A DNA stretch of 64,000 nucleotides from Irpex lacteus (Eukaryota; Basidiomycota; Agaricomycetes; Polyporales; Irpicaceae): positions 1,116,001-1,180,000 of the forward strand of contig MQVO02000009.1 of the NCBI GenBank assembly GCA_001986395.2, given 5' to 3'. The notes under the pieces are model-generated. The model saw nothing but the letters and a program-made list of their open reading frames with translations. It did not search any database and was not told the origin of the DNA. The position numbers and the translations under genes were made by a program. The stretch's first letter is position 1. Each line of letters opens with the position of its first letter. Positions 1 to 64,000 of this stretch are shown here, piece after piece.

Positions 1-873
1 ATACCATACCTTCTTCTCGGACTCTGATGGAGACGTCTCTGCGACGATGGACACAAATGTGTCCCAAGTTACAATCCACAGAGAAGGTCGAGAAGAAATG
101 GAAAGTTTTTGTAAGCTTTGAGTGAGTTCCTCGTCACTAGGGGAGGCCGTGTCCGCAGAGGCTGCTGCAACTTGGAAGTGACGGCTTTGGCCTTCATAAA
201 TGATCTCAACAATTTGGCTGGAAGTGACAAACTTGAGATCGACTATACGAGCGAGTTTTTTGTCGGTTTTGGCCAAAAGAGAACTGTTGCACAATCAGCA
301 GACTAACCTAGGTGTTCTCTGATCAAGAGAGGCAGCCAATCGCGACGCTTCCCTTTCTTGTTGTCTCCTAATGGGGTTGCATTTTGTACGCCCGGAACGT
401 GCATCTCTTTCATTCGAATGTGGCGTGCCTCGCGTGGCTTCTTCACTTGAGAGAGCTGAGGGGGTACTGCCAAACTGTTGAGAGCTATCAACTGAATTTG
501 ATCGCCCTCATTCATTAGCAGAGTTAAGGCTAAAGCATCTGAAATGGTTGCAACTAGAATATGATGATGTGAAAATTGTCGCGAAATGACGAAATGACTA
601 TGCATACTGTCGAGGGGCCCTTCAGGCGATGGCCAAGCGATGCCTACTGCAAAAGCCTACGGGGAGGAGTTTGAGTAAAATTCCACAAATCATGGCTGCA
701 CATACATCATGTTGATTTTCGTTCCCTGCTTGTTTGAGCACCAAGAGCGGATCACCAGCGGAGAGTTTGGAAGCTTTAAGGAGGTCCGCATGGATCACGA
801 TTCGCTGAACGCCATGACTTCCTGGCTCTGGCGAGTACAAAATTGTACGAAATGTCCGATCAGAGAGAGACAT
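1..873 (-). CDS. AFG2: AFG2/SPATA5-like AAA ATPase, N-terminal part (partial at window edge)
   Basis: The start codon is the ATG at 873-871 and the gene runs leftwards off the window, so only the N-domain is visible. The first exon reads MSLSDRTFRTILYSPEP and continues to a GDPLLVLKQAG segment. After an intron comes GIAWPSPEGPLD, then another intron, then a MNEGDQIQLIALN segment. This order (GD-P-L, AWP, then a second GD-I-Q beta strand) resembles the double-psi barrel N-domain of Afg2/Drg1/SPATA5, a hexameric AAA ATPase that recycles shuttling factors from pre-60S ribosomes. No Walker motifs are in the window, so the family call rests on the N-domain alone. Another CDC48-like ATPase remains possible. 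Confidence 0.5.
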
Positions 874-1326
874 ACTGCAACAATCCCCTGAGCCCTAAAG
901 AGTTCAGCAACTAGTTCAATCTCCTCGACGCAATGACTGAATGCCAGCGACTTCGACCAATTTTTCTCCGGCACTGATTGATACAGACCGGTCGTATCTA
1001 TATATTCTGCTGATATTAATTCATCTTCTCATTTTCCTGAGAAGAGGAGACAATTACTTACAGTAAAGTAATGGTGTGAGGCTTCCTCCTCACAGAACGG
1101 TATCAAACTCACATTTTATCTCGGAGAAGAGAGGCTCGATGAACATGCCGAAGATGATCGGCAAGCGGAGCTTTATTCAGAGGGGAAAGGAGGGGAAGCC
1201 ATATGTCGGCGCGTAAAATTGACAGGGTCAGCGGCTTCCTGGTGACGCTGGCATCAGTGCGCGTTGTAGTCCTCAACGAAACACTTCGTTCACATACTTA
1301 TCTCTGATTCCTTTCCCTATGCAGTC
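874..1326. other. Intergenic, divergent promoter region
   Basis: About 450 bp separate the leftward ATPase gene from the rightward PIG-T gene, so the stretch must hold both promoters. A TATA-like run (TATCTATATATT) lies near 996-1007. No gene is seen here. Confidence 0.5.
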
Positions 1327-3239
1327 ATGTTCTCAGCGTTGATTTATTCTTTTCTGGTACTCGGTGCCCATGTATTCGCTGTCAACGCTCAAGAACTATT
1401 CCAAGAGCAATTAACGTTGCGACCTCATCGCGATGGCACTGTGCTTGGACATTTCGCTTTCAAGACTATACTGAAGGGTGCAACTCCTCGAAATCCGGAG
1501 GCTACGCACGTTGAAGATGACTGTGCGTGTTGCTTTGCTGTATACTGCAATGACTGCTAAAGTTTCTTAGCGCAGCACTACACGCTCTTCCCTTTGGCTT
1601 TGGGGCAGGTTCTTAGAGAATACGCGGTTACGGAGCTCCATTTGACTCTGAATGCTGGGAAGTGGAATTATGATAGCTGGGGCTATCCCGAGGAGGATGG
1701 TGTGGCCACTGGCGCGGAACTGTGGGCGTGGATGGCAGAGGGAGCCGATGCTAGGTAAGAGCCGGCACTGAACATCGCTTTACTTATGTGTACTGATGAA
1801 TGCATAGCGTGGACGAACGATGGCGTGGTTTGCGAAGTAACTTGGCAGGCTTATTCTGTGCATCACTAGGTTCTATGGACGAACAGCGCACTACCTCCCC
1901 ATCGCTCACCTTTGTGCCCGAAGGCGACCTTCCAGGACCATCAACGTCGTATAAATTGAGGCATGGGACTCTACCGTCAGAAAACGTGTGTACCGAGAAC
2001 CTGACACCATTCCTGAAGCTGCTTCCTTGCAAGTCTCTGTCAGGCATCGCGAGTTTACTTAACCCACACCGGTTGTTCGATGGAGACTGGCACGGGATGG
2101 GCATCCACGTCCGGTATATCGAAGGAGTGGGTATCGAAGTTAGACTGACTTTCCAAGGCGTTTTCAACCCTGTTCGGTACAACACCGACCTGAAGAGAGG
2201 TACGGACGGATGATCTGCTGTGCTATTGCGTTGCTGAGTAAAGTGCGGCAGATTGGTCTCTGGAAAGCATCTTTGGCAGGACTATCAAACGAGAATGCCC
2301 AGTAGCCCGTCGCAGTGAAATTCGGCTGATCTCCACGACGGACATTGTCGATATAAAGCCTCTTCCAGAGGTCCATAATGCTGATTTCGCGACATACGAC
2401 GTCAACACTGGTATGTACATTAAAAAACATACTCAGTATATGGTTTCTTACCGTGTTTTCAGCCTTAAAGCCGTTGGACGTATCAATGCGTTGGTCAAAC
2501 GAGTCGCATTTCGAGTATCGTGAGTGCAAGGTTAACAGCAAGCAACGCCGGTCATTTGACACGTGAAACAGCGCTCTCCGTAGACTTACCACCTCTGACC
2601 CACATTTCGGTGCGGCGTACTCTGAAGGGAACGGACCAGTCCAAGGGGCAGCTTGCTGTCGTCATTGACAATCATCACAACAGGCAGACGAAAGTCAGCT
2701 ATCTCGAGACAATGCCATGGCTGCTCCAATTCCACCTCAATTCGATACAGGTGAAGTGGAATGATGTGCCTCGCGGTACGTATCCGCGTTTATTGAGTTT
2801 CTGGCGTGATCTGAATGAATTCTCAGATGATCTTGTGTCCATAATATCATACATCCCACCGGTACCTCATTCACGGCCAACACTCCTACAATCCGTGCTC
2901 ACGTTACCTGCAAACGGGACATTACATCTCACTGTGGATGTGACGAAGCCTTTCCTACGATACACCGAACACCCTCCCGACGCACAACGAGGATGGGATC
3001 TCCCCCCTGCTGTCTTCCGACCCTTGGCCACCAATGACTCGTTCCATTCTGGCCCACGACGCCTACCACGAATATACACACCAGTTCTCCTGGTAGACTT
3101 GGCGACTCCCGACTTCAGCATGCCTTACAACGTGATTATCATGAGCTGTACACTTATTGCGTTGATCTTTGGGAGCGTGTTCAATTTGTTGACGAGGAAG
3201 TTCACTGTAACGCCGATACCGCAGGATCGTGCCCAGTAG
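1327..3239 (+). CDS. GPI16: GPI transamidase component PIG-T/Gpi16
   Basis: This is a subunit of the ER-membrane GPI transamidase, which replaces the C-terminal signal of precursor proteins with a GPI anchor. The N-terminus is a signal peptide (MFSALIYSFLVLGAHVFA), followed by the family opening QEQLTLRPHRDGTVLGHF. Later exons give LNAGKWNYDSWGYP, then the WRGLRSNLAGLFCASLGSMD region, the WHGMGIHV segment, SVRRTLKGTDQSKGQL and LQFHLNSIQVKW, all in the order known for PIG-T. A single transmembrane helix (VIIMSCTLIALIFGSVFNLL) sits near the C-terminus with a short basic tail, as expected for a type I protein. At least six short introns interrupt the gene. I saw no break. Confidence 0.9.
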
Positions 3240-4312
3240 TTAATATCTTTGGTACGCCTTCGATAATTATACCGGGGTTGTCATATTTTATGGTGTGTCC
3301 AAGCTTTCCTTCGGAACTCAGGCAGATTGGGCCCGTCGCTGACGTGTTTTGCATGTCCTCAGTGTCGATAATGTCAATTCTCATGCTGAGCCGCAGCAGG
3401 ATCTGGTTCCCTTCCACTAAACTTCGTACTGCCGTCTCCTCCGAGACACTGACTCTCAAGGTTTCTTGGGCAATTCGATGTTCCAAGCAGCTACGAACCG
3501 TAATGAATAGCCTTGGATATCTCGCATTACAGGCGATATCTGCGCATGCACGGACCGCATAAAACCTGGTCAGCGATCGCAAACACCAGTCTAAACCAGT
3601 GGCTGTGCCCGATCATCCCGCCATCATACCGGCGCCCTACGACTAATTTGGAACCGCGCCACTGACGAGCTCCCCTGGTTGCAGGCTCAGATGCTCCTCT
3701 TGTGGCGTGATGGCCATCACACAGCTCTTGAACTCCTTACCAGGCGGTTGCTACTTCGCGTAGGCAGAAATCTGTCCAAATTCTGTGCATATGCACCTTA
3801 CGCTTCCCAGCCAACAGTTGGTTCAAATTACGGCTGGTAAAGATCTTCAAGAGCCTTCTCAGGCTCGGGTTTACGGCCAGCTTGTCGGGTGATGTTGATG
3901 AGATCTGTTGCACATCTCCTGGTGGATGTGGCCAATGTGGCCCAGAGGTTGTTGATGGCCGTTCCCATCAAAACCAACTGCTCGACAATGGCTGATTGTT
4001 CCTATCCAGACAGTGCTGCAGGTTATAACGCGGGGCATTGGTCCCGGGATCGTCAATGCTCTCGGTCATTGAGCCCCCATTTCCCTTGGTGAGTCGAGTC
4101 TTTCCGTGTCATCACTATGGGAGCCCCAGTCGGTGGAAGGTGTCGCAAAGGTTTGAGAAAGGCGGCTGTGGGTATAGCGGGTTTGACCAAGCAAGCTCAA
4201 CCATCGTGAAACACCGTCAGTGCAACAGGCCGCCCGAAAGTCACCCACTCATATAAGCGAAGTTTATTTTTTGGACCTTACTGACTTCCTCTTGTTCACT
4301 CTGGTAGTCGGG
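3240..4312. other. Intergenic, no gene seen
   Basis: About 1.07 kb separate PIG-T from the DUF6533 gene. Open frames here are short and show no splice-linked extension or recognisable motif. The right part must contain the promoter of the next gene. Confidence 0.45.
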
Positions 4313-5777
4313 ATGTCACTCACGATAACGATACCTCCTATTCCTATCACGTTCACTATTCCCCAACTAGTGCAGGCACTTGAGGATGCCCAGACAACGA
4401 GATACCTGAGCGGTGAGTCCACAGGTGGCTTATTTGCGTCTAGCCTTGAAAGCTTATTTTAACATCCAGTCGCTGGATTGATCGTTCTCTTGTACGACCA
4501 TGCTTTAACACTTAGCGATGAAGTCAGTCTGGTCTGGGCCGCCCCGCGTTCTTTCGCAAAATACGCGTATCTATTCAATCGCTATATGGTGGCCATATGT
4601 CTCCTGGCGGTTACTCACGGTAAGTAATCAATAGTTGTGAGGTTGAGTGAACGTTGCCCTTACTAAGAGGTGCTAGAAATGAGTGGCTTGTCTGGTAACG
4701 TGTACGGTGAAATGGTGAGTACTCTGCATGTCATCATTCAATTCACAAAGCTGAGCAACGTCAATTCTATAGGGGTATGTCTTGCCTTCACTACTTTCTG
4801 ATCATACCGCTCACCTCGGGGATCGAACAGCTGTCGACGATTTCTTTTTACGGTCTCAGTATTGAGTCTAATCTCCATTGCGATCGGGAATATCCTTGTT
4901 CTCCTCCGAGTCATCTTGTTATGGGATCACAGGCCGGTGAGTATGCCAGTTACATTTGAACGTTATTTCAGGTACCTGACGAGGCTGGCGTAGATTATAT
5001 CTCGGCTTATGACGATTGGCTTTGTGGTCAGCTTCTCCGCTCAGGCGACTCTGATGGTCTTAACGTTGATAGAACTAGTTCGTGAGTTAACACGGTTATT
5101 CTTGTTCGTGGTCGTTTATTGAATGCTTTCGTAGCCGGAGTATATTGGGGGCCATCACCTCTGGGTATGTGTATTACCACATACACGACCCCGAAGTTGA
5201 TTGGTGTATGGGCCTCCCCAGTAAGCAACTTGTCGTGGTATCATAACAGCTTCAAATAGCTGATCGCACCTTCAGATGCTATTCGAAGTCCTGGTGATCT
5301 TCTCGACAATCCTGAATGCCTTTGACAGACCGCATCAAGCAGAACTTCGTGTGGCGAAGACCCTCTATCGCGACGGCATTATCTACTTTTGTGTAAGCTA
5401 CCAATGTCCTGGTTGCTGCTCGGAACTCTATTGATATGGTTTCTGATAGGCTGTCACCTTCTTCCGCGTTCTTAACCTGATTTTCTCCATTGTTGGGAGA
5501 CCATCAACGTCAATGCTTATGGTCTTGTGAGTGATCGACAGACCATGTGATGACGGTTGTGCTGATGTACCTATGTGTCTCCTACAGCTTCGCGTGGTCT
5601 GGTACTACGACTGTGCTGAGCCGTGCGCTGCTGAACATTCGTAGGCAAGAGATCATGTCAGACCGCTATGCGGTCAGCGGACGAACATCGCCCTTTGGCA
5701 TACGCGCGGAGCTCACTGTCATTGAGAACGAAACCTCGTGGGTTCACCTCAAGGCCATTCGCTCTATATCGCCATGA
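4313..5777 (+). CDS. DUF6533-type multi-pass membrane protein
   Basis: The N-terminal part carries the DUF6533 signature of basidiomycetes: RYLSVAGLIVLLYDHALTL, then DEVSLVW, then FAKYAYLFNRYMVAICLLAV. After an intron the CRRFLF motif follows, then helices VSVLSLISIAIGNILVLLRV, LMTIGFVVSFSAQATLMVLT, and VLVIFSTILNAFDRP. The segment TLYRDGIIYF leads to a last helix and an SRALLNIRRQE end. About seven hydrophobic segments can be counted, giving a receptor-like membrane protein. The family is expanded in mushrooms and has no assigned function. One join is uncertain: I used a donor at about 4703 and an acceptor ending at 4830, because it restores the CRRFLF frame; a two-base micro-exon is the other option. 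Confidence 0.75.
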
Positions 5778-6482
5778 CCGGATGACTTGCATTACCACCC
5801 TGATCGCCATGCACGGACGACACTTCATTCATTTTGGACTGTATGTATTAGTTATACTTCGTTCTAATGTGCTGTGGCCTCGGTGTAGGTCTATCAGGCC
5901 ACTTAACGCACTACGCTTTCAGCTATCATCCTTACCTATTACCTTTGTCATTGTAATCTACCTCTCCCTTCACATTTTGTGTCTCCATGAGCAGCACCAA
6001 TGATATCTAAGTAATGTTCCGAGCGAAACAACGGACGTCAGCCAGTGTAATACCAAGAGGTACCAGCGTCCAAGAGATAAGAAAACGTCTGAAACCTGGA
6101 AACGCGTGGCAGTGTGATCGCAATGATGTCTGTCTCACACACGCTCTGTTCTCCACATCCTACCCGCCATTCTGTGTTCACCAATGATTGAAGCAGTACG
6201 GACACTGCCATCAAGAAATTGCTGAGATGGAGCCGCATCACTATGTCAAGCAACCGTTCGGCGACCTGAATGCGCTCTCGTTGAGCTTCCTCCTTCCTTC
6301 CAACCTCTTCGTTCTTCCTCCTCTCATTTCTTCTTCAAGTTTCTTCGGGGCCGGGCCCTTGTGTATTATCTAGACTTACGACCCCTCGCGTTGACCGCTA
6401 GGCTGGGACATTGAACGAATATTTTGGAAAGAAATACCCGCCGTCGCCGTGACGAAGATACCATCCCGAGTTTGGTATAGGC
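5778..6482. other. Intergenic, no gene seen
   Basis: Roughly 700 bp between two rightward membrane-protein genes. Frames are short and unsupported. A pyrimidine-rich run at 6285-6345 is typical of basidiomycete core promoters and probably belongs to the receptor gene at 6483. Confidence 0.4.
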
Positions 6483-8972
6483 ATGACGAACTTCACGGTC
6501 AAACTTCCCAATGGGCACGACTTCTGGTTGAGGATGGATTTGACTGAGAGCCAGGCTACCGGTCTTCTCGTGCGTGATTCACTTCATTTCCGCTGCTTCT
6601 TGTTGGCAGAACAGTCGGAATCATGGCTTCGCCGTGGAAGCTTGATTTGCAGTCTGTTGACACTTTCTGTCATGTGCGTATAGGTCCTGGTCATTGTCTC
6701 TTCTATCTCGGCACTGTCAGTACTTATTCTGCTGACGGCTCTCGCAGTGAGTAGTGCATCTGTCATCGTGGCGAACGTCTATCAACTGATAGCAACAACT
6801 TCGTGATTAGCTCTCCGCATGGAACACCCGTAAGGTGGACAACCCAAACTTGTTCGTGCGCAGCCATGCTGTGGCATATCTTGTTTCTCTCCTGCTATGC
6901 GATCTCTTACAAGGTGCGCAACATACCTCTACGAAGAAATGTGACGAGCTAAATTGTTCCGTCAGCTATTGGATCCATCATGAATGCCGAGTGGTATATC
7001 AACCGTGCTGTAACGTTCTTGCCATTCTGTGAAGCACAAGGTACCCAGTTCGCTTGTCGCAGTTACAGCCTTAATCATACGTTCCAACAGGTATCGTCAA
7101 GCACATCTCGGACGTCGGATGTGCCTTATGGTGAGTAGTACTAGATTATATTTCGCTATGACCTAACGTTTACTCCTGTACTCCTCAGGGCTTTGGTAAG
7201 CTCTCATTCCTACCGTGTAAAGGGACTGATACTGAAAGATACTTACCTACCTAGACAATCGCTCTACACACGTTCTGGGTTCTCTTCCTACGTCTTCAAG
7301 TGCGTAAGATAGTGATGATCGCATCATTAGTTGCGGTATGGGCTGGTATTGCGACTCTGGTTATTTCTGGTCCAGCTGCGTTACCCACAAAGAAGGATGG
7401 GCCATTCTGTAAGTCTCGAGACAGTGATCGTTTCCTTATAGTCCTAACGCTGTCTTTCTAGTCGCCATTTCAGGATATTGGTGTTGGATTTCAGACCAGT
7501 ATCTCCTTTCTCGCATCACGTAAGTTGCTTACCGCCCTCTTGGTTGATACTCACTGACAATACCATGGATAGCCTGGACTACATGTTTGTACGTACCTTT
7601 CGGTCCTTCATCGGCGTCGCACCATTGAAGTCCACACTCTATAGATGTTTATATCAGCCGGGCTATCGTTCATCCTCTACGTACTGATCTTCCTGAAATT
7701 GCGAGGCAATATCGTCACCGTCGGCACTCGAGTACGCTTCCGTATGCATCGACGGACAGACTCCATTACTGGTCTTGCTGCAGACGATGAGATTGTGGCT
7801 ATCGCGAAGACAATGTTGATGTAAGTGACGGTGTCCTATATTATTCTACGTGCGACTAATGGGATTGATATATCCTCAGTTATCCCGTGAGTGTACCTCC
7901 AGTACTTGCTACGCTACCGTATCCTAACCTCTGTCTTAGGTGGCGTACACCATCATCATTGCTCCAATCGCTGTAATACGCTTCATGGAGATGGCTGGTC
8001 ACGAAACTCCCTTCGTTGCTACGATCGTTACGTGAGTCTCAGTCGTTGATTGTAGTTACGATCTCTCACTAGTTATGTCTTGCAGTGACGCGGTTTACCT
8101 TTGCTCTGGTAAGTTCAATTGAGGCATTGCACTCCCCAATTGCTGATAAGCTTGTAGGCACCGTCAACGTACTTCTCTTCTTCTTCACCCGTCGTGTCCT
8201 CCCGCGCCACAGTGTGATCACCAAGAAGTTCACACCTGACCCAGCAACAGATACCCAATTCTCCTTCATCAGCGAGGATGTCCTGGGCAAGAAGAGACAA
8301 ACTGATCGCGAGTCCATCGTCGGCTTGACAAACGAGAAGAACGACATGTTCCAACGTGTAGATAGCCCCGACTCATACCCTGGTCAACAGGACGACCACG
8401 ACCACTCCTTCCCAACTTTCCCTGTACCCGCCTATTCTGAATACGCTCGTTCTTCAGCGTCCTACCACTCGGAACATCCGACAACCGAGATGCTTTCTGC
8501 GCTCGATCCCAACTCGACGTCTTTGTACGCAGGATCCCGTTACGCCCCGTCTCAATCTCGCGCTAGTCCGGAGCCTTACCGTGGTGATGACGGATCCATA
8601 TTTTCAAAGTCCACCGCGCCGGAAGACCAACAGACCGATTACTACGACGTCGTGGACAACTACAGTGGACCCTCCCGCCCAGTATCGTACTCTCCTCCAC
8701 AAGCTGCGCCCTTCCCATTGAGCCTCGTCCAGAAGCCTCCGCTGTCGCCCACGTCGGGTCGGTTCTCGTTCTCTCAGGACCGCCGCACACCGACCAGCTC
8801 TGGAAGCTCTCCCCGCACGGAATATCCTGCTAGTGCTATCTCTCCGATGCGGTACCCTCAGAGTCCGTTGACGAAAGATTTCGTCCGCACGATACCCGTT
8901 CCGCGTGCTGCGCCTGTCGGGTCCAGCGTCGGGGCTAGCGATGGAAGCGCAAGTCCTAGGAACTCTTTCTAG
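6483..8972 (+). CDS. Seven-transmembrane G-protein-coupled-receptor-like protein (Git3/cAMP-receptor type)
   Basis: The start is ATG 6483; the first exon ends at 6569, the second covers 6684-6746 and the third begins at 6811. The spliced product shows a helix VLVIVSSISALSVLILLTAL, a loop with WNTRKVDNPNLFVRSHA, a second helix ending in LLLCDLLQAIGSIMNAEWY, a cysteine-containing loop (FLPFCEAQG), TLALHTFWVLFLRLQV, further helices, and a last pair separated by RFMEMAGHETPFVATIVTDAVYL. This order resembles fungal Git3/CAR-class receptors that sense nutrients through a G protein. The last exon (from about 8085) adds a tail of more than 250 residues rich in Ser, Pro and Tyr, likely cytoplasmic and phosphorylated. 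The ligand cannot be told from sequence. At least ten introns are present. Confidence 0.75.
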
Positions 8973-10124
8973 AGTGGGTTTAGGGAGTTGAGTAGCGGTT
9001 GTTGTGCTTTGCTATGTTGTGATACGGTATCTAGTAGCGACTGAGTTGTTGTACCTATGTGTTCTGAATATGATTCGTCGCGGGGCGACATAATGATTAT
9101 TGGACAGCTGCAGCACAGTTTTGTGAGTAGTACAGAAACGGCTACCGAGGTGATACAGAATATAAATGACGTAGGTCGGGTACGCAGTCCATACACGTTT
9201 TGGCCGCTGCTCCTGTGACAATAAAAGCAGAGCTTCGATTACCCGTCATTTCACCTAAACGGCCCCGAGTATCATGCACGGGTCAGCGGAAACGGAAGAG
9301 GAGGCTTCTGAGAACTGCGCCAGTCAGACGGAGACACAGGGAGACACTTCGCGTGGAAAACGTGCCTTCGGATAGGTACCCATGTCTGTATCCTCGGTCA
9401 ATACAAGCCAGAGCAAAACACCCGAGCGAGCTTCGAGAGCAAGTTGGCTTTATTCGCATGAATTCCGGAAGGTAAGCCAATCAAGGCGGGGCTGATTGTG
9501 TTGCGCACGTTTGCTACGGGTCAAGCTGTCTATGGCAGACAGCGTCTTGTGTGTACGCTGATCAAACCTACGTATTCTAGCGAGGCCGCATGTAGAGCAC
9601 AAGTTGTAGATAACAATGCAAAAGGCTCCACGCAACTGCTAATTCTGCTCCTGTGAGAGCCCAGGAAGAGAGGGATGTGTCACATCGGCCGACCGTATGA
9701 CCTGCGAGTGGGAGTATGAGCTGATTTGGTGCAGCCGCAGACACTCACTGACGCTGATAAAATATGCGATCATCGACGATACTCGTTCGTTTTTCGACTA
9801 GTCAGGCATCTATTGTAGAAACCAGGCATCTTGAACATCTCCAAGACGAGAGCGAACGTGAAGAGCAAGAGGTGATCCGGATCCGTCTATGATTGCGACA
9901 AGATGAGGCGCTGCCCAAGGCGGTCACGTAATGAGGTATCTGGGGTCTTTTGTGCTTACATAATACTGTGGCCAAAGAGTCAGCGCCGTCGCTTGCTCCT
10001 CTTCGACCTTCACCACCACCACCACCGCTCTGTTATCTGCTCAAAACCGTTGTAAGCCACTCTCACGGCCGCTACACATACAAAACAGACATCTTAACGC
10101 TTCTCAGGATCAAATTGGCACTCT
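8973..10124. other. Intergenic and antizyme leader with a likely 5'UTR intron
   Basis: About 1.15 kb without a coding region that I can support. Just before the antizyme start, a strong donor (GTAAGC at 10052) and an acceptor (TTCTCAG ending at 10107) bound a 56-nt intron with a CTTAAC branch-like site, so the antizyme mRNA probably has a spliced leader. The first ATG after that acceptor is at 10125. Confidence 0.45.
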
Positions 10125-11211
10125 ATGTCGAATTTTACTATGTTAAATCAACAACCCATCTCATCTAGTATTTGCCCCGCGTGCGTCTCCCTCCCTGTTC
10201 ATCGCTGTAGGTTATTATTAAAACATTGAACTCTGTAGCAACGGCCGTCGAACCGTTGGAGATGGGGCTTTCTCTTCCGACATGACTCCTAGCGTGCTTG
10301 CTGTCTGCCACATCGAGGGCAACGACTCCATGTACTATTACTCTACTACGTTCTCTGGCGGGCCCGGGGTGAGTGTCACATCCGACTGTCTCAAGTTTTG
10401 TTTCCCCTAACAGCAGTACAGTGGCGTTTTTGACACCCCCAACGCAAAATGCCCTCCCGACAGAGGGTCGTCAGACTGGGTGACAGACAGTCTGGCGTCG
10501 ATGTTCCCCTCCGCCTCCCCTTCCGACCGCTCCACGCTATCTTCATTCGGTTCAGAAAGTTTCAAAGATTCCAATCCTTATCCCCCTACTCCACCACTCG
10601 AGGCTCCCGCCGATGGTGCTCTTCGCGGCCTGCCGTTCTCCACGCCGCCTCGCGATATTCTCAACAAGCGTCCCTCTGTGCCTCCGGCTGAGTTCTCCAC
10701 GCCTCCGCTCACTCCAGACGATCACGACGAGAGTGACGGAGGCAGTATCTCTGCTATCAGTGCCAAAGAAGGCAATGAGGCTCTTGATTTCCTCAGCACG
10801 TTGTTCCCGAGGAACGCGCTCGGTGCTTTACCCTACGCAAAGAAGGTTACGATTGACGCACCTGACCTTGGTGCTTCATTCGAGGGTGTTGTGCTCACCC
10901 TGCCTAGCAAACCCAAGACCTTCTACGTGGACGGCAAGAGCGCCGCCCACGTCAACTTGCGAGAGAGGTGAGTAGGCTCCGGGAGTGAAAGTGGAGTACT
11001 TTTGCTGACTTGCTCTTTTATCAGTATCGTCGCATTGCTTGATCTCGCTGATGAACGTCTGGAGTGCACGGCCTTGGTTCTTGCTCTTGAGAAGTCTTCC
11101 CCTCTCCTGAGCGACCTGCTCCATGCTTTCATGTACGTCGGCGGTACCGTCGTTACCACACCTCCATTCCCCGTCGACCCGGCCTATGTTCTCGTCGGGA
11201 TGGAGATCTAA
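10125..11211 (+). CDS. OAZ1: Ornithine decarboxylase antizyme
   Basis: Antizyme binds ornithine decarboxylase, targets it to the proteasome and lowers polyamine uptake. The C-terminal domain is clear: FYVDGKSAAHVNLRES, then IVALLDLADERLECTALVLA, then LLHAFMYVGGTVV, aligning segment by segment with animal antizymes up to the end at 11211. Exons: 10125-10180 (or -10184), 10239-10368, 10417-10971, and one starting about 11025. Antizymes normally need a +1 ribosomal frameshift. With the strong donor at 10181 the frame is open from ATG 10125 to the end with no shift. With the donor at 10185 the upstream frame stops at TCC-TAG (10287-10292), and a +1 slip there enters exactly the antizyme frame. 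The family call is firm; the N-terminus is not. Confidence 0.82.
10287..10293 (+). promoter_or_regulatory. Candidate +1 ribosomal frameshift site (TCC-TAG-C)
   Basis: The last sense codon TCC followed by a stop matches the UCC-stop layout of antizyme shift sites, though UGA is the usual stop. Reading +1 from here enters the long antizyme frame directly, giving an SVLAVCHIEG segment. It only operates if exon 1 is spliced at 10185 instead of 10181, so the site is a candidate. Confidence 0.4.
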
Positions 11212-11708
11212 GGTTCTTGCGTATCATCTTCCGGTATATATGTCCGGATGCACCACCGCAGGAGTTCGAGGAGGAGAGTGGCGATATAGTGGAATCTCTG
11301 AAGTCTACCTAGTTCTCGAACGTTTTTAGTGTCTTTCTCCGGTGGTCTTGTTTCATACATGGTTTTTCGACCTCGGAGGGGTTCTTGTTTCTCATGCTCG
11401 TGTACTTCTGCTATCAATAAGCATTTTCGTTACTGATAAGACTGCCGTGCGTTTAGTGCCTAGTGCGCCACCACGCTCATAATTGCCCGTAAGAAATCCG
11501 AAAGTAACTTGTTGTCCAACCACTCTTATATTTCCCTTCACACTCTGCACGATGGCAACCATATTTCTAAACACGAGATACGGCATCGGGATGGAGCTCG
11601 AGCGCGTACAAGCCAGGCCTCGTGGTGGTGTCGTTGTTCAAGTTCTGGTTCGCCTCGTCCATCGACGACCTCGACCACCACTACAGTAACCACAGGCCGC
11701 CAGAAACG
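11212..11708. other. Intergenic between antizyme and Smr-domain gene
   Basis: About 500 bp holding the antizyme 3' end and the next promoter. Nothing further is seen. Confidence 0.4.
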
Positions 11709-12779
11709 ATGGGTGTCTTTGAAAACATCGTTCGTGGCCTGACATGGTTGTTCTGTGGCCCGAAAGCACCATACCATCCTAACCCAGAGGAAGACGTTTA
11801 CGTCCCGCCGTCGGTGCCCCACAAACCCCAGGAACACCGACCACAGGCTCCGAGCGGTCCACCGTCGTATGCGCATCCTCATCCACAACAACAACAGCAG
11901 CAGCAGCACCAATACCCTGCTCCTGAACCGCAGAGACCTCAGAAGCCAGCGTACCGTGTGCGTATATTCTGGTATTGGCTCGAAGACCACGATACTAACT
12001 GTACCTTGAATTTCGTGGCTGTAGATTCATGAGGACCATCGACAGAACCCACACTACCTCTCGCTCAAGTCTCGCGCAGATGAAGTCGCGTCTGAGATGC
12101 ACAAGCTCTCGCGAGAGAGCCAGGAGGCGTACCAAGGCGGGGACGGGGCGCGCGCGAAGGAGCTGTCCAACGAGTCGAAGGCCAAGAGAGCAGAGATGGA
12201 GAGGTTGAACCAGGAGGCCGCCGAATGGCTGTTCAAAGGTGCGCTTTGATGTGTATATGTCAGATAGCGGAGCTCATTGGTTTGGGGATGTTGGCAGAGA
12301 ATAACAAAGACCGCCCGACGAATGAGATTGACTTGCATGGGCTGACTGTGGACCAAGCTGTAGAGTTTACTGAGCGTACTATCCAAGATGCGCGTCGCCG
12401 TGGGGACTCGGAGATCCATATCATCGTCGGTACGTTCTAAAGTCTCACAGTGAATGTTGTATTTCACTGTATTTACTCAACCGCATACAACTTCAGGGAA
12501 AGGACTGCATTCGGCTGGTGGCGTGCCGAAAATCAAGCCCGCAGTGGAAGGTCTCATGGTCAAGTACGTGCTCACGCATATTGTTGGGTTAGTTCAGACT
12601 AATGCTTCTTGCTTTCGTGGAAAAGGTACCAAATGATTGCTGAGCTGGACCCGAACAACGCTGGTGTGCTCATTGTCAGCCTTGATGGCCACGACAGAGG
12701 TACGGGCAAAGTTGTCCAGCCAGACGAGATCGCACGGCGTATCGAAGACGCACGCGACGACCGCTGTATTGTTATGTGA
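11709..12779 (+). CDS. DUF1771 and Smr domain protein
   Basis: Exons are 11709-11957, 12025-12238, 12298-12429, 12497-12563 and 12626-12779, all in frame. The product begins MGVFENIVRGLTWLFCGPK and has a Pro/Gln/His-rich linker with a short Gln run. Next is a charged helical DUF1771 segment (YLSLKSRADEVASEM, SKAKRAEMERLNQEA), then the Smr domain with its DLHGLTVDQAV motif and the IIVGKGLHSAGG core. Eukaryotic proteins of this layout are linked to RNA or DNA nicking through the Smr fold (as in Cue2 or N4BP2). The DLHGL and G-KG-HS motifs are intact, so the domain should be folded. The last acceptor (AAAAG) is unusual but keeps the frame. Confidence 0.85.
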
Positions 12780-13052
12780 GGGGCATAACTGCCTCTGGTT
12801 CCCTTCTTGGACGCCCTTCTTCCAGAACTATCATGTTGACTGTGTTCCTCCTTCGTTTTGTACGTCGATAATGTAATACAATACCCACCGTACAACTTCA
12901 CGCGTTTTTATTTGCCTACTACGGGACTCGACGTTATCCGCTATACACCTGATCGCATGCGGGATGTGGCAGTGTTCAGCAGACATCGCAAGCTCTATTC
13001 ATTATGCGTCAGACAATACACTACTATAGTACACTACAATTTACAGTCTACA

Positions 13053-16000
13053 TCACAGTCCCACAAGCACTTCACCACATAGGGGCTCATTTGTAGCCCA
13101 GCAATAATGTCCACAACCCGCAGCGCACGGATGCCCTTGAATAGCCACAGTCACAATACCAGCATCAGCCACCGTCTCCGTCATCTTCGACCCAGTCAAC
13201 GACTCGTCGCCCTCTCGAGTACTGATCCCATCGTCCGACCCTTCCCGCTCTTCGCGACTCATGGAAGACGCACGTGTACCAGGTGGAGGACGCGGAAATC
13301 GTTGTGAGGGGTTTGCGTTACTTGGGATGTTGGGGTTCAGGTACGGGAGAGGTGTGGGTTCGGCGACGGTGGTGGGGATGGATGGGAAGGAGGCGATGGA
13401 TGTTAGAGGACGTCGCATGTGGTATTGCTGGTAGCATTCTTGGTGTCCACCGTGTAGGCATATGGGGCAAGTGAATGCTAAAGCTCGGACGGGAAGATGG
13501 CTGTAACGGAGCATCATCGCGTCGATATTGAGATTAAGTCAAGGTGAAAGAGGTAAGGAACTAACCAGATTGCACACTTTGTGGTACTTGCTTTGCACTT
13601 CTGGCAGTACGCGAAATTTCCCATAGGTCTGATCGTCTTTGGAGGGACAGGAGCAGACTGTAGCATGGGCCTGCGGCACTTTGTGCATACTGTTTCGATC
13701 GTTGTGCCAGTCTAAGCAGCGACAGTGAGATATATCGTCTAGAACCATAGGTTCGATGGTGAATACCTCAGTCTTGGTACGGATTGCCTCAGAGGAAGAG
13801 TGTTTACGAATGTAAGCTGCGGGACCATATAGTCTGAGCCGCATCAATAAGTCTATTGCATGATCAGTTTTATCAGCTGTAGAAGGTTAGGTATGTCTCG
13901 TACCAACATAGGCTTCCACGAAGCGAAGCGTTCGCCCCTTGCCAATCTTGAGCTCCTCTGAAGCAATCAGAGCGAGCATGGCGCACATTTGAACGTCTCC
14001 CTTTGCGCTTGTCAGTGATGAGTAGGCTAATATGGAACTCCGCACTCACTTCATCTATGAAAATCTCCAGTGACTCCTTCATAGCTTCCCACCCAGCATC
14101 TCTCAATCTGGCCTCAGCTTGGCGGATCATTTCCTGAGCAACGTTACTGGAATCGGTTGTACTAGCAGAGTTTAGATTTCTTCCAACGACGGGGTTATTA
14201 ACGTCCACGTCGAAAACATCCTCGTTCGAGTATACCTCTGATCTGGGTCTACTTCGATTGTAATACGATCCCGACTTGAGGCTGACAGCATCACTGCGGG
14301 TTGTACTGGCCGACATGTCACGTCCTGGAGTGTCACGGTACGGTGTAGAGGTGCCACCTCGCTCACCACTATGAGCCCTATCGGGAGCATAGGCGGATGT
14401 TGGCGTCTGGGTGGCCGTGACGGTCCTGATGCTACTGTGAGAATCCTGCCTCGCGAGCTTAGAGCGGCTGCTCATCGCTGAAGGAGGCAGAGAGACACTG
14501 AGAGAAGCTACAGTAGAGCTTCGACTGCGGCTCTTCATCGAACTTCTCATGCTACTTCGTCTGGATTTGGGGGAGCTTTGTCTCCTTGATAGTGGATGTG
14601 GCGGCCGAAGACCAGGGGACGAGAGATCTTCGAGCTCATCGGAGGATGACTCTGAGTCTGTCGAGGCAGGCGATGGCGAATCGTCCTCTTCCCTCTCGTC
14701 TTCTGTCTCCTGCACAGCGACCCTAGACAGCGGTGAAGGCTGAACACTGGACGCACGACTGCGCCAGTGCGAGGACGAAGAGCGCCGTGATCGGTTTGTT
14801 TGCCTGGGAATCTCAACTTCGACTTCTATTTCGACATCCTCTTCCTCATCGAAGGGCACTTCTGTCTCGCTGACGGCAGAGGAGTGTACATCGTGCTCGT
14901 CGTCGCTAGTCTCAGAATCAGAGTCGTCCAAGGCGCCTTCGCCAACGTGTCTGAGACTAGAGTGACTGAAGCTCCTTGGCTCCCCGACGGCGGCCAGATG
15001 ACTGAGATTCGAAGGTCTGCGATGTGAAGAACTAAGGCGGGCCCGTAAAGGTAAGGTCGGAGGTGGTACGCTACCAAAGGTTGGAGGCAAACCAGCAGAT
15101 AGGGGGTGACGTGTAGCGAGGGAAGAAGGCAAGGGAGGTAGCGGAGTAGTTTGACGGTGAGGTGACGGAGTGGTAGACGAAGCAGGTGTTGTCGCAAGAG
15201 GAGAAAGGAACCCTGTGCCAGTACTCGATGTGCTCTTTGACCTGCTCTTTTCGCTTCCCTTGCGTGAAGTCGCCACAGAACCCGAGGTGGACTTCGAACC
15301 TGGACTAGTGTACTCCTTGCCGCTCAAGAGGGTGTCTTCGGAATACGCTCTGGTGGGGACAGAAACTTGTGCGATGGTAGGGATTGAGACAGGAGCCGAC
15401 GTAGAGTGGGGCAACTTGTTGTTCAGGATTGGCAACGGCGAGAGAGTGATAGCAGGCGTGTTGGTAGTCAGAGGGACCACTTCAGTGAGTAGTGAGGCAA
15501 GGAGAAGCCAGGTCTGGGCTGCATCATGCTTCCCGACGTCAAAGGCCATCTACAGAGCTTCATGAGCTTTAGCGACGAAATGTTTGAGAAAATACTGACT
15601 GCTGCGTTCCGTGAACAGAGAGTTACTTTATCGCTACCCTCGTATACATAGCCGTGAGCTAACTTGGCCAGGAATTCAAGGTCCTCCGTCAAGGCGTGTT
15701 CCGTGAGGATGCCGAGGGTCTGTGAGGTAGGACAATATGGTTTTGTACCGAGGGATTTTGTTTTTCGCCTGATGAGTGACCGCTTGTCAGGGTGTCTGAG
15801 CCATGGTAAATCAGGATAAACGACAAGGATCAGGACAAGAAGGTTATACGTACATATCATCGTACGGTATCTCCCATCGCTTGGGAGAGTCGGCAACAAA
15901 CATCAAAGCACCAGTGGGGTCCCAAGTTGCAGCTAAACGAGGAATAGCATCCAGCGTCCGCGAGCAATAACGAAGGTCCAGCTGTGAGAACGTTCCGGAG

Positions 16001-17775
16001 ATGTGTTGGGCCCATAATGTGTGAGAGTCTGCAAAGGTGATATCTAGCATGGGGGTTCGCTTGTGAGCACGGACTTGAGCTCGTAAAGACACAGAGACGT
16101 GGTACCTGTTACCCCTCCTTCCCCAGAAGACCCACGGACAGTCCATTTGGCAACGTAACCACGTCGAACGTCCCATATTTCAATTGGATGTCCTCCGTTG
16201 TCATGATTGGGTGAGACGTTAGTATTCTCCTTGCTCTCCTCGGCAGACATGATGTGACTGAGAAGACTTGTTCTAGGACTGCTGGACACAATCCCTAAAC
16301 TGCTGGTGGTAGAGTCGAATGATTGGCCAGACTGAGTATTGGCCGCAACTTCCTGGTACGATGATACCGCCAGCTCGCATTCATAACCTGGCCGCCATGC
16401 CACACGACGGATTGGGAAAGATGTGTGCATTGTGTATACTGCCTTGCGAGAAATATGACCAGTGTCGCTGGAGGGCGACATATCCCAGACCTGCGAGACT
16501 GCCTCAGTCAGGTTGCTTGAACGGGATTATATTTCGTACCTTCACACAACAATCTAAGCCACCGCTGGCAAGCCAACTTGCACTGGTAGCTTCACCATCA
16601 CCAGTGGGAGGTACATTGCCAGCAAGATCGTCGAAAAGGCCGGCCTTTACATTGTTATACCAGTTATTTCCTTGCATTTGACCCAAAGAGCCGCTGTTCC
16701 GACTCCCAGCTGAGGATGAGAACGTTGCGGGAAGCGTCCAATCCAAGGCAAGGATCGGGCCGGAATGTGCTAGCGGTATTCTGTCCAACTGGCCTCGCTG
16801 GCCCATATTCAGGTCCCACCTATAAGACACGTCAAGGAAAGTAATCGTAGCAAAAGCGGTAAACGTGCCGGTATATGTTCCCATTGTCCAGCCCTGTGAT
16901 AGCGTGCCGAGGCTGCCATTGGCTCGGGGAGAATATGACTGAACGGACTGCAGCAGGATGTCGGATCTTCATAACACAGTCCGTCAGACTACGAAGGTCC
17001 TGTCAATCGGCTTGAGATGATGTCCCCTTAGACATGAAGTTATTCGATCAACGAACCCAAACCCGAATATCGCCATCAGCTGAGCCAGTGATGCAGTAAT
17101 CACGGAGAACCGCAGAATAAGCTATCTTGTGAATAGACCTCACATGCTGTCTGATACGGCGTTCTAGTATGCAAATGTTAAAACCAGCCTCTGCCTGATA
17201 GCGGAGCGGGCTGTTCAATTGAAGGCACTTACCGTATTTTGTTGGACCAGACTTGTTCAAATCCCACATGATAAGCTCCCCGTTTCGCGCACTAGTCAAG
17301 ATCTTAGTGTTGAAGTCTTATATTTGCTTCAGTGTACCCTCAACTGAACGTGACTGGGAACCACATACTGCCGTGACCCCATACCACGTCCGTGCTCGCG
17401 CTGTCAATCTTGAGTCCACTTCCTGACCATAGGTTACGGGAAGCATCTATCCGGTAGCCATCTTTACCAACAGAGGTCTTGTGGTCTGGGGAGTGAGGCA
17501 TCCCAGGTTCCGACACGCGCAATATCCTTAACGCTGTTGATCACGCATTGGTCATTGAGAGTCGATGAGAGTTGTTGATACAACTCACAATCCTTGCCAG
17601 CGACAACACATCTCAATCCATCTTCACTCTTCGAAATTGCTCCACCCCCTTGAGACGCAGCTTGGGCAATGCGGACGTGACGAGATGGTCCTCCGGGACC
17701 ATGCGTTCTTGAGTCAGAGAATATTTCAACCACAGGTGGCTGAAATGGAGCTTGTAGAGACGGTCTTCGAGACAT
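13053..17775 (-). CDS. RTC1: WDR24/Rtc1, SEA (GATOR2) complex subunit
   Basis: WDR24 (yeast Rtc1/Sea2) is a WD40 subunit of the vacuolar SEACAT/GATOR2 complex, which promotes TORC1 signalling in response to amino acids. The start is the ATG at 17775. The N-terminal WD40 blades are split over many exons; clear strands are TSARNGELIMWDLNKSG, YCITGSADGDIRVW, LAHSGPILALDW, WLASGGLDCCVKV and PIEIWDVRRGYVAKW. A linker of several hundred residues rich in Ser, Arg and Asp/Glu follows (about 15549-14040). The C-terminus is a cysteine/histidine-rich RING-like zinc domain (FTCPICLHGGHQECY, HPCAAGCGHYCW) as in other WDR24 proteins, and the stop is at 13053. I did not fix every splice junction. The gene is convergent with the Smr gene. 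Confidence 0.8.
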
Positions 17776-18640
17776 AGCAGAGGGACCTAGTGTAGTAGCA
17801 GAAACAAGGATTCTGGATTGGCTTCAGATTTACTCGTTGCTCGAAGATGAATAGGGCAGCATCAATCCTAATGGAAGGTTGTAACGATATGATAACCTTG
17901 GGCTGGCCACTGAACTCAGGAGCCCAGAATCGAATTGTGATTTGAGGAACAACAGGGCATTCCTGTAGATTCCCAGTTAGAAAAGGTCGTATACTCTGCC
18001 AGTTATATCACACACCTTAGTCTGCGCGCATTTCCAGAGAACTCAGATTGTGAACTTGTCCAAGTCGAGAGGTCGCCGGTGGCCAGCGATATCAGGTTAG
18101 GGTTGATCGAATCGGCCGAAGGATCTGTCTCAAAAAGGAACGAGCCGCGGTAACGCCACACTTGTTGGCTCGAACGCTCATCATGTGCAGGTACTTACTT
18201 TCAACAACTGGTTACGACGGTGCAAACGGGATAAGCTACGAGATTCTTTCTATCTGTAATCTGCACAAGGCTTGCAAAGTCTCTTCCCTGAGCGAATCAT
18301 GCGAAAAGAGGGCATTGTACCGATGCACTCGGGTAAGCTGAATGCACAGCGCGAGTTCGATTCTTGACCATTTCGTCCTAGCCGACAATATTCCTTTTTA
18401 GCTCGACTACTACGAAGAGGCAATGGCGGCGCCCCCGCCCCCTCAGCTGTCGGGTCTGATCATGATCGCGCTGTCGTATGGCATCCGCTATACCATCCAC
18501 TTGTGTGTCCGGTATAAGATGTCGGGCGATCCTCCTCGCAATAATCACATCTTTGCCTCACTCTATCCAAGGTTTGCGTGTCACTCGTCATAGTATCGAA
18601 TAGACTATATTGACGACGACATTTAGACATAGGGGCCATC
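17776..18640. other. Intergenic, divergent promoters of RTC1 and F-box gene
   Basis: About 865 bp with only short unsupported frames. A TTCGATT run at 18357-18363 is not part of a tRNA, since no flanking stem forms. Confidence 0.4.
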
Positions 18641-20290
18641 ATGCACACGTGCCTTCAAGTGGAAGATATCGTACACGAGATCATTAAGGTCTTCTCCGAT
18701 GCCCGAGATCGCAGGTCAATCACTACCGTTGCTCGCACATGCAAGGCATTTCACGAGCCAGCCATGGATGCACTCTGGCGTAAGCTGGATGGCCTGGGCC
18801 CTCTGCTAGAGTGCATGCCCGGAGATTTGTTGTGCGAGAAATATGTACCAGCAACATGGGCTGAACCGTTTTTAGACGTCCAAGCGGTGAGTTAGTGCGT
18901 CATCCAACTTATCTCCTTTCTCACGTAGCAATTCCAGTACTTCACGCGAGAACCAACAAATGCAGAGTGGGACCAAATGTTCAAGCACGCACATCGTGTG
19001 CGCGAACTTACCCTCGGAATGGGTTTGCCACCGACGAAACTTCATCGTTCTGCTTCGACTTATTCAGCGACGATAATGATTTCTATCGTAAAGCACATGC
19101 AAAAACGCGTCATGGGACAGCAGAACACGCCGTTGTTCCCCAACCTCATGGTCCTGCGCTGTAGGTGGTACAACAGGCTCCAGGGCACCTTGGCGTGCAT
19201 TCCATACCTTGCAGGTCCCTCTATCAAGACCGTGAGAATATATGGAAACGTCACTTCTGAGCCCAGTAATGTCGAGCCCCTCGATATCTTCCTCGCCACA
19301 GTATTCGAATCATACCCCTCAATCCAAGACCTCACGCTCGTAGCAGATTCTGGACCGGCAGAACAATTCCAGCCATGCACAGGCGTTCTGTCGAACTTCG
19401 TCGAGCGGGCACACGACTTCCGCGCTTTCCAGAGTAATGTGCCCCTCACGACCAACGCAGTCTCGCAGTTGCTTTCGATGCCCTACATCTCCACGCTCAC
19501 TATTCAACTTCCGGACGACTTGCCGCCCCTTGACGCGCGTACATTCACCGGCTCATTAGAGTCTGTGGATATCAGCGCACATTATCTGGACACATGCACC
19601 AACTTCATCTCTGCCATCCAGACCAGCCACATGAAGACCATAAATATTCAAGCCTCCGAGTCCTGCGATCCTTACTCAGTCGCTCGCTGTTTTAAAGCGC
19701 TCCAAGCGCATATTTTCCTCACCCGCATCCGGATATTCGCAGACCGCGCAAAACCAGCGGACCGCCCAGTCTGCATGATTCCTGGGAGCACCCTGGCACT
19801 ACTATATCCTCTGTCAGGTCTACACGATCTAGTCCTGGAGGAGCACATCGAGGTGGATTTGTACGACCAAGACGCATTGGCACTCTCCAAGGCGTGGCCT
19901 TGTCTACGCAACTTGACATTCATGGCGATCCAGGAGTCAATCCGACCGAACATACGTCCTCATCTCACGCTCGCCGGGATCATTCATCTCGTCCGCAATT
20001 GCAAGCACTTGCGTCGACTTGGTATTGCATTTGACGCCTCGAACATTGACGTTAACTTACTGGACGAGGGTATCAACTCAGGACCTATTGGCGAGAACCT
20101 GTTTATGCTGGAAGTGCACGCCCCACTTTCTCCAGTGCTTCATCCGCAGAAGATGGCACACTTCTTGCATGCCATATTCCCTAACCTGCGCATCCTGTCG
20201 TTCGGCGAGAGCGACATTGGGATGTATGACGGCTGGTCGCGGGTGTGGAGGATGGTTCGGACGTTGTTATTTCGGAGGGCGGTTGTATGA
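18641..20290 (+). CDS. F-box-like protein with leucine-rich C-terminus
   Basis: Two exons, 18641-18886 and 18929-20290, join in frame. The first carries a degenerate F-box (VEDIVHEIIKVFSDA, TTVARTCKAFHEPAMDALW), the part that would bind Skp1 in an SCF ubiquitin ligase. The rest, about 450 residues, has irregular leucine-rich segments such as VRELTLGM, IKTVRIYG, IQDLTLVAD, ISTLTIQLP and CLRNLTFMA. This layout is very common in agaricomycetes, where such proteins form large, mostly uncharacterised families. The substrate is unknown. Both exons are intact. Confidence 0.75.
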
Positions 20291-21442
20291 CTACTTGTCC
20301 GCCACTGGGAACGACGAAATTCTCTCGTATCTGTCGGATTGATATGTGCTCTGTTCGCTGCATTGACTAGAATGGCTGTCCGGTAGCTTAATAATTAATA
20401 TGAAACGACCACAAACTTTAATGCAATGCTGATGTCGAGCCAGCATTGTGCGTTTGTGTATCCGTATTCGCAACTACGTGACTTACCGTACTAAGTGGCT
20501 TACTAGCACAAGCCAAGCGCGTGCTTGATAGGCGTCAACTTGAACGAACTTCGATTATAACCCTCCTGTCGTTACTGACCAACGTTCCTCGACAAAGTCT
20601 GTGAATCTTTTGACGACAGTGCTCTAGCCTTACAATTCATCACACTGGTCTATGGCACACTTGCTGCGCGCTATGGTTAGGGCACATGTCTGAGACTCCG
20701 ATTTGGGTCGCCTCGCGTCCGTTCGTGGTACGCACGCTCAGTGGTGAGTTGCTTCATCTTTCTTGGAACATCCCTGTATAAGAAAAACCATGGCACTCAT
20801 CCACGAACACAAATAATGCGCAGATTAACAGTCACGTAGTGAACTGTCAGTCACCGCGGTCGTCGTTTATATACGATACCCATAGTACTCGAACACCACC
20901 AGGTCTTCCGTTCATCGTGATACCGTATTTGTCAATAAAGATCCTAAGGACATGATTTTGCATGATGAAGGTCCTTCTCGCTCCTACTGTACGCCCGAAG
21001 TGATGCCAGTCCCAGGTCCGTGGCTCCATCGGAAATGTGGCTTGATGGTGGTCAACAACCTGGTGGGCGGCCACTGGCTCGCATCAGCGTTCGTCCTTCT
21101 ATTTCCTGTCATCCATCGAGCGGTGAGTCCGATATCAGCGTTGCGTTCTGTGCTGATTCTACCCTTCCTTTTACAGCACTCACTCGAATGTTCAAATGAT
21201 GTCGCAGTCTCGCGCCAGAGAGCACGACTCAACGCTGGCATAGCTTTGCCCAGCTCACGCACATGCAGAATAGCATTAGTCGCCATATACTAGGTACCTT
21301 AGGTGCAGGATAGTCGGCCTCTGGCCTCTACCATTACGAGCAGGAGTTTCACCTTCAGGCGAGCGAGCCGCTCCACTGACCGTGTAGTAGGTATTTGTCT
21401 TCGACAGGAGAAATATGCGGCTACAATATGCGTGCTGACAGG
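20291..21442. other. Intergenic, no gene seen
   Basis: About 1.15 kb between the F-box gene and the promoter of peptide precursor A. Frames near 20847-21293 overlap on both strands and show no motif or splice support. Confidence 0.4.
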
Positions 21443-21615
21443 TATATAAGCTTGTGCGATCTGGTTCAGAATACCTCAGCTCCCTCCGAGTTCACCTCTT
21501 CTCCCTTCTTACGTGCTAGTCACCCATATTTTAGTCAGTGCCGGTCGGTAAGTCCTTCCTTTTATCTGTATTCTATCCCCTTCATCCATACTGACTTGAT
21601 ATTGAAACCCCACAG
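21443..21615 (+). promoter_or_regulatory. Promoter and spliced 5' leader of precursor A, conserved with precursor B
   Basis: A TATATAA box lies at 21443-21449. Downstream blocks CCCTCCGAGTTCA (21482-21494), TTCTTACGTGCTAGTCAC (21506-21523) and AGTCAGTGC (21533-21541) recur, in the same order and spacing, upstream of precursor B. A donor GTAAGT at 21548 and acceptor CCACAG ending at 21615 define a probable leader intron; the donor context GGTCGGTANGT is also shared. Confidence 0.7.
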
Positions 21616-21742
21616 CTTGACTTTTCTTGTATTCTCTTCCGTCTACTTCACGATACAACCACAAGTTCCACTCATCTCCTTTATTGATACCATCTCTCGC
21701 ATCTCTCGCATCTCTCGCTTCGAGCCATCACTTTTGCCAATC

Positions 21743-23102
21743 ATGCGTTCCTCCCATGTCACTCTCATTGCTCTCGCCGTGGCCCTCTCGAGCACTCCCA
21801 CGCTCTCTGCACCATTATTCATCCCAGTCAACAGACTACCGACGTCCGTTCGAACTGGTGGCATCCTCCCGCACCCCCTGTTCTTCGAATCATTCAAAGT
21901 ACCCACAGCAGCAGTCGGCTCCCTTCCACTCAACTCTCCTGTAGGGCAACATGCACGTCGTGAAATGGACAACCTAATTGAATTGGTCGCCCGCGCATTG
22001 GAGGACGATGAAAGCGACGCTCTCAACATAAAGCCGATCGTCAAAGGTCTCGGTAACGTAGTCAGTACTGGCTTGAACCTGTTTGACATATTGTGAGCAT
22101 GTCCCCTTCCACTGTTCTCTCATCCATGCTCAACACATTTTTGCAGCCATCACTCTGATCCCGCTCCGCCACCAGCCCCTGCGCCCCCTGCTGCAACACC
22201 AGCAGGAACTGTGCCACAGCCTCAACGTCGTGATCTCGACAATTTCATAGAGCTTGTGGCTCGGGCTGCAGCGAATGACCAGGGATCCGACGAGAGCGGG
22301 GCATTCAACTTCTTCTCGACCATAGGGCATATTATTGGGGATATCTTGCGACGCGAAGATATCGAAGGGCTAGTTGCTCGCGAAGACATCGATGACCTTC
22401 TGGCACGAGAGGAGAGCGGTGCCATCTCGGCTGTGACAAATATTGTCCCAGCCATGGGAACTCAGAGGATTTCTCCTGAGATGTGAGTGACGTACCTCAA
22501 TTCTAAAGGTATCGGTTTCCTTACTTTTATAACGACGATAACGCAGGCTCAGTGCAGCGAGAAAAGCAGCCGAACAACTGCGTCACGACGCCACCATAGG
22601 AGTGACATTCAACCCTCCGCATCACGCCCGCGACTTCGATGATATCATGAATCTGTTGGCCAGAGCAGACGTTAACGACATCGACCAAAGCGGCGCACTA
22701 AACATCTTCAACTTCATCAAGGGCGCCGCAAGTGCCATCGGTCACTTCTTCGGTGGAGGAGACAACAACAGTCAACCTGCGCAACAGACGCGCGAACTCT
22801 TGGAGCTGTTTGCTCGCGCCAACTTCGGTGACGATGAAGACGAGAGCAGTGCCTTGAACATCGGCGGGATCGTCAACGGCTTCAAGACCGCCCTCAAGGA
22901 TGGCAGCAAGATCGGAAAGATCCTCGGTATTGCGAGTGATGCGACTAGCGTCATATCTAATGTGTAAGTCGTCCTTAGCCTCGCTTTAATGCATTGGCAT
23001 TGCTCACGATTTTATGTTACTAGGAAATCGGCGCTGACGCCACCACCGCCTCCTGCGGCTCCTGCCCCGGCCACTGCGCGAAGCTTGAACGAACTTGATT
23101 AA
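21743..23102 (+). CDS. Secreted repeat protein, probable Kex2-processed peptide precursor A
   Basis: Exons 21743-22092, 22147-22482, 22547-22963 and 23024-23102 give 393 residues. Residues 1-23 (MRSSHVTLIALAVALSS onwards) form a signal peptide. Four or five repeats follow, each with a helical ELVARA-like core, an acidic stretch and DESGALNI-like residues, then a glycine-rich amphipathic segment (for example FNFIKGAASAIGHFF). Repeats start near residues 73, 145, 186, 257 and 310. Dibasic RR pairs precede three of them (72-73, 144-145, 185-186), as expected for cleavage by the Golgi protease Kex2; the last two have a single Arg. Pro/Ala linkers separate units, and the end is KSALTPPPPP... then ARSLNELD. 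I recognise no described family. A paralogue lies at 61991-63278. Function is unknown; released amphipathic peptides are an inference. Confidence 0.8.
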
Positions 23103-23181
23103 GAAGTTTTTACCACTGGCGAGATGGAGTATACGTATCTATAACACAACTACTTTACCTCTATCTTTAATAATATCTGAA

Positions 23182-23195
23182 GCTCGGAGGGGCTC
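23182..23195 (+). promoter_or_regulatory. 3' element shared by precursors A and B
   Basis: GCTCGGAGGGGCTC lies 80 nt after the stop of precursor A. The same 14 bases, on the other strand, lie at 61867-61880, about 110 nt after the stop of precursor B. A conserved 3'UTR element or a remnant of the duplication are both possible. Confidence 0.5.
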
Positions 23196-23429
23196 GTCAT
23201 TTTATTTCACAATTTCGTTGGCCTCTGAATGCGAACTACGTTAGTTCCCAAAGTGAGACATTTCAGCTATCGCGAATCGAACCGATCCAAATTGATGATC
23301 GGCCCGTGAACCGACCTAAAGATTATCATTAGTCAGGGCCACTCTGTGTCTTGTGCCGTATGTCGTCCAAGGTTATCCTCATCTCTTTCTCTCAGCTCGT
23401 TCCAATACCTCCATAACGCTCATCTGAAG

Positions 23430-24805
23430 ATGTCTGAGGACTCGCCAAAGCTACGCGTCGTCTTTGTCGGCATCGGGTACGCGTTCAGTTTCGAATATAG
23501 CAATTATATGCCTGCTCATCTCGAGTCACGATGGTCCGTGAACTCTGTTCTGGTATTCTGGTATTTACAGAGGCGCAACGTGTTCGGGGAAGACCACGCT
23601 TGCGAAGCATCTCCGGAGCATACTCCCAGGAAGTGTGATCCTGCATCAAGATGTGCGTTGAAGAGCTATAATATCTGTTCGCGACATGCTAACTATCGCT
23701 GTCCGCCGCTCGTGCTATACGTTACTTTATTCGACAGGATTTCGCTCCGGTACGCTTACATGATTGTTCACGATGCATATAACTACTGAGAACAGATCAC
23801 GACTACCTACACGAACTACGATACACATAACCACACGTACAGCCACAAGAGCTTATACCCCAGCATCCGGTTTACGACGTCCAAGATTGGGACGATCCAG
23901 AGGGTGCGATCGACTGGCCCAGGATGGTAAAGTCGCTCAAGGAGGTGAATAACATATTGCTATCCCTCATATGTATCTGCGAGCTTCTATTGATTTTGCA
24001 ATACGTTAAGATTAGAGAAACAGGAGTCATACCGCCGGAGCACTATTCACACGACCATTTGAACGAGCAACGTGAAGTACCTGTGGAACAGCCACTTATT
24101 GACCGATGGCGTGAGACGTTCACGAGGATACAGGAAGAACACGAGAAGGCAGGCGAGAAGATCGTGTGGGTCGTAGTCGATGGATTCTTGCTGTATTGGG
24201 ACCAGGTATATTCTGCCATTCTATGGACGCGCAAGTCGCTGACGGTTTGGGCAAAGGCGGTAGTAGATTCCTTGGACGTCAGGGCCTTCCTAAGAGTACC
24301 TGAAGCAGTACTAAAGCAAAGAAGACACGAACGACACGGTTACCACACAGCAGGTAAGACCATCTAATCTTGGTTCTCTTCTCGTCCCTTCTTCCGTCGC
24401 ACCTCCGCATTCACATCGGACTTCCGGGTCGATCTCGCACATTACACTCCCAATCCCGCCTTTTCTGCTCATTATATTGGCACGACGTGTTGATCCCTGG
24501 CTGACGTTCCTTCCTTACCTCTCTATCCCCGCACATACCTGCTCTCCGACCCTCCGTAAACGCTGTTCGACTTTGGAGCGCAATCTGATCCAGAAGGTGC
24601 ACTGTGGAGGGACCCGCCACATTATTGGGAGCAAATCGTATGGCCTGCGTATGTCAAGGCTCATTCTGCGCTCTTTGACGGAGACGACCTGGATAAGGCG
24701 AAGCCATCGGGTAAGGTGAAGGACCTGGTGCTGATTGAGGGCTTGGAGCAGAGTATGGGGGAGACAATCGACGTGTTGTGCAAGAAGCTAGTCGAGACTG
24801 TGTAG
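23430..24805 (+). CDS. NRK1: Nicotinamide riboside kinase
   Basis: NRK phosphorylates nicotinamide riboside to NMN for NAD salvage. Exon 1 (23430-23476) joins the next exon at GG|A to give the P-loop GGATCSGKTT (residues 16-25). It continues LAKHLRSILPGSVILHQD, then a micro-exon DFAP, then PQELIPQHPVYDVQDWDDPE and AIDWPRMVKSL, the acidic and WP features of the NRK substrate site. Later exons give KIVWVVVDGFLLYWD, FLRVPEAVLKQRRHERHGY (lid region) and ALWRDPPHYWEQIVWPAYVK, which is diagnostic for NRK. The stop is at 24803-24805. At least six introns occur; some joins were inferred from frame and family order. The 3' end lies only 172 bp from the transposon. Confidence 0.82.
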
Positions 24806-24977
24806 AGTGCGTGAAGGAACTAGGAGGCGAAGACATAGAGGAGGAGCCTACAGGTATCACATAGACGCGAGGAGGGCGGGTGACGGTATTAAGTAGTACT
24901 GTCGTGATGCTGCGTTAATATCCTCGTTAATCCCGTGCATCTCGTAGTGATCGAGTTGACGCGGATGCAGACTGTCT

Positions 24978-25026
24978 CACTGCGTGCATCACCCGATGTT
25001 CCGCGCGGGAAATGAATTAATGCCGG
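24978..25026 (+). repeat. Left terminal inverted repeat
   Basis: It starts CACTGCGTGCATCACCC and matches the complement of 37333-37381. Most differences between the two ends are C/T or G/A transitions. A TCT direct repeat abuts it on the left. Confidence 0.85.
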
Positions 25027-26072
25027 TTAAGGAAATTTATTTATGTTCCTTTATTGCTGCTTCGGGAAACATTTTGAATGTTGTCAGGTACAGCTGTATT
25101 TAATGTTGTATGAATGTATCATCCCGCATCATGCTACTTGTTTCTTGGCGCATCATGTCAAATATTACATGCAGCATCATACTAGAAATATTCTTAATGT
25201 TCGAAGGCGAGATCGGGATATAATCAGTATTTGTTTCCCTTATCAGACAAGTAGTTAGAGTACAGAGAAACATATTTGAAATTAACATGTTCTTATCATC
25301 ATGTTGCGGTACAGAAAATATCAAAACTTCCGGTCGGCAGTAATTAGTCCACATTATGAATGTATCACTACGGGGAATTTGAGGGAACACCAAAGTTGTT
25401 GTGTCAATGTTGCGTAGCATATGAATTAAGATAAGTCCATAATGCTCCACTTGGAAGCAGCCTTTTGAGATCAGGACACAACGCTGAAGCTGCTGCTGAG
25501 CGGTCTTGGTCAGCAATAAGACGAAAAATATTGAAAATGTGTCACAAGAATAAAAATAGAATGTTACCAAGTAGCAGGTGAGAACCTTTCAAAATGTTCC
25601 GCCAGGCAGAATGCTCAAAGATGTTCCCTAAATGAACATTGCTACAGGTGCAAAAGAGAAGATCGTGCACAGCATCGGAAAATAATTATGATTTTTCTCT
25701 GCAGGAACATTGTAAATGTCTGCAGACCTCATGTTCGAAATGAGGAAGTACCCCGGACACTTTATTTTACATTATAAGAGTAAACACATTAATTCAACGC
25801 TGCAACTTAGATGTTGCTTGAACACTGAGTAATGCGAGTCACAAAAGGTCCAATGCCAGTGCTTCCGCTCGGTACATCAGAAAATGGCCTTTTGGTGCGG
25901 GGGAGCCTGAGGCAATCGGTTTCTCCCAAGTGCGCTGGGGTTTCCCCAGGGCGCCCCAGTGCCACCTCGGTCGCCCTGAGACGACATCTTAGGATTACTA
26001 CTTACCGAGGTCAGACTAAGGATGCTTGAGGTTCTGTAAAACATGTAATTGTGACTACAATATTCATTGCCT
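25027..26072. repeat. Left subterminal repeat region of the transposon
   Basis: This AT-rich stretch has no gene. It carries many copies of AATGTTCC or its complement, with variants (near 25042, 25195, 25593, 25622, 25634, 25704 and 25731), which are the usual transposase-binding pattern in CACTA-like elements. A second inverted repeat (TACATCAG then AA/GG/TTTTG) lies at 25873-25895, and a GC-rich patch with CCTGAGGC and GCCCTGAG at 25905-25985 mirrors a patch at 36417-36510. Confidence 0.65.
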
Positions 26073-29000
26073 CTACCATACAGTTCTGTAGCTATACAAC
26101 GACTGCCAGTTATTGATGAAAAACGTTTCACATTTGTCGAGTACATTTTCTGAGGACCAATCCTTCTGCGAATCAATCTCCAAACGATCACCGTAGCACG
26201 GCGTGAGCATACATGCCTGGCGCACATTTGCAAGTGGGATGATTGCCCCCGGGACTACCTTATCGCGCGTGGTTTCGGGCATCCGCGCAACCTGGTAGAA
26301 TCCATGAACACCGCTTGGTGCAGATCGCGTTGGCGAATACCATTCGACGTATGCAAGCGGTCCTTTTGGCCACGCCGCGGGAGCTGGATGGGGGCCGTAG
26401 AGATCTAATGTCTGCGGTAATTTGAAAACCACCTTCACGCGTCCTACCCTAGTGCCTATAGAAAACCTGAGATTAGCAGCAATTGATCCTGAGAAAAAAC
26501 CAACACACCTTGTAGACCTGCAGCTTCTGCGGCATTGCTTTCCAAAATGACCACGGGATCAAAGCGGGAGGGATTGGACTTGATCGCTGGGGTGCACTTC
26601 ACTGTTTGCTCCTCAAGTTCGTCGTCGTCTATGATACTGGGCGCATGCACTGTGAACTGGTGAAACACACCGACTCGATCAAAGGGTAGCTGTATTGGGG
26701 GGGTGCGGCGAGTTGAGTTTCCAGGCATGAAGGTGTTAAGGTATTGACGGAGACGTAGCGAGAATCCGGGAGCCTTGTGCGTATGCTCGATAACGGAAAG
26801 CTTTGAGGTCGAATCAGGATGCTTCGCAATGGAGATTCTAGTGCCAGTCGGACTAGACTTCGACTTCTTATTGAGTGGCCCCTGCTGCGGTGCGACGGCT
26901 TCAAGATAGCGGTCAAAGGCTACAATCTTCTCCTGCCTCTCCAGCCATCGCACCATCTGGGGAAATGCGTCACGCTTGTTCGACGCGCGATATCCATGCT
27001 TGGCGAAGTCTATATGAAGACGCTCGAATAGCTCAGTGTTGTAGTTGTCGGTAGTGCCAAACAGGCGGATAGAGCTGATGTAATGACAGAGGGCATGGAA
27101 TTTGGGTATGTTGAGGTTATCGCGCACCTTTGTTCGGATGAAGAATGCCTTGTTCTTCTCCCAACGGTCCAGAGCAGACTGCATTTCATCTAGTGAGTCG
27201 TTGTTGTGTGAGGGGTACTGAGCGTAGTATATGAAGTCGAGGATGGCGCGGCAGGCCATGATTCCTCTGTTGGGGAGAAGACCGACTAGGCAGGCAAGCA
27301 GAAGTTTGGCCATCTGCTTACGCTCTGAGCCGGTTATCTGAGATAGCGCAGAGATTCCGTTCTGAAAGTGACGGACACCAAAAGCCCGGGGTAGCGTGCG
27401 AAGACGGCGGTCAAGCTCCTCTTCAGTCACGAGCTCTTGGCACCATCCAATGAGGTGTTTGAATACACCCTGATAGAGCTGATGGAGTACGTCAGGGGTG
27501 ATGGCAAGGTGGATGTCGCTGTGAGGCATATCCTCCCAGAACGGTGTCCATGCGCCTGCAGCGACGTCGCGCTCCATGCAGTACTTCCGATACTGTGCGC
27601 TGGTGGGGTCCCGAACATGGGTCTTCGCATCCTCCATAACGCCTGTGGTCCACTCTTCTGTTCGCGCCTCAAAGGAGGGTGTGTCTTGGAGTCGGTCAGC
27701 TGGACAGCGGCACTTGGGACATGTCCCTCCTTTGGAACACGCGACCAAACATTGCTCAGGGAAGTCCGCAACATAGGCCGCCAAGACTGGGTAGACACGA
27801 CGAACCTCTCCATCCCCACTGGCCATCTCTACACCTTCTGTTCCAGCCTTGACCAAGGGCTCAAGTAATACGCGCATGGCTTCGTGGAATACGCGCTGCT
27901 GTCGAGCACGTGTCTCATCTGCGGTGAGGTCAGTCCCCAAGACCTTCTCCGTTGGGAGATATCCAATGAGGACGCATGCGTGCATAGAGGGTTTCCGACG
28001 GATAGCTTTGGGTAGATTGCCGAGGGTGAGATAGACAGGGTAGGCTTGCTTTCCTCCAGAGAAGTTGGTGAGATGTGTCTTGTCTGTAGCGATAATGAGA
28101 GGGGCTAGAGTTGCTCCTTTGGGTAATCTAGACTGCTAGAGTGTCAATGATATGTCACAGAGTCTGGGCATGCCGTGTTTACACACCTGAGCAGCATACC
28201 ACCAGTTTCCACTCCACATCTCCGAGTATATCCTGTTGGCCTTCGTAGCGTTCGCAAAGATCTTCCGCGGGCGATAGACCAGATGCTTAGCCAGTGCTGG
28301 ATCCCCCCAAAGTCCTCGTATAGCTTCCACGGGATTTCGCATACGCAGGAGATAGAGTTCGTCGGGGACATCAGGGAATCTGAGGCCGCGCACAAGCCAC
28401 TTTCCTGCACGCTGCGGTATCTCTTCTAGACTCTTCTCAAGGGTGCTATAGTTCTTGAAGGAGAGATTGAGTCGGTCACGGACCTGATAGTATGATCAAC
28501 CAAGTGGATAAGTTTGAAGTCTGTAAAATGAACGTACCTCTGGTATTGCAAGAAGACGATTCAAAGCGTTGTGCCCTATATCTTCTTTGATGACCCAGTG
28601 GGCAATCTTCCAGTCCAACCGCGACACAAAAGGGAAGTAGAGCTCCTCGCTATCTGTCTCCGCTTCCCCTTCAGTTGTCTGCAAAACACGCTCTCCAAAC
28701 CGCCGCCTCCAAAGATCGTGTAGCTTATCATCCAGACGAACTCTAGCCCCAGCCCCAATATACTCCTCAATATGGTAGTCATCTTCATCGTCGTCTAAGA
28801 CTCGAGCTTGTGCCATATGTTGGGCTTGAGTCGAAGGTCCCGGGCCAGCCTCGCCGATGGCTACGTCTTGAGGCGGCTGCAGCGCAAGATTGGGGGGAGG
28901 GATGAGCTCAAATAGATTTCGGTCGTCGATGTCGATGTCCGCAACGTGTTCAAGCTCAGCAAGGACTTCGATAGGGTCGGACCACTCTGCAAGCTTGCCT

Positions 29001-29110
29001 GATCGATACCACGCACACTTCTGACTCTGACGTATATGGCGATTTTTGGAGACTTCTGTGTTGAATATTCGGTGGCACGCCGGGCATGACAGATCATCAA
29101 GAGTCGGCAT
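26073..29110 (-). CDS. Plavaka transposase
   Basis: This enzyme should cut and paste the element by an RNase-H-fold reaction. The start is ATG 29110 (MPTLDDLSCPACHRIF), which opens with a C2H2-like zinc finger (CPAC, then HIRQSQKC). After a disordered acidic segment come DLWRRRFGE, a conserved IFANATKANRIYSEMWSGNW segment, then KGATLAPLIIATDKTHLTNF with the first catalytic Asp (ATDKT). A CX2C pair (CPKCRCPAD) follows, then TPDVLHQLYQG with the second Asp and NTELFERLHIDFAKHGY with the Glu. The C-terminal exon (26438-26073) contains VVFKLPQTLDLYGPHP and a regulatory-like domain ending SYRTVW. Exon joins at about 28530, 28186 and 26509 keep the frame. The product is roughly 900-950 residues, close to full family length, with no stop or frameshift seen. 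Confidence 0.85.
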
Positions 29111-31164
29111 TGTCGCAGAGGACGTGGCAGTGGAGATTACAGAATGCGTTGGTGGTGGTGATTTTCAGAGAGCAACGGGCGCTCATACAATAGGCCCGCG
29201 AGTGTTCGATCAATAATGGGGATGCTGGGGCTTCTCGCCCCAGAGTATGGTATATTCTACATGTATAACTACACAGATATTGCATTAAATACAACTATTA
29301 AGACAGCGTCCATCTGAATACCCACAGCGATATGCTCCCAAGTGCCCAAGCTATTGCCCATCCAGATCGCTCGAACTGCTGGCTCCCGGCGTCGAATGCG
29401 CGCGTGAGGACGACCGGGCATTGTGGGGCGGAGAGGGGCCCGTACGCGCTTTCAGGGCTAGCCACACTTGGTTTGACTGCAGGATGGGGTCAGTCAGAGT
29501 GAGTCGGGGGCAGCGAGGTTGGGAGAAGTGGATTTGTCAGTCCAAAGAGAGGCGAGGTCGGGGCAAATGGGAGTTTACAAGTGGAAAGAGAGGCGAATCA
29601 GAGAGATGCGAGTGGCAAGTTTTGGTAAGATGGGCGAAATCCACCGGGTGCAGCAACAAGCAGCGATGGCGAGCGGCAAACGCGTGCGGTGACAAGGGCA
29701 GCGAGGTGAGCGAAAGAACAAACAAACAATCAGCAAAGCCTCTCGAAAACCATATTAAGGGACGTACCTGTTGTGTGAGCGCAGCAAACAATCCAGTGAG
29801 TTCCCACGAATGACGTCAGCTTGGGCAGCGGCGGGGCGAGGGCGCACATTTGGGGGGAGATGTAGGTGGTTACTACATGCACCGGGGTGGTTTTGACGGC
29901 GGGAGTGGCCGAGGAGGGGGAAGTCTCACTGGCGTAAGAGAAGGGGGGAGAGGTGGAAGAGAGGGGGGGGACCCTGGCAGGTGCGGCGGAAGTTGAAGAT
30001 GGAGATGGCGATGCGTATTACGTCCGTGTAATGCGTTGGGGTTGTTAGTTGGTGGGTTAAAGAGTTAGAGGGTGAGGGAAAAGGAGCGGGGATGGAGGGG
30101 TAGGGGCAGACTCACGCAGAGCATGCTGTTGATATTGTGTACGCCGCAATGTTACGGCTACACAAAGTAAAGCAAAACGCACGTCAACGACATCACAGCC
30201 ACAAAACTAGCAGTAAGATGAAGATATCTGTACGCACCTCATTTATATCGTTCCAAACGCGCACCTCATCTGTATGATCCTTCTACGCATGTCCCATTCC
30301 TACTCCGTACCGTCTTAGAACCGCCCTTCCACCACTCCCAGGTCTTCGAGTGAGGGAGTCTACCCACGCGCTGCTACCGCTCCAGCACCAGCCCTCGTAT
30401 TTGTCGCCGTGTTTAGGGTTGGAGGGCGCGTCGAGGTCCACGGTTACTTTGTAGACAGGGTGACGCGTTGGACGTACCTTGCGCTTAGTACCAGCGACGT
30501 CGTTCGTCGTCCGTCGTCTCCACCGGGTCCAGGAAACTCTTCATCCTGCAGACTGCCTCAGGACATCAGCGGGCATTGGAGGGGGAGTAAACAGATGTCG
30601 AGGATACCGGTTTCGGATACCGAGAGGGTGAAAGAGGGGAAGGGAGAGGGGTGAGGGGTCCGCAAAACGATGAAATCGCGGGCTGGGTATGCAAGTGAGT
30701 CGATTATCGAAAGTCGAAGCTGACATGCGTACTCACATTGCACGCTCCTGTTGGCCGCAACAAGGAGCTCCGTGTATTGGTACACAGGAGTTCTTTCGTG
30801 TGGTTGGATCTGGGGTTCGGGCTAGTCCAGTCGTAGAGGGAGAGAGTCGGTGCGAGAGAAGATGGACGCGAGTCGAATTCGACAAAGGTTCGAGCGCTAC
30901 GTCGGCGCCTATTCGCACTGCCAGCGCATGCTCGTCTTCTCTTCTCTCTTCTCCTCACCCACTCACCGGTACTCACCTCTCAACCACCGCAACACCGCGG
31001 AAGATCCAGGTACGTCTCAATAAATAGTTATATACGCCTTATGCTTACAGTCTTCATGTCAGGCTTGAACGTTTTGGTTAGCACGGGGCTGTTCATTGCC
31101 CTCTGCTTACTCAAGCTTGGTTTCATCGCAGTGCTGAGTGCGGGGAGGTTGGCTGGGTCTCTCT

Positions 31165-31262
31165 CTCTGCTGTCGTTCGCCTGCTTTTGTTCACCTGCTC
31201 TCCTGCTCTCCTGCTCTCTTGCTCTCCTGCTCTTCTTCTCTCCTACTCTCCTTCTCTCACTA
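31165..31262 (+). repeat. CT-rich simple repeat
   Basis: Imperfect tandem copies of a roughly 10-base CTCCTGCTCT unit give a strong strand asymmetry. It lies about 420-510 bp upstream of the dioxygenase start and may be part of its promoter. Confidence 0.6.
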
Positions 31263-31490
31263 TCACTCGTTTGACATCCCTTCCTCGCTCTCCACGCTGT
31301 TCTGATCTCCTGCTTTCGGTCAACCTACCACTGAGTTCACTCGCTGTCACTCCTTTATCGCCTCCGTTGCTTGTGTTAAATACTCTTTAATCTTTCTGTA
31401 AGTTCTTGATTTAATATTTAGTAGTCCATTATTCTTTTTCTTCCGCCCGTTCTTACTTCTTGAATGAAGTTCAAAGTGTGGAAGACTACG

Positions 31491-31603
31491 CTGAACCGAA
31501 CTTCTGGTTCTACGAGTCGGAATCCTTTGGCTTCTTATTACTTTCTACTGTGTATGGTTGTGGACAACTGCGCTGAACCGAACTTTTGGTTCTACGAGTT
31601 GGA
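31491..31603 (+). repeat. Direct repeat pair upstream of the dioxygenase
   Basis: Two roughly 31-bp copies at 31491-31521 and 31573-31603, 82 bp apart, differ at only two sites. Each has an internal palindromic pair GAACC...GGTTC. They end 77 bp before the dioxygenase start codon, so a regulator-binding role is possible. Confidence 0.6.
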
Positions 31604-31679
31604 TACTTCCATACCCCTTAACCTTTTTCAAACTTTCTACATGCTCTATTATATTTACTGACGTGCTATTTAGAATAAT

Positions 31680-33562
31680 ATGAGTCTCCCTAATCATATA
31701 CAAACACCAACTCCAGTACGTCCTCCATGCGCAGTGTAAGGGAGTACATACACTGATACCTTAACAGCAAGCGTATAATATTGGACCTACCTTAACTCGA
31801 CTATTGCAAGAGGCTCTCGCCCGTGAAGCTGGACGTGGGGATCGCGAAGCCGACGATACCGAAGGCCAAGGCATCATGGACGACCCTTTTAATTCCACCC
31901 TCTCTTCGCTGACGGCGTCCCCAACTGCCACCCCGTTTTATACCCCGTTTGGATCCCCTCTTGCTTCTCCCACCCCATCTCCTCCTCCTACTCGCCCTTT
32001 GAGCCCATTTTATACCCCATTTGGATCCCCTCTCGCTTCTCCTACACCATCTCCCACGTCTACCCGCCCTTCAAGCCCCTCAGTCCCGACTGCCCGACCA
32101 CCTCAGCCACCGGTGGTATTGACGAAAACGGTGAAAGCTGTAAACTCTCGGAAACGTTCTCGTTCCGTGACTGTTGATGCCGCTGACACTTGCATGGTCA
32201 GTAGTGGTCGCCTCAACGCCAATGCCAATGCTACGTTACGCAGAGGCCGCGATGAGCCGCCGCTCAAGAAGCAGAAGTGGCACCAGCGGGAGGGACACCG
32301 CAAACGTCGAGGTAGAAAACGTGGTGAGATGAAGCAAGACCCCTGTACTCAGAAGATACGTGCTCACCTGCTCAAAAACCATCCGCACCTCAACTATCTG
32401 CCCACGAGCTTTGATGTCACCGACCTCGCTGCCTCACAGCCTGGTTTTATCGGAGTCAACCTTCCCCAGGTAGAAAGATGCCGCACTCTGCAGGAGTATC
32501 TCGCAGATGGCTTCACTGTGATAGAGTGGGATGGCAAGTGCGTGCATTCCTTTATTTGTTGTGATGTACTGTCCTAACACTTCTCTAGATCCACGCTTCT
32601 ATTGGTCGACGATCAAGGTAGGATATTTGGCGCATGCGTTCCCCCGCCCACAGACGGAGATCCCTGGGATGCTGTCACCATGAAGGAGTTCAACGACGCA
32701 CTTCGCAAGGCAGAACGGGACATGCATTTTGGGACAGAGGAGGATCGCCGGGGGGAGTTTGATACAGAGACGTTTGGGTTTTCATTTGGCGGTGGTCGAA
32801 AGGTGTGTTGTTTGATTGTTATATGAGTGCGGTAGTGACACCTTGCACAGGTCCCTGGACGTCTGAAGCAATCGGATCACAATATGAAGGTCTACCAGGA
32901 GTTCATGATGAACCAACATGTTCGCAGAGTACTGGGACACGCGAATGGTAAGCTTCCTTGTTTATATTACGCCACCAAGCAACTAATACCAATTAGCTGT
33001 CTTCCGTTATTATTTTCCTAAGCTCTATGGAGACTACTGCGACCTCATTCGAAGACTGCGGAGATCGTATCCCGGCTTTGTAGATCCTGTACCACCCACC
33101 GCATTCCTCTCCGTAACAACCAACTATGGTAAGCGCAAGGCTGTGCAAACTGTTGAGCACTTGGACATGGCGAACAAGGCCAACGGCATATGTCCTATCA
33201 TCTCGGCTGGCGACTTCAACCCCAAGACTGGTGGTCATATCAGCCTTCCGCAGCTGAAGCTCTTGATAGAGTTCCCTCCTGGCACATTCATCCTCATACC
33301 GTCTGCTACACTGATTCACGGGAATGTCCCGGTGGCCGAAGGAGAGCATCGTGACTCCATCACAATGTTCACCGCTGGTGGACTGTACCGTTGGTTTGAG
33401 TATGGTGGCCGCACGGAGAAGACTATGAGAGCCGAAGATCCCAAGGCATGGCGAGAGGAGTTGCGAAGACGCAAGACTCGGTGGCAGGAGCTCATTGGCC
33501 GTTTCTCTACTCTCAATAGTCTTCCTGCTGACCAGATCCCATGGCTTTCCAAGGATATGTAG
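31680..33562 (+). CDS. TET/JBP-family 2-oxoglutarate, Fe(II)-dependent DNA dioxygenase
   Basis: TET/JBP enzymes oxidise the methyl group of 5-methylcytosine (or thymine in JBP). Exons 31680-31715, 31768-32537, 32589-32802, 32851-32947 and 32997-33562 give 560 residues. Residues 1-200 are disordered, with two TPFYTPFGSPLASPTPSP-like repeats and basic clusters that could bind DNA or direct nuclear import. The catalytic domain follows: GFTVIEWDGKSTLLLVDDQ, then HLDMANKANG with the iron ligands H427 and D429. Then come the IISAGDFNPKTGGHISLPQL segment, the distal His (H480 in LIHGNVPV) and R491 (HRDSITMF), which should bind 2-oxoglutarate, before GGLYRWFEYGG. All ligands are present, so activity is plausible. 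It sits inside the transposon, transcribed away from the transposase. Linkage of TET/JBP genes to transposons is known in basidiomycetes. Confidence 0.82.
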
Positions 33563-34111
33563 TGGGCTTACACGCGTTTCGCCAGTGTAGATAGCTGCCT
33601 ATTCTGTGTTTGGTGATTGATGTCTCCCTTCTGGCGAATAAACCTAGACTTTGTTCTTATCGCGCAAAAGTCCGAAGACATGTGAAGTCCGATGGTCAAG
33701 ATCCAAAGTTTGAGATCTAGTGATACCAAACCATGTGTTGCGCCAGCGTAAGTTCAAATCAAGTATCTCTAGTGATTGTATGTCTGACCTCTGTTGCTAC
33801 TGCAGTTATGTGCATTTTGACCAGGCATTGAGCTTTACACAGGGCTGAATGTATGGAGTTGAGTGCAACGTACAGTGGAGAACCTTGGTGCGGCAGATCG
33901 AAAGCCGAAAATGACTTGTTAAAGGTTTGAGATCACTAACCAATTTTTAGGATCGTATCTCGCGGCAACACGGCTACGCGGCGGCGCGCACGCCATACTT
34001 TCGAGATTAATTTTGTTATCAGCGGAACACTTCAGCCGCTCTCTCTCTCCCTCTTTCCCTCTTTCCCCCATCCCTCACCTCCTTTCAACCAAGCTTCGAC
34101 CGCTTCCAACC
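33563..34111. other. Intergenic inside the transposon
   Basis: About 550 bp between the dioxygenase and DUF6532 genes. The right end has a TCTCTCTCCC tract and a GC-rich patch (33971-33996) just before the next gene, typical of a fungal promoter. Confidence 0.4.
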
Positions 34112-36145
34112 ATGAGCAAATCATCCAATGCCTCCACTCGTTCGGGTCGAACTACTGTCCCTAGTGGACGCTTGACGGAATCTCGCGAACACGCTGCTGC
34201 CTCAAAAGCCGCCGATAGTTCTGCAAAAAAGAGGCGTGCACCTGGTAAGGCTCCCCCTCCTCGTCCCAAGACCAGCACTCCTGCCTCCTCTTCATCCTCG
34301 GCTCTGGTGTCAGCTGCAAAGCTCACTGAGGACGAGATCAACACCCTTCTGCAGTTAAAGGCTGCAAAGGAAAAGGAGGCGAACATGGCTGCCAGTGCCA
34401 AGCGACAAGCCGCTAAAAACAGTGAGCTGACTTGTGTAGTCTTTTTCCACCCTTTCAGTATGTCGCTAATGATTCACCTAGATAAAAACCCGTCTGCAAC
34501 AGGAGAAAAAAGAGCTGCAGATGCGCGTCGCAAAGCTGGTAAATTTTTTTCCTGTGTTCTTAACGAAATCTAATTATTCCTTAGAACAACAGGCTCAGCT
34601 TGAGACTGAGTTTGCAGCTGATGCTGAAGAAGAAGAGGAGATGGAGATGCCACTCCCAAAGCGTCGGAAGCGCAGTGTTATGACTGTCAATTCCGACGAT
34701 GAGGACCCACTTCCGAACGCTGGCGCGGTGGATGACGCCTCGGACGTGGAGGACGTCACGCTCGATGATGGCAAGTACAAGTTGATCACCACCTTACCTT
34801 GCAGTAACAAATGTCCGACAGATGCTAGTTCTCAGCACGAGAATAATGGTGGTGTAGGTTCAGATGTCGACGATCTGGATGAAGATGATGATGAGGATGC
34901 TCACGAGAGCACCAAGAACATTGGAAACGGGGTACGTGTATTTTGACTTCTTGAATAATTCACTCAACGTTTATGTTCAACAGATGGATGTCATAGACCT
35001 TGACGTCGCTACGCCGCAGAAGAAAGACAGGCGTGGCAAAATTGCTGAGAGCGACTTCACACCTCGCACCCGCAAGCTCGCCAAAACAGCCAAAGCGAGA
35101 GCTCGTGCGCTGACCGTCATGGAGGAAGCGTACCCCGACGATGCAAGCGTGGCTTCCATGCGCGCACTCACCGACACTGTTGACAACAGCATTGGGCCCA
35201 ATGCGAACAGCTTCGAGGATGCGCTACGCCGCGCAAACCAGTCAACAACTGTTCGCGAAGACCTGCTGACATTTGTAAGTGTCAGATGTTGCTTCACTCT
35301 CAACTCTTACTGACATCGCCTGTAGGTAGGGTACGCAGCTACTGGCATCAGAGGCGAGATCACCACCAAAGTCAAGGAACTTTGTGGAGCACTCACTGGT
35401 ATCCCGGGGAACCTGACTGAGGAGGAGATCAGGAAGCGTGTCGGGTGGATGCTTCGGGCTATGCATTACATGTATGGGGGTGCTGATGCAGAGGTACGTA
35501 TCACTTGTTAGATCAGAACATCACTAACGTTTGGAATAGAAAGAAACCGTCAACAGGCAGCAGCCGTTTCACAGCGTTTTTCTTAAGCCAGTGATCCAAC
35601 AAACTGTCTTTGGAAAAGGGCACGCCAACCGTGAGGCGGCTCGAAGCATTATTGAGGAGCGTGAGATTCCGGCTAATCTCTTTGCTATGGTGGGAGCTGC
35701 GGTATGTTGTTATGTGCTTGTCAGTCACTATCACTGAACCTGAACTTTGCCTCAGATTGAACATACGCTGAAAGGCTGGAGCACCGGTTCGCCAAGCAAT
35801 GCACCTTTTACTGAAAGCAACGCAAGAGAAGCGTACGTGTAAATCTACTCATGTGCATCTGTGTCTACTGACAAGCTTCCAGGTGTGATCGCCATCGCGC
35901 CTCGTTCTCCAAGCTTGAGGCGAATGCACCCAAGTTCACTGCAAAAATGAAGCGCGACCTTCTATATGCTATCCTGTAAGTGCTGCAGTTCCCTATAGAG
36001 CTTCACTGACTACCGCGCTATCAGACGTGATTGCGGAAAAGCTCACCTTCTAGACGATGTGGCAGTTCCTGACCCCGACCATCTCAAGGATGTAGACTTT
36101 GACGCGCTAGAGGCATCTGTGGAGGACACCGTTACGGCTGAGTGA
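34112..36145 (+). CDS. DUF6532 protein, transposon-borne
   Basis: The start is ATG 34112; the upstream open frame begins with TTG and was not used. The N-terminal half is disordered: Ser/Ala/Lys-rich, then acidic (EEEEEMEMP, DDLDEDDDEDAHE) with a nuclear-type basic cluster (KRRKR). The C-terminal half is folded and matches DUF6532: GYAATGIRGEITTKVKEL, then HSVFLKPVIQQTVFG, then EREIPANLFAMVGAAIEHTL followed by KGWSTG and KMKRDLLYAIL. Members are abundant in mushroom genomes and often lie near transposons; no activity is assigned. Seven or more introns are present and the frame is kept throughout. Its co-orientation with the TET/JBP gene suggests it belongs to the element, perhaps as an accessory protein. 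Confidence 0.75.
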
Positions 36146-37332
36146 TGTATTCGTTGACCATTCACCTGCGCTATGTACCGTTTCTCTTGCTGACCTTTAC
36201 GCTCGTTTCATTATTTCAATCTTGTATTTACCCACCGTAACACGCTCTTTACATTTATTTACCAACTGTCCAACACTCGTTACCTAAATATACGTGTTTC
36301 TGCTTCACAAGCTCATGCGTCGGAAAGCCCTGGTATTGCCTGAGTACCCTGTAGTGTGAAATAAGGCAGAGAATAATGACCCGCATTGAGACTACAGGTT
36401 TGTATTGGGACGCGTGAGGCTGCCTCAGGCGCCCTCAGGGAATTTGTACCGTGATAAGGAGTGCCTGACAGCACTGGTGCCCTGAGTGCCCTGAGGAAGA
36501 CTCAGTCAGCCTTGGGGTGTCCCAGGTCAAAATGTCCGTTCTCTGATGTATGCGTGAGTCTTACATTTCCTTCATAACCACGTAACTTAAGCATGAGATG
36601 GCATGATGCGGTGTCAGGGGTCTCAGGCCCTTGTCAGCACGTTGCGCCGTGGGGTCGTTTTAAATGTTCCCTTCATGTTTGCCTCGTGTTGTCCCGCAAA
36701 ACGTTTATAATGTTCCACTTCTATTGATGTCTGGTGTATCATTCATAATGTTCCACTTGATGTTAGTTATATCGTTCCTTTGCCTGCTACCAATCACAAA
36801 ATTCATAATGCTTCCCAGGACCATTATGATAACATTGTTATTATCATCTTAGTGTCCTCGGAAATATAAGTAAACATACTGCACTTCCAACCGCCCAATT
36901 TGGCCCCTCTCGCAACATATATTATTCTATTCACAATTTCCACGAGGCATCCACGTGTAGAATATCATTCGACTTCCGAGAACCATTGAACATGGTCCTT
37001 GGGGTAACATATAAATATAATACCTAATGAAGCATTTTATTCTTTTCCGCATGGTGCGGTGTGAAACACAGGCATACCAGCCTGATCATTTCTCGAGTGG
37101 TACTCATAATAACATGTGAATATACATTAATATTTTACAGTCATGCTGCGCAGAGTAACAATTCAAAAGGAGCATGTCTAATCTTGTTAATCTCTGGCTA
37201 ATCACTTCCCGCCATCAACATTCAGAACATTTCCGCATTGCCTCATTAAGACATGTTAGTCCGGTTACATTAAATATATTTTAATAATGATTCCTCGGCC
37301 GACAGCATGGAAACATTCAAAACTCTCCCTCG
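36146..37332. repeat. Right subterminal repeat region of the transposon
   Basis: No gene is seen. A GC-rich patch at 36417-36510 has GCCTCAGG and CCCTGAGG motifs in opposed orientations. The complement of 36528-36550 matches the inner inverted repeat at 25873-25895 (TACATCAG core). Between 36660 and 37332 the sequence is AT-rich with repeated AATGTTCC/GGAACATT-like motifs (near 36664, 36708, 36748, 37218 and 37309), mirroring the left side. Confidence 0.65.
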
Positions 37333-37381
37333 CCAACATTGATTCATCTCCGCCCCGGAACATTGGGTGATGCACGCAGTG
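37333..37381 (-). repeat. Right terminal inverted repeat
   Basis: Read inwards on the minus strand it begins CACTGCGTGCATCACCC, matching the left end. It is followed outside by TCT (37382-37384), the second copy of the target duplication. Confidence 0.85.
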
Positions 37382-37826
37382 TCTTGCCCCACACGAGTGA
37401 CAAGATTCATATGTTCCGGGTATCGCAGCACAGGCATAGGCGGGTTGCATGTGTATTCTAGTCGTATTTGTATTGCTGAGCGCAGGGGTTCGGCCATTTG
37501 TAAGGGGGCAATTTACGTTGGGGAAGAAGACGGTGTGTGCAGAGACGAGTAACCGGTGATGCTGAGAGGCGGTTGAGAGGAGGCAGCAGTCAGAAATAAT
37601 AATTGGAGGCACTCTATGTACGCGGCCGATTCGAGCAGGACAGTGCGGGGATTGCACAGGCTCTAGTGCGGCGATTATCACATGCCAAAGTCTGCCCCGG
37701 TCAGTAAAGCCGCCCGCGTGATTGGCAGAGGCGTATAAGAGTCTTGTTCTGACGCAAAGCCTTCGCTTTCTCTCCGTAACCCCCTTCATCCCCGACCACC
37801 ATCCCCACATCACTCGCATCCTAATC
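37382..37826. promoter_or_regulatory. Fumarate reductase promoter next to the transposon
   Basis: Only 445 bp separate the transposon end from the fumarate reductase start. A possible TATA-like GTATAAG lies at 37733-37739, and a pyrimidine tract precedes the ATG. The insertion may therefore affect this promoter. Confidence 0.45.
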
Positions 37827-40293
<2,467 letters not shown>

Positions 40294-41175
40294 ATGCATA
40301 TACATATGTATTGTGCTTCTTTCCGAGATTGGTTTTTAGACCTTCGTGAGGCCTTCTGGAGTTTGGGTGGACTCGATGCAAAAAGGAAGTGCGGTCCTTC
40401 TACGCTCGCGCCGGTTTTTCTAGTTTTGCATTCCTACATTGTTTCTCGCACTTATCTATACCGCTGTACATGTACTCGTAGCTTTCCGTAACTCGATGAC
40501 ACGAATTCTTCGCATCTTTCGCACCGCTGTGCGTTCCGCCCCGTCCGCCGTGTATAGAATGAAAGTTCGCTGTCACCGCGCAATGCCTTCTAGCGTCGTC
40601 GACCTAATGCACAGCGGCAAAGCATGCACTAACACCCAATGCCCGCGGTGAGGTGCCGGCATGTGCACCTATAGAGTGTATACGTATCATCTCGAGTGAG
40701 TTGGGAATTTGTAGTAGTCGCACCCGCTTGACTCTCATTTCCAGATCGCGGAGTCTCCTCCGTTCTGGCCGCGCGGTCCAGCTCAGTCGAATCAGCCGCC
40801 TCGACGACTCTAGACGTCGGTCGGAAGTCTCGAAGATGAGTAAAACCTCAACAGAATGCAGCACTCGTGGCTTCCGGGATCCAAAGTATCATGATTCCGC
40901 GGGCTGATAGGCTCGTGAGCTCGAATTCCGCAGGTGCTAATTATCTGGTTCCGACTGTGGTAAGTTATTGCGGGATTCCAGGGCTATATAAAACGATCCC
41001 TTCCCCGCACGGTCGGTTTTTAGGTTGCGTTTAAACCTCAGATCTGGTCGGTACTACTGTACAAAGAACAGTCTCACCGCCGATTCCCATCCGCCGCCAC
41101 GCACACCGTTTACTGCCAGATCTCTGAAACTACTACACTACTACAGCCACAGCTACTACAATTGCGATTGTAGTC
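40294..41175. other. Intergenic, no gene seen
   Basis: About 880 bp of 3' flank and promoter. A TATATAA box at 40983-40989 lies about 190 bp before the next start codon. Other frames have no support. Confidence 0.45.
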
Positions 41176-41775
41176 ATGCATTCGTTGAGCGCACCCTCGA
41201 GATGGCTGGCTAGTGAACTGGCTACGTTGTTGTCGACGCCACAGCAAGGCAGTCTTCCGGCGGTGGCACCGACGCAGGTGGAGGAGGTCGACCATTTTAC
41301 TTCTCGGTTCGATAACGTTTTCCTTCGGCACGCACGAGGACTTGTCAGCGGGAAGGAAGTGGACAGGGAGGAGTTGAAGCAGACGTTGCTCATCCTCCAG
41401 AAGCGATGGAACGCTTCGAATGTCCGATATGTTAATTGTGAGCTGCATTATCGTATTGATGGCTTCCATGTAAGTCATCTTCCTACTATTCCTTGATGGA
41501 TCGGTCCCCGATTCAGTGGTGACAGTGTATGGAGTGTGGTAGATGCTGACATGGTCTATTGTAGCCCGAGATGGGAGTCAAGATGGAGTTTACGAGCTCG
41601 GATGTGCCACATACCATTATATGGGAAGCCTGGTTCGTCGCTTCCTATGTTTTTCCGACATTTGAGAAGATGGCAATAACGTTTCGTTATATTTAGTGTT
41701 ACCAAACAGAGAAACGGCCGTCCACGTATAAAGACACTTATGCTCGAAGCAGACCCAGAACTGTTCCGATCCTGA
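41176..41775 (+). CDS. Small uncharacterised protein
   Basis: Three exons join in frame: 41176-41469, one starting near 41566 (PEMGVKMEF), and one ending at 41775 (VTKQRNGRPRIKTLMLEADP). The product is about 150-155 residues. It has an N-terminal helical part (FTSRFDNVFLRHARGL, REELKQTLLILQKRW) and strands around RYVNCELHYRIDGF and HTIIWEA. This size and order loosely recall an NTF2/SnoaL-like fold, but no catalytic motif is seen and I do not assign a function. A TATA box and a leader precede it, which supports expression. Confidence 0.6.
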
Positions 41776-42467
41776 ATGCGTCGGCATTCTGACCTAGATC
41801 TCCCGGAGGGACGTTACGCTTATGGCTCGCATTTCATTCCCTTTATGTTTCTCTTTTCGGTAGCATGGCAGTTACACGTTTGTCATGAGCAATTGTATTA
41901 ATACAATCTGGTTCAACGAATTCAGCCTATTGAAGTGTGCGCAAGATACAGTTCTAAGCGAGGAAATACCGTAGTGTTCTCAAAGGAGATAGACTTGAAA
42001 ATATATTATAGAGTTCTCGACATAAGTAACTCAGAGCCATGCTAGGATCTTATGCACTTTCCTTACTGGCCTCTGTCGTTCGGAGCTGGCCACAGAATTT
42101 CGGATTGGTTGTGGTCCCGTAATGGCTACGCGGCGGGCGCACACGCCACCGTTGATCGTGGCCAATCGGCAGGAGCCTGGAGTAGCGCGCCCGGTCACAG
42201 CATGTCACAATTCATGTCACATCCCATCGGGTACTTTCAGTTGTCGTCTCCCCCACTCGACGACGTTGACGACGTGAGTCTGAGTACCACAACATCGTCC
42301 TGAAGCCACAATTCCTACTCCTTTGGCCTACGGCACGGTTATAATTTTATTTTCTGGTAGCCCAGAGGCATCGTTATTTGTTCCGTGACCTGTACTAGTA
42401 GGCAAGAGAGAGCATCCCCCCAAGGTCTACGTCTGGACTACGATGATTGGCCTGGGCTTAAACTCCG
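41776..42467. other. Intergenic, no gene seen
   Basis: About 690 bp. A GC-rich block at 42124-42148 resembles one at 33972-33995 (22 of 25 positions). An 83-codon open frame at 42052 has no support. Confidence 0.4.
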
Positions 42468-43725
42468 ATGTCTTGCTCTCCACAGGTAAGATCTTCTTAC
42501 TGATTATTCTAGGAGTGTACTCAGCCTAGGCAAGGCTTTACAATGCCTCTTTTGGGGTTCGGCGTATATAAGAACTACACTACCACGGCTTCAGTGACTG
42601 AAGCTCTGAAGGCAGGGTATAGGTACGTGCAAGAGGAGCGAGTTCACTGCTAGTTGCTTACTGCTCTCATTAGACACATTGACACTGCGCAAGCCTATCG
42701 CAACGAAGGTCATGTTGGACTCGCACTCAAGGAATCTGGTCTCAAACGCGAAGATGTGTTCATAAGTGACTACGTCGTCCTCCGCTATTGCGCTAAACGA
42801 TGTTCAACCCACTGGCAGCTACAAAGGTTATCAGCAAGCATCACGGTTACGAGAAGGCTTTACGGGTTGTCGAGTCGTCGCTGGAGAGTATCGGGGGAGG
42901 TGCGTGGACACGATGACTCGGATGCCACGGACCAGTGCTTGATCTCACGGCTAGCGTAGGGTACATAGACCTATTCCTGATCCACGATCCATACGCCGGA
43001 ACGAAGTTACGCCTTGAGACATACAAAGCCCTCCAGGATTGTCGGAAGGAAGGGAAGATCCGAAGCGTTGGAGTATCAAACTAGTTAGCCTTGCAGATCC
43101 TGCTAGCGTGTTCGAGCACCAGTAGCTGATATGCTCCGATCTTCTTAGTGGGGTCAAACACCTCGAGGAAATCCGCGAGGCAGGATATGAGACACCTGCT
43201 GTCAACCAGATTGAGGTAAAACCGTTTACCATAAGCTTGCAGACGGAGGGTGACAAACCTATTAACTTCGTAATTAGCTGCACCCGTTCTGCCAACAGAA
43301 ACCGATCGTGGAATATTGCCGTAGGAACAACATTGTGGTCTCCGCCTACAGTCCTCTTTTGCAGGGAAAGATGGACCACCCGGTCCTGCAGAGCATTGCG
43401 AGAAAGGTAAGGCTGCAACGCTAAGCGAGACTAGTGTATTCTGAAGTGCGCGGCGTGCAGCACAACAAGGACGCAGCACAGATCCTGATCAGATGGTCCC
43501 TGCAAAAGGGGTCAGTTCAACGGCTTGCAAGGGAGAAGTTAATGAATTCACTGACGAGCGCTGAACAGATTCGTGCCGTTGCCTAAAAGCGCAACTCCAG
43601 CCCGCATCCGTTCCAATACCCAGGTCTATGACTTTGATCTAGATCAAGACGACATGGAGCGTATGGATGCGCTCGATCAAGGCAAAGATGGTGCCGTAAC
43701 TTGGAACCCCGTCGATGTGGATTAG
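42468..43725 (+). CDS. Aldo-keto reductase
   Basis: NADPH-dependent reduction of aldehydes or ketones is the usual role. The start MSCSPQ (42468-42485) joins PRQGFTMPLLGFGVYKNYTT with the acceptor ending at 42524. The catalytic tetrad is visible: Asp and Tyr in GYRHIDTAQAYRNE, Lys in FITTKVISK, and His in YIDLFLIHDPYAG. Later segments are EGKIRSVGVSN, LEEIREAGYETPAVNQIE, LHPFCQQKPIVEYCRRNNIV, SAYSPLLQGKM, AAQILIRWSLQKGFVPLPKS and DQDDMERMDALDQG. Several unspliced frames contain stops, and at first sight the gene looks broken. Removing short introns (for example donor GTTAGC after SN near 43083, acceptor TTCTTAG before GVKHLEE) restores one continuous frame of about 290 residues. Confidence 0.85.
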
Positions 43726-43897
43726 GGGCAGTAGACGGAAGTGAACATGTCCGTATGCTCCTCGAATATCACGCTGTACTGGCCTCATAGCTTACGTGTT
43801 TTGCACCGCCATAACGGCCAGAAAAGGAGACAAAGGAGTGCGGGACAACTGAAACAACGACGAGGTAATCATACGCTCAATTACCGACCCAAGCTCT

Positions 43898-45087
43898 TCA
43901 ATCTTCATCCATTGAGTCCCCCTTCTTTGCACGTCGTTCGGACAATGCCTTTTTCGCGTTTTCCTTCGCCTCATTGAGCTTCCCTGCCTTGGCCAGTGCT
44001 TTGAGCAAGCCGTGGACCAAGCCGATATGGTTGTGCCTCCGCAGACTATTCTCAAACTAGAGAGTTATGTAGTTAGATGGCAACATTAGCAGATACAAGT
44101 GATTCCAAACTCACAGCCCATTGTTGTCGTTTGTGGTTTTCTCGGTCAAGCTTTGCCGAGATCTCGGCGGCGAGTGCCGCATTTCCGGACGTCTGAACCT
44201 CAGCAAGCTGTTTTTGGAGGTCTGGAATAGGGTCATTATGAAGTGCAAGGAGGCTGAAGTTCAGCTGCCGGATAGAAAATAGCTTATTAGTGCTGGTCTT
44301 CGCTCCCAAATTGGTTCACCTACTGATCCAGCCGGATAAGTCTGAATGCGCGCTTCGATGACCTCTCTACGGCACGCGGGTTAGTTATTTCCCACATGAA
44401 TATCTACGAATTCATGTTATTACCTGGCCTTGGCGACCCACCCCTCTCCGGCCTCATCGTAAGCGGCGTGTCGTATGGGAGCCTCCTTGAGTCCATCAAA
44501 TTCGTAGACAGACCCCATAAACGGCATGTACACGATGAAATGGTAGGCCTCGTCTGACGTCTTCTGTAGGCTCGGATCTTCCAGAGAAATGGAAGAAGGT
44601 GGAGAGAGAGCGTTGTGGGCTTCTCGAAGCCAGTCTGAGCTGGTGACGACTAGGCCACGAGATTGCGGGTCCATGCCGGTCGAGAAGTTAATGAGGTCTG
44701 TGAGCTCGGGAGCCTTTGGAAGGTCGGGAATATTGCCGATCGCGTTCATGACCGCGAGCGTGGCACAGGCGTTGTTCACGACCTGATGCGCAAAAAATCC
44801 AGGGAACTCGTGGTCGTATTGGCCGCTTATAGTCTCACGATGAGTTGGAACCCATTGGAAGAGGAAAATGAACGCCTGGATTGGCTGGTGCTCGGCCAAA
44901 GAGGCGGCATCAAGTGAGTAGAGGTCATCCACGACCAAGGGTGTGCCCAGGCGTTTCAATAGTTCACTAATAGGAACGATTAAGTTTCACAGAAAATCAC
45001 CAAAATTTCAGGACACTGGCGCACTCACCTGAAGACTCCGGGGTCTGATTCGGTCAACTGCCAGCCGCTTTGGAAGTCTTCACCCAT
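43898..45087 (-). CDS. UCHL5: Ubiquitin C-terminal hydrolase UCH37/UCHL5
   Basis: UCH37 removes ubiquitin from substrates at the proteasome lid through Rpn13; fungal members such as fission yeast Uch2 act alike. The start at 45087 gives MGEDFQSGWQLTESDPGVFS. The cysteine-protease residues are in place: Q81 (FFAHQVVNNACATL, oxyanion), C87, H162 (EAYHFIVYMPF) and D177 (YEFDGLKEAP). The crossover-loop region lies between these. The C-terminal helical ULD-like part (IPDLQKQLAEVQ, AAEISAKLDRENHKRQQWA, HIGLVHGLLKALAKAGKL) ends in a basic KKALSERRAKKGDSMDED tail, which is the Rpn13-binding and INO80-linked end in relatives. It is convergent with the aldo-keto reductase and divergent from MED31, about 210 bp apart. 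Confidence 0.92.
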
Positions 45088-45299
45088 TTTTCCTTGTTTC
45101 TGATGTTCGCCGTTAGTTCCTGAAGTCGCGTACCAAAAAGCGCTCAAAGTGACGCGTCAGGCTGCACGTGCTACCGATATTTATTTGGCTGGAGCAAATA
45201 GTAGCCGCCTCGCTTGAGCGCTGCCTTTGTTCCTGACTACTACTGTGTAAGTAGTACCCATTGGCTACTTCAGTGCCGCACTTCACCTCACCTCGAGCT

Positions 45300-45789
45300 A
45301 TGGCACAAACGGATGCCACTGACCCTCGCGCTGCGAACAGAGCTCGTTTTGAACTGGAACTTGAATTCGTGCAAAGTTTAGCAAACCCGTACTATCTCCA
45401 CTCTCTCGCGCAGCAAGGTATCCTCAATCAGCCCGCGTTTGTCAACTTCTTGCAATACTTGCAGTACTGGAAGGAGAAAGATTACGCCCGCTTTATCTTG
45501 TGCGTATATATTGTCTGCCAGGGTGAATTTGCTAATAACCTGTTGCCAAGGTATCCACACGCCTTGCATCATCTTGAATTGCTGCAATACGACCAGTTTC
45601 GATCAGAAATAGGCAAGGACGAGTGGAGGGAATATCTCAACCAGAAGCAGTTCGACCATTGGAGAACCTGGTATATATTCTTGTGCCTACTGGCTTAATG
45701 CGATAAGCTGATCATAATGCAGGAGAGATGGTCGAACTGACCTGCAGACGTCATCCACGACAACGCTCGCGGAGCAACAGAATCAGTGA
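45300..45789 (+). CDS. MED31: Mediator subunit 31 (Soh1)
   Basis: MED31 is a small, highly conserved subunit of the Mediator middle module that supports RNA polymerase II initiation. Three exons are joined: 45300-45500, one starting near 45551, and 45723-45789. The core motif runs FELELEFVQSLANPYYLHSL, then GILNQPAFVNFLQYLQYWKE, then YARFI, then YPHALHHLELLQYDQFRSEI and NQKQFDHWRTW, matching the family end to end. The tail (RDGRTDLQTSS to QQNQ) is short and polar. At about 127 residues it has the normal length. Confidence 0.9.
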
Positions 45790-46499
45790 CGCAGATGCCT
45801 TGCGTAGGCGCAGAGTCATTGTACGTCTCTATGCACATCACAGAAAGTATTGAGCCATGCATTAAATTACCTTGACCTGCTACAAGTTACCATAGGATCG
45901 CTGATATACTTCAGTCCTCCTTATGCGCGTAATAAGCCACCTCGATACAGGTCGATTGGACGTCGCCTTATTTTTATCTGTCATGTAGCACGGAAGGTTA
46001 CCATATCTTCTTCGACCTCACACCCTGGTTACCTCGCGGATCAACGTCGGTGGTGTTTGTCGCCGGGAAACTGCATCGTGCCGCTCCTAATGACGGTCGA
46101 TATCGGGAGAACTGCGTTCAGCGTTTTCTGTGGGTACTCATGGTGCTCAACTTGCGTCGGGAGCAATGCTGAGAGTCGGTGAGCAGTGCTTACGAGCCGA
46201 GGTGGGATCCACTGTTAGTGACGAATAATATCCGCGGCTTTTGCGCTGTACGGGATGATGTACATATGGGGAATCGGTCTGTAGTCATGTATGCCTCGCG
46301 TAAACTCTCGTATATGGATTCATTAACAATTTGTGGTACTTGTGGGCCCGTATGTACGCCGACCGCTCGTCGACAGGCAACAGGGATGCCAAATGAAAAG
46401 ACCATCTGAGATGTGGCAACAGCCGCTCCTTCCTATCTCGTGTAAGGTTCTCACGCGCGCTGACTTCCGATTCATGTTCTCTCTACGACCTTCGCCTCC
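45790..46499. other. Intergenic, no gene seen
   Basis: About 710 bp with short unsupported frames; it must include the promoter of the transporter gene. Confidence 0.4.
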
Positions 46500-48276
46500 A
46501 TGGTCCAGCCTTCCACAACACTCTCACATGAGGGCTACGACGAAGAAGCAATAACAAACGGTGACTACCATGGCGGGGACGATGTGGGGGAATTCGGAGC
46601 GGCTGTACACCTTGCCACGGTGGAGGAGAAGAAACGGAGGTGGTGGCGGAACGCGCTCATAAACATAGCGTTCATTTCATCCTGGTACGTCTCAACTTTG
46701 CTCAACCCGAAGTTCTTGTATTGAAGTTTGAGCTGTACCTCAACGTATTCAAGGTTTCTCTTTGCTACGCTGCTGTCGCTGTACAACAAATGGATGTTCT
46801 CTCCTGACCATTACGGCTTCCCCTTCCCACTTTTTGTCACAACCATGCACATGTTCGTCCAATTTGCGCTTGCAGCCCTCGTAAGGGCAATTTGGCCTCA
46901 CCGCTTCCGGTCTGAGTACTCGCCGACGCGGAGTGATTACCTGTAAGTAGCCCCGGGTTATAGTCAGCTCGCCTTTGCATATTCGGTTGACATGCATTCA
47001 CCAGATCCAAGGTTCTACCAACGGGACTCACCACTGCACTGGATATAGGTCTATCCAATCTTTCCCTCAAGACGATCACTCTGTCGTTCTACAGTTCGTG
47101 CCTTCTCCTTAGTCCTAGAAGATATCGTGTCTTACCAATTCACTTAAAGCTATGGTCAAATCCTCTTCGCTAATATTTGTGCTCTCATTTGCCTTTCTCT
47201 TCCGCCTAGAGGTATTCTCCCTACGACTTGTCGGCGTCATCACCATAATATTCGCCGGTGTACTTCTAATGGTTGCAACTCAAACCCATTTCGTCCTCGG
47301 AGGTTTCATACTCGTGCTCTCTGGTAGCGCACTGGGTGGATTGCGCTGGAGTCTCACGCAACTTCTCTTGAAGGACAAAAAGCTTGGCCTGGATAATCCC
47401 GTGGCTACTATATACTGGCTAGCCCCAATTATGGGCGGCTTGCTCCTAATTATTAGTGTCATAGTGGATAGCTTGTCCGACTTGATTGACAGTCGATTCT
47501 TCGACTCACCTGGCTCTACCCTGAAGACATGCTTCTTCCTCACGGCACCCGGCATGCTCGCCTTTTGTATGATACTCAGCGAGGTTACGTACGTGCTCCG
47601 TAGACCTTATACTCTTGAATCTGTCTCACCGTCTCGGACATTCTAGTATTATCCAACGGGCCGGCGTAGTTCCAATGTCTATCGCTGGTATTGCCAAAGA
47701 GGTGTCAACTATTACAATCTCGGCATGGTTCTTTGGCGATGAGCTAACTCCTCTGAATATCACTGGCGTAGCCATCACCACGTGTGGTACGTTTTCGATA
47801 ACTCTCTGGCTTTGCCCTTTGTACTAAAGAACAAGTCAGGTATTGGTCTCTTTACCTACCACAAATACCGCAAATCGATAGATTCTACGGTACCTCTTGA
47901 TGCCCAAGGAAATCCCATCGACGACGGCCTACTCGGCGGAGATGAAGATACACATCAGTTGTACAGTCTCGTTGACGAAGAGAGACAACCACTCGCGGCC
48001 GCTGCCGAACCTCAGTCCGCAGGACCTATCGTGAGTCTACCATTGAATGCTTCTCGAAAATAATATACTTTAATAACGCTCTCTTATCTCACCGGAAAGG
48101 ACGCGCCCTCAGAAATCGATGACCCCCTATTCAAAGTAGACTCCGATTCTGACTCTGAGGACCATCTCATATCCGCTGAGACATCGAATGGGAACAGCCA
48201 TCTAGTCTCATTTACCGACGACGAAAACTCACAGGCTGTGTGGAGAGATGGCGCGAAAGGTTCCGGGGTAGTATGA
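46500..48276 (+). CDS. TPT/EamA-type sugar-phosphate or nucleotide-sugar transporter (SLC35C2-like)
   Basis: About ten membrane helices are seen: ALINIAFISSWFLFATLLSL, the YNKWMFSPDHYGFPFPLFVT signature of the TPT family, TMHMFVQFALAALV, TTALDIGLSNLSLKTITLSF with the YTMVKSSSLIFVLSFAFLF helix, LVGVITIIFAGVLLMVATQT, VLSGSALGGLRWSLTQLLL, IYWLAPIMGGLLLIISVIVD, FFLTAPGMLAFCMILSEV and a last ISAWFFGDELTPLNITGVAI. The conserved NKW, KSSS and GLRW motifs match fungal SLC35C2-like Golgi transporters. The C-terminal cytoplasmic tail is acidic and Ser-rich (SDSDSEDHLISAE). Five or more introns; the stop is at 48274-48276. The transported substrate cannot be told. Confidence 0.85.
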
Positions 48277-49595
48277 AGTTGTGTGGTGTTCCTTTCTGGA
48301 CTCCGGTATCGATCATGTACCTTCCTCGAGGCACTTATGAACGACATCTATTGAACAGATTGCAGGGTGACCCATCATTTCCCCCCGCATTATCAACTAC
48401 AACGTCAGAAGCGCGGCCGCCTTCCGAATCTCTTTGTTCCCAAATGTGCAATCAAGCTCAAGTACCGTCGCGATGCAAAGAGGCCGCTATGCTGACGTAA
48501 AACCTCGTGTTTCTCAATCAGGCCCTCTGAGGTCCCGTGGTTCTTTTTGGGTACCGCGTACGAACCCAACTTTGCTCACGGCCTGCGGTGCGCGGCAGTT
48601 CGATGCGTCCGGCGCGGAACTTGAAGTAACAGCGATATGCTGTGTCAGCACAATGAAATCACTCTTCATTTTCCGCGCTGCGCAGACCCATCTTAGACAA
48701 CGACAAGCCCTAGATGGCGCCTTCGAAGGACTTCTTTCGAGTTCATTATGATGGGCCGACGGACGGACGTGTCCACATCGATGAACTGGCGCGGGCGCAC
48801 CAGCTCGAACTCGGGGTTCTGTTCTCGAGCAGCCGTGGAGCCCTTGTTGCGTAAAAAAATGCACGGCCAGAACCTCCAGAGTCGATCGGGAGACAGCATG
48901 CCCCGCGGCCTTGTGCTCGCGGCACGGAGGCGGAGTCGGTGATGGCCTCTATGACGTTCAGTAACAGTGAGACTCACCACATGAGCGACGGAAACTATCT
49001 ACCGTATCGTCCGCGACAAGAAAAGCTAAACCAACCGTAGACAGATCCAACACCATGATACATCTAAAGAACACTTAATTAGACCTTCCTGAGACAGATG
49101 GTGCCGGTGGGAATAAGCTTTACGATAGTGACATCGCAGCGCAGTATGAGCGAGACGATGGAGGGCGATAAAGACGAAGCCCACCCGTGATGACATTCCT
49201 TGAGAAGCTAGAACTTCCTCATAGCCTTTAACATAGCTTGTTCTTCTTCCCTGCCTCCCGAGATGGCTAGTTCCACCGATAGTTTTCGCTACTCAAAAGG
49301 AGTCAATTAGAACAGTCGGAATACATAATATAGACAATATCCGTCAGGTAGTGGATAAGGCGAGCAGTGAAAAGCCGCATGTGTCCCGATGACAAGTACA
49401 TAGAATACCAGTAATGCTATAATGAAGCAGCGGGAAGTGCCGTGCGAGATGTGCATGCGTTATAGATAGAATGCATGAGATGAGGTGGATGCGTGAGAGC
49501 GAATTTGCGGTGGAACAGCTGTGCGAAAGACGTGGAAAATGATGGGGCTAGGGCAGCCGCCTGCGTGAAGTACAAGGCCGAATGAATAAAACAAT
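48277..49595. other. Intergenic, no gene seen
   Basis: About 1.3 kb between two convergent genes. Overlapping frames on both strands at 48430-48980 look like compositional shadows of a GC-rich stretch and have no motifs. Confidence 0.4.
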
Positions 49596-50830
49596 CTACA
49601 TCGAGACCTGGGCAGTAGCTGCGTGGAAGTCAGATAGTGGCCACGCGGTGCAGAAATCAGGATATCTCCACGAACAATTTTGTAATGTTGTCTCCAACAA
49701 TGTGACGCACATGCGCGTGTTCTTGAGATGCGTGCGTTCGTATTCGCTATGGCTGCGCATGTCTATAGCCTCATCACTGACGAGGCCAAGCGACATGGAC
49801 ATATCAATAGCCAGCTGGAAAAGAAGGCTATGAGCAAAAACAAGGAAATTTTATTCAACGGGGATATGATGATCACCTGAGCATAACGAGTAAATTCGGC
49901 TTGCCGCTGCTGATTGTATTCAACCCACGATAGTAGGATCAGCGCATGTAGGGTGTCCATATCTGGGCCCTCAGCGATCGCAGAATTTGCTAGTGACTAA
50001 ATGCTCCGCAGGTCGTTAGTAGGCACCGGTCCGCCGAGGGATGAGCTACGTTACCTTTGCGGCATAAGCATAATCGTCAGTGGCCCTTGAGACACCCCAT
50101 TGTATGACCTCCGGAAGGTCAACATAGCGCACAGCTAGGGCGGCGATGCAGTTGGCTTGGAGAACAGGGAGGTCGTGCATCAGGAACCGTTTGATCGTCT
50201 CGTCAAAAGCCATGAAAGGAAACCAGATGCTAAGATTATCACAGAAGGCATTGATGAAAGGAAGCATAAGCTGCGAACGCGGCCGATCGGGATATTTAGG
50301 ATCGAATAGGGGTGAAGGCGTAGGAGGTGGTGGTGGTGGCGGGGAGGCCAAGGGCATCGAGTTCGACCTCGGTTGGTGGGAGATATGGTGGTGATATGGA
50401 TGGTAGGTCATATTGCGTTTTGGAGAGACACGAGTGACGGTACCGTTGGTATGTGGTGATGAATTTGAAGGTTGAGAGGAGAGGACGTCTGTCGTCATGA
50501 CCATGTCAATCTGTTGCCTGGCAGTAGCCACGGACTTAGAAGACGAGGATACGAGTTTGCTCCGTTCAGCGAAATACTTTTCGCGATCCCGGAATCGACA
50601 TGGCAGACGGGCGGAGTTGCATGCCTCGCAGACGGACATTGCAGCCGATTGGATGCATTTTATCTTCTTTAAACGGCTAAAACACGTCCAGACGTCAGTC
50701 ACAACATTCGATGGTTCCCCGTTCTTGTCAGTTAGACATACCAGTTATCGCAAGAGGTCACCAAACGGGGACGTTTCTTATGTGCTCGCGTATTCTGAGG
50801 GGCTTCGAGGACGAAACGAATGTCTTCCAT
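49596..50830 (-). CDS. Zn2Cys6 transcription factor with a short C-terminal region
   Basis: The start at 50830 gives MEDIRFVLEAPQNTRAHKKR. A donor (GTATGT) after CDNC and the acceptor TTTTAG join the binuclear zinc cluster: CDNCRLKKIKC, then C-x8-C-x2-C-x6-C, with all six cysteines. A disordered Pro/His/Ser linker follows, then the start of a fungal-specific regulatory domain (LMLPFINAFCDNLSIWFPFM, VLQANCIAALAVRY). After introns it continues MDTLHALILLSWVEYNQQR and LAIDMSMSLGLVSDEAIDM, matching the usual middle of that domain. The frame then stops at 49596, so the product is about 350 residues, while relatives usually exceed 600. It may be truncated, or further exons were missed. Confidence 0.65.
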
Positions 50831-52759
50831 GGTAGAAGAGGGGATCTTGGGGATGGGACGGATTTGGGTGAAGCGAACTTATACGTGGCCTACATATATG
50901 TGGACAACCGAAGGGTTGCTTCAGCGTGTAGGCTGATGGAACTACACGAGGAAATTCTGTATAAACACAGTTTATGGTCAGGCTGAGACCGTATCGCCGG
51001 AGACGGACCGTTTCTTCGGCGTGTGGCCCACGACTCTGGAAACGATGGTGCTTTAGATGCAACTTAACCGAGCCGACGGCAATAATTACCGTGATATTGA
51101 AGAATAACTCACGAATGAATGTTGAACTGTAACGAAAGCAATTCAACGAGAATTGCTCTGATCTAAGTTTCGTTGGAGATCCCCGTGGGTGTTTGGTCTG
51201 GTATTGACGGGTTTCCATAATAGGAATGTTTTTCCAATTTATCCCGCCAGCGCCCGAAGCCAACCTCGCGAGAGTGCAAAATGCAAACTCAACCAAGAAC
51301 CACCACGGCGACTGCCACGACAGAGGCTCAGAGACTCTGTTAACCTGTTACTGTCCTCTGGGACTTTCCTCACGTCGGCCTGTGCCCAACTACTACCCAC
51401 CCTCACGTTTGTCGCAACCCCTGCTGTGCCCCAGTGACGCTTGTCACCATGTCAGCAAACCAATCGGAACTCAGGGTTCTCCTCCTCGTTATTGAGCCTG
51501 GAATTGGAAGCGGTGACTCAACCAACCGCCCGCCTACTTGCATGCCATCACTGGTTCTGCCTGATAAGCTCTCTATTCAAAGATCACCGATCTAGCAGTC
51601 GAACCAGGTAGGCCACGCTCTCCAAATTGCATGCGGGTGTATCATCCCATGCCCGAATAGCTCAATTTTACAAGCCTGCAGACTAGAACTCACGCCGTTA
51701 ATTGCCTGTGCTGGGTCCTTGACACTCTCGCGGTTCTCTTCAGAACGTTCGAACGACGTCAGCAATTTAACAGTGATGGCGGTCTGCAAATCAGCTGCTC
51801 TGACTCCCAGTGCATTCACCGGTGTTGCATGTAGTGTGGATCGTCTGCTACGTATTTCCTAGCATGCACTGATCTCTAATAGCAGTAATGAATACATGAC
51901 ACGACCACTGACAGTATTCTCGCACAGTGAACTCGACTAGCTCCTCCACTTAGGTCACGGAAGGATCACAAGACATATCCAATATGATTGGGCTAGCCAC
52001 TTACTAGTACGGAAGCACGTCAAGAGACCTTTCGTAACGCATCGAATTGTGTACCGCACGAAGAGGAGCCCGCAGATACGGCGACCAAAGAAGCCACGAG
52101 TTGTCTTCAATTTGAATTGCCAGCGCACTGAACGCCTAGCACTTCCCAAGAATGTCTGAGCCTCGGACGCCACGTACACCAACTTCTGTATGTTTCTTCT
52201 CCGAATACTACCTCATAGAACTCTCCGAGTACAGCCGTGAACACAGAACATCCAGTTTAGGTTTCATAACTTGCGAACCACCACCAGCAGAACTTCCAGT
52301 GCGAAGGCTTCTGGCAGCGCGGATTCCCATGCCGGATAGAACGTAGAAGAATCCAAAACACGATGCGGCCGCATAAACAGCCCTGCTCGTCGAGCTGAAA
52401 CGCTTCGTGCAATACTTCGCCAGTCGAGACCGCCGCGTAGCTCACCCAGGCTCGGGCACGGTGGAAGTTCGCTTTGGGGTTGAAACTTCACCTAGGCGCC
52501 TGATTTCCTAACCGGGATCCTTCCTGCCGTGCTAGCACGTGGCTACTGATCATGATGGGAGTCGTGTCCCAAAATGGGTTGTGTGGAATAATTTGGAGCT
52601 GGCCCCGCACAACGCTCCAATGACCTGCTTGCATTACGCGCATCTTCCGCAGCCCCCTATGTGTATATAAACTGCGCAACCGAACATGGTGTTCTGACAG
52701 AAACTAGCCCCTCGCCCTTACGAACACCGCTCGTCCATTGCAACTGAATATACACCATC
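50831..52759. other. Intergenic, no gene seen
   Basis: About 1.9 kb, the longest gene-free stretch outside the transposon. I found no coherent spliced frame. A TATATAA-type box at 52664-52670 belongs to the next gene. The remainder shows no repeats that I can see. Confidence 0.45.
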
Positions 52760-53493
52760 ATGCCGCTTTTTGGTCACAAGAACAAGGTGTGTAGTCTTAC
52801 AAACACGTTATCTTTAACAACTAATCTCCGAGGATTAGAATCACGCTACTGAGCACCGCTCGAACGATTTGTCGAATGACACCTATGCTCGCAACGATGT
52901 TAACAACCGAGACGATTCCAATCGCATCCGGGACAACATCTCGGGCAACACAACAGGACATCAACAACTTCACGATAATTCCTATCAACAAGGTGGTGTC
53001 GATGGTATCGCGCCTATGACCGGTAATCAGCCTGGGATTGACTCCACAGGCACAGGAATGACGGGCCACCATCATGTACGCAGTTCACCATTCGATATCA
53101 GGGACTTTAAAACTGAATTCGACTTTTAACAGCAGCAACACCATGGCCACCATCAGACTCCAGCAGTGGGCGCTGCCTCACTTCGTGAGCAAGCCATGGT
53201 ACACGATCGAGAAGCACAGAACCTCCAAGCCCAAAGTAAGGAACTCGCGGAGGCCGAGGCTTTAGAGCAGAAAGCCCGCGAACATCGTGAACGCGCTGTC
53301 GCTCAAGGTTAGTTGTCGTAGCCACCATCTATCGTGGCGCGGAGATTCTTGGGAGTTGCAGGATCTAACGAGATCCATTTCCGCATCTATAGGAGCGCAC
53401 CCGCAGAACAAGCATCTCGGCGGTAATCCCGCTACCGCGATAGCTGCTGAGGCTGCGCCACATACCGGGGCTGGTCATCGCTCCGGTTTTTAA
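52760..53493 (+). CDS. Small His/Gln-rich protein with a charged coiled segment
   Basis: Exon 1 is 52760-52786 (MPLFGHKNK). It joins 52839-53075, an exon from about 53130 (QQQHHGHHQTPAVGAASLRE), and a last exon ending at 53493 (HPQNKHLGGNPATAIAAEA, then RSGF). The product is about 180 residues, without signal peptide or helix-rich membrane segment. The N-terminal half is polar with many Asn, Asp and Gly. The C-terminal half has a helical charged run (EAQNLQAQSKELAEAEALEQ). It has the look of a hydrophilic, stress-induced protein, but I know no family and assign no function. A TATA box and a leader precede it. Confidence 0.6.
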
Positions 53494-53821
53494 AGGACAT
53501 ATACACAGAAGTGCCGAAAGAAGTGTAAAGTATAATTAGGATGTTTGTATCATAGTAGCCAAATGGGATAACTTGTTCAGCAATACGTCTAAGGAATGAT
53601 TACTCCGAAAGGAGTGAAAATTGTAGCATTCGTCATGCCAGTTGTGCCTGCCGCTCAGGGATAGATCGCGCTCGTCAAACATAACATAACTCAACCTGAC
53701 ACGCAGTGCTGAGTTAACAGGGACCACTTTCGCAAAGAAGTCGTAGACGGATGATCAGGCGCCCGAGAATGTGAGAGGGGTATACAAAATAGTATAGAAC
53801 TACATCGTGCACATCGTGCTC
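53494..53821. other. Intergenic, convergent 3' ends
   Basis: About 330 bp shared by the 3' ends of the small His/Gln-rich gene and ATG5. Nothing else is seen. Confidence 0.4.
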
Positions 53822-55054
53822 CTATCGCGGCTGTAGCAACGAAACACAAACGTTAACCCAACCATCAGCGCCAGCCATGCAGGCACCAAGCCAGGCCATC
53901 TCGGTCTCCTTCGGAGCTAGTATTCCTTGAATAAGTGGGTATGCCAGATCTTGGAATGGAGGCTCTGACGCAGATGCGGGAAATAACAACGGTAGTTGCG
54001 TGCTGAGAAGATTCGCGAGAGTGTTGGGTGAACCTACGTCAGGTGTTAGTTCCTATGCAACGAAGAGATAGGGAGGATAGACGTGACTCACCATCCTCCA
54101 GTACAGGTGGTACAAGGTCCTGTAAAACAGGTCCATCAGGGAGGTAAATCCTTACGGGGACACTTCGAACGTTGTACGCTCCATCTCGGTCAGGAGCAGC
54201 TCCAGTATTCGGGTCTACCGATGGCGGCCGAGTATGCATAGTGGCTGCTCCGCCAGGGGGTGGTGATGTTGGACGGTTTGGGGTTGTCGTTGGGGTCACC
54301 TTCGAAGCGACCCTCCAATATTCTTCGAAATTGTCTATTGTAACCATACGTTTTATTGGTATCTCGGTTTATCCGCAGGGGACACTAGACAACTGGGAAC
54401 ACTCACGTTCCTTTATACCTTCCCACAGCCCATCCTGCTCGGCCTTGCGCAAGGATGTCATACGTTTGGTGTTTCCCCATCGAATGAAGTCTGCTTCCTT
54501 CATCTGGCCCATAAACGCCTGTTTGCAAGCTTCCGCGCTAGGCGATAGAAGCAGCTTATCGGTTGGGGGCGCTGCGAGGTGTAGCACTAGCCGGAGAGGA
54601 ACAATAGATTGAGAGGAGGAAGCAGTTGCAATACGGGCAGATGCAGCGATAGTGTAGTTGTCATACAAGAGACCTATCGGCCAGTGCCTTTCTTGAACGA
54701 ATCTCGCGTGAGCAGTCGCAAGACCAGAGCTGTGAGGGATACACACCATTTGAGCAGGTTTCCATCATCACTCTCAAACCACCAATCCTCATCCTTAATG
54801 GTACGAGCGGCCGCCTCGTCGAATACAACGTCCATGAGGAACCGCTTGAGGTCGGGGATCAGAAGCGGTAGGTAGCTAACGCGTGGGGCTTGCACATAGT
54901 AGCATTCGAGGCCGCGGTCGCTATTGGCTGGAAGCTCCTTTGAGTCGACTCTGATTTCCAGAGGTACGGTTCCTTCCCATGTTAGTCTTCGAAACAGCGT
55001 TGTAGAGGCGGATGTAGAGAATGCGGATGGGGATGGACGTGCGTAGGTTGACAT
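53822..55054 (-). CDS. ATG5: Autophagy protein ATG5
   Basis: ATG5 is conjugated to ATG12 and, with ATG16, forms the ligase that lipidates ATG8 on the phagophore. The start at 55054 is followed by the N-terminal signature LFRRLTWEGTVPLEIRVD and YYVQAPRVSYLPLLIPDLKR. The join at LLKW|HWPIGLLYDNYTI (donor GTGTGT, acceptor AAAG) restores the conserved WHWPIG motif. The ATG12 attachment lysine lies in QMKEADFIRWGNTKRM, in the same context as in animals and yeast. After DNFEEYWRVASKV a Pro/Thr-rich insert precedes the second ubiquitin-like fold (VRSVPVRIYLPDGPVLQDLV). The C-terminus (LAYPLIQGILAPKETEMAWL, then DGWVNVCVSL) is normal. Four or five short introns occur. Confidence 0.9.
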
Positions 55055-56244
55055 GGTGATCCTGAGAGGAATAACTTCCTATAAGTCAATCTGTACACAC
55101 TTAGGACCTATAACTAAAACAAATAAGACTTTACCAGGAGCACGCGACTTTGGTTAAGTAGATTGCAACGGCGAGTCCATCAAAGGGGAAAGCAAGGCAG
55201 ATACGCGCGCTAACTGCCTTGGCTCATTACCATCATGAGCGTCCCGAACAAAGTACACGAATAATCAAAATCTGCCCAACCCAGTCTTCCAGAATCAGTC
55301 TATCTCTGCTCCCTTGAACTCACATTGACCTATGTCGTACTGGTTACTAGAGGGCAGCGAACTTGTCTGCAACCATGCGGCGTTCGACTACGATCTTTGA
55401 CTCGGGATCGGAACCAGATTGAAGATATAACGGGAGACAGCTAAGTGCACTGTTTTATCTATCCAGCAACCTTAGAAAATACCAGCTCTCACTTTCCATC
55501 GAATGCAAAGTACATAGGATTGCAGAATTCCCATAACATCGTGGAGTATGAACGTTCTCCACATCTACGCTTCGTCGCGATTGCGTCTTTTCACCGATCT
55601 TTCACAAATGCTTGGCAGGTAAGCTAGTAATTATAGACTTGCACTCGGAGGCTAATTATCGATTATCCGCGACTTACAGAGGTTGTAGTAGCACCTAGTA
55701 GCACGTTTTACAGAGGTCCGGACTTCGATGGACCAATTGTTTTCATTTATCCATGCACGGTTCGGAGTCTGTACCAACTGCTTCCGAGTCGGCCTAAGTG
55801 GGGCCTGAAGAGAGCGAAAGAGGCAGTTCAAACTGGGTGAGTGCTCTAAAACATACGTCAAATGAAAAAAAAGAAATACCGACATTTACTTCAGCAAGGC
55901 TACAATACTGCTGCATAGTACGCAGTCCAACACCGTTCATACGCGACAAGTGTCCATGCACATGAGTACCCGCTGAGCTCTTCCTGGTGGCTCCCGCTCG
56001 CGATCGCCCACCATGGTACCTGTCGAAAAGGTGGTGCCTGGCGATTACAATGCTCCATCACCGGCGTGGTTTAAATTCCAGACCCAGACCAGGTACATAT
56101 AGCTCGACTGTGTTCCGCGCGCCATCGCCTTTCCCTTTGCGCGAGGCTTCATCAAGCTTTGTTTCCCTAGGTCCCTCGTTGTCGCTCCCTTTTCAGCCCC
56201 CTCATCCTCACTGTCTTTACTGTCCTTACTGAACAGCACTCGAG
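55055..56244. other. Intergenic, divergent promoters
   Basis: About 1.2 kb between ATG5 and the secreted Ser/Thr-rich protein. A TACATATAG box at 56094-56102 and a CT-rich leader (56130-56240) precede the latter. No gene is seen. Confidence 0.45.
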
Positions 56245-57577
56245 ATGCAACTTCTTTTCAAGCTTACTGCCTTCGCGGTTTTCACTGCTTTATTTGTTGG
56301 AACTGAAGCCGTACCAGCAGCAAATGGGTTGCACAAGAGGGCTCACGTTCAGCCCGTGAACCCTTTGTCCAACGCACAGAGGCTCGCACAAGGCTTCGTT
56401 TTGAAAAGGCCTCAGAGGCGTACTGCTGGTGAGTTTTCTGTGTGCAGTCAGGATCACCGCTCAACGATCATACAGGAAGACTCCATGCTCGAGTATCTGC
56501 AACTCCCACTGATTCTGCGACACCGTCGTCGTCTATCGTGAGCGAGTCTGCAACTCCCACTGATACTGTCAGTTCCTCCTCCGTTAGTGCGACACCCACC
56601 GATCCCGCCAGCTCCTCCTCTGCCAGTGCGACACCTACCGATCCCGCTAGCTCCTCCGTCGCCAGTTCATCTGCACCTGTTTCTTCTCTCGCTCCTTCTA
56701 GCTCTGCCTCACCCTCATCCTCTTCGCCCGCCAGTTCATCCGCCGCCCCTTCTGCTACCCCCAGCACGTTCAGCTGCGCGACGGGCAAGACACTGCTTCG
56801 GGGTCATATCCGGGTGCAAGCACAAGACAACTCTTTCAACTCGTATCTCAGCGCTACCCCTAACGCGTTCGGAGAGTTTGGTGGTACCACAAACGCGATA
56901 GACGAGGCCTTGATTGTACACGGGTGCAAGCCGTATGTCGGTTTAATAGAGTTATTGTTTGAGGTAAGTTAGTACGCTATCCGTTGCACAACTTACTTAC
57001 TCTGCTCGACATCCATAGAATGCGGTAGGCGTTACTCAGCCGTACCTTGGCTTCTTCAAAGGATTCGCCAGCACAGACGCAAGTATTAGCTACAACAGCT
57101 ACAACTATATGTTTTTGGGAGGCGTTCAGCACAGTACGTTTAATATTACTTCAATAACCTGTGACCGTCTGATCATTGACCCCTCCTAAGCCCCGGTCAG
57201 CTCGCCTGAGACTCACGACACCAGCTTCGGAGAGGATCTTCCTTCAGAAAGTTCGGTCTGGATGCTTGACTCGTCCAATAGGTTAAGTGTGCAGTGGATC
57301 AACCCGGACTACAGTATGTACCCTTCATCACCGATGCAAAACCGAAGGCAACGAATAGTTCTGATCCTATGCCCACAGCGAGCCCTGTGCCTTCCATAGG
57401 CTACGAGGCTGCAAGTCAATCCATTTTCATTACAGCCAATTTCGCCCAGTTCACCTCGAACTTCGGTGCAGCTACCCATGTTGTGCGTATTCATAACCTG
57501 TTGGTCCAAGCTATACTGCAACTGACTATCAAACTTTCCTTCTGCAGAACTTGATCTACGTGCCTCTTGCGAACTAA
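56245..57577 (+). CDS. Secreted Ser/Thr-rich protein
   Basis: The start MQLLFKLTAFAVFTALFVGT is a signal peptide. A short pro-region with KR and RR sites follows (LHKRAHVQPV, VLKRPQRRTAG). Next is a low-complexity stalk with repeated SATPTD units and long Ser runs, a likely O-mannosylated region. The C-terminal half starts with FSCATGKTLLRGHIRVQAQD and has a beta-rich look (NSFNSYLSATPNAFGEFGG, QPYLGFFKGF, YNYMFLGGVQ, RLSVQWINPDY). The last exon (NLIYVPLAN) ends at 57577. No catalytic motif or GPI signal is seen. A wall-associated or secreted binding protein is plausible; the family is not one I can name. Confidence 0.7.
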
Positions 57578-58027
57578 TTGCGAGAAGTCTCCTTTCATCC
57601 TCTCTTTAGACGGTACCCCAAGGACTTTCATCTTTATCGTGTTTCTTCTGCGGACTTCAAGGTACCCCATGATCGTGCGTTCGTACGATGCTTGTTGAGG
57701 GTACCTTTTGTGGTATATGAGTACTTCATACTATCGTCGTATTCTTAGAGTACAGTATAGTGTTGTAATCGCATATATGATTTTGGGTCATTGATTCATC
57801 GTAATACGCCATGCGGGGTGAAAGTCTGTATGCTTCAAAACGCTAAACGATATGATATACATTCGGTACAAGAACAACGGTTCCAAGATAAAGAGCAAGA
57901 AGTCAAATGTACAACAAGAGTACATGGAACAAGGAGATGACAGCACAAATCAAAACCAGACGAAGATAGCGGAGTTCCAAGAAATCTAAAGATACACACG
58001 ACACGAACAACTTCAAGCGTGGCCGAC
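57578..58027. other. Intergenic, convergent 3' ends
   Basis: About 450 bp between convergent genes; only 3'UTR-like AT-rich sequence is seen. Confidence 0.4.
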
Positions 58028-61000
58028 CTACTCGTCCTCCCTCCACGGTTGTTCAACATTCCCTTCCAGTGTATCCGCCTCGTGCCCGCCCAGATCCTCT
58101 GTCTGCTCCAAAATCTCCTCCTTTGTCCTCGCGATGAGATCGTCGAGTGCGCTCAGGGCCTCAGTCCTACGGATGACGTCGTATCGGCCGTTCCTGTCAA
58201 CTTCTTCATGCGGGTCCCAGTCAATTCTCTTTCCAGTGCAACCGCCTCCGATGTGAACGTAGTTGATAAAGGCACGCCAAAGAGGATCCAGAGATAGAAC
58301 GGTGGGGTCACCGATGACGACCAGGAGAGCTTGTGCACGTGTGACGGCGACTACAAAGAAGTCTCAGATTAAGAAGTCCTTGTGTACGGCAATGAAGAAG
58401 GCGATGAAAGGAAGCGTACCGTTGAAACGTCTGGGGTTGGCTACGAAACCAAGTGTGTGACGTAAATCGAACTTGACGTTCTCCATACTGGATCGTACAG
58501 TAGAAATGATCATAACTCGCTTCTCCTGTAACACAACACAGCGTAGCGTTTGAGAACTGTGTGTGCACCAGAAATAGATAAACAGACGAACCTGGCCCTG
58601 ATACTCTTCGACGCTTCCTACCTTAATTTCCTTGTTCTTGAGCAATTGACGAATCTTTTGCACTTGGGCGTGGTAAGGAGAGATAACGCCAATTTGCTCG
58701 GGTCCTACAAAAAGCAAATTCAAGGATATGAACGGGAATCAGCGTAGAACGGGATACTTACGAAGACGCAGTTTACGATCCTCCAGGAGGTTGGCGATGT
58801 ACTTCTTAACTTCTGAAGCCTCTGAAATGTTGAAGAACGACGGAGACGACGCCTCACGCTCATCTTTACCCTTGATTCCATGGAAGATGACGGGGAAGTC
58901 TTTCTTGACAAGTCCGTCCCAGCGAGCCAAGCTCTGGGTGACAGTAGGATCGCCGCAGGCAACGAGGTCTCCTCGGTAGAACTCGTCGTTGGGGAACTTG
59001 AGGATGGCCGGATGCGAGCGCCAGTTCTTGACAAGCTTGCTAATACTGATGCAGATGAGCAGGAACGTCTTAACGTGGAGAAAGAATCAAAAGCGGTAAC
59101 ATACGTGACACCTCTCCCATTCCTCTCATCGTAGATCGGGTTAGCCATCAGACGGTCGAGATAGCTCTGACTAAGACCGAGATCCCTGGCGACGGGCGAA
59201 CGAACGATGGGTCCCAGCTGCTTGCTGTCACCAGACAGAACAACATTCGTCTTAGGGTCCGCCATCGTCTTTACAGAAATCATCACCTCAGGTTCGGTGG
59301 CCTGCCCTGCTTCGTCGATGAAGATGTGCGAGAAATGGCCTCTTGGTACACCGATACCGTAGGGCAGCGACGCCGACAGACAGGTACAAACGACGACGCG
59401 GAATCTCCTGAGCTCGTCCGGAGAGGGGACCACGAATCGATCAAAGCCATCATCCTTCGTGATACGAGACAAAGCGAGGACAGCACGAGGCACGTTCTCG
59501 GTTCCTCGAGAGTGAGCGTTCAAGCGGAATACTTTCAACTTGCCAAGATCAGCAAGTCGTTCTGCGATGAGGTCCGCCGCCGAATTGGATGGGGCACATG
59601 CGAGGACATGTGTCTCGGGTTTGGTCTGAACGAGCTGACGGATGGCTTCGACGATCGTGACCGTCTTGCCTGTACCAGGTCTGGACATAGTAGAATGTCA
59701 GATATATAAACACACAGCATTGATCGAACAAAGGACATACGGGCCAAACACTACGAACGGTACGCTCCCGTCTGGTCGATTTATGATTGCAGCAACTGCT
59801 TCCAGCTGAGGCCGGTTCTGCTCGATCTTCCGGTCAGTCAGTCGTAGTTGATCCATCACCGCTGGAGTTGGCGGACGAAGGCGTTGTGCGTGTGTCGGGT
59901 TGGGGAAGAGTACACGACTCTCCGTAAATGCGGTGTTGAGGCCTTGGTGCATTCGACGATAGACGAGGCGGTTGAGGTCGAAGCGGACATGATATTTTTG
60001 GCCCCTGTAGCTATTGAACTTCGGCGAGAAGCGAAGAAGCACTGTGTTCATCTCGACCTTGTGCACATGTCCCTCAAACCAGTGATTGACAGCAGAGCCA
60101 TAATTCTTGACGAATATGCGATCCGAGACGATCAAGCTGGGGCGCTTCTCTGCCAGACCTGCGACTTCCAATCTACGACATAATTAGCACTCTCCAGATG
60201 TTAAGAGAATTGGAAGGTTACCTGTAGAGACTAGACCGTTGCACTGGCTCGAGAGTCGCTTCGTTCATATCATACGCACTCAAGTCTCGTCGTGCACGCT
60301 CTTCTTCGATCCACAACATATGTCCGAGGTTACGAGCGTAGTTGTTTGTGCTCAACTGATTCGGAATGAAAGTTGAGCGAACACGTGCTGCAGTCTTCGA
60401 AGGCGAGAGGTTGGATTCTTCGCATTCGTCCAGAAGTCTCTTCAGTGCCTTGGGGATCTCGTAGGGTAACAACCGCACAGCCCACTTAAACTCAGAAATC
60501 GCGGGAGGCGGGATACCTGGAGTGAAGTCATCGATCGGCTCATCTAGTTGCTCGGTACGTTTGGGGCGAACGTAAGGACGGCGAGCCTTCAGAAGCTCGT
60601 AGTCCTCCTTGATTCCAACGACTGCCTGCACCGAACGCGTGATGGCAAAGCGCTTGTTGAGGCGAGGATCCTTGAACACAAACTCAACGCGATCTTCGTA
60701 ACGACCACTGTTTCCTTCCGGGCGGAAAGTGATGGTGAAAGAAACCTGTTGATTCTGCTGAATGGTCACAGGCAGCTTTGTGCGCCCGAGCGCAAAACTA
60801 TCACAGACCAAAAGACGTTAGATACGTTGAAGATTTAGACAAGGTGCTTACCCCGACGATGTCGTACGCGAGGTGAGCTGAGAAGACAAGCGGGCCTCGA
60901 CAATCTGCACACCAGTAACATTAGTGTTCTGGATTGCGACCTTCTTTGACCACGAAGCGTTAAGGTTCGCAGACTCATTGACAAAACCAAAGTCGAGTGA

Positions 61001-61504
61001 CTCAGGGGTTATGTCAACGCCATTTTTGTCCTGTTCAGAGTCGTCAATGGCGCCTCGCAGAGAGTTGAAGTGAAGGGCGTTAATGTGGCGTGGAGTCTTA
61101 AGGTGCCTATCGAAGAAGCTAGTTAAGACGTTGGTAGCACAGGTATCGCATCGAGTTTGATTGCGAGGAATATCGATCTCCTCGGGACCTGGATCTGTGA
61201 CAAGGCCTTGGGCTAGCATGTTATTCCGGTGTCGCCTCCCGCCCGCATGCTGGCTATATAGGGCGGCCGTCGACAAGTCTACAGAGCAGATAGTGCATGC
61301 CACAGGAACGATGAGGCCAGCTGCTCTCTTCGCAGCTTGCACCACCTTCTTCTGATGCATGGGGGTTGCGACATGTTCGTCGTATTCCTTTGTTGTCTCA
61401 AACACCAGGCGGCACGTCTGGCAGGAGAAGACATCGTGAGAGTAGGGACAATTCTCCCTCTGGCATACACCATACGCATAAATCTCGTCGCAGACCACAA
61501 CCAT
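58028..61504 (-). CDS. SDE3/MOV10-type SF1 RNA helicase
   Basis: Relatives (plant SDE3, animal MOV10/Armitage) work in small-RNA silencing and RNA turnover. The start at 61504 ([19 protein letters not shown]) opens with a CCCH finger, then C2H2-like fingers ([24 protein letters not shown]), an unusual N-terminal zinc array. A beta-rich domain follows ([20 protein letters not shown]). Helicase motifs are complete and in order: FGPPGTGKT (Walker A), [11 protein letters not shown] (Ia), [10 protein letters not shown] (II), [11 protein letters not shown] (III), [10 protein letters not shown] (IV), [10 protein letters not shown] (V) and [17 protein letters not shown] (VI). The C-terminus ([17 protein letters not shown]) ends at 58028. 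At roughly 1000 residues it has family length. Eight or more introns are present, and no break is seen. Confidence 0.88.
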
Positions 61505-61866
61505 CTTGATAGTTGGGGTGGGCGACGCTAGAAAGCTGGGGATGGTGGTGGTGCAGAGGAGAGCGAGTAGCAACACGCGTCCAATGCGTGTTTCCTGTAT
61601 ATAGACGCGTCTAATTAAGGTTCCCGAAGCATTCGGCTGGCGACCTTTGGCCCGAACGCTCACCATGAACTTGAATATTCTCTTCATCGGTCACTCTGAT
61701 AGCCTTATTCTGTAGTATAAAACGTGACACTGAGTGGGCTAGAACCCTCAAATCAGTCATGGGGCGAGATTCAAGGTAAAGCACTCAAACTAAAGCCGTT
61801 ATTGACAGACTGTGTTCCCCCTACGCTCTCGTTCAGACGGCTCACACGTCGGTGTTAAGTAAAGAT
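61505..61866. other. Intergenic, helicase promoter and 3' flank of precursor B
   Basis: About 360 bp with no gene. The left part is the helicase promoter; the right part adjoins the shared 3' element. Confidence 0.4.
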
Positions 61867-61880
61867 GAGCCCCTCCGAGC
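61867..61880 (-). promoter_or_regulatory. 3' element shared with precursor A
   Basis: On the minus strand this reads GCTCGGAGGGGCTC, identical to 23182-23195. It lies about 110 nt after the stop of precursor B. Confidence 0.5.
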
Positions 61881-61990
61881 TCGGTATAGCATCTAATTAA
61901 ATCAAAGTCACGAACAAACGAATACACAAATGCACAACGACCTTTCAGAAGCGACTACGATATGGCTGTCAACGCTGCAACCGCAGACCT

Positions 61991-63278
61991 TCAATCCAAC
62001 TCATTCAAGCTGCGGGCGGGAGGAGGCTGCATAACAGCAGGTGTCGAAGCGGGAGCAGATACGACGGGCGGAGGCGGCGGGGGAGGTGTCAGCGCCGACT
62101 TCCTGCACGACAAATCAAAAGCATATCAGCACTGTCCAACTACGCATTGGTATAGGCAAAGCACTCACAATCCAGAAGCAAGCCCGGTTATAGTGCTCGC
62201 AGTATCTAGTGCTTTCCCTACAGTTTTCAGCGCGGGGCTGTCGATGACGTCCTTGACTCCCTTCACGATAGTAGTGAGCAGGGATGCGCCGCTCTCCAGG
62301 TCCAGGTCTGAATCTGCGCCTCGAGCGACGAGCTCGATGAGCTCTTCTAGATCGCGGCGACTGATTCCAGATACAGATATCTCTCGCTTCTGCACCGGCT
62401 GAGGTGTGTCGGGGACCGGGATGGAGGCCGATGGAGGAGGGGGAGGGGGCGGAGGACTGCCCCCGCCGAATAGGCCACCGATTATAGATGCGAAAGGCTT
62501 GAGCAGCGACCCGATGCTGAAGGCGCCGCTATCGTCAGGATCGATGGTGTTCCTTGCCAGTAGTTGCACGAGGTCGTCGAGCTCCCGGGCTATGAGTTCG
62601 AAGTCGCGACGTTGAACCTGGCCTGCTGCCAGTGGCGCTGCCGTTGGGACTGGTGCAGCTGCTACCATCGGTGCTGGAGGAGGCGTGGGGTTGGAGCTAC
62701 GAATATCCACCCGTCAGTTTCAAACCAAACACCAGGGTCAATAAGGATGTATGAAGTACAACGTACAATATGCTATGAAGGTCTGACCCAATCCCAAGGA
62801 TGCTCCCACCGATCTTCGCTATAGGCAAGAGCTTCTTGATCCCAGAAATACTAAACGCACCACTCTCATCCGAGTCGGCGTCACCGTCGAAAGCACGGGC
62901 AAACAGCTCGATAAGCTCTTCGACATCACGTCTTTCGATCTCGGCTCCACGCCGATTGTTGTGGTGGATGGGAAGGGGTATTAAACCTACGGGCTCGACG
63001 ACGTCTGGGTTCAGAATCGATTGAAGAGCTTGGTTGGCTGAGCCTGTTGGAGTGGAGCTACTCATAGGGCTGACGGTGGATGAAGAAGGAAGTGCGCTCG
63101 GTAGAATGACGGGTCCGATATCGCGTACGGGACCAATTCCGATGTCGTGTGCCAGTGGGACATCGAATAGTTTGTGGAAATCGATGTTGAACGGGTTGGG
63201 AGCGGGAGCGGAGAGTGTGAGACCTGTGGAGGAGAGAACGACGGCGAGGGTGATGAGGGTGGTAGTAGAGGAACGCAT
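61991..63278 (-). CDS. Secreted repeat protein, probable Kex2-processed peptide precursor B
   Basis: Exons 63278-62767, 62696-62169 and 62102-61991 give 383 residues. The start is the ATG at 63278, because precursor A begins with the same MRSS. The signal peptide is MRSSTTTLITLAVVLSSTG onwards. Three repeats have the ELFARA/QLLARN/ELVARG core, the acidic stretch and DESGAFSI-like residues, then amphipathic glycine-rich segments (for example FSIGSLLKPFASIIGGLFGG). Dibasic sites precede them: RR109-110, RR116-117, RR200-201, KR274-275 and RR284-285. Pro-rich linkers separate units, and the end, KSALTPPPPP then ARSLNELD, is the same as in A. First and last introns match A in place and phase; the middle intron of A is absent. 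Function is unknown. Confidence 0.8.
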
Positions 63279-63601
63279 CGTGAAGTCCAATGAATCTATA
63301 GGAGCAGAGGAATTGGGGAAGTTTGGCGTGTAGGTGGGATGAAAAGTGACGAAAATGAAGAGACGTGAGATTTATATTTATATGAACGGTTTGGCGTGAA
63401 TAAGATGGAAAGGAAAGAAGATGAGTCAAGCTAGCAATGATGTAGATGGTTGTTAGCATGCTAGAATACATTTAAGTTGTAATAGTTAACAGGTACGTAC
63501 CGACCAGCACTGACTTGAGATGTGACTAGCACGTAAGAATAGAAAGAAGATGAACTCGGAGGGGGTTGAGAGTAACTTGTTCGGCCTAGAGTGCTTATAT
63601 A
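63279..63601 (-). promoter_or_regulatory. Promoter and spliced 5' leader of precursor B, conserved with precursor A
   Basis: On the minus strand a TATATAA box (63601-63595) is followed by CCCTCCGAGTTCA, TTCTTACGTGCTAGTCAC and AGTCAGTGC blocks and the donor context GGTCGGTACGT (GT at 63500-63499), matching the leader of precursor A. The leader intron probably ends at a CCTATAG near 63299-63293. Confidence 0.65.
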
Positions 63602-64000
63602 CTCATTTTCCCTCCAAGTTGTGGCCACCGTGTGAGGCCGACTTGCAAGAGTGCGCCCTCGGTACGTTGATGACGGTCCTTAGTAGGGGAAGCTGAAACA
63701 TTGAGGCATCCATTATCATTGTGGGCGTCGGATGTCATTCGCGTGAGGCAAAGACGCGACGAGGCTTCATGTCTCTCGCCCAACAAGACACCTACAGATT
63801 GCGCATCACACGCGCCCGTCTGAGCTGAGCTGTGCCAGCAACCACCGGCGGCGACATTGAGAGCGCAAGTGAGGCCTCTAGTACACACGCTACCGATACA
63901 AAGAAGCGAGTCCGGTCAGAAGGCGGAGCGCATATGCAGTGATCACTAGAGACAGGATATAAATACGCACGACAAGACACACCGCCAGTACTTATATCGA
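63602..64000. other. Upstream flank of precursor B, no gene seen
   Basis: About 400 bp to the window edge with only short unsupported frames on the minus strand. A second TATA-like run (GATATAAATA) lies near 63956-63965 and may belong to a gene beyond the edge. Confidence 0.35.

Follow-up and report, generated by a model that had tools for sequence, protein, structure and literature searches.

An apparently intact Plavaka transposon with genes for a TET-like dioxygenase and a DUF6532 protein in Irpex lacteus

Gene content and ends of the Plavaka transposon

The window analysed here (64,000 nucleotides of Irpex lacteus contig MQVO02000009.1, positions 1,116,001 to 1,180,000) contains a PlavakaB-type Plavaka transposon of 10,674 bp (25875..36548), which has CATCAG..CTGATG ends, carries three genes, and is flanked by TA on the left (25873..25874) and on the right (36549..36550), recognized as a target-site duplication by comparison of the ends with their flanks. 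The left terminal inverted repeat (25875..25899, plus strand) and its partner at the right end (36524..36548, minus strand) are imperfect, agreeing at 17 of 25 positions. For published PlavakaB elements, PMC12730594 (section 3.2.2) describes CATCA..TGATG ends with a duplication of 2 bp, and the ends and TA/TA flanks at 25873-36550 agree with this pattern when a duplication of 2 or 3 bp is accepted. The PlavakaB type is thus assigned from ends and duplication, and membership of Plavaka from the Pfam family PF18759. Scans of the window for tRNA genes and Rfam families gave no hits.

The predicted transposase (957 aa, 26073..29110, minus strand; exons 28538-29110, 28185-28483, 26509-28127, and 26073-26455 in a hand-made model) matches all 325 positions of PF18759 (357 bits, 1.2e-106), and contains the three segments quoted in an earlier note on this DNA (ATDKT, TPDVLHQL, and NTELFERLH). 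The model is one of several possible, and its splice sites were chosen for agreement with the family. An in-frame TAG at 28136-28138 was rejected as a frame break because it falls in an intron-like stretch that is variable among eight other aligned copies; this stretch is read as a probable intron, for which several splice choices are possible. With the introns modelled by hand and the TAG so placed, no frame breaks were seen, as the earlier note had claimed.

CATCA..TGATG-type end pairs spaced 8-14 kb apart are frequent in the window (533, of which 34 have a matching 2-bp flank). The 25875/36548 pair ranks first among them by terminal repeat, at 17 of 25 positions with the next at 16, and since this ranking is close, the boundaries are decided by an empty copy of the insertion site on contig C66 (see the following section). 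A genome search with the inner ends returned a single occurrence, the self-match, so that it provided no second copy as proof of mobility, and no CATCA-ended copies of this PlavakaB lying apart from the outer element were seen in the genome. PlavakaB copies with CATCA ends have been reported from other species (PMC12730594).

A DUF6532 protein gene (541 aa, 34112..36145, plus strand; nine exons, hand-made model), with a match to PF20149 at 4.5e-26, occupies the right part of the element; it had been missed by the earlier note. Between it and the transposase gene lies the gene for a TET-like 2OG-Fe(II) dioxygenase (512 aa, 31876..33562, plus strand; exons 31876-32537, 32589-32802, 32851-32947, and 32997-33562, hand-made model), whose Pro/Ser-rich N-terminus includes a 72-bp tandem duplication with 83% likeness (31932..32075, plus strand).

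Nesting within a 1.73-kb element

The earlier note had placed the ends of the Plavaka at 24978 and 37381. These termini are indeed inverted (24978-25047 and 37312-37381; 70 nt, 77% complementary) and are flanked by TCT on both sides (24975..24977 and 37382..37384, by flank comparison), but they bound another element (24978..37381) with CACTG..CAGTG ends, which is interrupted by the Plavaka and measures 1,728 bp without it. Contig C66 bears this outer element without the insert: its 1,729 bp align end to end with the joined window flanks, show no interruption at the insertion point, and are ~97% identical to both window ends. The insert length obtained from this empty copy is 10,676 bp (the Plavaka plus one TA), with the exact boundary base fixed to within a few bases. 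The junction itself differs between the two copies (CA in C66, TG in the window), and with the join shifted by 2 bases the agreement is 78/80 versus 76/80; the insertion point read from C66 alone is therefore uncertain by a few bases.

The outer termini were found again at 12 other genomic places, and a 3-bp duplication is present at all seven copies in which both ends were read (the window copy included). The same ends bound an 11.2-kb element on contig C313 (160322-171562), for which neither a scan of 10 of its 26 listed long frames nor the genome search gave a Plavaka match, and three further copies of 1.7-1.9 kb differ from the window's ends by ~16-21%. It is highly improbable that the 12.4-kb unit is itself the Plavaka and the 1.73-kb C66 copy its internal deletion derivative: the identity of C66 to both ends is that expected of such a derivative, and the outer ends and their duplication are clean, but the supposed deletion would be exactly as long as a piece with TA/TA flanks and the CATCA..TGATG ends published for PlavakaB (PMC12730594), and the outer ends also bound the C313 element and the three divergent short copies. 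This reading of C66 was dropped because the junction is that of a TA-flanked CATCA..TGATG insertion.

From these comparisons, the 12.4-kb unit is best read as the product of a Plavaka insertion into a non-autonomous element of 1.73 kb. The unit proposed at 24978-37381 was accordingly given up, its termini occurring elsewhere, an outcome that the earlier note had itself named as a refutation, and single-copy status holds for the inner ends and not for the outer ones; the sequence supports a Plavaka at 25875-36548 that appears intact and has a TET-like dioxygenase of its own, on the evidence of the TA/TA flanks, the CATCAG..CTGATG ends, and the empty C66 copy. The boundaries of this model element are thereby corrected before others build on them, and the same genome offers an empty copy of the outer element that is 97% identical.

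The dioxygenase and its family

The dioxygenase frame is open in the hand-made model, and the residues for iron and 2-oxoglutarate are all present. The HxD..H..R core consists of H379, D381, H432, and R443; the earlier note had named the same four residues with numbers 48 higher (H427, D429, H480, and R491), from a start that was not reproduced. Both His, the Arg, a Gly-Gly-His, and an Asn three residues past the Asp (N384 in the window's protein) are invariant in 11 aligned family members, two of which have lost the iron-binding Asp. This Asn would correspond to the 5-methylcytosine-contacting Asn of TET2.

The window's dioxygenase has no Pfam match at E up to 10. Among 11 family members scanned, six match Tet_JBP (E up to 1, best 1.8e-6) and four match 2OG-FeII_Oxy_3, and assignment of the enzyme to TET/JBP is plausible on the strength of these relatives rather than of the protein itself. 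Four family loci score 24.5-27.3 bits in the genome search, below the cut-off of 34.9. No TET structure was found in the PDB with the dioxygenase or with its family profile, a single-sequence structure model of exon 4 (pLDDT 38) was too poor for use, and a scan of viral contigs revealed no relative.

Transposons that combine Plavaka with TET/JBP, and the idea of anti-silencing, have already been published (Kojima 2025, PMC12730594). The TET-bearing PlavakaB elements described there from Agaricus bisporus and Gymnopus confluens share with the present element the Plavaka transposase, the CATCA..TGATG ends, a 2-3-bp duplication, and a dioxygenase gene inside the element. Their dioxygenases are of the PE type, with HxE (PMC12730594), whereas the window's enzyme has HLD at this place and Asn at +3. 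The HxD..H..R core is shared with the AG-type TET/JBP enzymes of Kyakuja/Zisupton and with CcTET of Coprinopsis cinerea, and the link to such transposons recurs here, as three of the 11 other family loci (C173, C32, and C141) have a same-strand KDZ transposase at a distance of 1.4-1.8 kb. However, the AG type is described as having Gly or Ser at Asp+3 and Asp at Asp+9 (PMC12730594), where the window's dioxygenase has Asn384 and Cys390 (positions by ungapped count); the genome's own AG-like copy, beside a KDZ match at C18:926929, has Ser and Asp. Compared by these described residues, the dioxygenase appears to differ from both types reported from mushrooms, which suggests an additional type of TET-like enzyme on mushroom transposons. 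If this type is real, the capture of TET-like enzymes by Plavaka may have occurred more than once.

Indirect signs of CpG methylation in the host

The genome has eight matches to PF00145 (C5-methyltransferase) on five contigs. In five of 10 transposon copy pairs compared, transition rates at CpG sites were 3.8-7.8 times those elsewhere, a ratio that applies to transposon copies and is inflated by counting a site when either copy had CpG; transversions at CpG sites were likewise raised, 1.3-4.9-fold. The methyltransferase matches and the CpG-biased transitions suggest indirectly that host CpG methylation, the presumed substrate, exists.

CpG content was considered as a sign of protection from methylation and gave no such evidence: over 24978-37381 the observed/expected ratio is 0.88, lower than in either flank (0.97 and 1.00), so by this comparison the element is depleted of CpG relative to its surroundings and shows no sign of being spared. 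Across 21 Plavaka loci measured, the window's included, the ratio ranges from 0.61 to 1.07.

Pairing of DUF6532 with Plavaka

Of the 14 DUF6532 loci in the genome, 12 have a Plavaka transposase no more than 15 kb away, each in divergent orientation, which makes DUF6532 an apparent partner gene for one group of these transposons. It is present at all nine Plavaka loci with a near-complete, single-stretch Pfam match. No DUF6532 match occurs within 15 kb of three further loci (C58:2901k, C313:562k, and C15:28k), at which the near-complete Plavaka match is split over two stretches; the partner is therefore not universal. When ends were sought for two further Plavaka-DUF6532 elements, that on C307 gave one chance-like candidate (GA, 14/25) and that on C6 none. 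In C54:373k, no long frame between the transposase and DUF6532 genes is conspicuous, by eye, as additional cargo. In the literature searched, DUF6532 is named by a single paper, as an entry in a list, and it is absent from the main text of PMC12730594. The pairing with Plavaka suggests a role for this family.

Proposed function of the element

Taken as one explanation, a nested PlavakaB with an accessory DUF6532 partner and a 5-methylcytosine-oxidising dioxygenase that relieves the element is, in our judgement, fairly probable. It draws on what was observed of the ends and the nesting, of the genes and their open frames in hand-made models, of the active-site residues, and of the DUF6532 pairing. 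A PlavakaB-type transposon would have entered, at a TA, a non-autonomous element of 1.73 kb from another transposon family, and the transposase of the PlavakaB is predicted to cut and paste it. DUF6532, the divergently transcribed and recurrent second gene of one Plavaka group, would most likely be an accessory factor that binds the element ends, regulates the element, or helps the transposase. The dioxygenase, as an extra gene between these two, would most likely oxidise 5-methylcytosine on or near the element and so make the element genes expressible, self-removal of host methylation being the published view of TET-carrying elements (PMC12730594).

There is a smaller yet appreciable chance that the dioxygenase is TET-related cargo with another role, acting on 6mA, thymine, or another base, acting genome-wide, or travelling as a passenger. 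Seven of the 11 other family loci (C307, C70, C315, C37, C308:625k, C308:1287k, and C308:1756k) have no Plavaka/KDZ match within 40 kb, so that a partnership with such a transposase need not be assumed; the two copies without the iron-binding Asp, the lack of detectable similarity of the protein itself to 5-methylcytosine dioxygenases in the Pfam and PDB searches, and the CpG content point the same way, as does the report that oxidised 5-methylcytosine in mushrooms is found on retrotransposons too (PMC12730594, Discussion). Against such a role stand the open frame with all catalytic residues kept, the Asn at Asp+3, and the published finding that such enzymes are repeatedly linked to DNA transposons (PMC12730594).

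Plant CACTA/EnSpm elements carry a second gene, TnpA. Vandal elements encode an anti-silencing protein (cited in PMC12730594). The likeness to these systems lies in the pairing of a transposase with a second element protein and in element-encoded relief of silencing, and no sequence relation is claimed; here, the second protein is DUF6532 and relief would come from direct base oxidation. A bolder version by analogy, which we hold to be unlikely, would make DUF6532 the conserved second protein of one Plavaka group, a TnpA-like protein that brings the oxidase to the element ends, and the oxidase a fourth TET-like kind, set apart from AG and PE by HxD with Asn, acquired by Plavaka independently of the PE-type captures already reported.

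Nested structure and boundaries of the Plavaka transposon

The element is a PlavakaB-type transposon that carries an unusual TET-like dioxygenase together with a DUF6532 partner and is itself nested inside another element. The earlier note had placed the Plavaka boundaries at 24978 and 37381, which is wrong: a copy of the outer, CACTG..CAGTG element on another contig of the same assembly (C66) runs uninterrupted where 25875-36548 is inserted in the window. At 1,729 bp, the C66 copy compares with 1,728 bp for the window sequence joined across the insertion, and the two align end to end with no interruption at the join and with 58 substitutions (~97% identity, compared at a join two bases away). 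The insert begins with CATCAG, ends with CTGATG, and has TA at either side; such ends (CATCA..TGATG) and duplication length were reported for PlavakaB elements (PMC12730594, section 3.2.2). C66 sets the length of the insert exactly, but not the exact base, as the join can be slid along. The canonical join agrees with C66 at 76 of 80 bases; shifting it by two raises this to 78 of 80, because C66 reads CA where the window reads TG. The end motifs by themselves would not decide the boundaries: the window contains 533 CATCA..TGATG pairs 8-14 kb apart, 34 of them with a matching 2-bp flank, among which the 25875-36548 pair ranks first with 17 of 25 terminal bases matching, followed by a pair with 16. 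With simple repeats and highly frequent words skipped, a genome search found no match to the inner ends except themselves. We regard this anatomy of the element as very likely correct.

The transposase, dioxygenase, and DUF6532 genes all lie within 25875-36548, and their frames are open in hand-made models. Four exons on the minus strand (26073-29110) encode the 957-aa transposase, which matches the entire length of PF18759. The 512-aa dioxygenase, modelled as four plus-strand exons (31876-33562), carries H379, D381, H432, and R443. The DUF6532 gene, also on the plus strand (34112-36145), has nine exons; its 541-aa product matches PF20149 (4.5e-26). CT-rich eight-base tandem repeats are present at 31188-31259, upstream of the dioxygenase gene. 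Genes flanking the element in the window encode Gpi16, a GPI transamidase subunit (2469-3236), an FAD-binding/cytochrome b5 protein (38550-40221), and an AAA-domain helicase-like protein (58723-59697).

The outer element family

The inverted termini and TCT duplication described earlier are real (24978-25047 and 37312-37381; 70 nt, 77% complementary), but not as ends of the Plavaka. Searches of the genome (44.3 Mb, 317 contigs) with each end, combined, revealed one or both outer-type termini at 12 places besides the window, all of which were retrieved whole or in part, and an inner part of the right end alone at C58:2152673. A 3-bp duplication (TCT, CAC, ACA, CAG, AAA, ATA, or GTA) flanks all seven copies with both ends readable, including that of the window, and the remaining six places, with a single recognisable end in the retrieved stretch, fall outside this count. 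Four of the seven (C66, C308, C170, and C214) are 1.7-1.9 kb long, and C54:779723 is 3.2 kb. An 11.2-kb element with outer-family ends and the ACA duplication, C313:160322-171562, is probably an autonomous relative of the family. Relatives of one of its frames occur at nine further places. Of 26 long frames listed for its main part, 10 were scanned against Pfam, with no convincing match (best score, Polyoma_coat2, E 0.15, regarded as chance), and the genome search placed no Plavaka hit inside it. C255:855727, C165:341623, and C38:18816 share the right half of the outer family, with no window-type left end in the retrieved stretch.

Classification and relatives of the dioxygenase

No Pfam family matches the dioxygenase at E up to 10, and the best score of the protein against PDB sequences (E 0.051) was to an unrelated transposase; the family profile matched solely a PKHD-type hydroxylase (E 0.3). 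Relatives of its core were found at eleven other loci, with two C48 places with N-terminal low-complexity matches counted apart. In an alignment of 11 members including the window's (the short C308:625k piece excluded, the C315 row partial), Tet_JBP was matched by six at E up to 1 (best 1.8e-6), 2OG-FeII_Oxy_3 by four, and 2OG-FeII_Oxy_5 by one, whereas the window row matched none of these. By sequence, the predicted family therefore lies on the margin of TET/JBP.

The type reported from Plavaka, PE, has HxE (PMC12730594), whereas the window dioxygenase has HxD. The AG type has Gly or Ser three residues after the iron-binding Asp and Asp at +9 (PMC12730594, section 3.4), in contrast to Asn and Cys in the window protein. 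The sole genome match above the Tet_JBP cut-off, C18:926929, adjoins a KDZ match and carries Ser (+3) and Asp (+9), as expected of the AG type. Asn at +3, which we take to be the position of the TET2 contact with the 5mC base, would favour 5mC as the substrate of the predicted dioxygenase.

A tree of 12 sequences (5 of 9 inner branches unresolved) placed the window dioxygenase with C308:1287k and C308:625k (support 99/98; the latter is short), apart from the copies that adjoin KDZ matches; the tree thus lends no support to direct capture from a KDZ element. Three copies in the tree are near-identical (C37:801338-802750, C140:29544-30086, and C315:894791-898032), which suggests recent movement. 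The C37 copy has no Plavaka or KDZ match within 90 kb, the contig that holds the C315 copy has none at all, and a Plavaka fragment lies 3 kb from the C140 copy. HxD is replaced by HRT and HRN in the copies C307:87553-88080 and C70:54402-54929, which probably do not bind iron. The low-complexity N-terminal pieces (residues 39-133) at C48:62639-62924 and C48:99148-99433 lie near decayed, AT-rich Plavaka pieces, and are possibly relics of a related element.

Methylation and proposed function

The functional idea of the earlier note is already in print: transposon-borne TET/JBP enzymes are held to aid the escape of DNA transposons from methylation-based silencing, without experimental proof (PMC12730594). 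The dioxygenase would demethylate the element that carries it, which would thereby escape silencing; given the enzyme class, we consider this mechanism somewhat more probable than its absence. PF00145 (C5-methyltransferase) has eight matches on five contigs (C257, C313, C308, C125, and C124). Transitions at CpG sites were 3.8-7.8-fold those elsewhere in five of ten pairs of transposon copies, the only sequences compared (window-C66, 5.9; C308-C170, 7.8; C308-C214, 5.2; C170-C214, 6.0; copies L014-L016, 3.8), ratios inflated by a counting rule under which CpG in at least one of the two copies sufficed. One further pair gave 2.3-fold, and four had too few changes to judge, one with zero change at CpG. 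CpG transversions were raised too, by 1.3-4.9-fold in the five pairs (4.9 in window-C66). The CpG observed/expected ratio is 0.88 over 24978-37381 versus 0.97 and 1.00 in the flanks, so that no protection of the element from methylation is visible in this measure.

DUF6532 as a Plavaka partner

In the literature covered by our search, one paper names DUF6532, in a list of domains that includes KDZ and Plavaka; the pairing may have been noticed elsewhere. Plavaka, KDZ, and DUF6532 in combination would point to a mushroom-forming basidiomycete as host. The genome search gave 23 DUF6532 stretches, representing 14 loci, of which 11 have a Plavaka match within 10 kb and 12 within 15 kb; the 59 listed Plavaka clusters with the 10 kb on either side make up ~2.8% of the genome. 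The unpaired loci are C213, 27 kb from a Plavaka match, and C241. Transcription is divergent in all 12 pairs, which are copies of common descent and not independent (for the C75 pair, the full-length transposase at 64552 was used and a nearer weak match passed over). The partner is present at all nine Plavaka loci with a near-complete Pfam match in a single stretch, some with stops, and at two of five where such a match is split over two stretches (C308:2312k and C134). No DUF6532 was found within 15 kb of the other split matches (C58:2901k, C313:562k, and C15:28k) or of the gapped matches C141:22k, C313:400k, and C313:408k. DUF6532 is, therefore, a partner gene in one group of Plavaka elements rather than in all. 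The matched stretches are separated by 2-3.6 kb in seven pairs and by 6-14 kb in five, including the window pair, in which the dioxygenase sits between the two.
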